64,000 nucleotides of DNA. Source: Kitasatospora sp. DSM 101779. Its GTDB lineage: Bacteria; Actinomycetota; Actinomycetes; Streptomycetales; Streptomycetaceae. Below the pieces are notes generated by a model. The model was not told the origin of the DNA, did no database searches, and worked only from the letters and a program-made list of their open reading frames with translations. The position numbers were made by a program, and so were the translations under genes. How positions within the stretch are numbered: the stretch's first letter is position 1; each line of letters opens with the position of its first letter. Of this stretch, positions 1-64,000 are shown piece by piece. Location of the stretch: the NCBI RefSeq assembly GCF_025655475.1, contig NZ_JAHTIK010000001.1, forward strand, positions 3,069,457 through 3,133,456. Reading direction: 5' to 3'.

Positions 1-227
1 CCGGCCGCGGCCGCGGCGGCCCGGACGGCGTCCGGGGAACGCCGCTGCCGGCGGGCGTCGGCGGCGGCCCGCTGCCAGGCGGGGGCTGCGGATTCGGTGC
101 CGAGTTCCAGCAGCACGGTGACCGGTGTGCCGGGCGGGGCGGGGGCCCGTCCGGCCGCGGGGGCGGCCCAGGCTGCGGGGGCGGCGAAGGTGACGAGGGC
201 GAGCGCGAGGGCTGCGGGCGTACGCAC
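1..227 (-). CDS. Secreted protein, N-terminal fragment (possible subtilisin-like protease)
   Basis: The gene runs off the left edge, so only the first ~75 residues are visible. It starts with GTG at 227 behind a GGGGAG ribosome site. The protein opens with VRTP and an alanine/leucine-rich stretch (LALALVTFAAPAAWA) that reads as a Sec signal peptide with cleavage after AWA near residue 22. The mature part begins with an Ala/Pro linker and then TPVTVLLELG, which resembles the first strand of the I9 propeptide of secreted subtilisin-family proteases. That family guess is inference from a few residues. No catalytic residue is inside the window, so a different exported protein is equally possible. 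Confidence 0.45.
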   Translation of the reverse strand, partial: MRTPAALALALVTFAAPAAWAAPAAGRAPAPPGTPVTVLLELGTESAAPAWQRAAADARRQRRSPDAVRAAAAAA

Positions 228-412
228 GGGAGCGGTCTCCCCGGCAGGGGTGGCCTGATCGTGCGCCGCCCGCACCGCGCGGACGTCGATCCCCCTCCCG
301 GACGGCCCAAATTAGGATCATCGCGCCGGGCAGGGCGAGCCGTTTCGCTCGTCGGGGGCCACTGTGCACTCGTCCGTGTGACGAGGTGTCAGTCGTTCGG
401 CCCAGTGGGGCG

Positions 413-574
413 TCAGCCCAGGTGGTGGCCCGTCACCCCGCCGTTGTCACGGCGGTCCAGGGCCCGCTGCAGGGCGTCGGCGGCGGAGCGCGGCGTCGGC
501 TCGGTGCGCCGGCGGCGGCGCGGCGTGGGGGTGGCGGTGGCGGTGGTGGCGTGGCGGTCTGCGGTGTGGGGCAT
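413..574 (-). CDS. Small basic hypothetical protein (53 aa)
   Basis: A 53-residue reading frame starts at ATG 574, five bases behind a perfect AAGGAG ribosome site, which is why I choose this start over an in-frame ATG 99 bases further upstream. The N-terminal half is Thr/Pro/Arg-rich, with a run of five arginines. The C-terminal half, SAADALQRALDRRDNGG, looks like a short amphipathic helix followed by a flexible tail. There is no signal peptide or membrane segment. The function is unknown. It lies between the serA terminator and the truncated secreted gene, on the same strand as both, and is preceded by a ~200-base AT-richer leader with inverted repeats that may regulate it. Confidence 0.6.
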   Translation of the reverse strand: MPHTADRHATTATATPTPRRRRRTEPTPRSAADALQRALDRRDNGGVTGHHLG

Positions 575-699
575 ACCGGCTCCTTGGTGCGTGCGCCAGC
601 TGCAGGGCGCGAAGAACGGGGAGGGTGGGTACGCCGGGCAGGGATCGCCTGCCGATGCGCGTACGGGCAACACGGGCCGTCACCCTGGGCTTGCAGGGG

Positions 700-779
700 T
701 GGCTCACCGTATGGCTCTTCCACGGTACGACGACGGACCGTGGATGTCTGCACGAATAGTTGGATTTCCTAGTATCTGA
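700..779. promoter_or_regulatory. AT-richer patch with two inverted repeats upstream of the 53-aa gene
   Basis: In the gap between the small gene and serA, composition drops clearly in AT-rich direction. Two dyads are visible: CCACGGT and ACCGTGG (720-743), perfect 7-bp arms with a 10-base loop, and TTGGATTTCCTA (760-771), which fits TNGGANNTCCNA. The rest of 575-877 holds no gene. I read this as a promoter/operator or 5'-leader for the small gene, but I do not recognise the regulator and cannot place a confident -35/-10 pair. Confidence 0.35.
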
Positions 780-816
780 GACGCGAGCGCCGGCCGACGG
801 GGTGACCGGGGCCCGC

Positions 817-858
817 AAAACGCCTGGGCCCGGACCGCCGTGGCGGTCCGGGCCCAGG
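817..858 (-). terminator. serA rho-independent terminator
   Basis: A perfect 17-bp inverted repeat (left arm 823-839, right arm 842-858) lies just downstream of the serA stop. Read on the minus strand, the hairpin is followed by TTTT (817-820). The only two unpaired bases are GT, so the real loop probably opens to four bases. Confidence 0.85.
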
Positions 859-877
859 TCAGCGGCCTGATGGCGGC

Positions 878-2458
878 TCAGCCGAGGTTCACCGCGCGGG
901 CGAACTTGGCGCCGATCTCGGCGGCGATGGCGTTCAGCACGTCCTGCGAGATCTCGCTGTCGACGGTGATCGAGGCGAGCGCGCCGGAGCCGTCCCGGGC
1001 GACCTGCATGCCGGCGATGTTGATGCCGGCGTCGCCGAGGATGCGGCCGAGGGTGCCGACCACGCCGGGGCGGTCCTCGTAGGTGAAGAAGGCCATGTGG
1101 TCGGTGAGCGCCACGTCCACGTCGAAGCCGTCGACGCCGACGATCTTCTGGATCTGCTTCGGGCCGGAGAGCGTGCCGGAGATCGCCACCTCCTCGCCGT
1201 TGGCGAGGGTGCCGCGGACGGTGATGACGTTGCGGTGCTCGGGCGACTCGCTGGAGGTCGTCAGCCGCACCTCGACACCGCGCTCCTGGGCGAACAGCGG
1301 GGCGTTGACGTACGACACCGTCTCGGCCACCACGTCCTCGAACACGCCCTTCAGCGCGGAGAGTTCGAGCACCTTGACGTCGTGCTGGGTGATCTCGCCG
1401 CGGACCTCGACGTCGAGGCGGACGGCCACCTCGCCGGCCAGCGCGGTGAAGATCCGGCCGAGCTTCTCGGCGAGCGGCAGGCCCGGGCGGACGTCCTCGG
1501 CGATGACACCGCCCTGGACGTTGACCGCGTCCGGCACCAGCTCGCCGGCGAGCGCGAGGCGCACCGACCTGGCGACGGCGATGCCGGCCTTCTCCTGGGC
1601 CTCGTCGGTGGAGGCGCCCAGGTGCGGGGTGGCCACCACGTTGTCGAAGGCGAACAGCGGCGAGTCGGTGCACGGCTCCTTGGCGTACACGTCCAGGCCG
1701 GCGCCGGCGACCCGGCCGTCGCGCAGGGCGCTGGCCAGCGCGGCCTCGTCGACGATGCCGCCGCGGGCGGCGTTGACGATGCGCACGGTCGGCTTGACCT
1801 TGTGCAGCGCCTCGTCGCCGATCAGGCCGATGGTCTCCGGGGTCTTCGGGAGGTGGACGGTGATGAAATCCGAGACCTCCAGCAGCTCCTCCAGGGAGAC
1901 CAGCTTGACGCCCATCTGGGCCGCGCGGGCGGCCTGGATGTAGGGGTCGTAGGCCACGATCTTCATACCGAAGGCGGACATCCGCTGGGCGACCAGCACG
2001 CCGATCCGGCCGAGGCCGACCACGCCGAGCACCTTCTCGGAGAGCTCGACGCCGGTGTACTTGTTGCGCTTCCACTCGCCCTGCTTGAGCGCGGCGTTGG
2101 CCGGCGCGATGTTGCGGGCGACGGAGATCAGCAGGCCGCAGGCGAGCTCGGCGGCGGTGACGATGTTGGAGGTCGGCGCGTTGACGACCATCACGCCGGC
2201 CTTGGTGGCGGCGGAGACGTCCACGTTGTCCAGGCCGACGCCGGCGCGGGCGACGACCTTGAGCTTCTTGGCGGCGGCCAGCGCCTCGGCGTCCACCTTG
2301 GTGGCGGAGCGGATCAGGATCGCGTCGACGTCGGCGATCGCCGTCAGCAGCTCGGTGCGGTCCGCGCCGTTGCACTGGCGGATCTCGAAGTCCGGGCCGA
2401 GGGCGTCGACGGTGGCGGGAGACAGCTCTTCGGCGATGAGTACTACGGATTTGCTCAC
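878..2458 (-). CDS. serA: D-3-phosphoglycerate dehydrogenase
   Basis: This enzyme oxidises 3-phosphoglycerate to 3-phosphohydroxypyruvate with NAD, the first step of serine synthesis in the cytoplasm. The 526-residue length is that of the long actinobacterial form: an N-terminal catalytic part, an intervening substrate-binding domain (~315-450) and a C-terminal ACT domain (~454-526) that senses serine. Visible motifs are the NAD fingerprint GLGRIG (148-153), the catalytic Arg in NAARGG (R232), Glu in YAKEP (E261) and His in TPHLG (H279). Translation starts at GTG 2458, ten bases behind AAGGA. It lies downstream of ilvC on the same strand, separated by 216 bases that include an ilvC terminator-like hairpin, so it probably has its own promoter. 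Allosteric inhibition by serine is known for the family. Confidence 0.97.
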   Translation of the reverse strand: MSKSVVLIAEELSPATVDALGPDFEIRQCNGADRTELLTAIADVDAILIRSATKVDAEALAAAKKLKVVARAGVGLDNVDVSAATKAGVMVVNAPTSNIVTAAELACGLLISVARNIAPANAALKQGEWKRNKYTGVELSEKVLGVVGLGRIGVLVAQRMSAFGMKIVAYDPYIQAARAAQMGVKLVSLEELLEVSDFITVHLPKTPETIGLIGDEALHKVKPTVRIVNAARGGIVDEAALASALRDGRVAGAGLDVYAKEPCTDSPLFAFDNVVATPHLGASTDEAQEKAGIAVARSVRLALAGELVPDAVNVQGGVIAEDVRPGLPLAEKLGRIFTALAGEVAVRLDVEVRGEITQHDVKVLELSALKGVFEDVVAETVSYVNAPLFAQERGVEVRLTTSSESPEHRNVITVRGTLANGEEVAISGTLSGPKQIQKIVGVDGFDVDVALTDHMAFFTYEDRPGVVGTLGRILGDAGINIAGMQVARDGSGALASITVDSEISQDVLNAIAAEIGAKFARAVNLG

Positions 2459-2599
2459 GACAGTGTGTCCTTAACTGTCCGGTTCGCCCCGGCACGAAGG
2501 TGGCGTGACCAGCGGGGGAAGGTGGCATGCCGCGTAGCTAGACGCACGACGCTGTGGGCCTGACGCGCACTCGGAAGTGTATCGGCGGGCTTTGGGGCG

Positions 2600-2640
2600 G
2601 GCTGCTCCCGTCCGGAGAAATCACCCGGACGGGAACAGCC
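2600..2640 (-). terminator. Hairpin terminator after ilvC
   Basis: Arms 2600-2615 and 2625-2640 pair at 15 of 16 positions around a 9-base loop, directly beyond the ilvC stop. There is no T-tract, which is usual for Streptomyces terminators. It separates ilvC from serA. Confidence 0.7.
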
Positions 2641-2674
2641 GACTTGTACAAGGGGGAGGACCCCCGGGAGGTGC

Positions 2675-4342
<1,668 letters not shown>

Positions 4343-4362
4343 CTATCGGTTGGTCGGGGCCG

Positions 4363-6216
4363 TCAGTCGAGGTCGTCGCCGAAGTCGGGCCGGACGCCCT
4401 TGGCGAACTGGATCTCATCGTTGCTGGTGCCGGCGGCCACCATCGGCCACACCATGGCGTCCTGGTGGACGATGAAGTCGATGACGACCGGACGGTCGTT
4501 GATCTCCATCGCCTGCTTGATCACGGCGTCGAGGTCCTCCGGGCGCTCGCAGCGCAGGCCGACGCAGCCCATCGCCTCGGAGAGCAGCACGAAGTCGGGG
4601 ATCCGGGTGCCCTGGGCCGGCGGCTCCTTGCCGTCGTGCTCCGGGCCGGAGTGCAGCACGGTGTTGGAGTAGCGCTGGTTGTAGAACAGCGTCTGCCACT
4701 GGCGGACCATGCCGAGCGAGCCGTTGTTGATGACCGCGACCTTGATCGGGATGTTGTTCAGGGCGCAGGTGACGAGCTCCTGATTGGTCATCTGGAAGCA
4801 GCCGTCGCCGTCGATCGCCCAGACCGCGGTGTCGGGCTTGCCGGCCTTGGCGCCCATGGCCGCCGGGACGGCGTAGCCCATGGTGCCCGCGCCGCCGGAG
4901 TTGAGCCAGGTGGCCGGCTTCTCGAACCGGATGAACTGGCTGGCCCACATCTGGTGCTGGCCGACGCCGGCCGCGTAGATGGCGTCCGGGCCGACCAACT
5001 GGCCGATCCGCTCGATGACCTGCTGGGGCGACAGCTCGCCGGCCGGGGCGGGCTCGTAGCCCAGCGGGTAGGTGCGCTTCCACTCGTCGAGCTTGGCCCA
5101 CCAGTCCGCGTAGTCGCCCTTGTGGCCGGCGTCGTACTCGGCCTGGACGGCGACGATGAGGTCGGCGATGACCTCGCGGGCGTCGCCGACGATCGGGACG
5201 TCGGCGGGGCGGTTCTTGCCGATCTCGGCCGGGTCGATGTCGGCGTGGACGACCTTGGCGTAGGGGGCGAAGCTGTCCAGCTTGCCGGTGACGCGGTCGT
5301 CGAAGCGGGCGCCGAGGGTGAAGAGCAGGTCGGCCTTCTGCAGGGCGGTGACGGCCGGGACGGAGCCGTGCATGCCGGGCATGCCGAGGTGCTGCGGGTG
5401 GCTGTCCGGGAAGACGCCGATCGCCATCAGCGTGGTGACGACCGGGGCGCCGGTCAGCTCGGCGAGGATCCGCAGCTCGGCGCTGGCCTGCGCCTTGAGC
5501 ACGCCACCGCCGACGTAGAGGACCGGGCGCTTGGCGTTCACCAGCATCTTCGCGGCCTCGCGGATCTGCTTGGCGTGCGGCTTGGTGACCGGGCGGTAGC
5601 CGGGCAGCGAGGTCTCGACCGGCCAGCGGAAGACCGTGGTGGCCTGCAGGGCGTCCTTGGCGACGTCGACCAGGACGGGGCCGGGGCGGCCGGTGGCGGC
5701 GATGTGGAAGGCCTCGGCGATCACGCGGGGGATCTCGGCCGGGTCGGTCACCAGGAAGTTGTGCTTGGTGATCGGCATGGTGATGCCGCAGATGTCCGCC
5801 TCCTGGAAGGCGTCCGTGCCGATCGCCTTGGAGGCGACCTGGCCGGTGATCGCGACGACCGGGACGGAGTCCATGTAGGCGTCGGCGAGCGGGGTGACCA
5901 GGTTGGTGGCGCCCGGGCCGGAGGTGGCCATGCAGACGCCGACGCGGCCGGTGGCCTGCGCGTAGCCGGTGGCGGCGTGGCCGGCGCCCTGCTCGTGGCG
6001 GACCAGGATGTGGCGGACCTTGGTGGAGTCCATCAGCGGGTCGTACGCGGGGAGGATCGCGCCGCCGGGGATGCCGAAGACCGTGTCGGCCCCTACGGCC
6101 TCGAGGGAGCGGATGAGCGACTGCGCTCCGGTCATCGTCTCGACGGTGGTCTGCTGACCCGGAGCGTGGGCTGCCGGGGTGTCCCCGCGGCGGGGGGATG
6201 CGGCGTGCTCAGTCAT
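4363..6216 (-). CDS. ilvB: Acetolactate synthase, large catalytic subunit
   Basis: The ThDP- and FAD-dependent enzyme condenses two pyruvates to acetolactate, or pyruvate plus 2-oxobutyrate to acetohydroxybutyrate, the first common step of branched-chain amino acid synthesis. The 617 residues show the N-terminal pyrimidine-binding domain with the catalytic Glu in RHEQGAGH (E75), a central FAD/Rossmann domain and the C-terminal ThDP motif starting GDGCFQM and ending NNIPIKV. A disordered N-terminal tail of about 28 residues precedes the catalytic core, as in other Streptomyces homologues. ATG 6216 is preferred because the upstream frame reads through the attenuator. Translation is preceded by the leader peptide and terminator at 6364-6478. 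Confidence 0.97.
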
Positions 6217-6363
6217 CTGCCTGTCTCTTCTCGGGTTCTGCCGGCCCGGGCAGTTGAGGGTCCTGCCGTGCGTCGGACCGGTAAGCCGGCTCTGCCCCAA
6301 TCGTCCCGATTTGCGGCGCTTGGGGCCAGTGGTCTTGCAGGGATGGAACGGTTCGCGTGCAAC

Positions 6364-6396
6364 AAAAAACCCCTCGTGCCCAGGGCATGCGAGGGG
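6364..6396 (-). terminator. ilvB attenuator terminator
   Basis: On the minus strand a strong hairpin (CCCCTCG ... CGAGGGG, extended inward by TGCCC/GGGCA with a 2-base bulge) is followed directly by six Ts (6364-6369). It lies between the leader peptide and ilvB. A perfect 10-bp complementarity also exists between the end of the leader peptide (6441-6450) and the segment just before the terminator (6398-6407), the layout expected of ribosome-mediated attenuation. Confidence 0.9.
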
Positions 6397-6436
6397 TGGC
6401 GCGTCGGTCTCTCTGATGTGGAGCACACGGGCCCAC

Positions 6437-6478
6437 TCAGCCGACGCGCCCGCCAAGTACGAGAATTCGGGTGCGCAT
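6437..6478 (-). CDS. ilvB leader peptide (13 aa)
   Basis: A short reading frame, [13 protein letters not shown], starts at ATG 6478 behind a strong GGAGGAAGG site and stops 221 bases before ilvB. Five of its 13 residues are Ile, Leu or Val, grouped as ILVL plus a final V. Ribosome stalling on these codons when branched-chain aminoacyl-tRNAs are scarce would change pairing of 6441-6450 with 6398-6407 and so control the terminator at 6364-6396. Attenuation of ilv operons by such peptides is established in actinobacteria; the exact alternative fold here is inference. Confidence 0.9.
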
Positions 6479-6509
6479 GGCACCGACCTTCCTCCCCCGC
6501 GGCAGGGGG

Positions 6510-6515
6510 TGTCAA
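6510..6515 (-). promoter_or_regulatory. Candidate ilvB -35 box overlapping the upstream stop codon
   Basis: A perfect TTGACA hexamer lies 31 bases before the leader-peptide ATG. The TGA stop of the upstream GGDEF gene (6512-6514) is embedded in it. I do not see a convincing -10 box at normal spacing, so the promoter assignment is tentative. Confidence 0.45.
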
Positions 6516-9500
6516 GCTGGTGGGACGGAGGTCTCACCATGCGGACCCCCGGACGGACCCCCCACGGCATGGCGTTCCGGCAGGTCGGAGGGGGTGTGGT
6601 GGTGTCCGGACCGCCCCTGCGCGGCCTCCGGGCGGCCACCCGCCCGGGCGTCCGCGGCGAGGTGCGGACGGCGCCCCGACGCCGCCGCGGCCGGCCGCGG
6701 CACCGGGTACGAGCGGCGGGCCAGCGCCCGCCGCAGCCGCGGTTCGTCCAGCGGCGGCGCGAAGGCCGGGCCCTGCGCCTGCCGGCAGCCCAGCTCCTGC
6801 AGCACGGCGGCCTGCCGCGGGTGGTCCACGCCCTCGGCGGAGGTCACCAGGCCGAGGTCCCGGCCGAGCCGCAGCGCGTGCCCGACCAGGGCCCGGGCGA
6901 GTGCCGAGTCGGCGACCTCCTGGACGAGGCTGCGGTCGAGCCCGAGGGTGTCCAGCGGCAACCGTGCGAGCGCCCCGAGCGAGCCGCCGCCCGCGCCGAA
7001 GCCGCCGACCGCGGTGGACACCCCGAGGCGGCGCAGTGCGGCGAGTCTGCGGGCCACCTCGTCGGCGGTGCGGTCCGGACCCGTCCTCGCCAGTTCGACC
7101 ACGAGGAGGTCGGCGGGCAGGCCGCTCTCGCGCAGCGCGCCGGCGACCGCCTCGTACAGGCCGGGGGTGCAGATCCGTTCGGCGGTGAGCCGGACCCGGA
7201 CGGGCACCGAGCCGGCCCGGTCGCGGCGGCGGGCGGCGGCCGCGGCGACGGCCTCCTGGAGCAGCCAGCGGGCGAACCGGGCGGCCGCGTCGCCGTGCTC
7301 GGCGGTGCGCAGGAACTCGGTCGGGGTGAGCAGCAGGCCCTGGGCGGAGCGCCAGCGGGGCTGGGCGTCGACGCCGACGACCACGCCGGTGGCGAGGTCC
7401 ACCACCGGCTGGTGGAGCAGGGTGAAGCCGCCCTCGCGGACGGCGGTGCGCAACCGGGCCTCCAGCTCGCTGCGGCGCTCGACCTCGGCCCGCATGCCGG
7501 GCCGGTAGAGCACCACCCGGCCCTTGCCCTGGGACTTGGCGCGGTACATCGCGAGGTCGGCGTTGCGCATGAGCTCGTCGGTGGCGGCCTTGGGGTCGGC
7601 GTCGGGGCCGCGGCCGGGCGAGGCGAAGGCGATGCCGATGCTGGCGGCGACGCCGAGCTCGGTGCCGCCGATCCAGTACGGCTCGGAGAGCGCGGCGCGG
7701 ACCCGTTCGGCGAGGTCGCGGACGCGCTCCGGGCCGAGCCGGCCGCAGACCAGCACCGCGAACTCGTCGCCGCCGAAGCGGGCGACGGTGTCGCCGGAGC
7801 GCACGGCGCGGCGCAGCCGGCCGGCCGCCTGGACGAGCAGTTCGTCGCCGGCCTGGTGGCCGACGGTGTCGTTGACGGCCTTGAAGCCGTCCAGGTCGAG
7901 GAAGAGGACGGCGACGCCGTCCCGGTCGCCGGCCCGGGAGCCGCCGCGGCCGCCCTCGGGAGCGGCCGCACCCAGGGCCGCACCGAGCCGCTGGACGAAC
8001 AGGGCCCGGTTGGGCAGGTCGGTGAGCGGGTCGTGGAAGGCGTTGTGCTGCAGCTGGGCCTGGAGGGCGACCCGCTCGGTGACGTCGCGGCTGTTGAGGA
8101 TCAACCCGTCGCGGTGCCGGTTGAGGGTGGACTCCACGTGCAGCCACTCGCCGGTGCCGGAGCGGATGCGGCACTCGACCCGGGCGGAGGGCTCGGTGCT
8201 CTCGGCGAGGCCGGGCAGCTGGCCGCGGGCCAGGAAGCGGCGGACCTCGCGGAGCACCTGCTCGACGTCCTCGGGATGCACCAGGTCGAGCATGTTGCCG
8301 CCGACCAGGTCCTCCGGGTCGCGGGAGTAGACGCCGAGGGCGGCGGGGCTGACGTAGGAGAGCACCCCGTCGGCGGCGGCGATCATGATGACGTCGCTGG
8401 AGCCCTGGACCAGGGAGCGGAAGTGAGCCTCCTTGTGGGCGAGCTCCTGGGCGAGGGAGAGGTTGTCGAGCAGCATCACGCCCTGCCGGACGATCAGGGC
8501 GAGGCCGACGGTGCACGCGGCGGCCAGCACCACCCGGTCGACGGGGTGGCCGTCGCCGAGGGCGTTGTACAGGATGCCGGCGGTGCAGACGGCGGCCGCG
8601 GCGTACGGGGTGAGCGCGCTGAAGGTGGAGGCGACCCGGCGGCGGGGCAGGCCGCCGGCCGAGGGGTGCTCCCGGGAGGAGCGGCGGGCGTCCGGGGACC
8701 AGGGGGCCCAGGCGAGCAGCAGGCTGCCGGCGAACCAGCCGGCGTCGAGCAGCTCGCCGGAGTGGTAGCTGTTGCGCAGCTCGGGCGCGGTGAACAGGGC
8801 GTCGCAGACCACGGTGACGGCGAGCGCGAGCATCGCGGTGTGGACGGCGGCCCGGTTGCCGTCCCGGCGCCGGAAGCGCAGCCCGACGACCAGGCTGACC
8901 AGCAGGATGTCCATCACCGGGTAGGCGAGGGCGAGCGCGACCTCCATCGGGTCGCCGGACTGGCCCTGGGCGGTCCGGCCGAGGGCGAGGCTCCAGCTGA
9001 GGGTGAACAGCGAGCCCGCGACCAGCCAGCCGTCCAGCAGCAGGCAGAACCAGCCGGCCGGGGTGCGCGGGCGCTGGGCGAGCACCAGCAGGCCGGTGAT
9101 GGCGAGCGGGGCGAACAGCAGGAAGGCGTAGTCGGCGGGCGAGTCCTGCGGCAGCGGGGTGCCGAGGACGACCTCGTACCACCCCCAGGCGCCGTTGCCG
9201 AAGGCCACCACGGCGGAGGCGAGGCCGAAGAGCAGCCAGGCGGACCGGGCCGGGCGGCCGGCCCGGCAGCCGTGCACCAGACAGGAGAGGGCGGCCGCGG
9301 CGGCGGCCGCGGCGAGGCCGAAGTCACCCATGATCAGGGAGACTTCGCGGGAGCCCCAGCCGAGGGCGGCACCGGTGGTGTAGCCGGCGCCGAGCAGGAG
9401 GAGCAGGGCGGCCGGGACGCCGATGCGGCGGGCGGGCCGCCCGGACCCGCCGGGTCTCGCGGAGCGGCGGCTGCGCCTGCGGCCGACGGTGCGGCAGAGG

Positions 9501-9598
9501 CCGGTGCGGGGGCGCGGCGCCGCGGTCGCGGCCGGTTCGGCAGTGGCCGGCGCGGGGGCCGGGACCTCGGCGGGCAGCACCGCATCGGTGGAGTTCAC
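6512..9598 (-). CDS. Membrane-bound PAS-GGDEF protein with degenerate EAL domain
   Basis: A 1028-residue protein with a disordered, Arg-rich N-terminus, a multi-span membrane region (~60-370), a PAS domain (~390-500), a GGDEF domain and an EAL-like domain (~715-985). The GGDEF motif itself is intact ([11 protein letters not shown], ~605-612), so diguanylate cyclase activity is plausible. The EAL domain looks dead: EAL reads VDA (~744), the conserved DDFGTG loop reads GGFGAG, and the metal-binding Asn and Glu strands read VRLT and VVELART. It starts at GTG 9598 behind GGAGGGGGAG. It is immediately upstream of ilvB. Its position beside ilvB and its architecture recall the Streptomyces DGC called CdgC, but I am not certain of the name. 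It would feed c-di-GMP signalling to BldD. Confidence 0.85.
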
Positions 9599-9975
9599 TC
9601 GACATCTCCCCCTCCGGCCCGGGGCTCGTCCGTGCCCGGACCACGGCTGTGCGGCGGCGCGACCGCACGATCTGACGCCATGTCAACATCATGTCGCGGG
9701 GGGCCCGTTCCGCCACGCCGTACCGGTGTTCCCACTCGGGACACTACACCACTGCCGTCACTCAACGGCACGTGCATTCAACTTAGAGTAATGACCGGAC
9801 GGGCGGCGACGGCGCTGGTCCAGTCCTTCCGGAGGGTGTCGGCGGCGCACGGTTGAGGGGCGCGCGCTTGTACGCGCCCCTCGCGCCCCCCCGTTCGGCC
9901 GATCGGCCGCCGCCTGCCGTCGGACTGCTCGGCAGTCTGCCGGCGGCCCGTCGTCAGGTCGCCGTCGGGTCGCGG
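9599..9975 (-). promoter_or_regulatory. Intergenic region with BldD-like half-matched boxes upstream of the GGDEF gene
   Basis: No gene is seen here. Two sequences match the BldD consensus TNACNC(A/T)GNGTNA at 7 of 9 fixed positions: 9778-9791 (minus strand TTACTCTAAGTTG) and 9758-9770 (plus strand TCACTCAACGGCA), about 160-190 bases before the start codon. A TTGACA hexamer (minus strand, 9686-9681) is present without a clear -10. A 14-bp perfect palindrome CGGCCGATCGGCCG lies at 9896-9909. BldD control of c-di-GMP genes is established in Streptomyces; these particular sites are inference. Confidence 0.35.
9855..9882 (-). terminator. Terminator-like hairpin after the LuxR-family gene
   Basis: Arms GAGGGGCGCG (9855-9864) and CGCGCCCCTC (9873-9882) pair perfectly around an 8-base loop, about 95 bases beyond the regulator's stop codon and before the GGDEF gene promoter. 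Confidence 0.6.
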
Positions 9976-12900
9976 TTAGACGGCGTTCTCCGTCTCGAAG
10001 AGCCGCAGCCGGTGGGCGACCGCCGCCGCCTCCCCGCGGCCGCTCACGCCGAGCTTGGCGAGGATGTTGGAGACGTGCACGCTGGCGGTCTTCGGCGAGA
10101 TGTACAGCTCCTCGGCGATCTGCCGGTTGGTGCGGCCGAGGGTGAGCAGCCGCAGCACGTCACGCTCGCGCCGGGTGAGGCCGAGCGCGGGCCCGTCGCC
10201 GGCGCTCTCCGTGCCGTCCGACCCGCCGGCCTGGGCCCCGGCCCGCTCGCCGGTGAGGCGGGCACGCTCCGCCAGGTGGGCGACCTCGGACTCCAGGTAG
10301 CGGTCACCGCTCGCCCGGGCGGTGTCCGTGGCCTCCTCGAGCAGGCTGCGGGCCTCGTCCCGGTGACCCGCCGCGGCGGCGCTCTCGGCGGCCCTCAGCA
10401 GCGCGAGCGCCAGCGGGCCGGGCAGGCCGACCGGGCGCAGCAGCCCGATCGCCGCGGCCCAGTGGCTGCGGGCGTCGCGGCCCTCGGCGCGGGCGAGTTC
10501 ACCGTCCAGCAGCCGGGCCCAGGCCCGGTGCAGCGGGACCTGCGGTTCGAGCCGGGCGGCGGCCTCGGCGATCCGCCGCAGCACCACCGGCCGGCCGAGG
10601 TCGGCGGCGGGCAGGCCGTGCGAGTCGGCCTCCGCACCGGCGCCGTGCACCAGCAGCGGCAGCATCAGCGCCTCGTGGCCGGCGGTGAGTTCGACGTCGA
10701 GCACGGCGAGCAGTTCGGACCGGGCGGCGAGCGGCCTGCCCTGCCGGGCGTGGATCCGCACCGCCAGCATCGCGGACGGCAGGACGTTCTGCGGCTGGCG
10801 GGCGAGGTCCGCCGCCCGGGCGCGCCGGTTCAGCTCGGCCGCGGAGTCCAGGTCGCCGGCCAGGAAGCGCAGCTCGCCGCGGAGCCGGTCGAGGAACTCG
10901 TGGTACGGGTCCAGCGGCGGCCCGTACTCCCAGGCGTCCAGGGTCGCGGCGGCCTCGGCGCAGCGGCCGAGGGCGGTGAGCGCCTCCACCAGGTTGCCGG
11001 TCAGGCAGCCGCCGGCGGTGCCGAGCAGCCCGGTGCGTCCGGCGACCTGGATGCCCTCGCGGGAGTGGTCCACGGCCTCCGCGGACCGGCCGAGGCTCTG
11101 CATCAGGCAGGACAGGTTGTTGAGGCCGCGGCAGAGCACGTCGGCGGCGCCCAGTTCGCGGGCGCGGCCGATGGCGTCGCCGAGCAGGGCGATGGCGCGT
11201 TCCGGTTCGCCGAACTCGCTGTAGAGGCCGGCCAGGGTGATCCGGGCGTGCTGCTCGACCGCGCCGGCGCCGACCTCCCGGGCGATCCCGGCGGCCTGTT
11301 CGGCGACGGCCATGTGCGAGCGGCTGGGGTGGCCGAGCATGCCCTGGGCGGCCTCCATCGCGAGCACCTCGGCCTGGACGGCGGACGGGCCGAGTCCGGA
11401 CACCAGCCGGTAGGCGTACTGGATCTCGCCGCCGTCGGGCCGCTCCAGGTGGCCGCAGGTCTTGGCGAGCTGCACCCGGAACCAGGCCGCGCGGGCCGGC
11501 TCGGTGTCCTCGTCGAGCAGGTCCAGGGCGCGTCGGACGAGGGCGATCGCACGGTCCCAGTCGCCGCTGCGGCGGGCCGCGACGACGGCCTCGGCCAGCA
11601 CGTCGACGAGCTGCAGTCCGGCGCAGGCCGGTTCGTGCGCCTCACCGGTGCAGCCGCAGGAGGGGTAGGTCTCGGCGCGGTCGTACGGGCGCACGGGGGT
11701 GCTGCGGACGTCGTCCGGCACCTCGTCCCACAGCTCCAGGACGCGCTCCAGCATGCGCAGCTGCTCGGCGAAGGCGTTGCGGCGGCGGGCCTGCAGGGCG
11801 GCTTCCAGGGCGGTGGGCAGCGCCCGGTCGGACTCGTGCGCGTGGTACCAGTAGTTGGCCAGGCGGGGCGCGCAGGCCTCGCCGCGGACGAGTCCCGGGT
11901 CGGCGTCCAGGACGGCGGCGAAGCGGCGGTTGATGCGGTGCCGCTCGCCGGGCAGCAGGTCGTCGGAGACGGCCTCGCGGACGAGGGCGTGCCGGAAGCA
12001 GTAGCCGTCGCCGTCGGTGTCGGGTTGCAGCACGCCGGCGCCGACGGCGGTGCGCAGCGCCTCGATCAGCACCTCCTCGGGGTCGTCGAGGACGGCGGCG
12101 AGCAGGTCGTGCTCCACCCGGGTGCCGCCCTCGGCGGCGATCCGCAGGATCTGCTGGGTGTGGTCGGGCAGGGTCTCCACCCGGACGAGCAGGATGTCGC
12201 GGAGGCTGTCGGGGATGCCGGCGGTGCAGCCCTCGCGGGCGGCGGAGGCCAGCTGTTCGACGAAGAACGGGTTGCCCTCGGCGCGGCGGTGGATGCGGTC
12301 CACCAGCACGCGGTCGGGTGAGGCGACGCCGAGGATGCCGGCGAGCTGGGCGGCGGTCTCGGCGGGCCCGAAGCGCTCCAGTTCCAGCCGCTGGACGGTG
12401 CGCAGCCGCTCCAGTTCGGCCAGGTAGGGGCGGAGCGGGTGGCGGCGGTGCAGATCGTCGCTCCGGTAGGTGGCGAGGACCAGTACCCGGGCCCGGTGCA
12501 GGGTGCGGATCAGGTAGGCGAGCAGGTCGCGGGTGGAGCGGTCGGACCAGTGCAGATCCTCGACGACCAGCACCAGCGTGCGGTCCTCGGCCAGCCGCTC
12601 GATCAGGCGGGCGGTGTGGTCGAAGAGCCGGGCGCGGCCGAACTCGTCGTTGGAGCCGGCGTCGGCCTCGCCGAACTCCGGCATCAGCCGGGCGAGGTGC
12701 CCCTCCATGCCGGCGGCGGCCTGTTCGAAGGCCGGGCCGAGTTCGCTGTGCAGCCGGCGCAGCGCGGTGGCCAGCGGGCCATAGGGCAGGCCCTCGGCGC
12801 CGACCTCCAGGCAGCCGCCGACGGCGGCGACGGCGGCGGGTGCGCCGACGCCGTACAGGAACTCCTCCACCAGGCGGGTCTTGCCTATGCCGGCCTCGCC

Positions 12901-13014
12901 GCCGACGAGGACGGCCTGGGGCTCGCCCGCTGCGGCCCGGGCCAGTGCGGTGGCGAGGAGCTCGGTCTCACGGCCGCGGCCGACGAAGACAGGGCTGACC
13001 GAAATCTGCTCCAT
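9976..13014 (-). CDS. LuxR-family (LAL-type) ATP-binding transcriptional regulator
   Basis: A large STAND-type regulator of about 1012 residues. The N-terminal AAA ATPase has a Walker A motif GGEAGIGKT close to the start and a Walker B LVLVVEDLHW. A long helical-repeat (TPR-like) middle follows, and the C-terminus carries a LuxR HTH (RRERDVLRLLTLGRTNRQIA, then ISPKTASVHVSNILAKLGV) in the last ~65 residues. Such proteins bind ATP in response to an unknown signal and activate transcription. I use ATG 13014 (MEQISVSPVFVGR), since homologues begin near here; ATG 13026 would add four residues. Neither has a clear ribosome site, so a leaderless message is possible. Target genes cannot be read from the sequence; it stands alone between the gatB and GGDEF genes. 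Confidence 0.88.
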   Translation of the reverse strand: MEQISVSPVFVGRGRETELLATALARAAAGEPQAVLVGGEAGIGKTRLVEEFLYGVGAPAAVAAVGGCLEVGAEGLPYGPLATALRRLHSELGPAFEQAAAGMEGHLARLMPEFGEADAGSNDEFGRARLFDHTARLIERLAEDRTLVLVVEDLHWSDRSTRDLLAYLIRTLHRARVLVLATYRSDDLHRRHPLRPYLAELERLRTVQRLELERFGPAETAAQLAGILGVASPDRVLVDRIHRRAEGNPFFVEQLASAAREGCTAGIPDSLRDILLVRVETLPDHTQQILRIAAEGGTRVEHDLLAAVLDDPEEVLIEALRTAVGAGVLQPDTDGDGYCFRHALVREAVSDDLLPGERHRINRRFAAVLDADPGLVRGEACAPRLANYWYHAHESDRALPTALEAALQARRRNAFAEQLRMLERVLELWDEVPDDVRSTPVRPYDRAETYPSCGCTGEAHEPACAGLQLVDVLAEAVVAARRSGDWDRAIALVRRALDLLDEDTEPARAAWFRVQLAKTCGHLERPDGGEIQYAYRLVSGLGPSAVQAEVLAMEAAQGMLGHPSRSHMAVAEQAAGIAREVGAGAVEQHARITLAGLYSEFGEPERAIALLGDAIGRARELGAADVLCRGLNNLSCLMQSLGRSAEAVDHSREGIQVAGRTGLLGTAGGCLTGNLVEALTALGRCAEAAATLDAWEYGPPLDPYHEFLDRLRGELRFLAGDLDSAAELNRRARAADLARQPQNVLPSAMLAVRIHARQGRPLAARSELLAVLDVELTAGHEALMLPLLVHGAGAEADSHGLPAADLGRPVVLRRIAEAAARLEPQVPLHRAWARLLDGELARAEGRDARSHWAAAIGLLRPVGLPGPLALALLRAAESAAAAGHRDEARSLLEEATDTARASGDRYLESEVAHLAERARLTGERAGAQAGGSDGTESAGDGPALGLTRRERDVLRLLTLGRTNRQIAEELYISPKTASVHVSNILAKLGVSGRGEAAAVAHRLRLFETENAV

Positions 13015-13133
13015 GCTGGCGAGCATGGCACAGGATTCGGACACGAACTGAGACGCGGTCCCAGGGAGTGGACGGCCGACGGGGAGGGCGCCGTGGGCGT
13101 CCTCCCCCGCGCGGTCCCCCTGACCGCCCGACA

Positions 13134-13325
13134 TCAGCATCCGGCCGGTCCGGCGGTGCGCAGCGGCGCTGCCGCCGGGGCGGCGTGCCGCAGGCTCCGG
13201 GCGAACCGGCGCACTCTGCCGGCTCGCGGTGCGCCGGCCCGTGCGGCCTCTCGGGCCAGCCGTTCCGTTCCGGCCCGGTGCTCGAGTTCCCGCTGGCGCT
13301 GCAGGAAGAGCTCGTACTCCATCAC
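13134..13325 (-). CDS. Small hypothetical protein (63 aa)
   Basis: The frame starts at GTG 13325 or the adjacent ATG 13322, nine bases behind GAGGTGA. The first half (EYELFLQRQRELEHRAGTER) is strongly helix-forming with regular Glu/Arg spacing, and the rest is Arg/Ala-rich. No signal peptide or membrane span is seen and I do not recognise the family. It precedes the LuxR-type ATPase by about 110 bases on the same strand. Upstream, ACAGAAC occurs twice with a 4-base spacer. The good ribosome site and non-random composition support it as real, but it could be a chance frame. Confidence 0.5.
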   Translation of the reverse strand: MMEYELFLQRQRELEHRAGTERLAREAARAGAPRAGRVRRFARSLRHAAPAAAPLRTAGPAGC

Positions 13326-13461
13326 GGCGGTTCACCTCGTTCTGTACCGGTTCTGTCGTCCTGGTACCGAGATTCCTCTCCGCGGGGGGTCGGGCACATC
13401 GGGAGGCTGCCCGATCTTCCGGGGTGCCCGGGCTCAGAAGCCGGGCCCCGGGAACGGAGAA

Positions 13462-13499
13462 GGCCCGTGCCGGCCCCTTAGTCGGGGCTGGCACGGGCC
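13462..13499 (-). terminator. gatB terminator
   Basis: A 16-bp stem (13462-13477 with 13484-13499, one G-U wobble, loop TTAGTC) lies about 55 bases beyond the gatB stop and closes the gat operon. Confidence 0.75.
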
Positions 13500-13552
13500 G
13501 TCGGCCGGCCTGAGGTACCTCAGGGCCACCTCAGAGCGGGCCGGGCGGGTCC

Positions 13553-15055
13553 TCAGGCGCCGAGGCGCTCCAGGATCAGGTCCTTCACGCGGGCGGCGTC
13601 GGCCTGGCCCCGGGTGGCCTTCATGACGGCGCCGACCAGGGCGCCGACGGCCTGCACCTTGCCGTCGCGGATCTTCGCGGCGACGTCCGGGTTGTCGGCG
13701 ATCGCCTGGTCGACGGCGGCGCCGAGCGCGGAGTCGTCCGAGACCACGGCGAGGCCGCGCTTCTCGACGACCTCGTCCGGCTCGCCCTCGCCGGCCAGCA
13801 CGCCCTCGATGACCTGGCGGGCCAGCTTGTCGTTGAGCTTGCCCTCGGCGACCAGCGCGCAGACCCGGGCCACCTGGGCCGGGGTGATCGGCTGGTCGGC
13901 GAGCTCGGTGCCGGTCTCGTTGGCGCGCCGGGCGAGCTCGCCCAGCCACCACTTGCGGGCCTGGTCGGCGGGGGCGCCGGCGGCCACGGTCTCCAGGATC
14001 GGCTCGACGGCGCCGGCGTTCAGCACCGCCTGCATGTCCTTGTCGGACAGGCCCCACTCGGCCTGCAGCCGGGCCCGGCGGACCCGCGGCAGCTCGGGCA
14101 GCGCGGCCCGCAGCTCCTCGACCCACTCGCGGGAGGGCGCGATCGGCACCAGGTCGGGCTCGGGGAAGTAGCGGTAGTCCTCCGCCTCCTCCTTGATCCG
14201 GCCCGAGGTGGTGGTGCCGTTGTCCTCGTGGAAGTGGCGGGTCTCCTGGACGATGGTGCCGCCGTCGGCCAGGACGGTGGCGTGCCGCTGGATCTCGAAC
14301 CGGGCGGCCCGCTCGACGCTGCGCAGCGAGTTGACGTTCTTGGTCTCGCTGCGGGTGCCGAACTTCTCGCGGCCGATCGGGCGCAGCGACAGGTTCACGT
14401 CGCAGCGCATCTGGCCCTTGTCCATCCGGGCCTCGGAGACGCCGAGGGTGCGGATGAGCTCGCGCAGCTCGGTGACGTACGCCTTGGCGACCTCGGGCGC
14501 GCGGGCGCCGGCGCCGACGATCGGCTTGGTGACGATCTCGATCAGCGGGATGCCGGCCCGGTTGTAGTCGAGCAGCGAGTACTCGGCGCCGTGGATGCGG
14601 CCGGTGGCACCGCCGACGTGGGTCGACTTGCCGGTGTCCTCCTCCATGTGGGCGCGCTCGATCTCCACGCGGAAGACCTCGCCGTCCTCCAGCTGCACGT
14701 CGAGGTAGCCGTTGAAGGCGATCGGCTCGTCGTACTGGGAGGTCTGGAAGTTCTTCGGCATGTCCGGGTAGAAGTAGTTCTTCCGGGCGAACCGGCACCA
14801 CTCGGCGATCTCGCAGTTGAGGGCGAGGCCGATGCGGATCGCCGACTCCACGCCGATCCGGTTGACGACCGGCAGCGAGCCGGGCAGGCCGAGGCAGGTG
14901 GGGCAGGTCTGGGTGTTCGGCTCGGCGCCGAGCTCGGTCGAGCACCCGCAGAACATCTTGGTCCTGGTACCCAGCTCGACGTGGACCTCAAGGCCCATCA
15001 CCGGGTCGTACGAGGCCAGCGCGTCCTCGTACGAGACCAGACTGATGACGCTCAC
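13553..15055 (-). CDS. gatB: Asp-tRNA(Asn)/Glu-tRNA(Gln) amidotransferase subunit B
   Basis: GatB binds the mischarged tRNA and phosphorylates its Asp or Glu side chain, which is then amidated with ammonia delivered from GatA. The 500-residue length is normal. The catalytic cradle begins [14 protein letters not shown] and contains the zinc-site cysteines CGCSTE and CPTCLG; the C-terminal part is the helical plus YqeY tail domain that contacts tRNA. Start is GTG 15055, about eight bases behind AAGGA. It is the last gene of gatC-gatA-small membrane protein-gatB on the minus strand, 31 bases after the small gene. Confidence 0.96.
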
Positions 15056-15086
15056 AGCGTTTCCTTCACTTCTTCTTCGAGGTCCG

Positions 15087-15326
15087 TCAGCCGAGCAGCA
15101 CGTCGTCGTCGCCGAGCTGGCGGAGCTCGCGGACGAGGAGCGCGGTGCCGGTGATCAGGGCGGCGGCGCCGATCAGGGCGTTGATCAGCTTGAGCGTGTC
15201 GTTCTCGGTCCGGGCCTTCTTGACGTCCTTGGCGATGGTGACCGCCCCGAACGCGCTGGTGCCGATGGACAGCCACAGGCCGGGCTTGCTGTGCTTGAAG
15301 CCCTTGGCCTTCTCGATCCTGCTCAC
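15087..15326 (-). CDS. Small two-span membrane protein within the gat operon (79 aa)
   Basis: The GTG start at 15326 overlaps the gatA stop (GTGA), so translation is coupled to gatA. The protein begins with a basic segment ([15 protein letters not shown]), has hydrophobic helices at about 17-33 and 47-66 separated by a charged [11 protein letters not shown] loop, and ends in an acidic tail. This looks like a small helical-hairpin inner-membrane protein with an inward N-terminus. Function is unknown. Its fixed position between gatA and gatB argues that it is real and coexpressed, but nothing links it to the amidotransferase reaction. Confidence 0.8.
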
Positions 15327-16816
15327 AGTGCCGGTGCCTCCTCCAGCAGGGGGTGTCCCCACTTCTCGTTGAGAGCGGCCTCGACGGCGCCGCCCACGCG
15401 GTACAGGCGGTCGTCCGCCATCGCGGGGGCGATGATCTGCAGGCCGACCGGGAGATTGTCCTCCGGGGCCAGGCCGCAGGGCAGCGACATGGCCGCGTTG
15501 CCCGCCAGGTTCGACGGGATGGTGCACAGGTCCGCCAGGTACATCGCCATCGGGTCGTCGGCGCGCTCGCCGATCGGGAAGGCGGTGGTCGGGGTGGTCG
15601 GGGAGACCAGCACGTCGACCCCGGCGAAGGCGGCGTCGAAGTCCCGCGAGATCAGCGTGCGGACCTTCTGCGCCGAGCCGTAGTAGGCGTCGTAGTAGCC
15701 CGAGGAGAGGGCGTAGGTGCCGAGCATGATGCGGCGCTTGACCTCGGGGCCGAAGCCGGCCTCGCGGGTGAGGGCGGTGACCTCCTCGGCGCTGCGGCTG
15801 CCGTCGTCGCCGACCCGCAGGCCGTAGCGCATGGCGTCGAAGCGGGCCAGGTTGGAGGAGGCCTCGCTCGGCGCGATCAGGTAGTACGCGGGCAGCGCCA
15901 GGGTGAACGACGGGCAGGACACCTCGACGACCTCGGCACCGAGCTCGCGGAGCAGCTCGACCGACTCGTTGAAGCGCTGCATGACGCCGGCCTGGTAGCC
16001 CTCGCCAGCGAACTCCTTGACGACGCCGATCCGCATGCCGCGGATGTCGCGCATCCTCGCCGCCTCGACCACGGCCGGGACGGGCGCGTCGATGGAGGTG
16101 GAGTCCAGCGGGTCGTGGCCGGCGATGGCCTCGTGCAGCAGCGCCGCGTCCAGCACGGTGCGGGCGCAGGGGCCGCCCTGGTCGAGCGAGGAGGAGAAGG
16201 CGACCAGGCCGAAGCGGGACACCGAGCCGTAGGTCGGCTTCACGCCGACGGTGCCGGTGACGGCGCCCGGCTGGCGGATCGAGCCGCCGGTGTCGGTGCC
16301 GATGGCCAGCGGGGCCTCGTAGGCGGCCAGCGCGGCCGCGGAGCCGCCGCCGGAGCCGCCGGGGATCCGGGCGAGGTCCCACGGGTTGCCGGTCGGGCCG
16401 TAGGCCGAGTTCTCGGTGGAGGAGCCCATCGCGAACTCGTCCATGTTGGTCTTGCCGAGGATGACCACGCCCGCGTCCTTCAGACGGGCCGTCAGCGTGG
16501 CGTCGTACGGCGGGATCCAGCCTTCGAGGATCTTCGAGCCGCAGGTGGTCGGGACGCCCTCGGTGGTGAAGACGTCCTTGAGCGCGAGCGGGACGCCGGC
16601 CAGCGGGCCGAGCTCCTCGCCGCGGGCACGCCTGTCGTCCACCGCGCGGGCGGCCTTCAGCGCGCCCTCGGTGTCGACGTGCAGGAAGGCGTTGACCTTC
16701 TTGTCGACGGCCTCGATCCGGTCCAGGTGCGCCTGGGCGACCTCGACGGCCGAGACCTCTCCGGCGGCGACGGCGGCGGCGGTCTGCGCGGCCGTGTACT
16801 TGATCAGCTCGGTCAT
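15323..16816 (-). CDS. gatA: Asp-tRNA(Asn)/Glu-tRNA(Gln) amidotransferase subunit A
   Basis: GatA is the glutaminase of the complex: it hydrolyses glutamine and passes ammonia to GatB. The 497 residues carry the amidase signature with the Ser-cisSer-Lys triad visible as K80 (LALKDVF), S155 (PGGSGGGSA) and S179 (DTGGSIRQP). Start is ATG 16816, three bases after gatC and behind GGGAGG. The end overlaps the next small gene by four bases. Together with GatB and GatC it makes Gln-tRNA(Gln), and/or Asn-tRNA(Asn), in organisms lacking the direct synthetases. Confidence 0.96.
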
Positions 16817-16819
16817 CGG

Positions 16820-17116
16820 TCAGTCCTCCCCGAGGATCTGGGGCACACGGAAACGCTGCTCCTCGCTGGCCGGGGCGCCGGACAGCGCCTGCTCCGGGGT
16901 GAGCGACGGCCGCACCTCGTCCGCGCGCATGACGTTCGTCAGCGGCAGCGGGTGGGAGGTCGGCGGGACGTCCTGTCCGGCGACCTCGGAAACGCGGGCG
17001 ACCGCGCCGATGATCACGTCGAGCTGCTCGGCGAAGTGGTCCAGCTCTTCGGCCTGCAATTCGAGACGCGACAGCCGAGCGAGGTGGGCGACCTCCTCGC
17101 GCGTGATGCCAGGCAT
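16820..17116 (-). CDS. gatC: Asp-tRNA(Asn)/Glu-tRNA(Gln) amidotransferase subunit C
   Basis: The small GatC chain wraps around and stabilises the GatA-GatB interface. The 98 residues show the family pattern: [20 protein letters not shown] at the start, the [12 protein letters not shown] segment in the middle and the RFRVPQIL end. ATG 17116 is preceded by GAGG. It is the first gene of the gat operon; a TAGGAT box 68-73 bases upstream is the best -10 candidate. Confidence 0.95.
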
Positions 17117-17183
17117 GCAGCGATCCTCAGGTTCGGGTTCGGGTGAGACCGGGGGCTTGCCCGTCCTCTTGGTCTAGGGACAC

Positions 17184-17189
17184 ATCCTA
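17184..17189 (-). promoter_or_regulatory. Candidate -10 box of the gat operon
   Basis: TAGGAT on the minus strand fits the Streptomyces TAGRNT type -10. No good -35 is visible at 17-18 bases, so this rests on the single hexamer. It would give a leader of about 60 bases before gatC. Confidence 0.4.
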
Positions 17190-17249
17190 TGGCGCGCGCC
17201 ACCGCGCCCGGCGCCGCACGGGCCCTGGCGCACCGCGGGGAGCGGCCGA

Positions 17250-17268
17250 CCGCCGTCGGGAACGGCGG
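17250..17268 (-). terminator. Short terminator-like hairpin after the lipoprotein gene
   Basis: CCGCCGT (17250-17256) and ACGGCGG (17262-17268) pair around a 5-base loop, 22 bases beyond the lipoprotein stop. No T-tract. Confidence 0.4.
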
Positions 17269-17290
17269 CCGCGCGAGCCGCGACCGACGG

Positions 17291-18130
17291 TCAGAGCGAC
17301 AGGGTGGAGGGGTCGGTGGGCTCGTCGCCGCCGCCGTTCAGCCGGTCGAGGTCGATGGTGTCGGACGGGGCGGGCGTCTGGGTCGGCACCGGCGTGCCGA
17401 ACTCCTTGAGCTCGACCCGGCCGGTCTCCTCGCCGCCGGTGCGCTCCATCCGCAGCGGGTACGGGCGGCCGCGGGTGGCCACCGTGAGGGTGCTGGTCGC
17501 GCCGTCGGCGGTGCCGGTGACGGGGACTGCGGGGGTGCCGTCGACGGTGACGGGCCTGCCGACGGCGAGACCGCCCGGGGTCTGCTCGACCAGGGCGCTG
17601 CCGAGCGCGTCGAGGTCGCAGACGGTGCCGATCTCGGAGAAGTCGGTGTTGTCGGTGGTGGTCTTCAGGTACTTGTCACCGACCAGGTCCTCGGTGGCGG
17701 CGCCGCCGTGGGTGCGCCAGAACACCTCGTCCGGCTTGACCCACAGCTGGGTGCCGAGCTTGACCAGGCGGAAGGTGCCCTGCCCGCTGAGGCCCATGGT
17801 GCCGGCACAGTTGCCGGCGGTGTCGGCGGACAGGTCGAAGGTCACGGTCTGCCCCTGGCTGCTGCCGCGGCCGGTGATCCGGACCGAGCCGGCCTCCTTG
17901 AGCGCGGCCACCGAGCGCTGCACGATCTCCGGTCCGGGCAGCGCCGCGACGCCGTTCTCCGGCTGGGCCGAGGCGGGTGCGGAGGACCGGGCCGCCGTGC
18001 CGCCGGCGGAGCTGCCCGGGGCGGTGCCCGGTGCCCCGCCCGCGGTGCCGCCGGCACAGGCCGTGGCGCAGGCCAGCAGGACGAGGCCGGCCAGGACGGC
18101 GGGCATCCGCGCCGTCCGCTGCTCGCTCAC
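17291..18130 (-). CDS. Putative lipoprotein
   Basis: A 279-residue exported lipoprotein. It has a basic start (MSEQRTAR), a hydrophobic stretch and a lipobox ending ATAC, followed by a Gly/Ala/Ser linker. The mature domain (~60-245) is a beta-rich single domain with short motifs such as VRITGRG, GTQLWVKPDEVFW and VDGTPAVPVTG, which recall the LppX/LprG-like or LolA-like half-barrel lipoproteins; that family relation is an impression, not a proof. The acidic C-terminal tail carries a Pro/Thr segment. GTG 18130 lies behind GGAGAC. It stands between gatC and the rmdB-like gene on the same strand, with 183 bases before it, so it probably has its own promoter. Confidence 0.75.
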   Translation of the reverse strand: MSEQRTARMPAVLAGLVLLACATACAGGTAGGAPGTAPGSSAGGTAARSSAPASAQPENGVAALPGPEIVQRSVAALKEAGSVRITGRGSSQGQTVTFDLSADTAGNCAGTMGLSGQGTFRLVKLGTQLWVKPDEVFWRTHGGAATEDLVGDKYLKTTTDNTDFSEIGTVCDLDALGSALVEQTPGGLAVGRPVTVDGTPAVPVTGTADGATSTLTVATRGRPYPLRMERTGGEETGRVELKEFGTPVPTQTPAPSDTIDLDRLNGGGDEPTDPSTLSL

Positions 18131-18313
18131 GGCTGTCTCCTTCGACGGTCCGGTGTGTGCTCAGAGGGTCACACTCAACCGGAACCACCGCATCCGCAAC
18201 AAGGGCGGCGTGCGAAGGAGACCGCAACCGCGGCACCCCGCGGCGCGAGCCCCGCCGGCCGTCCCAGGACGCCCCCGGCACACGACCGGGCCGCCGGAAC
18301 GCGCGGGCGGCGG

Positions 18314-20032
18314 CTACTGCTGGGTCGTCGGGGCGGGCAGCGGCGTGGTGGGCGCGGGCAGTTCCGCCTGCGCCTGGACGGTCGGCAGCGAGCGCGGCTG
18401 CGGGACGGGCGGGGACAGCGGCTGCTGCGGGGCGAGCCGCTCGACCCGGGCGGTGCCGGTCTGCCTGACCATCAGCCAGGCGGTCGCCTGGTCGGCGGGC
18501 AGCGCGGCCGACACCAGCCAGCCCTGCACGGCGTCCACACCCATGCTGTGCAGCCGCTCCCAGGTCTCGTCGTCCTCGACGCCCTCGGCGACCACGGTCA
18601 GCCCCAGCGAGTGCGCGAGCTCGACGGAGCAGCGCACCACCGCGGCGTCGTGGTCGTCGGCGACCATCCGGGAGACGAAGGAGCGGTCGATCTTCAGTTC
18701 GCCGACCGGCAGGCTGCGCAGCCGGGCCATCGAGGAGTGCCCGGTGCCGAAGTCGTCCAGGGACATGCCGACGCCGTAGCGGCGCAGCTCGGCGAGGGTG
18801 TCGGCGGCACGCCGGGAGTCGTCGAGCAGCAGGCGCTCGGTGATCTCCAGCTGGAGGGCGTGGGCGGGCACCCGGTGCCGGGTGAGGTGGCCGGCGACCC
18901 GGGTGGCGAACCCGGGGTTGAGGACGTCCCGGGGCGAGACGTTGACCGCGACGGGCACCTGCAGGCCCTGGTCGCGCCAGGCGGCGAGCTGGCCGACCGC
19001 CGCCTCCAGCACGTAGTCGGTGAGCCGCGGCATCAGACCGCTGGACTCGGCGAGACCGATGAACTCGTCCGGGGGGACACGGCCCTGACCGGGCCGCTCC
19101 CAGCGCAGCAGCGCCTCCAGGCCGACCACCCGGCCGTCGAAGGCGACCTTCGGCTGGTAGTGCAGCTGCACCTCCCCGGTCTCCAGGGCCCGCCGCAGGT
19201 CGCCGAGCAGGCCGATCCGGTACGGGGTGTCGGTGTCCTGGGCCTCGTGGTAGACCTCGACACCGCTGCGGCCGCGCTGGGCGTGGCCCATGGCGACGTC
19301 GGCGCGGCGCAGAAGCGATTCGGCGTCCCGGGCGTGCGCCGGGTAGACGCAGACGCCGGCGCTGGCCTCCAGGACGAGCAGCAGGCCGTCCAGCCGGATC
19401 GGGGCGGCCAGTTCGGCGATCAGTGCCTTGGCGATCCGCTCCAGGGTCTCCGGGCGGCCGACGCCGGGCAGCAGGACGGCGAACTCGTCGCCGCCCATCC
19501 GGGCGACCACCGGCCGGCCGCCGCGGTGCAGCGGGGAGGGCAGTGCGGCGGCCACCTCGTCCGGGCCGGTGCGGGCGGGGGCGGTCGGCCGGGAATGGCC
19601 GGTCCGCAGCGCCCGGTGCAGGCGGCGGGCGATGTGCACCAGCAGCCGGTCGCCGGCGGTGTGGCCGAGGGCGTCATTGAGCGAGCGGAACCTGTCCAGG
19701 TCGAGCAGCACGACGCCGACGCTGTAGTCCTCGTCGCCGTCATGCCGGGCGATCGCGTCCTGGGCGGCGAGGAGCAGGGCCTGACGGTTCGGCAGATCGG
19801 TGAGCGGGTCGGTGAGCTGGTCCCGCGCGCGGTCGCGGGCGATCCGCCAGGCGGCGACCAGCACCGCCAGCGGGACGGCGAACAGCGGCAGCAGCTCCGG
19901 TTCGTACCGGTAGACCAGCACGGCCAGCGGGATGAGCGGTGCGGCCCCGGCCAACAGCACGCCGAGCAGCAGGACCGCCCCTGCCACCCCCTGCGGCGGG
20001 CGTGTGGGCGCGCCGCCGGTCGTACGATCCAT
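18314..20032 (-). CDS. rmdB: RmdB-like membrane GGDEF/EAL c-di-GMP protein
   Basis: A 572-residue membrane-anchored protein with hydrophobic spans near 16-41 and 47-64, then GGDEF (motif at 180-184) and EAL domains (EALLRW at 306-311). Unlike the larger GGDEF protein upstream of ilvB, the EAL domain keeps its catalytic features: EAL, EITE, DDFGTG, KIDRSFV and AEGVED. c-di-GMP hydrolysis is therefore expected. The GGDEF domain has an unusual Pro/Arg-rich insert (~145-176) just before the active-site loop. The C-terminus is a Pro/Gln-rich tail. The neighbourhood next to ligA and the domain order match S. coelicolor RmdB, a phosphodiesterase that affects development. ATG 20032 follows GGAGGAC. 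A BldD-like box lies upstream at 20292-20304. Confidence 0.85.
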   Translation of the reverse strand: MDRTTGGAPTRPPQGVAGAVLLLGVLLAGAAPLIPLAVLVYRYEPELLPLFAVPLAVLVAAWRIARDRARDQLTDPLTDLPNRQALLLAAQDAIARHDGDEDYSVGVVLLDLDRFRSLNDALGHTAGDRLLVHIARRLHRALRTGHSRPTAPARTGPDEVAAALPSPLHRGGRPVVARMGGDEFAVLLPGVGRPETLERIAKALIAELAAPIRLDGLLLVLEASAGVCVYPAHARDAESLLRRADVAMGHAQRGRSGVEVYHEAQDTDTPYRIGLLGDLRRALETGEVQLHYQPKVAFDGRVVGLEALLRWERPGQGRVPPDEFIGLAESSGLMPRLTDYVLEAAVGQLAAWRDQGLQVPVAVNVSPRDVLNPGFATRVAGHLTRHRVPAHALQLEITERLLLDDSRRAADTLAELRRYGVGMSLDDFGTGHSSMARLRSLPVGELKIDRSFVSRMVADDHDAAVVRCSVELAHSLGLTVVAEGVEDDETWERLHSMGVDAVQGWLVSAALPADQATAWLMVRQTGTARVERLAPQQPLSPPVPQPRSLPTVQAQAELPAPTTPLPAPTTQQ

Positions 20033-20080
20033 ATGCCCTGTCCTCCGTCGGGCCCGCCCCGCCAGGCCGCCTTACGGTGA

Positions 20081-20096
20081 GGCACCGTTCGGTGCC
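20081..20096. promoter_or_regulatory. Palindrome upstream of rmdB
   Basis: GGCACCG TT CGGTGCC is a perfect 7-bp dyad with a 2-base centre, 49 bases before the rmdB start codon. It could be an operator or a leader hairpin; the binding factor is unknown. Confidence 0.35.
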
Positions 20097-20190
20097 GGTG
20101 GACGTCAGGTACAGGGATGCCCCACGAGCGCCGGCCGAAGCCGCCGCCAATCACCCCTGCTGACACTCTGTTGCGCCAAGGGTAAGCCGG

Positions 20191-20211
20191 AGTCCGCCGG
20201 CAGGGCGGACT
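20191..20211. terminator. Inverted repeat between ligA and rmdB
   Basis: AGTCCGCC (20191-20198) and GGCGGACT (20204-20211) pair perfectly around 5 bases, about 115 bases after the ligA stop. It may terminate ligA or be part of rmdB control. Confidence 0.4.
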
Positions 20212-20291
20212 TTCGGACAACCCCGGGCGCGCCACCGGCAGACCGATGCCGGACAGTGACACAATGCCCGGTTTCCGGCGCGTACACCCGG

Positions 20292-20304
20292 TGACGCGGT
20301 GTCA
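20292..20304. promoter_or_regulatory. Near-perfect BldD box upstream of rmdB
   Basis: The 13-mer TGACGCGGTGTCA (reverse complement TGACACCGCGTCA) matches the palindromic BldD consensus TNACNC(A/T)GNGTNA at 8 of 9 fixed positions on both strands. Further TGACAC elements lie at 20257-20262 and 20161-20166, the latter within a 7/9 match. The cluster sits 130-270 bases upstream of the rmdB start. BldD uses c-di-GMP as co-repressor, so this suggests feedback; binding itself is not shown. Confidence 0.55.
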
Positions 20305-20326
20305 GGACGATAACAGGATCGGGTCG

Positions 20327-22633
<2,307 letters not shown>

Positions 22634-23644
22634 TCACTCCGGGTTGTCCGCCAGGCTCTGCGCCGCCCTGGCGCTGTACGTCAGCGCCCGGCGCGCGTAC
22701 GCGGGGGACGCCCCCGCCAGCCCGCAGGTCGGTGTCACCACCACGCGGCGGGCCAGCAGCTCCGGGCCGAACCCGAGCCTCTTCCACAGCGTCCTGACAC
22801 CCTGGACACTACCGGCCGGGTCGGACACAGCCGCGTCGGTGGAGGGCACGACACCGGCGAGGATCACCGTGCCCGCCTCGACGGCCTCGCCGAGGTCCTC
22901 GTCCTCACGCTCCGTCAGCAGCGAGAAGTCCAGCGACACTCCGGCCACCCCGGCCCGGCGCAGCAACGGGACCGGCACCCCGGGGGCGCAGCTGTGCACC
23001 ACCACGGGGACGTCCAGGGCGCGGACCACCGAACGCAGGGACTCCTCGGCGACCTGCCGGTCGACGGCGCGCAGCCGCTGGAAGCCGCTGGCGGTCTTCA
23101 CGGCGCCGGCCAGCACGGCGGGCAGCGAGGGCTCGTCCAACTGCAGGACCACCTGGGCGCCCGGTACCCGTCGGCGGACGTCGGCGAGGTGGCGGCGCAG
23201 GCCCTCGGTGAGCGACTCGGCGATGTCCCGGCAGGCGCCGGGGTCGGCGAGGGCCTTCTCGCCGTGCTTGAGCTCCACCGAGGCGGCCAGCGTCCACGGG
23301 CCGACGGCCTGCAGCTTGAGCGGGCCCTCATGGCCCTGGGTGAACTCCTCCAGGGCGTCGAGGTCCTCGCCGAGCCAGGAGTGGGCCCGTCGGGTGTCGC
23401 GGCCGGGCCGGTCGGCGAACCGCCAGCCGCTCGGCTCCACCTGGGCGAACAGCTCGACCAGCAGGCCGGCACCGCGGCCGATCATGTCGGCGCCGGGGCC
23501 GCGGGCCGGCAGCTCCGGCAGGTGGGGCAGCTGCTCCAGCGCGCCGACCGCCGTCCGGGCCGCCTCACGGGCGTCGGTGCCGGGCATCGACCCGACACCC
23601 GTGGCGGCGCCGTACAGCTCGGGGAAGGGGAATTCAGTGCTCAC
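22634..23644 (-). CDS. Cobalamin-independent methionine-synthase-like protein (short form)
   Basis: A 336-residue protein matching the catalytic C-terminal half of MetE rather than the full ~760-residue enzyme. It begins with the ATGVGSMPGTD motif of this short family, contains LQLDEPSL and VVVHSCAPG (the His-x-Cys zinc-type pair), and ends with PTCGLAGASP, which supplies the second zinc cysteine. It should act on a zinc-bound thiol methyl acceptor such as homocysteine, but the methyl donor of short forms is uncertain. GTG 23644 has no ribosome site; a TAGGCT box ends exactly 8 bases before it, pointing to a leaderless message. ligA follows after 18 bases. Confidence 0.85.
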   Translation of the reverse strand: MSTEFPFPELYGAATGVGSMPGTDAREAARTAVGALEQLPHLPELPARGPGADMIGRGAGLLVELFAQVEPSGWRFADRPGRDTRRAHSWLGEDLDALEEFTQGHEGPLKLQAVGPWTLAASVELKHGEKALADPGACRDIAESLTEGLRRHLADVRRRVPGAQVVLQLDEPSLPAVLAGAVKTASGFQRLRAVDRQVAEESLRSVVRALDVPVVVHSCAPGVPVPLLRRAGVAGVSLDFSLLTEREDEDLGEAVEAGTVILAGVVPSTDAAVSDPAGSVQGVRTLWKRLGFGPELLARRVVVTPTCGLAGASPAYARRALTYSARAAQSLADNPE

Positions 23645-23652
23645 ACCGCCCG

Positions 23653-23658
23653 AGCCTA
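23653..23658 (-). promoter_or_regulatory. Leaderless-type -10 box of the methionine-synthase-like gene
   Basis: TAGGCT on the minus strand with only eight bases before the GTG start would place transcription start at or next to the start codon, consistent with the missing ribosome site. No clear -35. Confidence 0.5.
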
Positions 23659-23703
23659 GGGCAAGCGCCCGGGCCCGCCCGCCGGCCCGGGCGGCGCCGG
23701 GGG

Positions 23704-24393
23704 CTACCGGCCCGGGCGGACGGTGATCTCGGTGAGTTCGGCGTCGCGCGGGAGGTCGATCGCGGTGAGGATCGCGGTGGCGACCGACTCCGGCGCGATC
23801 CACTGCGCCGGGTCGTACGCGCGGCCCTCCTGTCGGTGGACCTTCTCCTGCATCGGGGTGGCGGTGCGGCCGGGGTACACGGTGGTGACGCGGACGCCGT
23901 TGCCGTGCTCCTCGGCGCGCAGCGCGTCGGCGAGCGCCCGGACGGCGAACTTGCTGGCCGCGTACGCGCTCCAGTTCGCGTCCGCGCGCAGCCCGGCACC
24001 GGAGTTGACGAAGACCACGTGGCCGCGGGCCTGCCGCAGCGAGGGCAGCAGCAGGCGGGTGATCTCCGCGGGCGCGACCGCGTTGACGTTCAGCTGCTCC
24101 TGCCAGGCCTTGACCGGGAGGTCGCCGACGTGGCCGAGCTCGACCACCCCGGCGATGTGCAGCAGCGAGTCCAGCTCGACCGGCAGGCTCTGGTGGCCGA
24201 ACGCCCAGGACAGCTTCGCCGGGTCGCCGAGGTCGCCTACCAGGGTGGCGGCGCCGGCGAAGCGCTCGCGCAGCTCGGCGGCGCGCCGGGCGTCCCGGGC
24301 CAGCAGCAGGACGTCCTCGCCGCGGGCGAGCAGTCTCTCGGCGACGACCGCGCCGATGCCGGAGCCGGCGCCGGTGATCAGGTGGGTTCCCAT
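23704..24393 (-). CDS. SDR-family NAD(P)-dependent oxidoreductase
   Basis: A classical short-chain dehydrogenase of 229 residues. The cofactor motif TGAGSGIG is at residues ~7-14, DLGDP follows at the acidic position typical of adenine binding, HIAGV replaces the usual NAG, and the catalytic Ser and YxxxK are seen as NSGAGL and YAASK. The substrate is unknown. ATG 24393 follows AGGACC. It lies 15 bases after the LOG-like gene, so the two form a small operon on the minus strand. Confidence 0.9.
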   Translation of the reverse strand: MGTHLITGAGSGIGAVVAERLLARGEDVLLLARDARRAAELRERFAGAATLVGDLGDPAKLSWAFGHQSLPVELDSLLHIAGVVELGHVGDLPVKAWQEQLNVNAVAPAEITRLLLPSLRQARGHVVFVNSGAGLRADANWSAYAASKFAVRALADALRAEEHGNGVRVTTVYPGRTATPMQEKVHRQEGRAYDPAQWIAPESVATAILTAIDLPRDAELTEITVRPGR

Positions 24394-24408
24394 GGGGTGG
24401 TCCTGTCG

Positions 24409-24936
24409 TCAGAGGCGGTCGAGGGCCGCGAAGGCCTCGGCCGGGGTGGTGGCGAACACGACGAGCTCGTCCAGCGGACGCGGCAGGAAGCCCTCGGTCT
24501 CCATCCGCTCCAGCTGGGTGCGCAGGCCCGCGTAGAAGCCCTCGGTGTCCAGCAGCACCACCGGCTTGTCGTGCAGGGCGTGCTTCTTGAGCTCCAGCAC
24601 CTCGGTGACCTCGTCCAGGGTGCCGAGTCCGCCGACCAGGACGACCACGGCGTCCGCGCGCTCCAGCAACTGGGCCTTCCGGGCGGCCAGGTCGGGCGAG
24701 GTGACCAGTTCGTCGGCGCCCTCGTAGGCCTTGTGCGCGAGCAGTTCGACGGAGATGCCGACGAGCCGGCCGCCGGCCTCCTTCACACCGTCGGCCAGCA
24801 GGCCCATCAGGCCGGCGTGCGAACCGCCCCAGACCAGGGTGTGGCCGCGCTCGCCGAGCAGCCGGGCGAACTCGGCGGCGGGTGCGGTGTAGCGCTCGTC
24901 GAGCGAGTACGCGGAGCAGAAGACGGTGATGTTCAC
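24409..24936 (-). CDS. LOG-family Rossmann protein (TIGR00730 type)
   Basis: A 175-residue cytosolic protein with the lysine-decarboxylase-like/LOG fold. It begins ITVFCSAYSLDERY, has the GGSHAGLMG segment and the signature GGLGTLDE at about residues 88-95, which together form the nucleotide 5'-monophosphate phosphoribohydrolase site in relatives. Such enzymes release a base from nucleoside monophosphates, including cytokinin ribotides; the true substrate here is unknown. GTG 24936 has only a weak ribosome site. It is cotranscribed with the SDR gene. Confidence 0.88.
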   Translation of the reverse strand: MNITVFCSAYSLDERYTAPAAEFARLLGERGHTLVWGGSHAGLMGLLADGVKEAGGRLVGISVELLAHKAYEGADELVTSPDLAARKAQLLERADAVVVLVGGLGTLDEVTEVLELKKHALHDKPVVLLDTEGFYAGLRTQLERMETEGFLPRPLDELVVFATTPAEAFAALDRL

Positions 24937-25042
24937 AGGACCCCAGATCTACCACGGGCGGCATCCCGCCCTGCGGGCAATGTCGGTGCGCGGCCGCGCA
25001 GCGCCCGGCCGCGGCCGTGCGAGGACGGCGGCGGTGCGGTGC

Positions 25043-26170
25043 TCAGACGGCGACGGTGCGGCGCTCGGTGGTGGCGATCGTCGCCGAACCGACCACCCGG
25101 GTGCCGTCGTACAGCACCACGGCCTGGCCGGGGGCGATGCCGCGGGCCGGGGTGTCCAGCCGGACGCGCAGCACCTCGCCGTCCAGCTCGGCGGTGACGG
25201 GCACCTCCTCGCCGTGGGCGCGCAGCTGCGCCGTGTACCGGCCCTCCCCCGCGGCGGGCTCGCCGCACCAGCGCGGCTTGACCGCGGTGAGCGCCAGCAC
25301 GTCCAGCCCCTCGGCCGGGCCGACGGTGACGGTGTTGGTCACCGGCGAGATGTCCAGCACGTAGCGGGGCTTGCCGTCCGCGGCCGGGCGGCCGATCCGC
25401 AGGCCCTTGCGCTGGCCGATGGTGAAGCCGTACGCGCCCTCGTGCTCGCCCAGCTTGGTGCCGTCGGCGTCCACGATGTCGCCGGTGGCGGTGCCCAGGT
25501 GCTTGGCCAGGAAGCCCTGGGTGTCGCCGTCGGCGATGAAGCAGATGTCGTGGCTGTCCGGCTTCTTCGCCACGGCCAGGCCGCGGCGCTCGGCCTCCAG
25601 CCGGATCTCGTCCTTGGTGGTGTCGCCGAGCGGGAACAGCGAGTGCGCCAGCTGCGCGGCGTCCAGCACGCCGAGGACGTACGACTGGTCCTTCGCGCCG
25701 TCCACCGCGCGGTGCAGCTCGCGGCCGCCGCCGGGGAGGTCGACGATCCGGGCGTAGTGGCCGGTGCACACCGCGTCGAAGCCGAGGGCGATCGCCTTGT
25801 CGAGCAGCGCCGCGAACTTGATCTTCTCGTTGCAGCGCAGGCAGGGGTTGGGGGTGCGGCCCGCCGCGTACTCGGCGACGAAGTCGTCGATGACGTCCTC
25901 GCGGAACCGCTCGGCGAGGTCCCAGACGTAGAAGGGGATGCCGATCACGTCGGCGGCGCGGCGGGCGTCGCGGGAGTCCTCGATGGTGCAGCAGCCGCGG
26001 GCGCCCGTCCGGAACGACTGCGGGTTCGACGACAGCGCCAGGTGCACGCCGGTCACGTCGTGGCCGGCCTCGGCGGCACGCGCCGCGGCGACGGCGGAGT
26101 CCACACCGCCGGACATCGCGGCGAGCACACGGAGGCGGGGGGCGGTCGGGGCACCGGCGAAGTCACTCAT
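25043..26170 (-). CDS. mnmA: tRNA 2-thiouridine(34) synthase
   Basis: MnmA adenylates U34 of the Lys, Glu and Gln tRNAs and replaces its oxygen by sulfur. The 375 residues carry the PP-loop SGGVDS (20-25), the catalytic cysteine C110 in NPCLRCN and its partner C209 in SHDICF, followed by the central and beta-barrel domains with the GQRKGLRIG motif. ATG 26170 lacks a ribosome site; TAGGCT ends nine bases before it, suggesting a leaderless transcript. The cysteine desulfurase gene lies just upstream on the same strand and is the likely source of the persulfide sulfur. Confidence 0.96.
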
Positions 26171-26179
26171 GATGCCCCA

Positions 26180-26185
26180 AGCCTA
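26180..26185 (-). promoter_or_regulatory. Leaderless-type -10 box of mnmA
   Basis: TAGGCT on the minus strand, nine bases before the mnmA ATG. With the absent ribosome site this fits a leaderless mRNA. No clear -35. Confidence 0.5.
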
Positions 26186-26206
26186 CGTGCTCCACCCGAC
26201 CACACT

Positions 26207-26346
26207 CAGGGGCGCGGGGAACTGCGCAACCCGGATGTGGCGAATCGTGCTGATCAGGGCCGACCCCGAATCCGTACAGTGCGCCTGTCCCCCATTGCGC
26301 AGTTCTCCCCCAGCCTCCGGCCGGGAGGCACCCCCACGCGCCCCTG
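26207..26346. repeat. Dispersed palindromic intergenic repeat, copy A
   Basis: The outer arms CAGGGGCGCG (26207-26216) and CGCGCCCCTG (26337-26346) pair perfectly. Inside them GGGGAACTGCGCA pairs with TGCGCAGTTCTCCCC, and a third hairpin GCCTCC...GGAGGC is inserted in the right half. Related copies lie at 29188-29341 and 59043-59242. It separates the cysteine desulfurase and mnmA genes and may act as a terminator. Confidence 0.75.
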
Positions 26347-26382
26347 ATGTCGCTTGGCCCCTCCTTGCCCGGGCGGAGCGCG

Positions 26383-27564
26383 TCAGCGGCGGGCGGTGGC
26401 GAGGCCTGCGTTGCGGGCGCGTTCGACGGCCGGGGTGATGGCGTCGGCGAGGGCGTCGACGTCCCCGCGGGTGGAGGTGTGGCCGAGCGAGAAGCGGAGG
26501 CTGGCGCGCGCGAGCAGCGGGTCCGCCCCCATGGCGAGCAGCACGTGGCTGGGCTGCGGCACCCCGGCCGAGCAGGCGGAGCCGGTCGAGCATTCGACGC
26601 CCCGGGCGTCGAGCAGCATGAGCAGGGCGTCGCCCTCGCAGCCGGGGAAGGAGAAGTGGGCGTTGGCGGGGAGCCGTCCGCCCGGGTCGGGGTCGCCGTT
26701 GAGGACGGCGTCGGGGACGGCGGCGGTGACGGCGGCGACGAGTCCGTCGCGGAGCGCGCCGACGGTGCCGGCGAAGTCGGTGCGCCGTTCGACGGCGAGC
26801 GCGGCCGCGGCCGCGAAGCCGGCGGCGGCGGGCACGTCGAGGGTGCCGGAGCGGACGTCGCGTTCCTGGCCGCCGCCGTGCAGCAGCGGGACGGGGGTGG
26901 CGTTGCGGGCGAGCAGCAGGGCGCCGATGCCGTACGGGCCGCCGATCTTGTGGCCGGTGACGGTGAGTGCGGTGAGTCCGGAGTCGGCGAAGGAGACCGG
27001 GACCTGGCCGAGCGCCTGGACCGCGTCCGCGTGCATGGGGATGTCGAACTCGCGCGCGACGGCGGAGAGTTCGAGGACGGGCTGGAGGGTGCCGACCTCG
27101 TTGTTGGCCCACATGACGGTGATCAGGGCGACGTCGGCCGGGTTGCGGAGGACCGCCTCGCGCAGCGCGTCGGCGTGGACCCGCCCGTGGGCGTCGACGG
27201 GCAGGTAGTCGACCTCGGCGCCCTCGTGCTCGGAGAGCCAGTGGACGGCGTCGAGGACGGCGTGGTGCTCGACGGGGCTGCACAGGATGCGGCGGCGGGC
27301 CGGGTCGGCGTCGCGGCGGGCCCAGTAGAGGCCCTTGACGGCGAGGTTGTCCGACTCGGTGCCGCCGGCGGTGAGGACGATCTCGCTGGGGCGTGCGCCG
27401 AGGGACTCGGCGAGGGACTCCCGGGACTCCTCGACCACCCGGCGGGCGCGGCGGCCGGCCGCGTGCAGCGAGGAGGCGTTGCCGACGACGCCGAGGTGGG
27501 CGGTCATGGCGGCGACCGCCTCGGGCAGCATCGGTGTGGTGGCCGCGTGGTCGAGGTATGGCAT
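26383..27564 (-). CDS. Cysteine desulfurase (NifS/IscS-like)
   Basis: The PLP enzyme takes sulfur from cysteine as a persulfide and releases alanine. The 393 residues start [11 protein letters not shown] and show the PLP lysine in VTGHKIGG (K206) and the active cysteine in TGSACSAG (C331), in the long mobile loop typical of the IscS/NifS group. I chose ATG 27564, five bases behind GGGAG, instead of an upstream ATG that lacks both similarity and ribosome site. No Fe-S scaffold gene is nearby. The neighbouring mnmA suggests a main job in tRNA thiolation. It lacks a long disordered N-terminal extension of the kind that targets some desulfurases into encapsulins. Confidence 0.93.
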
Positions 27565-27635
27565 GGCGGCTCCCAGTGTAGGGGCCGTCACCGGGTGCGC
27601 CGGGCGGGAGGTCCGCCGGGGTCACGATTTGGCCA

Positions 27636-27664
27636 TTGCAGCCCGTGCAACGCGCGGTTAGCCT
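27636..27664 (+). promoter_or_regulatory. Promoter of the IclR gene with overlapping dyad
   Basis: TTGCAG (27636-27641) and TAGCCT (27659-27664) are spaced by 17 bases, a good Streptomyces vegetative promoter. The -35 overlaps the perfect dyad TTGCA-N5-TGCAA (27636-27650), well placed as an autoregulatory IclR-type operator. The site is also between the divergent iclR-like and cysteine desulfurase genes. Confidence 0.55.
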
Positions 27665-27698
27665 CCTGCCTCACTGCCGTGCGTTGAGGGGTGGACGG

Positions 27699-28514
27699 AT
27701 GTCGCAGACGGTGGACCGGGCCCTGACGATCCTCGCCTCGCTCGGTGAGGGCCCCGCCTCGCTGGAGCAGGCGGCGGCCCGGATCGGCGTGCACAAGTCG
27801 ACGGCGCTGCGGCTGCTGCGCACCCTGCAGGAGCACGGCTTCGTGCACCGGCAGCCGGACCACCGCTACCGGCTGGGCGGGCGGCTGTTCGGGCTGGCGC
27901 AGCAGGCCCTGGAGTGCATCGACATCCGGCAGGTCGCCGCGCCGTACCTGGCCTCGCTGTGCGAGCGGTACGGGCACACGGTGCAGCTGGCGGTACTGGA
28001 GGACGGCTCGGTGCTGTACCTGGACCGGGTCGAGGGCCGGTACCCGGCGGCGCCGAGCGGCGCCCCGGAGGCGGCCGGCCGGATCGGCACCCGCGTCCCG
28101 GCGGCGGCGAGCGCGGCCGGGAAGGTGCTGCTGGCCGACCTGCCGGAGGAACAGCTGACGGCCCTTCTGGACGGCCTGGACGGCGGCCCCTCGACGGCCG
28201 CGCGCGCGGCGGACGGGCTGCGGGCGGAGCTGGCGGCGGTGCGCCGGCAGGGCTGGGCGGCGGGCCAGGGCGGCTACCGGGACTCCGTGGACTGTCTGGC
28301 GGCACCGATCGTCGGCTCCGAGGGCCGGTCGATCGCGGTGTGCACCATCTCCGCGCCGGCCCGCCTCGCGCCGGAGGCCGAGCTGAGCCGGCTGCTGCCG
28401 GAGCTGCTCTGCACGGCGGAGGCGATCTCGCTGGCGTACGGCGGTTCGCCTACTCCTCGCTGGTGCGAGAATCGTTGCGGTGCCAAGCACGTGGTGCGCG
28501 CCAGCCGTACCTGA
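27699..28514 (+). CDS. IclR-family transcriptional regulator
   Basis: A 271-residue regulator. The N-terminal winged helix-turn-helix (~1-65) shows SLEQAAARIGVHKSTALRLL and the wing GFVHRQPDHRYRLG. The C-terminal IclR ligand-binding domain (~75-245) is recognised by PYLASLCERYGHTVQLAV and IGTRVPAAASAAGKVLLA. Start is ATG 27699 behind GAGGGG. The family controls small-molecule catabolism genes; the ligand and targets here are unknown. The gene is divergent from the cysteine desulfurase gene. Its last ~22 codons overlap the 3' end of the TRIC gene by 65 bases, and this tail (from about TPRWCENRC on) looks like an extension beyond the normal family end. Confidence 0.9.
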   Translation: MSQTVDRALTILASLGEGPASLEQAAARIGVHKSTALRLLRTLQEHGFVHRQPDHRYRLGGRLFGLAQQALECIDIRQVAAPYLASLCERYGHTVQLAVLEDGSVLYLDRVEGRYPAAPSGAPEAAGRIGTRVPAAASAAGKVLLADLPEEQLTALLDGLDGGPSTAARAADGLRAELAAVRRQGWAAGQGGYRDSVDCLAAPIVGSEGRSIAVCTISAPARLAPEAELSRLLPELLCTAEAISLAYGGSPTPRWCENRCGAKHVVRASRT

Positions 28515-29109
28515 GCGCGAGCATCCGGATCGCGAAGGCGCTGAGCGCGGCGGCGGTCGCGTTGAGCGGGGTGAGCCGGTTGCCGGCGACGAGCACCGCG
28601 ACGACGGTGGCGCCGACCAGGGCGGGCACGGCGTAGATCTCGCGGTCCCAGCGCAGCAGGGCGGGCGGTTCGAGGGCGAGCAGGTCGCGGACGACACCGC
28701 CGCCGGCCGCGGTGAGCATGCCGAGGGCGACGGAGGCGACGAAGCCGAGGCCGTAGTCGTGGGCCTTGATGGTGCCCGTGACGCAGAACAGACCGAGGCC
28801 TGCGGCGTCCAGCGTCTGCACGGCGGTGTTGATCCGTTCGACCTGCGGGTGCAGGAAGAAGACGACGAGCCCGGCGGCGAGCGGGGTGGAGAAGTAGCCG
28901 AGGTTGCTGAAGGCCGCCACCGGTGTGGCCCCGATGACCAGGTCGCGCATGATGCCCCCGCCGAGGGCGGTCGCCTCGGCGAGGACGCAGATGCCGAAGA
29001 TGTCCATGTTCTTGCGGACGGCCAGCAGGCCGCCGGACAGGGCGAAGACGAAGATGCCGACCAGGTCCAGGGCCTGCTGCAGCCCCGAGGGGAAGATTTG
29101 CGAACTCAC
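28450..29109 (-). CDS. Trimeric intracellular cation (TRIC) channel family protein
   Basis: A 219-residue integral membrane protein of the UPF0126/TRIC family, with seven predicted spans arranged as two repeats. Each repeat has the glycine-rich motif of the family: ATALGGGIMRDLVIG in the first and AAGGGVVRDLL in the second. Prokaryotic TRIC proteins form trimeric K+/Na+ channels; physiological role in actinomycetes is unclear. I use GTG 29109 behind GGGAGGA, which gives the expected VSSQIFPSGLQQALDLVG start. It is convergent with, and overlaps, the IclR gene by 65 bases, so the two transcripts are antisense there. Confidence 0.9.
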   Translation of the reverse strand: MSSQIFPSGLQQALDLVGIFVFALSGGLLAVRKNMDIFGICVLAEATALGGGIMRDLVIGATPVAAFSNLGYFSTPLAAGLVVFFLHPQVERINTAVQTLDAAGLGLFCVTGTIKAHDYGLGFVASVALGMLTAAGGGVVRDLLALEPPALLRWDREIYAVPALVGATVVAVLVAGNRLTPLNATAAALSAFAIRMLALRYGWRAPRAWHRNDSRTSEE

Positions 29110-29187
29110 CGCCCCATCCTCCCTGGTCGGATTGTCCGATCTTGCACCACCCTGCAGCCATGCAGGTCCGATACGGCCAGGCCCGAA

Positions 29188-29341
29188 CAGGGGCGCGGGG
29201 AACTGCGCAGTTCGCAGAGGGTACTTCCGGTGGTCGGGGCGTCTCCTGACTCCGGTGGCCCCCGCCTCCGGCAGCGGCCCCACCGGCATTGCGCAGTTCT
29301 CCCCCGGTCTTCGGCCGGGAGGTGCCCCCCACGCACCCCTG
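29188..29341. repeat. Dispersed palindromic intergenic repeat, copy B
   Basis: The element opens with the same CAGGGGCGCGGGGAACTGCG as copy A and closes with GCGCAGTTCTCCCCCGG, a CGGCCGGGAGG hairpin arm and CACGCACCCCTG. The centre (about 29210-29290) differs from copy A. It lies between the ferritin-like and TRIC genes. Confidence 0.75.
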
Positions 29342-29385
29342 TTCTGGTGCATCCCCACCCGTCGGCACCGCCGCACGGGAGGTCG

Positions 29386-30165
29386 TCAGGCGAAGGACTC
29401 CTGCGGCGCGGGCCCGCCGAGGGCGTTGCGCCGCTCGGGCATCGCCAGGGTCGTCATCCGCCGCCAGCCGACGGCCCGCTCGTAGAGGTAGACGGCGTGG
29501 ATGCCGGCCGCGAGCCCGGCCGACTTGGCGCGCGGCCAGCGCAGGATCGCACCCATGTGGGCCATGACGGCGAGGCTGACGTCGCGATAGGTGCGGATCT
29601 CGGCGTGGGCGGTCTGCTGCAGGGTGGTCAGGATCGACCGGCCGTGGCCCTCGGCGGCGAGCCGCAGCAGTTCCTCGTGGCAGAAGGCGAGATGGTTGTC
29701 CTCGTCGTTGGAGATCATGCGGACCGCGCGGCCGACCACCGGGTGGTCGCCGAAGACCTTCTTCAGCAGCTGCATCTGCTCGGCGGCGCGCTGCTCGGTG
29801 ACCCGGCTGTGCGCGAGGTAGGTGATGACGTCCTGCTCGGTGAGCGGCTCGTCGCGCTTGAGCCGGGCGTGCGCGAGGCCGATGCCCTGGCGCTCCAGCA
29901 TCATCGTGTAGTCGGTGTCGTCGGGGACGTCGACCGGCGCCAGGCCGCGCTTGTGCAGCAGCGCGTTGAAGATCCGGCCGTGCTTGTCCTCGTCGGCGCC
30001 GTGGCGGGCGATCTTCGGGGCGAGGATCTGGTCGGTGACCAGCTTGGAGATCCGCCCGTTCTCCCATCCGCCCTGGTCCTCGCCCTTGGCGGCGATGCTG
30101 CAGAAGAGCCGGAACGAGTCGTCGTTGTCGTGGATCTCCTGGAACAGGCTGCGTGCGGAGAGCAT
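29386..30165 (-). CDS. Ferritin-like diiron-type protein
   Basis: A 259-residue mainly helical protein. Two ExxH motifs, EDKH (59-62) and EDNH (155-158), with additional Glu residues at about 124 and 165, fit the two-metal site of a ferritin-like four-helix bundle. It is longer than true ferritins and probably is an oxidase/hydroxylase-like member rather than an iron store; the substrate is unknown. ATG 30165 is preceded by GGGGAGGTG. It has no coupled neighbours: 140 bases separate it from the methyltransferase gene upstream and repeat copy B lies downstream. Confidence 0.75.
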   Translation of the reverse strand: MLSARSLFQEIHDNDDSFRLFCSIAAKGEDQGGWENGRISKLVTDQILAPKIARHGADEDKHGRIFNALLHKRGLAPVDVPDDTDYTMMLERQGIGLAHARLKRDEPLTEQDVITYLAHSRVTEQRAAEQMQLLKKVFGDHPVVGRAVRMISNDEDNHLAFCHEELLRLAAEGHGRSILTTLQQTAHAEIRTYRDVSLAVMAHMGAILRWPRAKSAGLAAGIHAVYLYERAVGWRRMTTLAMPERRNALGGPAPQESFA

Positions 30166-30305
30166 CTGGCCCACCTCCCCCGGCCGCCCGGGCAGGCGCC
30201 GTCGTCGATCGGTTCCGAACACCGTCAGTGAACGCAGCCTCCCGCGCACCTGCAACAGCAGGCCGCGCCCACTGCGCCGGACGAAGGACCCGCGGCGCCG
30301 GCCGG

Positions 30306-31118
30306 TCAGCCGCGGGTGCCGGTGGCGACCAGGGCGGCCACGGGCAGGCCCTCGTCCGCGTACGGGGCGGCCAGCCGGAGGTACTCGGTGCGGATCGCGT
30401 CGGTCTCGGCGGGCGGGCGGCCCTCGACCAGTGCGGCGGTGATCACGGTGCCCCCGAGGACGTGCCGCCACCAGTCGGCCGGGTCGACCCGGTGCGTCCA
30501 GCGGACGGGCGTCACCGTCACGTCGGTGAAGCCGCCGCCGGTCAGCAGGGCGGTGAGGCCGTCCACCGAGGCGTACCGGGTGAAGGGGGCGGCGCCGGGG
30601 AGTCCGGCGGGGGGCGGGCCGCCGACCGCGCGGACGGCGTCGAAGACCAGGCCCTGCGCCCGGTTGGCGGCGAGGGTGTCCCAGCAGGAGAGGGCCAGCC
30701 GGCCGCCGGGGGCGAGCACCCGGTGCAGGTCGGCCGCGGCCGCGGGCGGGTCGGGCACGTGGTTGATCACGAAGGCGCCGACCGCCGCGTCGAACCAGCC
30801 GTCCGGGTAAGGGAGTCCGGGCAGGGCGGCCTGTTCGACCCGGGCGCCGGGCAGGGCCGCGGCGGCGGCCGCGACCATCTCGGCGACGGCGTCGGTGGCC
30901 GTCACCTCGGCGCCGCGCCGCAAGGCGAGTGCGGCGAGGCGGCCGGTACCGCAGCCGACCTCCAGCAGTCGGCTGCCGGGGCCCGCGCCGACGGCGTCGA
31001 GCAGGGCCGGGTGCACTCCGGCGGTCATCGCGCCGAAGCCCTCGCCGTAGGTGGCGCTGCGCGCGGCCCAGCCGCGCCGTTCGAATGCGGCGAAGTCCGC
31101 CGCCCGCCCGCCGTTCAC
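30306..31118 (-). CDS. Class I SAM-dependent methyltransferase
   Basis: A 270-residue methyltransferase of the UbiE/MenG-like type. SAM-binding motif I is LLEVGCGTGRL (~51-61), followed by the acidic ATDA strand end and the post-II segment WFDAAVGAFVINHV, and motif III around LAPGGRLAL. The C-terminal ~90 residues form the variable substrate lid. The acceptor is unknown. GTG 31118 overlaps the stop of the VOC gene by four bases (GTGA), so it is translated from the same leaderless transcript. Confidence 0.9.
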   Translation of the reverse strand: MNGGRAADFAAFERRGWAARSATYGEGFGAMTAGVHPALLDAVGAGPGSRLLEVGCGTGRLAALALRRGAEVTATDAVAEMVAAAAAALPGARVEQAALPGLPYPDGWFDAAVGAFVINHVPDPPAAAADLHRVLAPGGRLALSCWDTLAANRAQGLVFDAVRAVGGPPPAGLPGAAPFTRYASVDGLTALLTGGGFTDVTVTPVRWTHRVDPADWWRHVLGGTVITAALVEGRPPAETDAIRTEYLRLAAPYADEGLPVAALVATGTRG

Positions 31119-31564
31119 TGGACGCAGAACTCGTTGCCCTCGGGATCGGCGAGGGTGACATGCCGTCCGCCGGGCTCATCGATCCGGGCGAGCACGGTGG
31201 CGCCCAGGCCGACCAGCCGGTCCACCTCCTCCTCGCGGCGCTCGGGCCCGGCGTGCAGGTCGAGGTGGAGCCGGTTCTTGACGGTCTTCGCCTCGGGGAC
31301 GGCCTGGAAGAGCAGGCGCCGGCCGTGGCCGATGCCGGTGGCCGGGTCGAACGGGTCCTCGGGGTGCCGGACGGCGGCCATCGTGCGGAAGGCCTTGCGG
31401 CCGTCGACGACCGTCCAGGCCCCGGCGGGCAGCATGCCGCCGGAGACCAGCTGCTCCACGATCGGACTGTTGTCCTCGACGAGGTAGCCGAGGGCCTCGC
31501 TCCAGAACACGGCCTGGCGGTGCGGGTCCGCGCAGTCCACGACGATCTTAAAGTCGAGTGTCAT
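31115..31564 (-). CDS. VOC-family (glyoxalase/bleomycin-resistance-like) protein
   Basis: A 149-residue protein with the paired beta-alpha-beta-beta-beta repeats of the vicinal-oxygen-chelate fold. It starts LDFKIVVDCADPHRQAVFWSEALGY, has HLDLHAG in the middle (a metal-ligand-type strand) and ends TLADPEGNEFCVQ, the last strand with a conserved Glu. Such proteins range from glyoxalases and dioxygenases to metal-free binding proteins; which applies is unknown. ATG 31564 has no ribosome site: TATAAC lies seven bases upstream, so the message is probably leaderless. The methyltransferase follows with a four-base overlap. Confidence 0.88.
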   Translation of the reverse strand: MTLDFKIVVDCADPHRQAVFWSEALGYLVEDNSPIVEQLVSGGMLPAGAWTVVDGRKAFRTMAAVRHPEDPFDPATGIGHGRRLLFQAVPEAKTVKNRLHLDLHAGPERREEEVDRLVGLGATVLARIDEPGGRHVTLADPEGNEFCVQ

Positions 31565-31571
31565 GCTACCG

Positions 31572-31601
31572 GTTATAGTGGTTACATGGACGACGCGGCA
31601 A
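31572..31601. promoter_or_regulatory. Overlapping divergent leaderless promoters
   Basis: The start codons of the VOC gene (31564, minus) and the CGNR gene (31586, plus) are 21 bases apart. The plus strand carries TATAGT (31574-31579) six bases before its ATG. The minus strand carries TATAAC (31577-31572) seven bases before its ATG and TTGCCG (31601-31596) 18 bases further up. Four bases of the two -10 boxes coincide, so the promoters should be mutually exclusive. Confidence 0.65.
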
Positions 31602-32188
31602 CCGGACTCGTGCTCCACCCCCGCGAGGGCGCCGCCTTCCGCTTCGACCCCGGCGCGCTCTGCCTGGAGCTGCTGCCCACCGGCGGGCCCGGCGCCTATG
31701 CCCGCTACGAGGTGCTGCACCGGCCCGCCGACCTCGCCGACTGGATCGCCGCCTGTCGACTGCACACCGGCGAGGTCTCCGTCGACGACTCCGAGCTGGC
31801 CGCCGCCCGCGAACTGCGCGACGCGCTCTGGCGTCTCACCGAGGCCAGGGCCGCCGGCCTCGCCGGCACCGCCGAGGACTACGCGGCCGTCAACCGGGCC
31901 GCCGCCGTTCCCCCGCCCGCCCCCCGGATCGGCCCCGACGGGCGGCGCGCGGCACCCGGACCCACCACCGCGAGCGCGGTGCTCTCCGCGGTGGCCCGGG
32001 ACGCCGTCGACCTCTTCACCGGGCCGTACGCGGACCGGATCCGCGTCTGCGGCGGCCACGACTGCCAACTGCATTTCGTCGACACCTCGCGGCCGGGCCG
32101 GCGGCGCTGGTGCTCGATGGAGCGCTGCGGCAACCGCCACAAGGTCCGGGCGCTGCGCGCCCGGCAGGCCGGAGGAGGAGAGGGCTGA
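31586..32188 (+). CDS. ABATE/CGNR zinc-finger regulator-like protein
   Basis: A 200-residue protein with an N-terminal ABATE-type domain (~20-130, helical, 'putative stress-induced' group) and a C-terminal CGNR zinc finger: CGGHDCQLHFVD followed by RRWCSMERCGNRHKVRALRA. The four cysteines and the CGNR motif are intact. CGNR proteins are thought to bind DNA, so it may regulate itself and the divergent VOC-methyltransferase genes; this is inference. ATG 31586 has no ribosome site and sits six bases after TATAGT. Its stop overlaps the ATG of the next gene by one base (TGATG). Confidence 0.85.
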   Translation: MDDAATGLVLHPREGAAFRFDPGALCLELLPTGGPGAYARYEVLHRPADLADWIAACRLHTGEVSVDDSELAAARELRDALWRLTEARAAGLAGTAEDYAAVNRAAAVPPPAPRIGPDGRRAAPGPTTASAVLSAVARDAVDLFTGPYADRIRVCGGHDCQLHFVDTSRPGRRRWCSMERCGNRHKVRALRARQAGGGEG

Positions 32189-32595
32189 TGCCCACCGGAC
32201 TCACCGGGGACGCCGGCTGGCAGATCGGCGTCTCACGCACCCTGCCGCACCCGCCCGAGGAGCTCTGGCGGCTCGTCACCTCGGCCCGGGGCACCGCGCT
32301 CTGGCTGGGCGAGGGCGTCCACCCGCTGGGCGGCCCCGGCACCCGGTACGGGACGGCGGACGGCACGACCGGCGAGGTGCGCAGCCACCGTCCGGGCTCG
32401 CGGCTGCGGCTGACCCGGCGTCCGCCCGGCCGCGCCGGCGACACCGTGCTGCAGGTGACCGTCTCGCCCGCACCGCACGGGGCGGTGCTCCGCTTCCACC
32501 AGGAACGGCTGGCCGACGCGGCGGAGCGGGAGCGGCAGCGGGCGCACTGGGCCGCGGTGATCGACGCCCTGGAACGCCTCGGCCCGGGTGCCTGA
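32188..32595 (+). CDS. SRPBCC/AHSA1-family protein
   Basis: A 135-residue START-like protein. It shows the family outline: WQIGVSRTLPHPPEELWRLVTS at the start, GTALWLGEG in the loop that closes the pocket, and a C-terminal helix (AERERQRAHWAAVIDALERL). The fold binds hydrophobic ligands, and AHSA1-like members often pair with small regulators, as here with the CGNR gene to which it is coupled (ATG overlaps the TGA; ribosome site GGAGGAGGAG within the upstream gene). The ligand is unknown. Its TGA stop lies inside the left arm of a strong terminator. Confidence 0.85.
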   Translation: MPTGLTGDAGWQIGVSRTLPHPPEELWRLVTSARGTALWLGEGVHPLGGPGTRYGTADGTTGEVRSHRPGSRLRLTRRPPGRAGDTVLQVTVSPAPHGAVLRFHQERLADAAERERQRAHWAAVIDALERLGPGA

Positions 32596-32612
32596 TTCAG
32601 GCACCCGGGCCG
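32580..32612. terminator. Bidirectional terminator
   Basis: A perfect 16-bp stem (32580-32595 with 32597-32612) with a single central T lies between convergent genes. The last bases of the SRPBCC gene, including its TGA (32593-32595), are part of the left arm. Confidence 0.85.
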
Positions 32613-32640
32613 GGGTGGGTACTGCCGGGCGTGCTGCGGG

Positions 32641-33732
32641 TCAGCGGTGGTCCGCGCCGCGCTGGGCGTGGATGCCCGGCTTGCGCATGCCGACCGCCTG
32701 GTCGCCGTCGTTCTCCGGGAAGTGGCAGGCCACCTGGTGGCCCGGCCGCGCGGCGACGAGCGGCGGCTCCTGGGTGGCGCAGACGTCCTGCGCCTTCCAG
32801 CAGCGGGTGCGGAAGCGGCACCCGCTCGGCGGGTTGAGCGGCGACGGGACGTCACCGGTCAGCAGGATGCGCTCGCGGCGCTCCTTGCGGCGCGGGTCCG
32901 GCGTCGGCACCGCCGACATCAGCGCGTTGGTGTACGGGTGCATGGGCGAGCCGTACAGCGAGTCGCGGTCGGCGATCTCGACGATCTTGCCGAGGTACAT
33001 CACCGCGACCCGGTCCGACACGTGCCGGACGACCGAGAGGTCGTGGGCGATGATCAGGTAGGTCAGGCCCAGCTCGTTCTGCAGGTCGTCGAGGAGGTTG
33101 ACCACCTGTGCCTGGATCGACACGTCGAGCGCGGAGACCGGCTCGTCCGCCACGATCATCTTCGGCTTGAGGGCCAGCGCGCGGGCGATGCCGATGCGCT
33201 GGCGCTGGCCGCCGGAGAACTCGTGCGGGTAGCGGTTGTAGTGCTCCGGGCTCAGACCGCAGAGCTCCAGCAGCTCCTGGACGGCCTTCTTGACGCCGCC
33301 CTCGGTGGCCACCTTCTGCAGCCGGAACGGCGCGCCGACGATGGTGCCGACGGTGTGCCGCGGGTTCAGCGACGAGTACGGGTCCTGGAAGATCATCTGG
33401 ATGTCCCGGCGGAGCGGGCGCATCGCCGAGACGCCGAGGTGCGTGATGTCGTGGCCCTCGAACTCGATCTTTCCACCGGTCGGCTCGTCCAGGCGGGTCA
33501 CCAGGCGGCCCATGGTGGACTTGCCGCAGCCGGACTCGCCGACCACGCCGAGGGTCTCGCCGGCCCTGACCTCGAAGTCGAGGCCGTCCACGGCGCGCAC
33601 GGCGCCGGCCTGGCGGCGCAGCAGCCCCTTGGTGATCGGGAAGTGCTTGGTCAGCCCGGTCACCTTGAGCAGGGGCTGACGGTCGGAGGCGGGCGCGGGT
33701 GCGGGGATCGCCGCCGTCTTCGAGTCCGTCAT
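32641..33732 (-). CDS. Peptide ABC transporter ATP-binding protein (OppF/DppF-like)
   Basis: One of two ATPases of a five-component peptide importer. The 363 residues carry Walker [11 protein letters not shown]-loop [13 protein letters not shown], signature [15 protein letters not shown] and Walker [13 protein letters not shown], and end with the oligopeptide-specific C-terminal domain whose cysteines ([14 protein letters not shown]) are typical of OppD/F families and may bind an Fe-S cluster or form a finger. ATG 33732 follows AGGAG. It is the last gene of the minus-strand operon, 34 bases after the OppD-like gene. Confidence 0.94.
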
Positions 33733-33766
33733 CGGTTGTCTCCTGAGTGTGTTGCTGGCGGCCGGG

Positions 33767-34828
33767 TCACAGCCGGGGCGCGATCTCTTCGGCGAAGATC
33801 CGGTGCCGTTCGGCGATCGGCAGGTGGCAGGCCGCGAGGTGCCGGGGGGCGGCCTCGGCCAGCACGGGCACCTCGGAGGTGGATCGCCCGCCGGTCAGCT
33901 CGGCGTACGGGCAGCGCGGGTGGAAGGCGCAGCCGGACGGCACGTTGATCAGGCTCGGCGGGGTGCCCTTGACCGGGATCAGCCGGTCCTGGAGCTCCCG
34001 GTCGAGCCGGGGCATCGAGCCGAGCAGGCCCCAGGTGTAGGGGTGCTCGGGCGCCTCGAAGAGGGACGCGGCGGGGCCGCGCTCGACGGACTTGCCGCCG
34101 TACATCACCAGGATGTCGTCGGCGAGTTCGGCCACCACGCCGAGGTCGTGCGTGATGATGATGACGGCCGAGCCGAACTCCTTCTGCAGGTCCCGGATGA
34201 GGTCCAGGATCTGCGCCTGGACGGTGACGTCCAGGGCGGTGGTGGGCTCGTCCGCGATCAGCAGGGACGGGTCGTTGACCAGGGCCATGGCGATCATGGC
34301 GCGCTGGCGCATGCCGCCGGAGAACTCGTGCGGGTAGGCGTCCACCCGCTTGTCCGGCTGCGGGATGCCGACCCGGTCGAGCATCTCGATGGCGCGGGTG
34401 CGCGCCTGCTTCTTGCTGGCGCCCGGGTGGTGGGCCCGGTAGCCCTCGATGATCTGCGCGCCGACCGTGTAGTACGGGTGCATCGCGGTCAGCGGGTCCT
34501 GGAAGATCATCGCCATCTTCTGGCCGCGGAGCTTGCGGACCCGCTCGGGGTCGGCGGCGACGAGCTCCTCGCCGTCCAGCCAGACCTCGCCGGTGATCCG
34601 CGGGGCGCCGCGCTTGGTACCGGTGCGGTGCAGGCCCATGATCGACAGCGAGGTGACGGACTTCCCGGAGCCGGACTCGCCGACGATGCCGAGGGTCTTG
34701 CCCTTCTCCAGGTCGAAGGTGAGGCCGTCGACCGACTTGACCAGTCCGTCCTCGGTGGGGAAGTGCACCCGCAGGTCGCGCACCGAGAGGAAGGCGGAGG
34801 GCTTGGTGTTGTTCAGGGTCTTGCTCAT
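33767..34828 (-). CDS. Peptide ABC transporter ATP-binding protein (OppD/DppD-like)
   Basis: The partner ATPase of the importer, 353 residues. Walker A is [10 protein letters not shown]-loop [12 protein letters not shown], signature [15 protein letters not shown] and Walker [13 protein letters not shown], with the C-terminal peptide-transporter domain ([12 protein letters not shown]). ATG 34828 overlaps the stop of the upstream permease by four bases (ATGA). Two distinct ATPases mean the NBD dimer is heteromeric, as usual for Opp/Dpp systems. Confidence 0.94.
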
Positions 34829-35823
34829 GCCAGCCTCACCCGAGGATCGACAACGGCGTACAGCACGTCAACCAGCAGGTTGGCGATGATGATGAAGAAG
34901 CCGGCGAAGAGCGTGACACCCATGATCACCGGAAGGTCGCTGGAGCTGACCGCGGAGACCGCCTCGTAGCCCAGACCCCGGAAGTTGAAGGTCGACTCGG
35001 TGAGCACCGCGCCGCCGATCAGGGCGCCCAGGTCCATGCCGAAGACGGTGAGGATCGGGGTGAGGGTGGAGCGCATGGCGTGCTTGCCGATGACCGTCCG
35101 CTCGCCGAGGCCCTTGGCCCGGGCGGTGCGGATGTAGTCCTCGCCGAGCACCTCGAGCAGGGTGGCGCGGGTGAGGCGGGCGTAGGTCGCGGCGTAGAGG
35201 AACGCCAGGGTGACCCACGGCAGCACCAGGTTCTGGAACCACGCGACCGGGTCGTCGCCCAGGTTCACGTAGTCGTGCGGGAACCAGCCGAGCTGGTACA
35301 CGAAGATCGCGCTGGCGAGCATGCCGGTGAAGTAGATCGGCAGCGAGACGCCGGCCAGGGCGGTCGTCATGGTGAAGCGGTCCAGCAGGGTGCGGCGGCG
35401 CAGTGCGGACACGACGCCGGTCGCGGTGCCGAACACCAGCCACAGGGTGGCCGCGCCGGCGGCGAGCGAGGCGGTGACGCCCAGTCGGTCCAGCAGGACG
35501 GGCCACACCTCCTGCTCGGTCTTGAAGGAGTAACCGAAGCACGGGGCGGAGCAGTGGGTGATGTCCACGCCCGTGCTGTAGTCGCGCCCGACGAACAGGC
35601 CCTTCAGGAACAGGAAGTACTGCTCGACGATGGACTTGTCGAGGCCCATCTTGTGTCGGATACCCTCGACGGCCACCTTGTCGGCGATCTTGCCGACGTA
35701 GAGCAGCGCGGGGTCGGTCCCGGTCAGTTTCGGCACCATGAAGAAGATGCCGAAGGTGACCGCGGAGACCACCAGCAGCATGGCGACGACATTGACGAGC
35801 CGTCGGATGAGATATACGAGCAC
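34825..35823 (-). CDS. Peptide ABC transporter permease (OppB/DppB-like)
   Basis: An inner-membrane permease of 332 residues with the binding-protein-dependent transport fold. The first span follows MLVYLIRRLVN directly, there is an extended extracytoplasmic loop (~35-115) containing the short cysteine pair THCSAPC, and five further spans follow. The EAA-like loop reads YIRTARAKGLGERTVIGKHAMR, which contacts the ATPases. Start is GTG 35823 with a weak ribosome site. It follows the binding-protein gene and overlaps the OppD-like gene. Confidence 0.93.
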   Translation of the reverse strand: MLVYLIRRLVNVVAMLLVVSAVTFGIFFMVPKLTGTDPALLYVGKIADKVAVEGIRHKMGLDKSIVEQYFLFLKGLFVGRDYSTGVDITHCSAPCFGYSFKTEQEVWPVLLDRLGVTASLAAGAATLWLVFGTATGVVSALRRRTLLDRFTMTTALAGVSLPIYFTGMLASAIFVYQLGWFPHDYVNLGDDPVAWFQNLVLPWVTLAFLYAATYARLTRATLLEVLGEDYIRTARAKGLGERTVIGKHAMRSTLTPILTVFGMDLGALIGGAVLTESTFNFRGLGYEAVSAVSSSDLPVIMGVTLFAGFFIIIANLLVDVLYAVVDPRVRLA

Positions 35824-35839
35824 TGCGGTCGGCCCCGCC

Positions 35840-35880
35840 CCGGGCCGGCCGCGTCCCTGTGGGGACGCCGGCCGACCCGG
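35840..35880 (-). other. Strong hairpin after the binding-protein gene
   Basis: Arms of ~17 bp (CCGGG...CGGCCG...CGTCCC against its complement, one mismatch and one bulge) lie between the binding-protein stop and the permease start. Such hairpins commonly protect the upstream message and lower expression of the genes behind it; that role is inferred. Confidence 0.55.
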
Positions 35881-35940
35881 GCGGAGCCTTCACCTGCCCT
35901 TCGGACTAGCTGTGCGAACTACGGGTGCGGGCGGGGCAGG

Positions 35941-37710
35941 TCACTTGCCGTCGGAGACGCCCAGGGCCTGGAAGTCGACCTCACCGAACGCGTCGTTGAT
36001 GAAGACGTTGGTCAGGCGCGGGTTGCGGTAGTTGAGCGCCTTGTCGGCGACGATCGGCAGCCACACCGCGGTGTCGACGACCTTGTGGTTGATCTGCTTG
36101 TAGAGCTCGGCGGCCTTGGCCGGGTCCGTCTGGGCGGCGGCCTGGTCGAAGAGCTTGTCGACCTCGGGGTCCGAGGTCTCCGGGTAGTTGCTGTTGCCGT
36201 TCTTGGTGATGAAGCGGCTGTCCATCAGGGGCTGCATGTAGCCCGCGCCGTTCGGGTAGTCGGCGCCCCAGCCGGCCACGATCAGGCCGTAGCCCTTCTG
36301 GTGGACGACGTCCGGCGCACCGGCGACGGAGGCGAGCAGCTTGCCGTCGTACTGGTCGACGTTCACCGTCACGTTGATGGCCTTGAGGGCGGTCTGCAGC
36401 GCGACGGCCGAGTTGACCTCCTTGGCCTTGTTGCCGCGGACGGCGATCGTGGTGGTGAAGCCGTCGGCCTTGCCGCACTCCTTGAGCTCGGCCTTGGCCT
36501 TCTCCAGGTCCGGCTTGCCCTTGGTCAGGCCGAACGGGTCGTAGTCGTCCGAGCCGAGGATGTTCGGGGGCAGCATGTTGCCGTAGGTGGAGCCGGCGAC
36601 CGAACCGCCGCGGGCGGTCTGCAGCGCGGTGGTGTCGGCCGCGTACAGCACGGCCTTGCGGCAGTGGATGTTGTCGAAGGGGGCGACCTTCTGGTTCAGC
36701 GCGATGAAGCGGATGAAGCCGTTGTACGGGTCGTCCGTGTTGGCCTTGAGCTTCTCGTCCTGCAGGACCTTGACCTGGGCGGCCTGGGAGAGGCCGGTCT
36801 GGCCGAAGTCGATGTCGACGGAGCCGGCCAGCAGGCGGGCGTCCATGTCGTCGGCGTTCGAGGTGACGGTCAGCTTGACGGTGTCCGGCAGCGCCTTGCG
36901 GAACGGGTCGGTGGCCGGGTCCCAGTTCTCGTTGCGGACGAGCTCGTAGCCCTTGCCCGGCTCGACCTTGGCGAACTTGTAGGGGCCGGAGGAGACCGGC
37001 TTGTCACCGTACTTCGCGCCGGTGTCCAGCTTCTGCGGGACGGGCGAGGCGGAGCCCATCGCGAGCAGGAACGGGAAGGACGAGTCGGCCTTCGCCAGCT
37101 TGAAGACGATGGTGGTGTCGGTGGGGGTCTCGACCGACTTCAGACCCAGCTTGTTGGGGTCGGTGTCCTTGTACGGGCCGGGGTAGTTCTGGCCCTGGTC
37201 CAGGGACTGGATCAGGTAGGTCGGGCCGCCGGAGACGACGTCCTGCGCGAAGATGCGCTCGATGCCGTACTTGATGTCCTTCGAGGTGATCGGCGAGCCG
37301 TCCTCGAACTTCAGACCCTGCTTCAGGTGGAAGGTGTAGGTCTTGCCGTCGGAGGACACGGCCGGCTGGTTCGCCGCCAGGTCCGGGACGAGCTTGAGGC
37401 CGTCCTTGCCCGGCTTCGCGTCGAAGGCCAGGAGGGTGCGGGCGTAGTAGCGCTCGAAGTTCCACACCGAGGCGTAGTAGGCGCGGCCCGGGTCGAGCGA
37501 GTCGACGTCGGTGCTCGTCCAGAGGTTGAGCGTGCCGCCCTTCTTGTCGGAGGGGTTCAGCACCTTGTCCACCGCGGCGTTGAAGCCACTGGCCGAGCCC
37601 TTGCCCGCGCTGTCGCTCGTGCCACCGCCCTTGGTGCCGCCGCAGGCCGCGGTGGTCAGGGCGAGCGCAGCCACGAGGGAGGCTGCGGCAAGTGTCCTGT
37701 TGCGCTTCAT
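35941..37710 (-). CDS. Peptide ABC transporter substrate-binding lipoprotein
   Basis: The extracellular solute-binding component (SBP_bac_5/DppA-OppA family), 589 residues. It has a basic start (MKRNR), a hydrophobic signal and a lipobox ending TTAAC, so it is tethered to the membrane. Family segments are visible: GGTLNLWTSTDVDSLDPG at the start of the mature fold, the KFEDGSPITSKDIKYGIERI motif, and SGPYKFAKVEPGKGYELVRN. ATG 37710 follows GGAGGA by 11 bases; an upstream ATG adds only a non-signal tail. It sits between the two permease genes. The peptide specificity is unknown. It is not in the bldK neighbourhood. Confidence 0.94.
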   Translation of the reverse strand: MKRNRTLAAASLVAALALTTAACGGTKGGGTSDSAGKGSASGFNAAVDKVLNPSDKKGGTLNLWTSTDVDSLDPGRAYYASVWNFERYYARTLLAFDAKPGKDGLKLVPDLAANQPAVSSDGKTYTFHLKQGLKFEDGSPITSKDIKYGIERIFAQDVVSGGPTYLIQSLDQGQNYPGPYKDTDPNKLGLKSVETPTDTTIVFKLAKADSSFPFLLAMGSASPVPQKLDTGAKYGDKPVSSGPYKFAKVEPGKGYELVRNENWDPATDPFRKALPDTVKLTVTSNADDMDARLLAGSVDIDFGQTGLSQAAQVKVLQDEKLKANTDDPYNGFIRFIALNQKVAPFDNIHCRKAVLYAADTTALQTARGGSVAGSTYGNMLPPNILGSDDYDPFGLTKGKPDLEKAKAELKECGKADGFTTTIAVRGNKAKEVNSAVALQTALKAINVTVNVDQYDGKLLASVAGAPDVVHQKGYGLIVAGWGADYPNGAGYMQPLMDSRFITKNGNSNYPETSDPEVDKLFDQAAAQTDPAKAAELYKQINHKVVDTAVWLPIVADKALNYRNPRLTNVFINDAFGEVDFQALGVSDGK

Positions 37711-37808
37711 GGGTACGGAGTCCTCCTGGTGATGTGCGGGCACGAACGGTCCGCCGGGGGTGGGCAGGCTGAGAGGGACCTGCCTGGTATGTGGGGGGAG
37801 AGGAAGGG

Positions 37809-38795
37809 CTAGTTGCCCTTGGGGTCGAGCGCGTCCCGGAGGCCGTCGCCGAAGAGGTTGAACGCGAGCACCGTGACGAAGATCGCGAGACCGGGGACGA
37901 CCATGTAGGTCGGGTCGGCCTGGTAGATCCGGGTCGCCTCGGAGAGCATCTGTCCCCAGGACGGCGTCGGCGGCTTCACACCGGCGCCCAGGAAGCTGAG
38001 CGCCGCCTCGCTGAGGATGTTGGTGGGGATGATCAGCGTCGTGTAGACGAGGATCGGGGCGACCAGGTTCGGCAGCAGCTCGCGGAAGAGGATGTGGATG
38101 CTGCCGGCGCCGAGGCTGCGGGCGGCGTCCACGAACTCCCGCTCGCGCAGCGACAGTGCCTGGCCGCGGACGATGCGGCCGATGTACGGCCAGCCGAAGA
38201 AGCCGATGACCAGCACCAGGATGCCCATGCGCAGGGCGGTGCCGCCGAGGCCGAGCAGCGAGTTCGGCATGACCGAGACGAGCGCGATGGAGAAGAGCAG
38301 CTGCGGGAAGGCCAGCAGCACGTCCATCACCCGGCTGATCGCCGCGTCGACCCAGCCGCCGAAGTAGCCGGCCGCGGCACCGAGCACGACGCCGATCAGG
38401 ACGGAGACGCCGGCCGCCAGGAAGGCCACGGTGAGCGAGATCTGGGCGCCGTAGAGGATCCGGCTGAAGACGTCGCGGCCGAAGGTCGGGTCGACGCCGA
38501 GCAGGAAGTCGCCGCTCATTCCGCCGAACGCGCCCTTGGGAAGGCCGAGGTCCGGGTTGATCTGGTCCGGGTGGGGCTCGTCGACCGGGTGGCCGAACAG
38601 CGCCGTCAGCACCGGCGCGAAGATCGCGGCGAGGATCAGCAGGAGCACCACGGTGCCGCCCGCGAGGGCGACCTTGTCACGCTTCAGCCGGTCCCAGGCG
38701 ATCCGGCCCGGAGAGCGGCCCTGGATGCGCTTGGCCGGGGCGGCCGTGGCGGCCTCGGGCCGGGCAGAGCCGGTGGTCTCGGTGGGTGTGGTCAT
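37809..38795 (-). CDS. Peptide ABC transporter permease (OppC/DppC-like)
   Basis: The second permease, 328 residues, and the first gene of the importer operon. A cytoplasmic Ala/Thr/Pro tail (~1-30) precedes the first span (VALAGGTVVLLLILAAIFAPVL); five further spans follow. The EAA loop reads FVDAARSLGAGSIHILFRELLPN. ATG 38795 has only a weak GGGG ribosome site at long spacing. 98 bases separate it from the binding-protein gene. The order permease-binding protein-permease-ATPase-ATPase is unusual only in that the binding protein is not first. Confidence 0.93.
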   Translation of the reverse strand: MTTPTETTGSARPEAATAAPAKRIQGRSPGRIAWDRLKRDKVALAGGTVVLLLILAAIFAPVLTALFGHPVDEPHPDQINPDLGLPKGAFGGMSGDFLLGVDPTFGRDVFSRILYGAQISLTVAFLAAGVSVLIGVVLGAAAGYFGGWVDAAISRVMDVLLAFPQLLFSIALVSVMPNSLLGLGGTALRMGILVLVIGFFGWPYIGRIVRGQALSLREREFVDAARSLGAGSIHILFRELLPNLVAPILVYTTLIIPTNILSEAALSFLGAGVKPPTPSWGQMLSEATRIYQADPTYMVVPGLAIFVTVLAFNLFGDGLRDALDPKGN

Positions 38796-39380
38796 GAGTC
38801 AGTTCGTTCCCCTCGCCGACGGTGGCCGGCCCACGGCCCGGTCCGGCGGGGCGACCCGGGCCCGATCAGGGCCCGGACCCCGGTGCGGTCCGGAGTTCGC
38901 GACAGGTGCGGTGCAGAGCGGTGCGGTGGTTCCGTACGCCGGTGCGGCGGTGCAGAGTTCGTTTTCGGGGTGCCGGATCCGGCCGTCGGGCACGGGGCCG
39001 GAGGGCGGATCACGGCATTGCGGGGGTACTGCGGGTCCTGCGTGGTGCCGGAGTGCGCGGCATGCACATCGCGCGGTTCGGCGTCATCAGGGCGCGATCA
39101 CCTTTGTGGGGATCGGCTCGCGCACTGCTGTGGGCAGCACTCTCTGTCATCGGAGAAGGGTTCCGCCAGAGGGGGCAACCGAAGGATGCCTAACTGTGAT
39201 CTGCCGGCATGCAGGTCCGTTCGTCCCCGAATACGCCTCTTCACACGGCTGAAACAAGACTGTCAAGACGGGTACTGACGGAAGCCCGCCAACGGCGGGA
39301 AGCCGCCACCACCTGGGCAGAACCCGCCACTGGCGGAACACCGCCACAAGGACGGGTAAAGGGGAGGGAAAGGGAGAGGA
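38796..39380. promoter_or_regulatory. 585-base intergenic region upstream of the peptide importer
   Basis: No supported gene. On the minus strand a perfect TTGACA (39266-39261) is 465 bases before the first importer gene without a clear -10. Five GGTGC[GA]G elements cluster at 38882-38947, and a perfect dyad CCGGGCCC-N5-GGGCCCGG lies at 38856-38876. Near 39281-39345 two small hairpins built on CCGCC/GGCGG follow the SseB-like gene and may terminate it. Part of the region (39200-39270) is AT-richer. Short antisense frames here overlap the importer promoter and lack ribosome sites. Confidence 0.4.
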
Positions 39381-40268
39381 TCAGCGGCCGGGGTAGCCCG
39401 GCCAGGGCTGCTGGGGCCACGGCTGCGGCGCCGGCGCCGACTGCGGAGAGTAACCATAGGGCGGGTAGGGGGCCGCGCCCTGCGGACGTCCGTACTGGGT
39501 GTCGCGGTCGAAGAACGGGCGGGCGTTCGCCCGCATCCACATCGCCACCGGGTCGAACTCGTCGGCCATCGCGACCGTCGAGACCGCCAGCCCCTCCGGG
39601 GCCAGCTGGGCGGCCCGCTGCACCAGGGCGCGGGCGGCCTCCACCGACGGCGGGGAGTTGTCGTACAGGTCCAGGCCGACCGCCAGGTACGGCTCGCCCA
39701 GCACGGGCTGCACCCACGCCTGGCGCAGCGAGCGCAGCGGGCGGATCTGCGCGGCCTGCTGCTCCAGCAGGCCGTAGAACTGCGGCGCGTTCAGCCGCGG
39801 TTCGGAGATCTGCAGCGGACCGGCCGGCAGCCGGTCCAGGCCGACCGCGATGCGTCTCAGGTCGGCCCACGGGATGCCGACGCCGCCGCCCGGGGCGTGC
39901 GGGTTCAGCCACAGGCCCCAGCGGGTGCGGAAGAGCGCGGCGGCGATCTCCTGGCCGGAGACGACCTCGTGCGCGCGGGCCCAGCCGCTCGCGGCGAGCT
40001 GTTCGGCGGAGGTGACGGCGGGGGCGTAGCCGTGCCCGCCGATGTCCATGTTCCCGTACTGGGCGTCCGGGCTGCCGGGCGTGCCGTGCCAGAGCAGCAT
40101 CCAGACCTGCCCCTGGGCGAGGGCCCGCAGCAGGTTCTCGTACGCGTCGTAGCGCTCCGGGCCGACGGCGCCGAGGGCGCGCTCGATGGCGCCCGGGTCA
40201 CCGCTGGGCCGTGCCACGGGTGCCTGGCCCCACGGGCCCGGCCCGCCGCCTGCCGCTGCCGCGCTCAT
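39381..40268 (-). CDS. SseB-family protein (longer paralogue, Pro/Gln/Tyr tail)
   Basis: A 295-residue protein of the SseB family (named for enhanced serine sensitivity in E. coli). The N-terminal SseB domain has RYDAYENLLRALAQGQVWMLLW and WGLWLNPHAPGGGVGIPW; the C-terminal SseB domain has RPLRSLRQAWVQPVLGEPYLAVGLDLYD and the final FDRDTQYG. The last ~30 residues are low complexity, rich in Pro, Tyr, Gln and Trp. ATG 40268 follows GAGGCGG. It is the second of two adjacent SseB genes, 177 bases after its paralogue, both pointing away from the glycine riboswitch. Biochemical function is unknown. Confidence 0.8.
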   Translation of the reverse strand: MSAAAAGGGPGPWGQAPVARPSGDPGAIERALGAVGPERYDAYENLLRALAQGQVWMLLWHGTPGSPDAQYGNMDIGGHGYAPAVTSAEQLAASGWARAHEVVSGQEIAAALFRTRWGLWLNPHAPGGGVGIPWADLRRIAVGLDRLPAGPLQISEPRLNAPQFYGLLEQQAAQIRPLRSLRQAWVQPVLGEPYLAVGLDLYDNSPPSVEAARALVQRAAQLAPEGLAVSTVAMADEFDPVAMWMRANARPFFDRDTQYGRPQGAAPYPPYGYSPQSAPAPQPWPQQPWPGYPGR

Positions 40269-40445
40269 GCGCCCGCCTCGCTCCGCTCGCTCACGTCGCC
40301 GTGCCCCGTCTTGTTCTGTCTTCCGCCGCTCGTGCCCACTGCCGGGCAGCACCCTATTGCGCGCGGCCGACAGACGTCATGCCGCATACCCCGTCGTGGC
40401 GCCCCGGGCGCTGCCGCCGTCCGCCGCTGCCGGCCGGGCCGGCGG

Positions 40446-41240
40446 TCACGCCCGGACGTAGAACGGTGCGACGCGGGTCACCAGCCACTCGACGACGGGG
40501 TCGTCGGCCAGGTCCAGCAGCACCAGGTGGACGCCCCACGGCGGCGGGGCGGTTCCGAGCGCCCGGCCGAGCGCCTCGTTGACCTGCACCGGTTCGGCCG
40601 GCCAGGCCGGGTCCAGCTGCACGCCGACGTACAGCTGCGGGGCGTCGGCCTCCACCCGGGCGAGCGCCCGACGGGCCGTCAGGACGCCCGGCAGGCGGGA
40701 GAGTTCTGCGGTGGCCGCGGCGAGGAAGGCGTACGGCTCCTGGTGCGGCTCGGGCTCGCGCAGCGCCACCGCGGCGCCCTCGGAGGCCGGTTCGCCCGGC
40801 ATCCGGTCGCCCTGCGGACCGCGGCGCAGCTCGCCGACGCCCTCCGGCGGCACCGGGATGCCCACCGGCGCCTCCGGGTTGACGGCGATGCCGATGCCGA
40901 GCGGCAGCCCGCGGGCGAACTCCCACACCGGTGCGATCGCGAACGGCATGCCGGGGGCGTGCTGCAGGAACTGCTCCTGCGAGGAGAACACCGGAACGTA
41001 GGGCGTGCCGGCGAGTTCGATGGTCGGCAGGTCCAGCGAGGTGCCCTGTGGGTCGGCGCCGGCCGGCAGCGGGATCCACACCTGGCTGCGGGCGAGCACC
41101 TCGATCACCCGCGGCGTGGCGCCGGGGTCGCCGAGCGCGGCGGTGAGCACCTGCTCCAGTTCGTTGGACGGCCATCCGCCGCCCTCCGGCGCCGTGCCGG
41201 GTGCGGCCCACGCCTGTGCCTCGCCCGCCGGATACCCCAT
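40446..41240 (-). CDS. SseB-family protein
   Basis: A 264-residue SseB-family protein. The N-terminal domain is recognised by LEQVLTAALGD, VLARSQVWIPLP and the FSSQEQFLQHAPGM segment; the C-terminal domain by LSRLPGVLTARRALARVEAD, PQLYVGVQLDPAWP and the end VVEWLVTRVAPFYVRA. It differs from its downstream paralogue by an acidic insert (~140-165) and by lacking the aromatic tail. ATG 41240 follows AAGGGG; a TAGGCT -10 box lies 31 bases upstream. SseB overproduction relieves serine sensitivity in E. coli by an unknown route, so its position beside the glycine/serine genes is suggestive. Confidence 0.85.
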   Translation of the reverse strand: MGYPAGEAQAWAAPGTAPEGGGWPSNELEQVLTAALGDPGATPRVIEVLARSQVWIPLPAGADPQGTSLDLPTIELAGTPYVPVFSSQEQFLQHAPGMPFAIAPVWEFARGLPLGIGIAVNPEAPVGIPVPPEGVGELRRGPQGDRMPGEPASEGAAVALREPEPHQEPYAFLAAATAELSRLPGVLTARRALARVEADAPQLYVGVQLDPAWPAEPVQVNEALGRALGTAPPPWGVHLVLLDLADDPVVEWLVTRVAPFYVRA

Positions 41241-41270
41241 GTACGGCCCCTTCGCTCGTCCCCTGTACAG

Positions 41271-41276
41271 AGCCTA
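41271..41276 (-). promoter_or_regulatory. Candidate -10 box of the sseB pair
   Basis: TAGGCT on the minus strand, 31 bases before the SseB ATG. It would give a short leader that includes the AAGGGG ribosome site. No clear -35. Confidence 0.45.
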
Positions 41277-41363
41277 GCGGGCCGCCCCCTCTCCCATCAG
41301 GCCCGGCGGCATGCCATGATGAGCGCGCTCGACCCTCCAAGTTCATACTGGCCGCTCGAACCC

Positions 41364-41557
41364 GCGCGGGAGAGTCCGGAACGCCCCCTGGGGCGAGGCC
41401 GGCGCCGAAGGAGCAAGTCCTCCCCGGAATCTCTCAGGCACCCATACCGCACGGGCGAGGCACATCTGGAAAGTGGACACGGCCGCGCCGTGCGCCCACC
41501 CACGGTGCAAGCCGCCATCCTTGAGGTGGCGGTGAAGCTCTCAGGTTGTTGACGACA
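41364..41557 (+). ncRNA. Tandem glycine riboswitch upstream of gcvT
   Basis: Both glycine aptamers are readable. Aptamer 1 has GGGAGAGTCC (41368-41377), GCGCCGAAGGAGCAA (41402-41416) and GGAATCTCTCAGGC (41426-41439). Aptamer 2 has TCTGGAAAGTG (from 41465), CGGTGCAAGCC (from 41503) and GAAGCTCTCAGGTT (41534-41547). The short linker between them is typical. The class is known to switch on glycine cleavage genes when glycine is abundant. No strong terminator lies between aptamer 2 and gcvT, and the start region is about 90 bases away, so translational or later transcriptional control are both possible. Confidence 0.95.
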
Positions 41558-41645
41558 GACGGGGAGACTCCACCCGCCGTCCTGCCCGTTTCCGGACAGG
41601 AGGGTCGCCCGTGTGCCCGCAGAGCAGCCAAGGAGTCCTGCCGTC

Positions 41646-42764
41646 ATGTCCCTCCGCCTCACCGCGCTCGACGCGCTGCACCGCTCGCTCGGTGCCACCA
41701 TGACCGACTTCGCCGGCTGGGACATGCCGCTGCGCTACGGCAGCGAGCGCGAGGAGCACCTCGCCGTCCGCACGAAGGCCGGTCTGTTCGACCTCTCGCA
41801 CATGGGCGAGATCACCGTCTCCGGCCCGCAGGCCGGCGAGATGCTGGACCACGCGCTGGTCGGCTTCATCTCGGCGCTGGGCGTGCTGCGCGCCCGCTAC
41901 ACCATGATCTGCCGCGAGGACGGCGGCATCCTCGACGACCTGATCGTCTACCGCACCGCGGAGGACGAGTACATGGTGGTCGCGAACGCCTCCAACGCCC
42001 AGGTGGTGCTGGACGCGCTGACCGAGCGCGCCGAGGGCTTCGACGCGGTCGTCCGCGACGACCGCGACGCCTACGCGCTGATCGCCGTCCAGGGCCCGGA
42101 GGCGAACGGCATCCTCGCCTCGCTGACCGACGCCGACCTGCCCGGCCTGAAGTACTACGCGCTGCTGCCCGCGACCGTCGCCGACAAGCAGGTCTGGCTC
42201 GCCCGTACGGGCTACACCGGCGAGGACGGCTTCGAGGTCTTCTGCGCCCCGGCCGACGCCGAGCACCTGTGGCAGGCGCTGACCGCGGCCGGCGCCGACA
42301 GGGGCCTGGTCCCGTGCGGTCTGTCCTGCCGCGACACGCTGCGCCTGGAGGCCGGCATGCCGCTGTACGGCCACGAGCTGTCCACCGACCTGACCCCGTT
42401 CGACGCCGGTCTCGGCCGCGTGGTGCGCTTCGACAAGACGACCAACGAGGGCGCCTTCGTCGGCCGCAAGGCCCTGGAGCAGGCGGCCGCCGAGGCCGAG
42501 TCCGCGCCGCCGCGCAAGCTGGTCGGCCTGGTCTCCGAGGGCAAGCGGGTGCCGCGCGCCGAGTACGCGGTGGTCGACGCCGACGGTAACCCGATCGGCC
42601 GGATCACCTCGGGCGCCCCCTCCCCCACGCTCGGCAAGCCGATCGCCATCGCCTACGTGGACGCGGTGCACGCCGAGCCCGGCACCGCCGTCGCGGTCGA
42701 CGTGCGCGGCAAGGCCGAGCCGGTCCAGGTCGTGGCGCTGCCGTTCTACAAGCGCGCCCGCTGA
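41646..42764 (+). CDS. gcvT: Aminomethyltransferase (glycine cleavage T protein)
   Basis: GcvT takes the aminomethyl group from lipoyl-GcvH, releases ammonia and makes 5,10-methylene-tetrahydrofolate. The 372 residues show the family start TALDALHRSLGATMTDFAGWDMPLRY, the folate-site segment LSHMGEI and the GYTGEDGFEVF and LGRVVRFDK motifs. ATG 41646 follows AAGGAG by 12 bases; longer frames upstream run into the riboswitch. It is the first gene of gcvT-gcvH-glyA, so the whole set is probably under the glycine riboswitch. Confidence 0.96.
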   Translation: MSLRLTALDALHRSLGATMTDFAGWDMPLRYGSEREEHLAVRTKAGLFDLSHMGEITVSGPQAGEMLDHALVGFISALGVLRARYTMICREDGGILDDLIVYRTAEDEYMVVANASNAQVVLDALTERAEGFDAVVRDDRDAYALIAVQGPEANGILASLTDADLPGLKYYALLPATVADKQVWLARTGYTGEDGFEVFCAPADAEHLWQALTAAGADRGLVPCGLSCRDTLRLEAGMPLYGHELSTDLTPFDAGLGRVVRFDKTTNEGAFVGRKALEQAAAEAESAPPRKLVGLVSEGKRVPRAEYAVVDADGNPIGRITSGAPSPTLGKPIAIAYVDAVHAEPGTAVAVDVRGKAEPVQVVALPFYKRAR

Positions 42765-42796
42765 GCACCTCCGCACCCCGCTTCACCGCCGTCCCC

Positions 42797-42823
42797 GTGG
42801 CGGTCCGTCCAGCGGACGGCCAC
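42797..42823 (+). other. Hairpin between gcvT and gcvH
   Basis: CCGTCC (42805-42810) and GGACGG (42814-42819) pair around AGC, with outer GTGG/CCAC extending the stem. It may tune read-through or message stability between the two genes. Confidence 0.4.
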
Positions 42824-42857
42824 GCCCCTCCCCCTTGCGATCCTGGAGAATGACGCC

Positions 42858-43232
42858 ATGAGCAACCCCACGCACCTGCAGTACACCAAGGAGCACGAGT
42901 GGCTGACCGCCGCCGTGGACGGGGTGTCGACGATCGGCATCACCGCGCACGCGGCCGACGCCCTCGGCGACATCGTCTACGTCCAGCTCCCGGAGGTCGG
43001 TGACGCCGTCACCGCCGGTGAGACCTGTGGCGAGCTCGAGTCCACCAAGTCGGTCAGCGACCTGTTCTCGCCCGTCACCGGCGAGGTCGTGGAGGTCAAC
43101 CAGGCCGTCCTCGACGACAACGCCCTGGTGAACAGCTCCCCGTTCGAGGATGGCTGGCTGTTCAAGGTCCGCGTCGAGGCGACCGACGAGCTGCTCGACG
43201 CCGAGGCGTACACCGCGTTCATCGGCGGCTGA
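42858..43232 (+). CDS. gcvH: Glycine cleavage system H protein
   Basis: The lipoyl carrier that shuttles the aminomethyl group between the P, T and L proteins. It is 124 residues, the normal size. The lipoylation site is K64 in [13 protein letters not shown], in the expected turn between two strands; LPEVGD and [11 protein letters not shown] are other family marks. ATG 42858 follows TGGAGA. It lies 93 bases after gcvT. No gcvP is in the window; in Streptomyces the P protein is normally encoded elsewhere. Confidence 0.96.
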
Positions 43233-43309
43233 CCGCCCTGCCACCGGGGCGGTCGCAGTGCGGCGGCCGCCCCGCCACAGCCCTTCGCTCCACGGGGAGA
43301 CCCCACCTC

Positions 43310-44578
43310 ATGACGGTTCTGAACCAGTCCCTGCACGCGCTCGACCCGGAGATCGCGGCTGCGGTCGACGCCGAGCTGCACCGCCAGCAGACCACCCTCG
43401 AAATGATCGCCTCCGAGAACTTCGCCCCGGTGGCGGTCATGGAGGCCCAGGGTTCGGTCCTGACCAACAAGTACGCCGAGGGCTACCCCGGCAAGCGCTA
43501 CTACGGCGGCTGCGAGCACGTCGACGTCGCCGAGCAGATCGCCATCGACCGGGTGAAGGCGCTGTTCGGCGCCGAGCACGCGAACGTCCAGCCGCACTCC
43601 GGTGCGCAGGCGAACGCCGCGGCGATGTTCGCGCTGATCCAGCCGGGCGACACCATCCTGGGCCTGAGCCTGGCGCACGGCGGCCACCTCACCCACGGCA
43701 TGAAGATCAACTTCTCCGGCAAGCTCTACAACGTGGCCGCGTACCACGTCGACGAGAAGACCGGCCAGGTCGACATGGCCGAGGTCGAGCGCCTCGCCAA
43801 GGAGCACCAGCCGAAGCTGATCATCGCCGGCTGGTCCGCCTACCCGCGCCAGCTCGACTTCGCCGAGTTCCGCCGCATCGCGGACGAGGTCGGCGCGCTG
43901 CTCATGGTCGACATGGCGCACTTCGCCGGCCTGGTCGCCGCGGGCCTGCACCCCTCGCCGGTGCCGTACGCGGACGTGGTCACCACCACCACCCACAAGA
44001 CCCTGGGCGGCCCGCGCGGCGGCGTCATCCTCTGCAAGGAGCAGTGGGCCAAGAAGATCAACTCCGCGGTCTTCCCCGGCCAGCAGGGCGGCCCGCTGGA
44101 GCACGTGATCGCCGCCAAGGCCGTGGCCTTCAAGGTCGCCGCCTCGGAGGAGTTCAAGGACCGCCAGCGCCGCACCCTGGAGGGCGCGAAGATCCTGGCC
44201 GAGCGCCTGCTGCGCCAGGACACCGTGGACGCCGGCGTCTCGGTGCTCTCCGGCGGCACCGACGTGCACCTCGTCCTGGTCGACCTGCGCAACAGCGAGC
44301 TCAACGGCCAGGACGCCGAGGACCGCCTGCACGAGGTCGGCATCACGGTCAACCGCAACGCCGTGCCGAACGACCCGCGCCCGCCCATGATCACTTCGGG
44401 CCTGCGCGTCGGCACCCCGGCGCTGGCCACCCGCGGCTTCCAGGCGGAGGACTTCCGCGAGGTCGCCGACGTCATCGCCGAGACCCTGCTGCCCGGCTTC
44501 GACGAGGCCAAGGCGGCCGCCCTCAAGGCCCGGGTGACCGCGCTCGCCGCGAAGTACCCGCTCTACCCCGAGCTGTGA
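43310..44578 (+). CDS. glyA: Serine hydroxymethyltransferase
   Basis: The PLP enzyme interconverts serine and glycine, with transfer of a one-carbon unit to tetrahydrofolate. The 422 residues show [20 protein letters not shown] at the substrate site, the Thr-rich PLP motif [14 protein letters not shown] with the Schiff-base lysine at K230, and RIGTP-like GLRVGTPA near the end. ATG 43310 follows GGGGAG. It follows gcvH by 77 bases on the same strand. With GcvTH it consumes a glycine-derived methylene group to make serine, which SdaA then deaminates. Confidence 0.96.
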
Positions 44579-44667
44579 CCCGCACCCCGCGGTAGGACCG
44601 ACCGGGTCGGTCCCAGCAGTTCGTCCCCCGGTGACCGGCCTCACCCCGGCCGGACGCCAGGAATTCC

Positions 44668-44705
44668 GGGGCACCGCGCACACTGGACAGTGCGCGCGGT
44701 GCCCC
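44668..44705 (+). terminator. Long hairpin between glyA and sdaA
   Basis: Arms 44668-44685 and 44688-44705 match at 17 of 18 positions with only GA between them. It lies 90 bases after glyA and 52 before sdaA. It is most simply the glyA terminator, but its closeness to sdaA also allows a regulatory role. A smaller perfect dyad (GGACCGACC/GGTCGGTCC) lies just after the glyA stop. Confidence 0.65.
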
Positions 44706-44757
44706 GTTCCGTACCACCCGCAAGTCCTTCCACGAGACCAGACAAGGACGTCCCCCC

Positions 44758-46140
44758 GTGGCCATCAGCGTCTTCGACCTCTTCTCCGTCGGCATCGGGC
44801 CGTCCAGCTCGCACACCGTGGGCCCGATGCGCGCGGCCCGGATGTTCGCCCGCCGCCTGCACTCGGAGGGGCTGCTCGAGAGCACCGCCTCCGTCCGGGC
44901 CGAGCTCTTCGGCTCGCTCGGCGCCACCGGCCACGGCCACGGCACCCCCAAGGCCGTCCTGCTGGGCCTGGAGGGCAACTCCCCGCGCACGGTCGACGTC
45001 GACCAGGCCGACCTGGACGTCGAGCGCATCGAGCGCGACAAGCGGCTGCGGCTGCTCGCCCAGGACAAGGACGTCCAGCACGAGATCGCCTTCGACCCGG
45101 CGACCCAGCTGGTGCTACACCGCCGCCGCTCGCTGCCGTACCACGCCAACGGCATGACCCTGGCCGCGTACGACGAGGCCGGCGCGCCCGTCCTGGAGAA
45201 GACCTACTACTCGGTCGGCGGCGGCTTCGTCGTCGACGAGGACGCGATAGGCGCCGACCGGGTCAAGCCGGACGACACCGCGCTGCGCTACCCCTTCCGC
45301 ACCGGCGAGGAGCTGCTGCGGCTCACCCGCGAGACCGGCCTGTCCATCTCCGGCCTGATGCTGGAGAACGAGAAGGCCTGGCGCAGCGAGGCCGAGATCC
45401 GGGCCGGGCTCCTGGAGATCTGGCACGTCATGCAGGAGTGCGTCGCGGCCGGCCTCGGCCGCGAGGGCATCCTGCCGGGCGGGCTCAAGGTCCGCCGCCG
45501 GGCCGCCTCGGGCGCCCGGGCGCTGCGCGCCGAGGGCATCGGCCCGGCCAACGCGATGGAGTGGGTGACCCTCTACGCGATGGCGGTGAACGAGGAGAAC
45601 GCCTCCGGCCGCCGGGTGGTCACCGCACCGACCAACGGAGCCGCGGGCATCGTCCCGGCCGTGCTGCACTACTACCTGAACTTCGTGCCCGGCGCCGACG
45701 ACGACGGCATCGTGCGCTTCCTGCTGGCGGCCGGCGCGATCGGCATGCTCTTCAAGGAGAACGCCTCGATCTCCGGCGCCGAGGTCGGCTGCCAGGGCGA
45801 GGTCGGCTCGGCCTGCTCGATGGCGGCGGGCGGCCTCGCCGAGGTGCTCGGCGGCACCCCCGAGCAGGTCGAGAACGCCGCGGAGATCGGCATCGAGCAC
45901 AACCTCGGCCTGACCTGCGACCCGGTCGGCGGCCTGGTGCAGATCCCCTGCATCGAGCGGAACGGCATGGCCTCGGTGAAGGCCGTCACCGCGGCGCGGA
46001 TGGCGCTGCGCGGCGACGGCCGGCACCACGTCTCCCTCGACAAGGCGATCAAGACCATGAAGGAGACCGGCGCCGACATGAAGATCAAGTACAAGGAGAC
46101 CTCGCGCGGCGGCCTCGCCGTGAACGTCATCGAGTGCTGA
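44758..46140 (+). CDS. sdaA: L-serine ammonia-lyase (iron-sulfur type)
   Basis: SdaA converts L-serine to pyruvate and ammonia. The 460 residues unite the beta and alpha parts in one chain: [20 protein letters not shown] at the start, then the catalytic half with [13 protein letters not shown]. The three conserved cysteines expected to bind the [4Fe-4S] cluster are C345 (VGCQGEVG), C387 (LTCDPVGG) and C398 (QIPCIERN). GTG 44758 follows AAGGACG. It is downstream of glyA but behind a strong hairpin, so transcription may be separate. It completes a route from glycine to pyruvate. Confidence 0.96.
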
Positions 46141-46469
46141 CCGGGCCGGGCGCCGCCCCGACCGTGAGGCCACTTCGGGCCACAGCGCCGGACGGCAAGC
46201 ATTCATAGGCCGTTCATCCGGGTTTGGTACGTCTTCGAAGGTTACAGAGGGTCTGCACCTTTGGATCGATTTGTCCAGACCGGTCCCGGCATGCGACAGT
46301 AGAGGCATTCCACGGCCTCCACCGACCCGGTTCGGCCGTTTCCACCGCGAGGCGCGCACCCCCTTGGCCGCGTGGTGACGCGCACGGGCCCCCGACGCCG
46401 CACACCGAGCGGCACGGGGGCCCTGCTCATGTCGGGGCCCCGCCGGTGTCCGGGGCCGCGCCCACCGCG
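46141..46469. other. 329-base convergent intergenic region with terminator and possible small RNA
   Basis: No supported protein gene. A two-part hairpin (GGGCCCCCG 46386-46394 with CGGGGGCCC 46415-46423, and GCCGC/GCGGC inside it) lies between convergent sdaA and the ATPase gene and is a good bidirectional terminator. It is about 245 bases from sdaA. The stretch between (46200-46320) is AT-rich for this genome, contains TTGTCC (46271-46276) and TAGAGG (46301-46306 with imperfect spacing), and could be the promoter of a ~120-base untranslated RNA ending at the hairpin. That is a suggestion only. Confidence 0.4.
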
Positions 46470-47018
46470 TCAGGCGGCGCGCTCGCGCACCCGCAGCTCG
46501 CACCAGACGGACTTGCCGCGCGGCAGCAGGTCCGCGCCCCAGCGGTCCGACACCGCGTCGACCAGCACCAGCCCGTGGCCGTTCTCCGCTCCGCCGCGCT
46601 CGGCCGCCACGATCATGCAGGGCAGCGCCCGCGAGGAGTCCCGGACCTCGATCCGCACCCAGCCCGGGCGGCGGGCCATCTTCAGGCCGACGGTGCGCCC
46701 CCCGGCGTGCCGGACGGCGTTGGCGACCAGCTCGCCGGCCAGCAGCTCGCCGGCGTCCCGCTGGTGCACCAGCTCCCAGGCGCGGAGCACGGCGACGACC
46801 AGCCGGCGGGCGATCCCCGCCGACTCGGGCCGGGAGGGCAGCCGCACCTCCTCCTCGGCCGCCGGGTCGCGCAGCCGCTCGAAGGCGGCCTGCTCCAGCT
46901 CGTCCGCGGTCAGCCGCTCCAGGGCCGCCAGCGCGAGGCCGCGGCTGGCCGACGCATCGTCACCGGCCGTGCCGAGCACCCGATTCGACGCCTGGTCCGC
47001 CTCACGCCATCCCGCCAT
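46470..47018 (-). CDS. RsbW-like ATP-binding (anti-sigma factor type) protein
   Basis: A 182-residue protein with a GHKL ATPase domain of the HATPase_c_3/RsbW type common in Streptomyces. The N box is ELVANAVRHAGG, and the G box is ENGHGLVLVDAVSDRWG; the end SVWCELRV is the usual last strand. An N-terminal helical extension of ~55 residues (ALERLTADELEQAAFERL) is not part of the kinase core. Such proteins often inhibit sigma factors or phosphorylate anti-anti-sigma partners; neither is encoded next to it. ATG 47018 is chosen, but ATG 47030 or 47027 would add four or three residues and none has a clear ribosome site. Confidence 0.82.
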   Translation of the reverse strand: MAGWREADQASNRVLGTAGDDASASRGLALAALERLTADELEQAAFERLRDPAAEEEVRLPSRPESAGIARRLVVAVLRAWELVHQRDAGELLAGELVANAVRHAGGRTVGLKMARRPGWVRIEVRDSSRALPCMIVAAERGGAENGHGLVLVDAVSDRWGADLLPRGKSVWCELRVRERAA

Positions 47019-47110
47019 GGCGCCCATCATTGCGGAACGCATGCGGGTGCGTACGGACAATGAGCAAACGATCACGGCGGGGGACATATGACAGCGGCAC
47101 GCCTGACGGC

Positions 47111-48313
47111 CTACCAGGCAGTCCAGGGCACGTTCCACCCGCTCAGGCCGTTCTCGCCGGAGACCTGCGGGCCCTTGGAATTCACCACGGTGACGACGTC
47201 GCCGATCATTGACGCGTTGTAGAAGCGGCCGGCGTCGGTGCCGTCGCTGCCGTAGCGGGTGTCGGCGATGCCGATGCAGCCGTGGCTGGCGTTGGCCCGG
47301 CCCATCGAGCCGATCGCCCAGGAGTTGCCGTGCACGTAGGTGCCGGTGTCGGTCAGCCGCATGGCGTGCGGCACGTCGTCCAGGTCGTACTCGTCGCCGG
47401 CCCGGATGCCGCTGACGCCGTTGGAGGACATCCGCGTCTTGCGGGCCATCTCCTCGATGACCATCGCGCCGTTGAAGCTGTCGAAACCGGCCTTGCCGGC
47501 GGTGAACTTCACGGTGTCCACGGTCTGCCCGTTCTCCACCACGGTCATCCGGTGGGTGGCGACGTCCGCCGTGCTCACCCGGGAGCGGCCGATGGTGACG
47601 TGGTCCTCGCCGTCGGTGTCGCCGTACACGCCGGGGGCCAGCTCGGCGCTCTTCAACCGGTACCTCACCGTCACCTTGGTGCCCGGCTTCCAGTACTCCG
47701 CCGGGCGGAAGTCGACCCGGTCGTCGCCGAACCAGTGCGGCTTCACCGCGGTGCCGTCGGAGGTCTCGAAGACCACCGCCCGCTCCGCCTCGGCGCGGTT
47801 CTGCACCGCCTTGCGGAAGCGCAGCGACACGATCATGCCGACGCCGTAGGTCTGCCCGTCGTCGACGTTGACGTAGGAGCCGTTCTTCTTGGCCGGGGTG
47901 AGCGTGGTGAAGCCGCTCTCCGCGGTCGTCACGAGGCCGTTCGGATCGGTGGCCCGTGCCGTCACCGTGTACTGCTCGGAGACGGCGAGCGCGGCGGCGG
48001 GCGTCCAGCTGAGGCCGTCGGCGGCGAGCGCACCGGTCACCTCCCGGCCGTCCTTGCCGGTGACCTTGACGGCGGTCAGCTTCCCTCCGGTCGCGGTGAC
48101 CTTGAGCGCCCCGGACGGCTTGACGTCGGTGGCGCCGCTCTTCGGCTCGATGGCCACGACCGCGGCCGGGACGGTGGGCCGCGGCCGGGCGGCCGTCGTC
48201 CCCGCGGCGGACGCCGCACCTCCCGGCGACCCGGACGGACCGCAGGCCGCGGCCGTCAGTACCAGTGCTCCCCCGAGCAGCCCCGCCGTCAGACCTCTGC
48301 GCACCGACCCCAT
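47111..48313 (-). CDS. L,D-transpeptidase lipoprotein 1
   Basis: A 400-residue surface enzyme expected to make 3-3 cross-links in peptidoglycan. It has a signal peptide with lipobox TAAAC, two Ig-like domains (~50-145 and ~150-240) and a YkuD catalytic domain with the HGN...SHGC motif: H328, H344 and nucleophile C346. The C-terminal end is GLSGWNVPWTAW, conserved in the two neighbours. ATG 48313 follows GGAGGGG. It is the last of three tandem paralogues on the minus strand. The overall layout equals the actinobacterial class B LdtMt2-like enzymes, which resist most penicillins but not carbapenems. Confidence 0.92.
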   Translation of the reverse strand: MGSVRRGLTAGLLGGALVLTAAACGPSGSPGGAASAAGTTAARPRPTVPAAVVAIEPKSGATDVKPSGALKVTATGGKLTAVKVTGKDGREVTGALAADGLSWTPAAALAVSEQYTVTARATDPNGLVTTAESGFTTLTPAKKNGSYVNVDDGQTYGVGMIVSLRFRKAVQNRAEAERAVVFETSDGTAVKPHWFGDDRVDFRPAEYWKPGTKVTVRYRLKSAELAPGVYGDTDGEDHVTIGRSRVSTADVATHRMTVVENGQTVDTVKFTAGKAGFDSFNGAMVIEEMARKTRMSSNGVSGIRAGDEYDLDDVPHAMRLTDTGTYVHGNSWAIGSMGRANASHGCIGIADTRYGSDGTDAGRFYNASMIGDVVTVVNSKGPQVSGENGLSGWNVPWTAW

Positions 48314-48430
48314 TGCCGGCCCCCCCTCCGAACCTGCCGCGCGCTCCCCGGCGCGGTACCCACCGAATACACGCTCCGAGCGGGGCCGGGGTTGCGGCCC
48401 GCAGCGCGACGATCCGGTCACGAACCTGCA

Positions 48431-48465
48431 ACGGCCCGGCCGCTCACGGGGAGCGGCCGGGCCGT
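48431..48465 (-). terminator. Terminator after L,D-transpeptidase 2
   Basis: A perfect 15-bp stem (48431-48445 with 48451-48465, loop ACGGG) lies 38 bases beyond the second transpeptidase gene, so transpeptidase 1 is probably transcribed separately. Confidence 0.8.
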
Positions 48466-48502
48466 CGCGGGAACCGCCGGGCGCCGGGCAGTGGGGTGCG
48501 GC

Positions 48503-49792
48503 CTACCAGTTGCTCCAGGGGAGCGTCCAGCCGCTGAGGCCGTTGTCCGGGGAGACCGTGCGGCCCTTGGCGTTGACGATCTTCACCACGTCGCCGACCA
48601 GCGAGCTGTTGAAGAAGGTGCCGGCCGAGGAGGACTCGCTGCCGCCCCTGACGTCCTTCAGGCCGATGCAGCCGTGGCTGGCGTTCGACTTGCCGAAGGC
48701 GTTGCCCCAGTAGTTGCCGTGCACGTAGGTGCCCGTGGTGGTGAGGCGCATCGCGTGCGGCACGTCCGGGACGTCGTACTCGTCGCCCTTGACGTTGGCC
48801 ACGGTGGCCGAGTTCATCCGGGTCACCTTCTCCTTGCTGGAGATGACCATGGTGCCGTTCCAGGACGGGTTCTGGTCGTTGCCCGCGGTGATCGGGATGC
48901 TCTTGGTGGCGCCGCCGCCGTTCGCCACCGTCATCATGTGCTTGGCCGCGTCGACGGTGCTGACCTGGTAGCGGCCGATGGTGAACGGCTCGTCGCGGTC
49001 CACGTCGCCGTAGACGCCCGGGGAGACCTCGACGCTCTTCAGCCGGTACTTGACGGTCACCTTGGTGCCGGGCTTCCAGTACTCCGCCGGGCGGAAGTCC
49101 AGTCGCTGCGCGCCGAACCAGTGGCCCTTCACGGTGGTGCCGTCGCTGGCCTCGACGGTGATGCCGTTGACGACGGCGTCCTTGTTCTTGACCGGCTTGC
49201 TGAACGCCACCGAGACGATCATGCCGACGCCGTAGGTGCCGTTGTCGGCGATGTTGTCGTTGGTCGCGACCTTCTTCGCCGGGGTCAGCGTGGTGAAGCC
49301 GGAGGAGATCGCGGCGGGCAGGCCGGCGTCGTCCTTGGCCTGCGCGTTGACGGTGTAGGCCATGCCGACCGCGAGCGGCGCGCTCGGCTTCCAGCTGAGG
49401 CCGTCGGTGGCGATGGTGCCGGCGACCGCCTTGTCGTTCTTGTCCTTCACCTCGACGGAGGTGAGCTTGCCGCTCGCCACCGTCACGGTCAGGCCGTTCG
49501 GCTGGACGTCGGTGGCGCCGTCCTTGGCGCTGACGGTGAGCACCGCGGCGGACGCCTTGGGGGCGGCCTGCGTGGTGGAGCCGCCACCTCCGCCGCCCGT
49601 GCCGGCCGCGTTCGCGCTCGCCCCGCCCGAACCCCCGGAGCCGCCCGAGCCGCCGTCGTTGCAGGCGGCGGTGAACAGCAGCACGCCGCCCATGGCCAGC
49701 GCGACGGCCGCGGTGCGGGCGGTACGACCGGTGCGGCCGGCGCCGGCCGCACCTCTGACTATCGCGGCCTCGGCCGCCTGAACCGGCTTCAC
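48503..49792 (-). CDS. L,D-transpeptidase lipoprotein 2
   Basis: A 429-residue paralogue of the neighbouring transpeptidases. A long basic N-tail precedes the signal segment and lipobox FTAAC; a Gly/Ser-rich linker of ~40 residues follows, probably spanning the wall. The Ig-like domains and YkuD domain follow, with H358, H373 and the catalytic C375 in ASHGCIGL. The end is GLSGWTLPWSNW. Start is GTG 49792, nine bases behind GGAG. It is the closest relative of transpeptidase 1 by eye (long shared stretches such as DFRPAEYWKPGTKVTV). Confidence 0.92.
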   Translation of the reverse strand: MKPVQAAEAAIVRGAAGAGRTGRTARTAAVALAMGGVLLFTAACNDGGSGGSGGSGGASANAAGTGGGGGGSTTQAAPKASAAVLTVSAKDGATDVQPNGLTVTVASGKLTSVEVKDKNDKAVAGTIATDGLSWKPSAPLAVGMAYTVNAQAKDDAGLPAAISSGFTTLTPAKKVATNDNIADNGTYGVGMIVSVAFSKPVKNKDAVVNGITVEASDGTTVKGHWFGAQRLDFRPAEYWKPGTKVTVKYRLKSVEVSPGVYGDVDRDEPFTIGRYQVSTVDAAKHMMTVANGGGATKSIPITAGNDQNPSWNGTMVISSKEKVTRMNSATVANVKGDEYDVPDVPHAMRLTTTGTYVHGNYWGNAFGKSNASHGCIGLKDVRGGSESSSAGTFFNSSLVGDVVKIVNAKGRTVSPDNGLSGWTLPWSNW

Positions 49793-49988
49793 TCGGTTGC
49801 TCCCCTCCCGGTATCCACGCTGGATACACGCATCCACGCCCGGGTCGGTTTCACCGGGAGCCGGACGTCTTCCGCACGCCGTCGGCGCGGAACGGTCCCC
49901 GGTCCGCGCGGCACGCCAGGATAACCGCCGCAGATGAGTGAATCTTCCGCGGGTGGGGGGTGCCGGTTCGGTGAATCCCCGGCGCAGG

Positions 49989-51197
49989 TCAGCGCGGTGC
50001 GGCGCCCAGCGCACTGCCCTTCAGCCAGGCCGCCCAGGGCAGGTTCCAGCCGTTCAGGCCGTTGGACGGCTGGACGACCGCGCCGGTGTCACCGCGCACC
50101 TCCAGCACGTCGCCGACCAGGGTGTGCTCGAAGAACCAGCCGGCCGGCGAGTCCGCGTCGCCGCCCTGCCGATCGGCGATCCCGATGCAGCCGTGGCTGG
50201 TGTTGGCGGTGCCGAACACCTCGTCGTCGGCCCAGTAGTTGCCGTGCACGAAGGTGCCGGAGTCGGTCAGCCGCATCGCGTGCGGGACGTCCTTGATGTC
50301 GTACTCGTCGCCGAGGCCGACCGTCCGGGCGTTCATCCGGGTCTCCTCGAACTTCTCCGAGACGACCATGACGCCGCGGTAGGTGGGGTGCTGGGGGCCA
50401 CCCGCGGTGATCTTCAGGGTGCGCACCGGCGCCCCGTCCTCGCGCACCGTCAGCGTGCTGCTCGCCAGGTCGACGGTGGACACCCGAGCCCGGCCGACGG
50501 TGAACGCCACCTCCTTGGTCTGGGTGCCGAACTCGCCCGGCGCCAGCTCCACGTCCTTCAGCCGCAGGGTGACGGTCACCCGGGTGCCCGGCGCCCAGTA
50601 CGACTCGGGCCGGACGTCCAGCCGCCGGTTGCCGAACCAGTGCGCGGCGAGCGGCACCGGCGGGTCGGCGGCCACCTCGACGGCCCGCTCCGCCGCCGGA
50701 CGGTCCGCGACCGGCCGGGTGAACCGCAGCGAGACCGGCATCCCCACACCGACCAGGGCACCGTCCTCCGGGGTGACGAAGGCGGCCACGGTGTGCGCCG
50801 GACCGGCCGTCACGAAGGCGGAGTGGTGGTCGGCGCGCAGTCCGTCCGCGTCCTGGGCGACCGCGTCGACGGTGTACGGGGTGGCCGGGGTGAGCGGCTC
50901 CTCCGGGGTCCACCGGGTGCCGTCGGGAGCCGTCCGGCCGGGTACGGCCACCCCGCGGTCGTCCCGCAGCCGCACCGACAGCAGCCGCCCGTCGGCGACG
51001 GTCACGGACACCTCGGCGTCGGAGTGCACCTCCTGGGCGCCGTCCGCGGGCAGCACGGCGATCGCCGCGCGGGAGATCCGCGGCCGGCCGGCCGGTCCGC
51101 CGTCCCCGCCCGCGGCCGGTCCGCCGGTGCACCCCGCCGGCAGCGCGAGGAGCCCGGCGGCCGCCGCCACCGCCCAACGCCGTGCCACCGCGAGCAT
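49989..51197 (-). CDS. L,D-transpeptidase lipoprotein 3
   Basis: A 402-residue, more diverged paralogue. Signal peptide with lipobox LPAGC, short linker, two Ig-like domains and the YkuD domain with TSHGCIGI (C337). It keeps the typical end GLNGWNLPWAAW but adds LKGSALGAAPR behind it. Shared motifs with the other two are fewer and its codon choice shows more Arg/Asp in loops, so the duplication is older. ATG 51197 follows AAGGGG. It is divergent from glgX, with 247 bases between the two start codons. Confidence 0.92.
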   Translation of the reverse strand: MLAVARRWAVAAAAGLLALPAGCTGGPAAGGDGGPAGRPRISRAAIAVLPADGAQEVHSDAEVSVTVADGRLLSVRLRDDRGVAVPGRTAPDGTRWTPEEPLTPATPYTVDAVAQDADGLRADHHSAFVTAGPAHTVAAFVTPEDGALVGVGMPVSLRFTRPVADRPAAERAVEVAADPPVPLAAHWFGNRRLDVRPESYWAPGTRVTVTLRLKDVELAPGEFGTQTKEVAFTVGRARVSTVDLASSTLTVREDGAPVRTLKITAGGPQHPTYRGVMVVSEKFEETRMNARTVGLGDEYDIKDVPHAMRLTDSGTFVHGNYWADDEVFGTANTSHGCIGIADRQGGDADSPAGWFFEHTLVGDVLEVRGDTGAVVQPSNGLNGWNLPWAAWLKGSALGAAPR

Positions 51198-51444
51198 GCT
51201 GCCCCTTTCCCGTACACCGCTGCCCGTCCCGCCGCTGCCCGTCCCGCCGTGCGCCGTCACGCCCGGGGCGCCCGGCACCCGGTCAAACGAGGCCGCAGGG
51301 CGCCGGACACGAGCCGGCGCGCCACCCGGCGGACGCCGTCCCGTTCACCCAGCGTCACAACACGATCGGCCACGTGACACCTGCACGGGATCAGGGAACA
51401 ACTGGAGGGCGGGTACGGGACCCCCGCGCAGGGAGGGTGCGGCG

Positions 51445-53691
<2,247 letters not shown>

Positions 53692-53725
53692 CCGCGGACC
53701 GGCCCGGGCGGTCGGGCCCCGTGGC

Positions 53726-55147
53726 TCAGCCGAGCGGCCGGTTGACCTCGACGTTCTCCAGCAGCCCGAGCGCGTCGGGGACGAGCACGGCGGCCGAGTA
53801 GTAGGTGCTGACCAGGTAGGAGATGACGGCCTTGTCGTCGATGCCCATGAAGCGGACGTTGAGGCCGGGCTCGTACTCGTCGGGCAGGCCGGTCTGGTTG
53901 AGGCCGATCACGCCCTGCTCCGCCTCGCCGACGCGCATCGCGACGATCGAGGTGGTGTGGCCGCCGGTGACGGGGATCTTGCCGCAGGGCAGGATCGGCA
54001 CGCCGCGCCAGGCCGGCAGGTGGTGGCCGCCGACCTCGACGGTGCCGAAGTACAGGCCGCGCCGGTTGCACTCGCGGCCGAACGCGGCGATCGCCCGCGG
54101 GTGGGCGAACAGGTGGGTGGTCTGCCGCCGCATGCTGAGCAGCTCGTCCAGGTCGTCCGGGGTGGGCGGCCCGGAGTGGGTCTGGATCCGCTGGTCGTAG
54201 TCGGCGTTGCTGAGCAGCCCGAACTCCGGGTTGTTGACCAGCTCGTGCTCCTGGCGCTCGCGCAGGGCCTCGATGGTCAGCCGCAGCTGCTGCTCGGTCT
54301 GGTTCATCGGCTTGTTGTAGAGGTCGGCGACCCGGGAGTGCACCCGCAGCACCGTCTGCGCGACGCTCAGCTCGTACTCGCGCGGGGCGAGTTCGTAGTC
54401 GACGAAGGTGGCCGGCAGCTCGTGCTCGCCGGTGTGGCCGGCGGACATCTCGATCGCGGCCTCGCCGTGGCTGTTCTGCGGCCGGTGCCCGTTGCCGGAG
54501 AGGCCCTGGACGTGGTCGCGCAGCTGCTGGTACTCCGCGGCGACCAGCTGGTACGCCTGGTGGGGCAGGGCCAGCACGGTGACCGCGGTCGCCGCCTTGG
54601 CGGTGAAGTCCCAGTCTCCGTCGAGCCCGCCGAGCACGTGGCCGCCGAAGGACGCGCCGTCGGCCAGCACGCCGAGGACGGTCTCCTCGCCGTACTTGCC
54701 GGCGCCGATCTGCTCCACCTTGCCGTGCGCGATCAGGTAGACGTGGTCGGCCGGGCGGCCGCGCTCGACGATCACCTGGCCGGGCTCGAACTCCTGCTGG
54801 ACGAAGCGGCCGGCGAGGGCGCCGAGCGCCAGCGGCTCGTCGAAGCCGCGCAGCAGCGGCAGCTCGCCGAGCTCCGCGGGGACGACCTGGACCCGGGAAC
54901 CGGTCTTCACGAAGGTCAGCCGGCCGTCGCCGACGGCGTAGCTCAGCCGCCGGTTGACCCGGTAGGTGCCGCCGGACACCCGGACCCACGGCAGTGCCTT
55001 GAGCAGCCACCGCGAGCTGATCTCCTGCATCTGCGGTTGCGACTTGGTGGTGGTGGCGAGGTTGCGCGCCGCCGCCGTGCTGAGGCTGAGCTGGATCCGG
55101 TCCTGTGCGCCGGCCGGCTGCGGCGCGGGCTGTGTCTCGACCGTCAT
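53726..55147 (-). CDS. Family 2B encapsulin shell protein with cNMP-binding-like insert
   Basis: A 473-residue protein that I recognise as a family 2 encapsulin (SrpI-like HK97-fold shell), subtype 2B. The N-arm (1-40, [21 protein letters not shown]) and the E-loop strands [11 protein letters not shown] precede a cyclic-nucleotide-binding-like domain inserted at ~95-215 ([24 protein letters not shown]). The shell fold resumes with [48 protein letters not shown], then the P- and A-domain segments ending [11 protein letters not shown] 55147 follows GAGAGGTG. Known 2B cargos (terpene cyclases, polyprenyl transferases, xylulokinase-like or desulfurase proteins) are not adjacent. In the insert the canonical Glu and Arg of the phosphate-binding cassette are replaced. 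Confidence 0.88.
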
Positions 55148-55252
55148 GGGACACCTCTCGAACGTCGTGGGAGGCCGCCATGGCAGGTCGGCGGCCACTC
55201 TCCGCACACGGATCACATCGCACGGCCGCACCCGGACGGCCGAGGCGCGCGC

Positions 55253-55304
55253 GGTGCCCGGGTGCCACGGATGCACTCGAATGGCCGCACGCCCCCCGGG
55301 CACC
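55253..55304. promoter_or_regulatory. Inverted repeat between the encapsulin and ABC exporter genes
   Basis: GGTGCCCGGG (55253-55262) and CCCGGGCACC (55295-55304) are perfect 10-bp arms, 32 bases apart, about 100 bases from both divergent start codons. GGTGCC is also directly repeated in the left arm. It could bind a regulator of either gene. Confidence 0.35.
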
Positions 55305-55404
55305 TCCTGCGCTGCGCGCGACCTCGGACGGTCCGGCCGGAACCCGACGTCAGGTGCGAAAAACCGGATGAGAAATGACCGGGCAACGCCTACCCTCGGC
55401 CGCG

Positions 55405-57201
55405 ATGTCCACGAACCAAGCCCCCGACGGCCCCCGACGGTCCACCGTGCGCTCGCTGCTGCGCCTGTGGCCGTACGCCCGGGTCGCCCGATGGCGGATC
55501 GCCGGCTCGGTCGCCGCCGCGCTCACCGCCTCCGTCAGCGTGCTCGCCGTGCCGGTGGTGCTCCGCCGGATCGTCGACGGCCCGATCGCCGACCACGACA
55601 TGGCCGCGCTCTGGCCGCTCGCCGGCCTGCTCCTGCTGCTCGGCCTCGCCGAGGCGGGCCTGTTCGGGGTGCGCCGGGTGGTCGTGGCCCGCCCGCTGGC
55701 CCGGGTCGAGGCCGCCATGCGCGGCGACCTGTACGCCAAGCTGCAGCGGCTGCCGGTCTCCTTCCACGACCGGTGGCCCTCCGGTCAGTTGCTCAGCCGG
55801 GCCACCTCCGACATGTTCACCATGCGGCTGTTCCTGGCCTTCCCGCTGGTCTTCCTGATCGTCAACTGCACGGTCTTCCTCGTCGGCACCGGCCTGATGT
55901 TCACCCTGGACTGGCGGCTCGCGCTGATCGCGCTGATCCCGATGGGTCCGCTGACCTGGCTGACGCACCACTTCGAGCAGCGGTACTCCGGTGCCGCCCG
56001 CCGGGCGCAGGACCAGAACGGCGACCTCGCCACGGTGGTCGAGGAGTCGGTGCTCGGCATCCGCATCCTCAAGGCCTTCGGCCGGCACCGCACCATGGCC
56101 GAGCGCTTCGCCGAGCAGTCCCGCTCGCTGCGCGAGACCGAGCTCGGCAAGGCGGGGATGCTGGCCAACCTCTGGGCGGTCATCGTCGGCCTGCCGGAGC
56201 TCGCGCTCGGCGCGGCCCTGGCGCTCGGCGCCGTCCTGGTCGCCCACGACGAGATGTCGGCGGGCACCCTGGTGGCCTTCCTCTCCACCGCGCTGGCCCT
56301 GCGCTGGCCGGTCGAGTCGCTGGGCTGGCTGGTCGCGTACGCCAACGAGGCCGCCACCGCCACCGACCGCTTCTACGAGGTGATGGACGAGCCCGAGCCC
56401 GCCGACACCGGGCAGGACGGGCCCGGCCCCGCCGACGGCGAGCGGGGCATCCGGCTGTCCGGGGTGCGCTTCCGCTACCCGGACGCCCCCGCGGACAGCC
56501 CCGACCTGCTGTGCGGCATCGACCTGCACGTCCGGCCCGGCGAGACGATGGCCCTGGTCGGTGCGACCGGCAGCGGCAAGACCACCCTCACCGCCCTGCT
56601 GCCGCGGCTGTACGAGGCCACCGGCGGCACCGTCGCGCTGGACGGCCGGGACATCCGCACGATCCCCCGGGCCGAGCTGCGCGAACTGGTCGCCGTGGCC
56701 TTCGAGGAGCCGACGCTGTTCTCCGCCTCGGTCGCCGAGAACGTCCTGATGGGCGCACCGGCGGCAGGTCCCGACCGGCTGGCCGCCGCCCTCGACACCG
56801 CCCAGGCGGACTTCGTCGACCGGCTGCCGGCCGGCACCGCGACCCAGGTCGGCGAGCAGGGCCTCAGCCTCTCCGGCGGCCAGCGCCAGCGCCTCGCGCT
56901 CGCCCGCGCCGTCGTCGGCGACCCGCGCTTCCTGGTGCTGGACGACCCGCTCTCCGCCCTCGACGTGCACACCGAGGCGCTGGTCGAGCAGGCGCTGCGG
57001 CGCGTCCTCGACGGCACCACCGCGCTGGTCGTCGCGCACCGCCCGAGCACGGTCATGCTGGCCGACCGGGTGGCCGTGCTGCACGAGGGCAGGATCGCCG
57101 CCGTGGGCACCCACCACGAACTGCTGCAGAGCTCCGCCGTCTACCGGGAGCTGATGACGGGCGAGGCCGCCCCCGTACCGGAAGGGATCAGCACCCGATG
57201 A
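55405..57201 (+). CDS. ABC exporter half-transporter, subunit 1 (degenerate ATP site)
   Basis: A 598-residue type IV ABC exporter half: six membrane spans (~25-305) and a C-terminal ATPase. Walker A is GATGSGKTT and the signature [10 protein letters not shown] is intact, but Walker B reads [11 protein letters not shown], with Asp where the catalytic Glu should be. I use ATG 55405; TACCCT ends eight bases before it, which suggests a leaderless message. ATG 55375, ten codons earlier behind GGATGAG, is a serious alternative. The stop overlaps the ATG of subunit 2 (ATGA). Substrate unknown; the gene is divergent from the encapsulin gene. Confidence 0.92.
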
Positions 57202-59030
57202 GCACCACCGCGGTCGACGCCGCCGAGGAGCTGGCCGAGGAACTCCCGGCGCCCGCCGAGGACGAGGACATCCCCGTCCCCGCGGGCGCCGCCCGCCGGC
57301 TGCTCGGCGAACTGCTCGGCCCGCACCGCGGCCGGATCGCCCTGGCCATGCTGGTGATCCTCGTCCAGCAGGCCGCCCTGCAGACCGGGCCGCTGCTGGT
57401 GGCCTTCGCGATGGACCGCGGCATCCCGGCCCTGCGGGACCACGACAGCGGACCGCTGATCGCGGTGATCGCGGCCTACCTGGGCTGCGCCGCGCTCAGC
57501 ACCGTGCTGCAGCGCGCCTTCATCCGCTTCTCCGCCCGGATCAACCAGGACGTGCTGCTGGACCTGCGCGGCCGGATCTTCCGGCACGCCCAGCGGCTCA
57601 GCCTGGACTTCCACGAGCGCTACACCTCCGGCCGGATCATCTCCCGCGCCACCAGCGACGTGGACGCGTTGCGCGAACTGCTCGCCGAGGGCCTGCAGGA
57701 GCTGCTCTCGGTGGTCCTCTCGGTGTTCTGGATCTCGCTGGTCCTGATGGTGATGGACTGGCGGCTCGGCCTGCTGTCGCTGCTGTCCTTCCTGCCGATG
57801 TACCTGAGCATCCGCTCGTTCCGGCGGCGCTCGCAGCGGGTCTACCGGCGCTCGCGGACGGCGGTCGCCGCGGTGATCGTGCGCTTCACCGAGACCATGA
57901 ACGGCATCCGCCCGGTGCAGGCCTTCCGCCGCGAACGGGCCAACGACGAGGCCTTCGGCACGGTCAACCACCAGTACGCCGGCACCACCGCGGACGGCCT
58001 GCTGGAGATGGCCAGGTACGTCACCACCTCGCGGGCGATCGCCAACGTGTGGATCACCGGCGTGGTGGTGGCCGGCGCCCTGCTGGTCGCCGACGGCTCC
58101 GTCGAACTCGGCGTGCTCACCGCTTTCGTGCTCTACCTGCGCCGGCTGTACGAGCCGCTCGACCAGCTGGCGATGTTCCTGAACAGCTACCAGTCGGCGG
58201 CCGCCGCGCTGGAGAAGATCGCCGGCCTGCTGGCGCACGAGCCCTCGGTGCCCGAGCCGGCCGACCCCGCACCGCTGCCGGAGCACCCCGTGAAGGGCCG
58301 AACGGTCTCCTTCGACGGCGTTCGCTTCGCCTACCGGACGGGCAAGGAGGTGCTGCCCCGGTTCGACCTGGTGCTCCCGGCCGGGCGCACCACCGCGGTG
58401 GTCGGCGCGACCGGCGCCGGCAAGTCCACCCTGGCCAAGCTGCTCGCCCGGTTCTACGACCCGACCGACGGCCGGGTCGCGCTCGACGGCGTCGACCTGC
58501 GCGAGCTGTCCGGGGAGGAGCTGCGGCGCAACATCGTCATGGTCACCCAGGAGTCCTTCCTGTTCTCCGGCACGGTCGCCGAGAACATCGCGATCGGCCG
58601 ACCCGGCGCCACCCGCGAGGAGGTCGAGCAGGCCGCCCGGGACATCGGCGCGTACGACTTCGTCGCGGCCCTGCCGGAGGGCTTCGACACCGACGTCCGC
58701 AAGCGCGGCGGCCGGATCTCGGCCGGGCAGCGGCAGCTGGTGGCCTTCGCCCGGGCGCTGCTGGCCGACCCGGCGGTGCTGATCCTCGACGAGGCGACCA
58801 GTTCACTGGACGTGCCGGGGGAGCAGGCGGTGCAGCGGGCCATGCGGACGGTCCTGGCCGGCCGCACCGCGGTGGTCATCGCCCACCGCCTCTCCACGGT
58901 CGAGATCGCCGACCGGGTCCTGGTGATGGACCAGGGCAGGATCGTCGAGGACGGCCGCCCGGCCGACCTGATCGGCGGCCGCGGCCGCTTCGCCGACCTC
59001 CACCGCACCTGGCGCGACAGCCTGGTCTGA
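57198..59030 (+). CDS. ABC exporter half-transporter, subunit 2 (canonical Walker B)
   Basis: The 610-residue partner. An acidic N-tail of ~30 residues (EELAEELPAPAEDEDIP) leads into six spans and the ATPase. Walker A is GATGAGKST and Walker B LILDEATSSLD with catalytic Glu, but the signature is ISAGQ instead of LSGGQ. With subunit 1 this makes one full and one degenerate composite ATP site: subunit 1's Walker B Asp pairs with subunit 2's altered signature. That asymmetry is typical of heterodimeric exporters of lipids or drugs. Translation is coupled to subunit 1 through a four-base overlap. Confidence 0.93.
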   Translation: MSTTAVDAAEELAEELPAPAEDEDIPVPAGAARRLLGELLGPHRGRIALAMLVILVQQAALQTGPLLVAFAMDRGIPALRDHDSGPLIAVIAAYLGCAALSTVLQRAFIRFSARINQDVLLDLRGRIFRHAQRLSLDFHERYTSGRIISRATSDVDALRELLAEGLQELLSVVLSVFWISLVLMVMDWRLGLLSLLSFLPMYLSIRSFRRRSQRVYRRSRTAVAAVIVRFTETMNGIRPVQAFRRERANDEAFGTVNHQYAGTTADGLLEMARYVTTSRAIANVWITGVVVAGALLVADGSVELGVLTAFVLYLRRLYEPLDQLAMFLNSYQSAAAALEKIAGLLAHEPSVPEPADPAPLPEHPVKGRTVSFDGVRFAYRTGKEVLPRFDLVLPAGRTTAVVGATGAGKSTLAKLLARFYDPTDGRVALDGVDLRELSGEELRRNIVMVTQESFLFSGTVAENIAIGRPGATREEVEQAARDIGAYDFVAALPEGFDTDVRKRGGRISAGQRQLVAFARALLADPAVLILDEATSSLDVPGEQAVQRAMRTVLAGRTAVVIAHRLSTVEIADRVLVMDQGRIVEDGRPADLIGGRGRFADLHRTWRDSLV

Positions 59031-59042
59031 CGGGCAACCACC

Positions 59043-59242
59043 CAGGGGCGCGGGCCCCGGCCTGTGTGGGTATCCCGAGGGGCGCGGGGAACTGCGCGGG
59101 ACGGAGGGCACGGACCGTAGCCTCTCGTCCCGCGCAGTTCCCCGCCCCCCTCGGTGGTTGCCCGGAATCGGCCCGAGCGCCGCGTCCGGACTGCGTAGTT
59201 CTCCCCCGGCATTCGGCCGGGAGGTGCCCCCACGCGGCCCTG
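59043..59242. repeat. Dispersed palindromic repeat, copy C (nested)
   Basis: The outer flanks GGGCAACCAC-CCAGGG (from 59032) and CCCTGAGTGGTTGCCC (to ~59253) are complementary at 15 of 16. Inside lies a 27-bp hairpin (59077-59103 with 59126-59152, one mismatch), then the same right-hand block as copies A and B (GTAGTTCTCCCCC, CGGCCGGGAGG, CCCCCACGCG). It fills most of the 314 bases between subunit 2 and the oxidoreductase gene and certainly can terminate the exporter operon. Confidence 0.75.
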
Positions 59243-59273
59243 AGTGGTTGCCCGATGCCGTCTAGCCAGGTGA

Positions 59274-59292
59274 CTAAGCGCTTGCTTAGAAT
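59274..59292 (+). promoter_or_regulatory. Promoter with TetR-type palindrome before the oxidoreductase gene
   Basis: CTAAGC-GCTT-GCTTAG (59274-59289) is a perfect 6-bp dyad of the kind bound by TetR-family repressors. TAGAAT (59287-59292), a good -10, overlaps its right half. No TetR gene is in the window. Confidence 0.5.
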
Positions 59293-59344
59293 CGGGCCGG
59301 GTGCCGCGCCGCTGCGGCACGGCCGACAGCGACAGGAGCCTGCC

Positions 59345-60352
59345 ATGACCGCAGCCAACCGCCAGATCCGACTCGCCGCCCGGCCGCAGGGTGCGCTCAA
59401 GCCCACCGACTGGGAGCACGCCACCGCGCCGGCCGCCGAGCCCGGCGAGGGCGAGTTCGCCGGCCGTACCCGCTTCCTCTCGCTGGACCCGGCGATGCGC
59501 GGCTGGCTGGACGACCGTCCCTCCTACCTGCCGCCGGTCGGCCTCGGCGAGGTCATGCGGGCCGGTTCGGTGATCGAGGTGACCGCCTCCAACCACCCCA
59601 CGTACCGGGTCGGCGACCACGTGGTCGGCACCTTCGGCGTCCAGGAGCACGTGGTCTCGGACGGCCGCGGCACCATCAAGGTCGACCCGGCCGCCGCCCC
59701 GCTCTCCACCTACCTGGGCGCCCTCGGCATGCCGGGCATGACCGCCTACTTCGGCCTGCTGGAGGTCGGGGCCCTCAAGGACGGCGAGACCGTGGTCGTC
59801 TCCGGCGCCGCGGGCGCCGTCGGCAGCATCGTCGGCCAGATCGCGAAGGTGAAGGGCTGCCGGGTGATCGGCATCGCCGGCGGCGCCGAGAAGTGCGCGC
59901 TGCTCACCGAGGAGCTCGGCTTCGACGCCGCGATCGACTATCGCGGCGAGGACGTCCGCAAGGCGCTGCGCGAGCACTGCCCGGACGGCATCGACGTCTA
60001 CTTCGACAACGTCGGCGGCCCGATCCTGGACGCCGCGCTGACCCGCCTGGCGATGCACGCCCGGGTGGTGATCTGCGGTGCGATCAGCCAGTACAACGCC
60101 GAGTCCAAGGTCGAGGGCCCGTCCAACTACCTGTCGCTGCTCGTCCGCCGGGCCCGGATGGAGGGCTTCGTCGTCTTCGACCACGCCGCCCGCTACAAGG
60201 AGGCCGCCGTCGAGATGGCCGGCTGGATCGCCGAGGGCCGGCTCAAGGTGAAGGAGCACATCGTGCGCGGCACCGTCGACGACTTCCCCGAGACCCTGCA
60301 GATGCTCTTCCGCGGCGAGAACGTCGGCAAGCTCGTGCTGGAGTTGGTGTGA
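59345..60352 (+). CDS. NADP-dependent oxidoreductase (MDR/leukotriene B4 dehydrogenase type)
   Basis: A 335-residue zinc-independent medium-chain reductase. It starts NRQIRLAARPQGAL, has the conserved LSLDPAMRGW segment of the family, the Rossmann motif VSGAAGAVGSIVGQ (~155) and the pocket FDNVGG; AGGAEKC provides the 2'-phosphate-binding Lys/Cys typical of NADPH use. Relatives reduce the double bond of alpha,beta-unsaturated carbonyl compounds. ATG 59345 follows AGGAG. Its stop overlaps the GTG of the flavoenzyme gene by four bases, so the two act in one operon, probably repressed by a TetR-like factor. Confidence 0.93.
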   Translation: MTAANRQIRLAARPQGALKPTDWEHATAPAAEPGEGEFAGRTRFLSLDPAMRGWLDDRPSYLPPVGLGEVMRAGSVIEVTASNHPTYRVGDHVVGTFGVQEHVVSDGRGTIKVDPAAAPLSTYLGALGMPGMTAYFGLLEVGALKDGETVVVSGAAGAVGSIVGQIAKVKGCRVIGIAGGAEKCALLTEELGFDAAIDYRGEDVRKALREHCPDGIDVYFDNVGGPILDAALTRLAMHARVVICGAISQYNAESKVEGPSNYLSLLVRRARMEGFVVFDHAARYKEAAVEMAGWIAEGRLKVKEHIVRGTVDDFPETLQMLFRGENVGKLVLELV

Positions 60353-61521
60353 CGACGCAGCCCCCGCGCGACTGGGCGTCCTTCCAGTACGAGATCTACC
60401 TGAACGGCCTGATCAGCGGCAGCGTGCCGCGGTTGCCGACCGATCTCACCCGGCTGGAGCAGCTGGCGGAGCACCGGCTGGGCCCCGGCCCGTTCGGCTA
60501 CGTCGCGGGCAGTGCCGGCAGCGGCGCGACCGAGCGGGCGAACCGGGCCGCGCTCGACGCGCACCGGATCGTGCCCCGGGTGCTGCGCGACGTGTCCGCG
60601 CGCGACCTGCGCACCGAGCTGTTCGGCCGGTCCCTGCCGGCGCCGCTGGCACTGGCACCGGTCGGGGTGCTGTCGATCCTGCACCCGGACGCCGAGCCGG
60701 CCGCGGCCCGGGCGGCCGCCGCCGAGGGCGTGCCCTTCGTGCTGTCCTCCGCCTCCAGCACGCCGATGGAGGAGGTCGCCGCGGCGATGGGCGACGGCGA
60801 GCGCTGGTTCCAGCTCTACTGGTCCAAGGACCGCGAGGTCACCCGGTCCTTCCTGGACCGGGCGAGGGCGGCCGGCTTCACCGCGCTGTTCGTCACCCTG
60901 GACACCCCGCTGCTCGCCTGGCGTCCGCGCGACCTGGACCAGGCGTACCTGCCCTTCCTGCACGGCGTGGGCACCGCCAACTACTTCACCGACCCGGCGT
61001 TCCTCGCCGGGCTGGCCAAGCCTCCGCACGAGGATCCGAACGCGGCCGTCCTGCACTTCGTCTCGCTCTTCGCCGACCCCGGCAAGACCTGGCCGGACCT
61101 GGCCTGGCTGCGGGAGCGCTGGGACGGCCCGATCGTGCTCAAGGGCGTCCTGCACCCGGACGACGCCCGGGCCGCGGTCGAGGCCGGTGTGGACGGCGTG
61201 GTGGTCTCCAACCACGGCGGCCGCCAGGTCAACGGCTCGATCGGTGCCGCCGCCGCACTGCCCGCCGTGGCGGCCGCCGTGGGCGAGCGGATCCCGGTGC
61301 TGTTCGACAGCGGCATCCGGACGGGCGACGACGTGTTCAAGGCCCTCGCCCTGGGCGCCGACGCGGTGCTGCTCGGCCGCCCGTACGCCTACGGGCTCGC
61401 CCTGGACGGGCAGGCCGGGGTGGCGCACGTGATCCGCTCGCTGCTCGCCGAGTTCGAGCTGACGCTGGCGCTCTCCGGGCACCGCTCCCCCGGCGGACTG
61501 GACGCCTCCGCGCTGGGCTGA
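60349..61521 (+). CDS. FMN-dependent alpha-hydroxy-acid oxidase, lactate 2-monooxygenase-like
   Basis: A 390-residue flavoprotein of the FMN_dh family. The FMN and substrate sites are seen as LALAPVGVLS, FQLYWSKD, LKGVLHPDDA and the catalytic VSNHGGRQVNG with its His; DSGIRTGDDVFKAL and LLGRPYAYGLA bind the FMN phosphate. The start (WASFQYEIYLNGLISGSVP) and length fit lactate 2-monooxygenase, which turns L-lactate and oxygen into acetate and CO2, better than lactate oxidase or MdlB. Start is GTG 60349 inside the end of the oxidoreductase gene. The physiological substrate could be another 2-hydroxy acid. Confidence 0.88.
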   Translation: MTTQPPRDWASFQYEIYLNGLISGSVPRLPTDLTRLEQLAEHRLGPGPFGYVAGSAGSGATERANRAALDAHRIVPRVLRDVSARDLRTELFGRSLPAPLALAPVGVLSILHPDAEPAAARAAAAEGVPFVLSSASSTPMEEVAAAMGDGERWFQLYWSKDREVTRSFLDRARAAGFTALFVTLDTPLLAWRPRDLDQAYLPFLHGVGTANYFTDPAFLAGLAKPPHEDPNAAVLHFVSLFADPGKTWPDLAWLRERWDGPIVLKGVLHPDDARAAVEAGVDGVVVSNHGGRQVNGSIGAAAALPAVAAAVGERIPVLFDSGIRTGDDVFKALALGADAVLLGRPYAYGLALDGQAGVAHVIRSLLAEFELTLALSGHRSPGGLDASALG

Positions 61522-61553
61522 CCACACCGGTACCGGGCCGACCACCGGCACGC

Positions 61554-61593
61554 GCAGGTGCCGGGCGGGCCGATCGGCCCGCCCGGCACCTGC
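61554..61593. terminator. Forty-base perfect palindrome, bidirectional terminator
   Basis: All 40 bases are self-complementary (centre GATC), giving an 18-bp stem with a 4-base loop. It lies between the convergent flavoenzyme and glgP genes, 15 bases from the latter's stop. Confidence 0.88.
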
Positions 61594-61608
61594 ATTCGCC
61601 CTACCCGC

Positions 61609-64000
61609 TCAGCGCAGCACGCCTGTGTCCATCCCGCCCGACTCCGCCGGCGCCGCGACCAGCCCCGGCTCGGCCGGCGAGGCCAGCAGCCGGTGGGTGG
61701 GCAGCACCCGCACGGTGTAGCCGAACGGGCCGGTGCGGTCGAGCGCCAGCGGGCCCTCGTAGCGGTGGCGCCCCTCCAGGTCCGGGCCGCCGGCCGGCTT
61801 GAGGGCGAGCACCGCGGCGTCCGAGATCCGGTCGGACTCGTCGACCCGGCCGGAGACCACCTGGACCTCCACGTCGGCCGGCTCCAGCGCTCCGAGCGAC
61901 ACCTGCACCCGCAGCTCCAGCGCCGAGCCGAGCTCCTGCGCCTCGCGGCAGCCGTCCGCCTCGACGTGCTCGACCCGGACGGCCGGCCAGGCCTCGCGGA
62001 CCCGGGCCTTCCACTCGGCGAGCTCGCGGGCACCCGCGTGGTCGGTGCCGCCGACCGCCGCGGCGAGCGTGCGCTGCGCGGCCGCCGCGGGGGCGTACAG
62101 CCGCTCGACGTACTCGCGCACCATCCGGCCGGCCAGCACCTTGGGCCCGAGGGTGACCAGGGTGTGCCGGACCATCGAGATCCAGCGGTGCGGCAGGCCG
62201 TCGGCGCCGCGGTCGTAGAACCGGGCGGCGACCTGGTGCTCGATCAGGTCGTAGAGCGCCGCCGCCTCGATGTCGTCGCGCCGCTCGGCCTCCGGGCTGT
62301 CCGGGTCGACCCGCTCGGGGCCGGAGACGTCCGCGGTGGGGATCGCCCAGCCGTTGCGGCCGTCGAACCACTCGTCCCACCATCCGTCCAGGATCGAGAG
62401 GTTGAGGCAGCCGTTGAGGGCGGCCTTCATCCCGGACGTGCCGCAGGCCTCCAGCGGGCGGAGCGGGTTGTTCAGCCAGACGTCGCAGCCCGGGTAGAGG
62501 TGCTTGGCCATGGCCATGTCGTAGTCGGGCAGGAAGACGATCCGGTGGCGTACCGCCGGGTCGTCGGCGAAGGCGACCAGCTGCTGGATGAGCCGCTTGC
62601 CGCCGTCGTCGGCCGGGTGGGCCTTGCCCGCGACGACGATCTGCACCGGGCGCTGCGGGTCCAGCAGCAGGGCCCGCAGCCGGGCCCGGTCCCGCAGCAT
62701 CAGCGTGAGCCGCTTGTACGAGGGGACGCGGCGGGCGAAGCCGATGGTCAGCACGTCCGGGTCGAGCACGCCGGCCGTCCAGCCGAGCTCGGCGTCGCCG
62801 GCGCCGCGCTGGCGCCAGGAGTTGCGCAGCCGGCGGCGGGCCTCCTCGACCAGCTGGGCCCGCAGGATGCGGCGGACCTCCCAGATCTCCTCGTCGCCGA
62901 TCCGCTCGATGCCCGTCCAACGGCGGGCCTCGCCGGTGGTGATGGCCTCGTCGGCGCGCTCGGCGCCGATCTGCCCGGCGCCGAGCCGGACGACCGCCGG
63001 GTCGATCCAGGTCGGCGCATGGACGCCGTTGGTGATCGAACCGATCGGCACCTCGGCGGAGTCGAAGCCCGGCCAGAGCCCGTTGAACATCGAGCGGCTG
63101 ACCTCGCCGTGCAGCGTGGAGACGCCGTTGGCCCGCTGCGCCAGCCGCAGGCCCATGGCCGCCATGTTGAACAGCTTCGGGTCGCCGCCCTGCCAGCTCT
63201 CCGCGCCGAGCGCCAGCACCCGGTCGGCCGGGACGCCGGCCAGCGCCGCGTCGCCGCCGAAGTGACGGGCGACCAGGTCGCGGTCGAACCGGTCGATGCC
63301 GGCGGGGACGGGCGTGTGGGTGGTGAACACCGTGCCGGCCCGGACGGCCTCCAGCGCGGCGCCGAAGTCCAGGCCGCGGCCGCCCTGCTCGACCGGCGCG
63401 ACCAGCTCGCGGATGCGCTCCACGCCGAGGAAGCCGGCGTGGCCCTCGTTGGTGTGGAAGACCTCCGGCGCGCGGTGACCGGTGAGCCGGCAGTAGGTGC
63501 GCACCGCGCGCACGCCGCCGATGCCGAGCAGCATCTCCTGGAGCAGCCGGTGCTCGCTGCCGCCGCCGTACAGGCGGTCCGTCACGTCCCGGTCGGCCGG
63601 GGCGTTGGACTCGATGTCGGAGTCCAGCAGCAGCAGCGGGACGCGGCCGACCTGGGCCTTCCAGATCCGCGCGCCGAGGGTGCGGCCGGCCGGCAGCGCG
63701 AGGTCGACCCGGCAGGGGCTGCCGTCCTCCTCGCGCAGCAGGCTGACGGCGAGTTCGTCCGGGTCGAGCAGCGGGTAGCGCTCCTGCTGCCAGCCGTCCC
63801 GGTCCAGCGACTGCCGGAAGTACCCGTGCCGGTAGAACAGGCCCACGCCGATGATCGGCACGCCGAGGTCGCTGGCGGCCTTGAGGTGGTCGCCGGCCAG
63901 GATGCCGAGGCCGCCGGAGTACTGCGGCAGCGCGGCGGCGATGCCGTACTCCGGGGAGAAGTAGGCGATCGCCTCGGGCAGCGGGCTGCCCGCCCCACCG
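61609..64000 (-). CDS. glgP: Glycogen/alpha-glucan phosphorylase (partial)
   Basis: The gene runs off the right edge; about 797 C-terminal residues are visible and the N-terminal domain is incomplete. It belongs to the short GT35 group common in actinobacteria, which releases glucose 1-phosphate from alpha-1,4-glucans. Visible marks are YSGGLGILAGDHLKAASDLG near the left edge, HTNEGHAGFL, THTPVPAGID, FARRVPSYKR, the PLP lysine in GTSGMKAALNG and GWWDEWFDG. A C-terminal ~150-residue beta domain follows. It works with GlgX, encoded 8 kb away, in glycogen breakdown. Confidence 0.93.
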   Translation of the reverse strand, partial: GGAGSPLPEAIAYFSPEYGIAAALPQYSGGLGILAGDHLKAASDLGVPIIGVGLFYRHGYFRQSLDRDGWQQERYPLLDPDELAVSLLREEDGSPCRVDLALPAGRTLGARIWKAQVGRVPLLLLDSDIESNAPADRDVTDRLYGGGSEHRLLQEMLLGIGGVRAVRTYCRLTGHRAPEVFHTNEGHAGFLGVERIRELVAPVEQGGRGLDFGAALEAVRAGTVFTTHTPVPAGIDRFDRDLVARHFGGDAALAGVPADRVLALGAESWQGGDPKLFNMAAMGLRLAQRANGVSTLHGEVSRSMFNGLWPGFDSAEVPIGSITNGVHAPTWIDPAVVRLGAGQIGAERADEAITTGEARRWTGIERIGDEEIWEVRRILRAQLVEEARRRLRNSWRQRGAGDAELGWTAGVLDPDVLTIGFARRVPSYKRLTLMLRDRARLRALLLDPQRPVQIVVAGKAHPADDGGKRLIQQLVAFADDPAVRHRIVFLPDYDMAMAKHLYPGCDVWLNNPLRPLEACGTSGMKAALNGCLNLSILDGWWDEWFDGRNGWAIPTADVSGPERVDPDSPEAERRDDIEAAALYDLIEHQVAARFYDRGADGLPHRWISMVRHTLVTLGPKVLAGRMVREYVERLYAPAAAAQRTLAAAVGGTDHAGARELAEWKARVREAWPAVRVEHVEADGCREAQELGSALELRVQVSLGALEPADVEVQVVSGRVDESDRISDAAVLALKPAGGPDLEGRHRYEGPLALDRTGPFGYTVRVLPTHRLLASPAEPGLVAAPAESGGMDTGVLR

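Follow-up and report, generated by a model that had tools for sequence, protein, structure and literature searches.

What does an encapsulin shell enclose when no cargo gene stands beside it? Encapsulin cargo is mostly assigned by gene neighbourhood, and the shell gene considered here, in a 64,000-nucleotide stretch of the Kitasatospora sp. DSM 101779 genome (the window), was described in an initial annotation as an orphan family 2B encapsulin whose cargo is either encoded elsewhere or something new. We compared this locus with the other shells of the same genome and of the genus; the 70 genus genomes carry G-numbers (G000 is that of the window) and individual stretches carry L-numbers.

The window shell and its immediate neighbourhood

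The frame runs from ATG to stop with zero internal stops in translation (Table 1), and the Shine-Dalgarno-like sequence before its ATG is common to G030 and G039. The NCBIfam model of family 2B (NF041163, encap_f2b) matched the protein with 762.8 bits (cut-off, 400); the NCBIfam family 2A model reached 357.5 bits, below its cut-off of 380. Pfam SrpI-like (PF19307) covered residues 221-469 with 463 bits (cut-off, 22.8), and Pfam cNMP_binding (PF00027) covered residues 118-200 with 52 bits, this domain being an insert between the N-terminal shell part and PF19307. The layout consists of HK97 parts at about residues 21-92 and 225-470, with the CBD-like insert and its linker at about 95-215. These matches bear out the initial annotation, which had proposed a family 2B shell, HK97-like with a cyclic-nucleotide-binding-like insert. 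Judged by its sequence, the gene is a genuine family 2B shell and no new kind of system.

Table 1. Features at the shell locus, in window coordinates.
Feature	Position	Strand	Remark
glgX, convergent bystander	51445..53691	+	adjoins ABC genes in shell-less genus loci
spacer, stop codon to stop codon, shell/glgX, 34 bp	53692..53725	.	cassette site in G039
family 2B encapsulin shell protein, 473 aa	53726..55147	-	Pfam, NCBIfam and PDB matches; no stops
shell gene ribosome-binding region, GAGAGGTG	55148..55167	-	conserved (G030, G039)
ABC exporter subunit 1, divergent bystander	55375..57201	+	
ABC exporter subunit 2, bystander	57198..59030	+	

Comparison with PDB sequences returned the solved shells 9bhu (E 1.8e-197), 9bix, and 9bje. 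The closest, 9bhu (660 bits, residues 18-468), shares the HK97 and CBD build with the window shell; together with 9bhv and 9bi0 it represents what we take to be the 2-MIB-synthase family 2B encapsulin shell. The HK97 fold of the window shell was assigned by homology to 9bhu, and an AlphaFold model built from an alignment of 25 rows was poor (pLDDT 54) and set aside. The entries 9bix and 9bje (627 and 609 bits) are of the same family as the window shell, and we assigned them to the two-component pair of Streptomyces lydicus from the Enc1 and Enc2 motifs printed in PMC12407261. The CBD is reported there not to bind cyclic nucleotides in the 2B family.

According to the same paper, the S. lydicus two-component 2B shell forms mixed, irregularly tiled shells. 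The window shell might likewise co-assemble with one of the three other shells of its own genome, which are 66-67% identical to it, and have no cargo of its own. We regard this as unlikely. Unlike the S. lydicus system, the window has no second shell gene within 10 kb, the distance that PMC12407261 uses to recognize two-component operons; the other three own shells lie more than 0.8 Mb away. The diagnostic motif 1 of the window shell, MRRQ, is closer to the Enc2 form (RRRK) than to the Enc1 form (TVWK), and in the other three own shells it reads RRRD or RRRG by eye.

The initial annotation had also named the neighbours, glgX convergent and two ABC-exporter genes divergent, and its description of them is correct. 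References for terpene cyclase (TC), methyltransferase, and polyprenyl transferase (PT) were unmatched in the 20 kb around the shell, the nearest match of the cysteine desulfurase type (PF00266) was about 26 kb away, and none of the four matches of the xylulokinase type (FGGY) was at a shell; the reported lack of recognisable linked cargo was thus confirmed. The cysteine desulfurase in the window, which the annotation described as lacking a targeting extension, has 2 aa before its domain from a start with a ribosome-binding site. Among the best 5 of 18 PF00266 matches, such a start was seen in three, leaving 2, 32, and 36 aa before the domain, and the remaining two frames leave at most 5 and 68 aa. 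With no long extension in these five and no FGGY match at shells, we rejected cysteine desulfurase and xylulokinase as likely cargo.

In all 19 shell-less genus loci that were read as DNA, glgX and the two ABC genes adjoin each other. We therefore rejected both glgX and the exporter as candidates for cargo or partner; the shell module occupies a single spot between genes that stand there in its absence too. The 34-bp spacer was also folded as RNA, and the predicted hairpin was no better than those of shuffled sequences. Beside glgX, at window positions 47111-51197, are three tandem L,D-transpeptidase-like genes (named by eye) that are conserved in the genus.

A cyclase cassette at the same locus in relatives

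We read 84 stretches with reference proteins, 80 around genus shells and four from the window's own genome, and found the arrangement glgX-shell-ABC exporter in 16 of them. Across the 70 genus genomes, a shell occupies the glgX spot in 17, five with a cyclase and 12 without room for one. In this count, coordinates were compared by eye, DNA was read for all 17 loci that have a shell and for 19 that lack one, 34 were taken from coordinates, and weaker shells were listed for 29 of the 70 genomes. Eleven orphan stretches have a gap of 11-131 bp between the shell and glgX matches, and the twelfth orphan is L228 of G048. None of the 12 orphan shells contained a stop, among the shells listed.

With the same locus and flanks as the window, four genomes (G039, G008, G014, and G037; stretches L131, L165, L168, and L188) carry a cyclase and a C-methyltransferase between shell and glgX, whereas this cassette is absent from the window genome and 11 other genus genomes. 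In L140 of G040, the cyclase at this position lacks the canonical tag, and the methyltransferase is missing. After the orphan shell of G030 (97% identity), that of G039 is the next closest to the window shell (94%). In the 2.16-kb gap between the G039 shell and glgX, both cassette genes are open: a terpene cyclase matching NF041167 (f2_encap_cargo2) with 528.3 bits and a methyltransferase matching NF041943 (geranyl diphosphate 2-C-methyltransferase) with 526.8 bits, each against a cut-off of 400. The closest PDB matches of the cyclase are 4zq8 and 2-MIB synthase, and it bears the tag GPTGLGTAAAR. GPTGLGT motifs have been proposed as loading tags in PMC8346489, where a linked cyclase is the defining feature of terpene-cyclase systems; the window locus differs from these in having no linked cargo.

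The initial annotation had named a conventional cargo gene by the neighbourhood in relatives as something that would refute it, and the cargo pair at the same spot in G039 is such a case. Of the two contents that it offered, the new one finds no support, the G039 locus holding a standard tagged cyclase and methyltransferase, and none of the observations requires cargo of a novel type. The window locus illustrates that a linked neighbour can vanish while the shell stays conserved. An orphan shell alone is therefore not evidence of new cargo, and its cargo may have to be searched for genome-wide by tag.

Because relatives have ordinary cargo genes at this position, the orphan state is best read as a secondary loss. 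In a tree built from 88 shells, a clade of 22 rows (support 100/99) contains the window shell together with its 97% relative. Apart from these two, and from two rows in which the downstream sequence is cut off too early, nine clade members have a cyclase downstream, two have a methyltransferase only, and seven have neither in at least 5 kb of visible sequence. The reverse history, in which the locus began as an orphan and the cyclase and methyltransferase genes entered G039 afterwards, appears very unlikely. Presence of the cassette requires a minimum of two changes on the tree, which fits either direction, and two gains come at the same cost. However, a gained cassette would have had to land precisely in the gap between the shell and glgX stop codons. 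The G039 cyclase, moreover, is sister to the same-locus cyclases of G008, G014, and G037 (support 0.945), and a cyclase lies downstream in nine of the 18 other clade shells with enough downstream sequence (the window and its 97% relative excluded). The cyclase group of G039 is also near the Streptomyces cyclases of L010 and L013, which stand beside shells of the window's clade. An inherited cassette followed by loss would be simpler than two exact insertions. A single shared deletion in the window strain and G030 is likely and stays short of proof, as their stop-to-stop spacers differ (34 and 7 bp). We also rejected a move of the lost cyclase to another place in the own genome, as the G039 cyclase has no ortholog there and its best match (38%) is the own 2-MIB synthase.

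Evidence on a single origin of all glgX-locus shells was divided: p-AU was 0.126 and a FastTree of the C-terminal HK97 part was in favour (0.861), whereas whole-length trees were against. As a separate observation, the CBD insert and the HK97 part of glgX-locus shells (L144-L209 versus L008/L130/L131) gave discordant trees. In clades B and C, the CBD groups, weakly, with PT-type shells and the HK97 part with TC-type shells. This discordance suggests that the CBD module may have been exchanged.

Constraint on the orphan shells and possible loading in trans

Selection on the shell was estimated as dN/dS by the Nei-Gojobori method; the codons are very GC-rich, so we used only the comparison with neighbour genes. 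Between the two orphans, the window and G030, dN/dS was 0.141 for the shell, 0.128 for glgX, and 0.162 for ABC1, and about 16 of 53 changes in the shell were nonsynonymous against 73% expected (p 7e-11). Compared with G039, the window and G030 gave shell values of 0.189 and 0.226, glgX values of 0.170 and 0.210, and ABC1 values of 0.225 and 0.246. The window orphan shell is as constrained as its neighbour genes. The state shared by G000 and G030 suggests a loss before the two diverged, in which case the shell was kept without linked cargo.

The shell could instead be a functionless leftover whose persistence reflects no more than a recent loss of cargo; in favour of this, the cassette is missing altogether, and some other genus shells are split between two frames. 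Clade C, which comprises six orphans in the tree and G048 as placed there by us, points the same way: among these seven orphans, 19 of 21 pairs had a higher dN/dS for the shell (0.31-0.58) than for glgX (0.23-0.52), which means that constraint is weaker in clade C. However, clade C shells stay open at a shell dS of up to 0.295, and the value of 0.14 between the two orphans equals those of glgX and ABC1, so that we find a leftover quite unlikely. In clade B, where the calculation covered the shell, dN/dS was 0.43-0.83 with cargo-bearing pairs included.

The genome of the window strain encodes four family 2B shells, two with linked cargo and two orphan. The shell in L006 (C1:7505k) is followed by a cyclase and a geranyl diphosphate 2-C-methyltransferase; we call this cyclase 2-MIB synthase (2-MIBS), a name of our own, its family model being f2_encap_cargo2. 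Downstream of the shell in L007 (C1:4640k) lies a polyprenyl transferase (NF041169, 498.7 bits; cut-off, 450). The orphans are the window shell and that of L005 (C1:2247k), neither of which has known cargo adjacent. Matches to the terpene synthase family PF19086 numbered five in four genes: geosmin synthase with two domains, 2-MIBS, and two untagged proteins. Geosmin synthase carries the tags GPTGVGT and GPTGLGT, has no shell near it, and scored 1163 bits with NF041168 (f2_encap_cargo3), just under the cut-off of 1200. It is thus a tagged cargo-type enzyme without a shell of its own in the genome, as expected of a trans cargo. Searching the whole genome by cargo type returned 2-MIBS and the polyprenyl transferase beside own shells, and the tagged geosmin synthase away from any; the annotation's alternative of cargo encoded elsewhere gains a candidate in the last of these. 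A DNA pattern for GPxGxG-type tags matched seven times in the genome and 20 times in the reversed control, so that the motif is not enriched per se and its weight comes from its location in cyclases: three of the seven matches are in cyclases, two in geosmin synthase and one in 2-MIBS. One further match, GPSGLGS, is in frame inside a long non-cyclase ORF.

We consider it probable that the window shell is a TC-type 2B shell that was retained when its linked cassette was deleted, and that it may now load tagged cyclases in trans. In this view, the intact family 2B shell is in no way unusual for the terpene-cyclase type. A tagged 2-MIBS-like cyclase and a geranyl diphosphate 2-C-methyltransferase would have been lost by a deletion in the interval separating the shell gene from glgX, most likely in the common ancestor of the window strain and G030. 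The shell would still self-assemble, and GPxGLGT-tagged cyclases encoded elsewhere, geosmin synthase or 2-MIBS, would be its trans cargo. A shell of its own adjoins 2-MIBS both in the window genome and in G030, which leaves only geosmin synthase free. A precedent for the unlinking of shell and cargo is BfrB of Mycobacterium tuberculosis, mentioned in PMC8346489 as a proposed family 1 encapsulin cargo outside the operon; that case differs from the window in family, tag, and enzymes. If trans loading is true, this genome, with its four shells and two cyclases bearing three tags between them, would be a testable model for shell-cargo specificity.

The window shell might instead hold unlinked cargo without the GPxGLGT tag, for example a polyprenyl transferase or some other protein: PT cargo has no recognised tag motif according to PMC8346489, so that cargo can escape a motif search. 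In the own genome, an unlinked polyprenyl synthase at C1:6472k (L126) scored 348 bits with NF041169 on an incomplete piece, the cut-off of 450 applying to the whole protein, and C1:294k (L129) scored 201.9 bits. Against such cargo, the window shell groups with shells of the terpene-cyclase type and its lost neighbour was a tagged cyclase, which makes this distinctly unlikely.

The distribution of 2-MIBS in the genus bears on loading in trans. It was found (at least 79% identity) in 52 of the 70 genomes, with a shell beside it, on coordinates compared by eye, in nine (G000, G013, G015, G017, G022, G030, G035, G055, and G067). We chose 20 2-MIBS regions for having no listed shell nearby, mostly with 5 kb on each side (L248 begins at a contig end); these stretches contained no shell, and the tag was kept in all 19 that were readable. 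2-MIBS was present in 11 of 12 orphan-locus genomes, the exception being G046, and in one of five cargo-bearing ones (Fisher p 0.0099, kinship uncorrected). Retention of the tag does not single out orphan shells, as it is also kept in G058, which has a single shell of the PT type.

Tag-only ORFs and a second orphan locus

At a second genus locus, found in 10 of the 84 stretches, the gene after the shell is O-methyltransferase-like (a name given by eye; "c42"). Erosion of cargo is seen here as well. In L135, a cyclase remnant about 320-850 bp downstream of the shell is without most of the core and has kept the tag GPTGIGT; four stretches have a methyltransferase only, and two have no cyclase, methyltransferase, or tag.

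In L133, L134, and L137 (G054, G050, and G061), an ORF of 103-115 aa, preceded by AAGGAGA, lies directly downstream of a cargo-less shell; it carries two GPTGLG tags but encodes no enzyme. Pairwise pN/pS across these three short sequences was 0.10-0.18 in the tags and 0.51-0.71 elsewhere. The ORF had no Pfam match. A profile built from it was strong in these three of 394 family genomes and gave five weak matches (E 7e-5 to 6e-4) in others; the window's genome had no match. A comparable ORF, with tags but no cyclase, occurs in Streptomyces DH12 (L022).

A wider reading, possible though decidedly tentative, is that shells of the genus have repeatedly been stripped of the linked cyclase, were kept by selection, and would serve a trans pool of tagged cyclases (2-MIBS and geosmin synthase), some of them with a stand-alone, enzyme-less protein with two tags as a new kind of partner, be it plug, competitor, or adaptor.

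Our literature search found no publication on an encapsulin with DUF4239, on Kitasatospora encapsulin cargo, or on encapsulin targeting peptides in connection with gene loss. DUF4239 is of note at the other own orphan shell, in L005 (9110-12628), which has a Bestrophin-like gene (PF14023, DUF4239) downstream. The same pairing of shell and downstream PF14023 gene recurs in 12 more genus stretches (13 of 84). A Pro-rich, signal-peptide-like ORF between the two is clear in 10 of the 13 and partial in one more, and DUF4239-type genes also occur near other 2B shells. Two shell genes elsewhere in the genus, G009:C1:5576084-5577474 and G012:C1:140486-141641, are in two pieces in different frames and have probably decayed.
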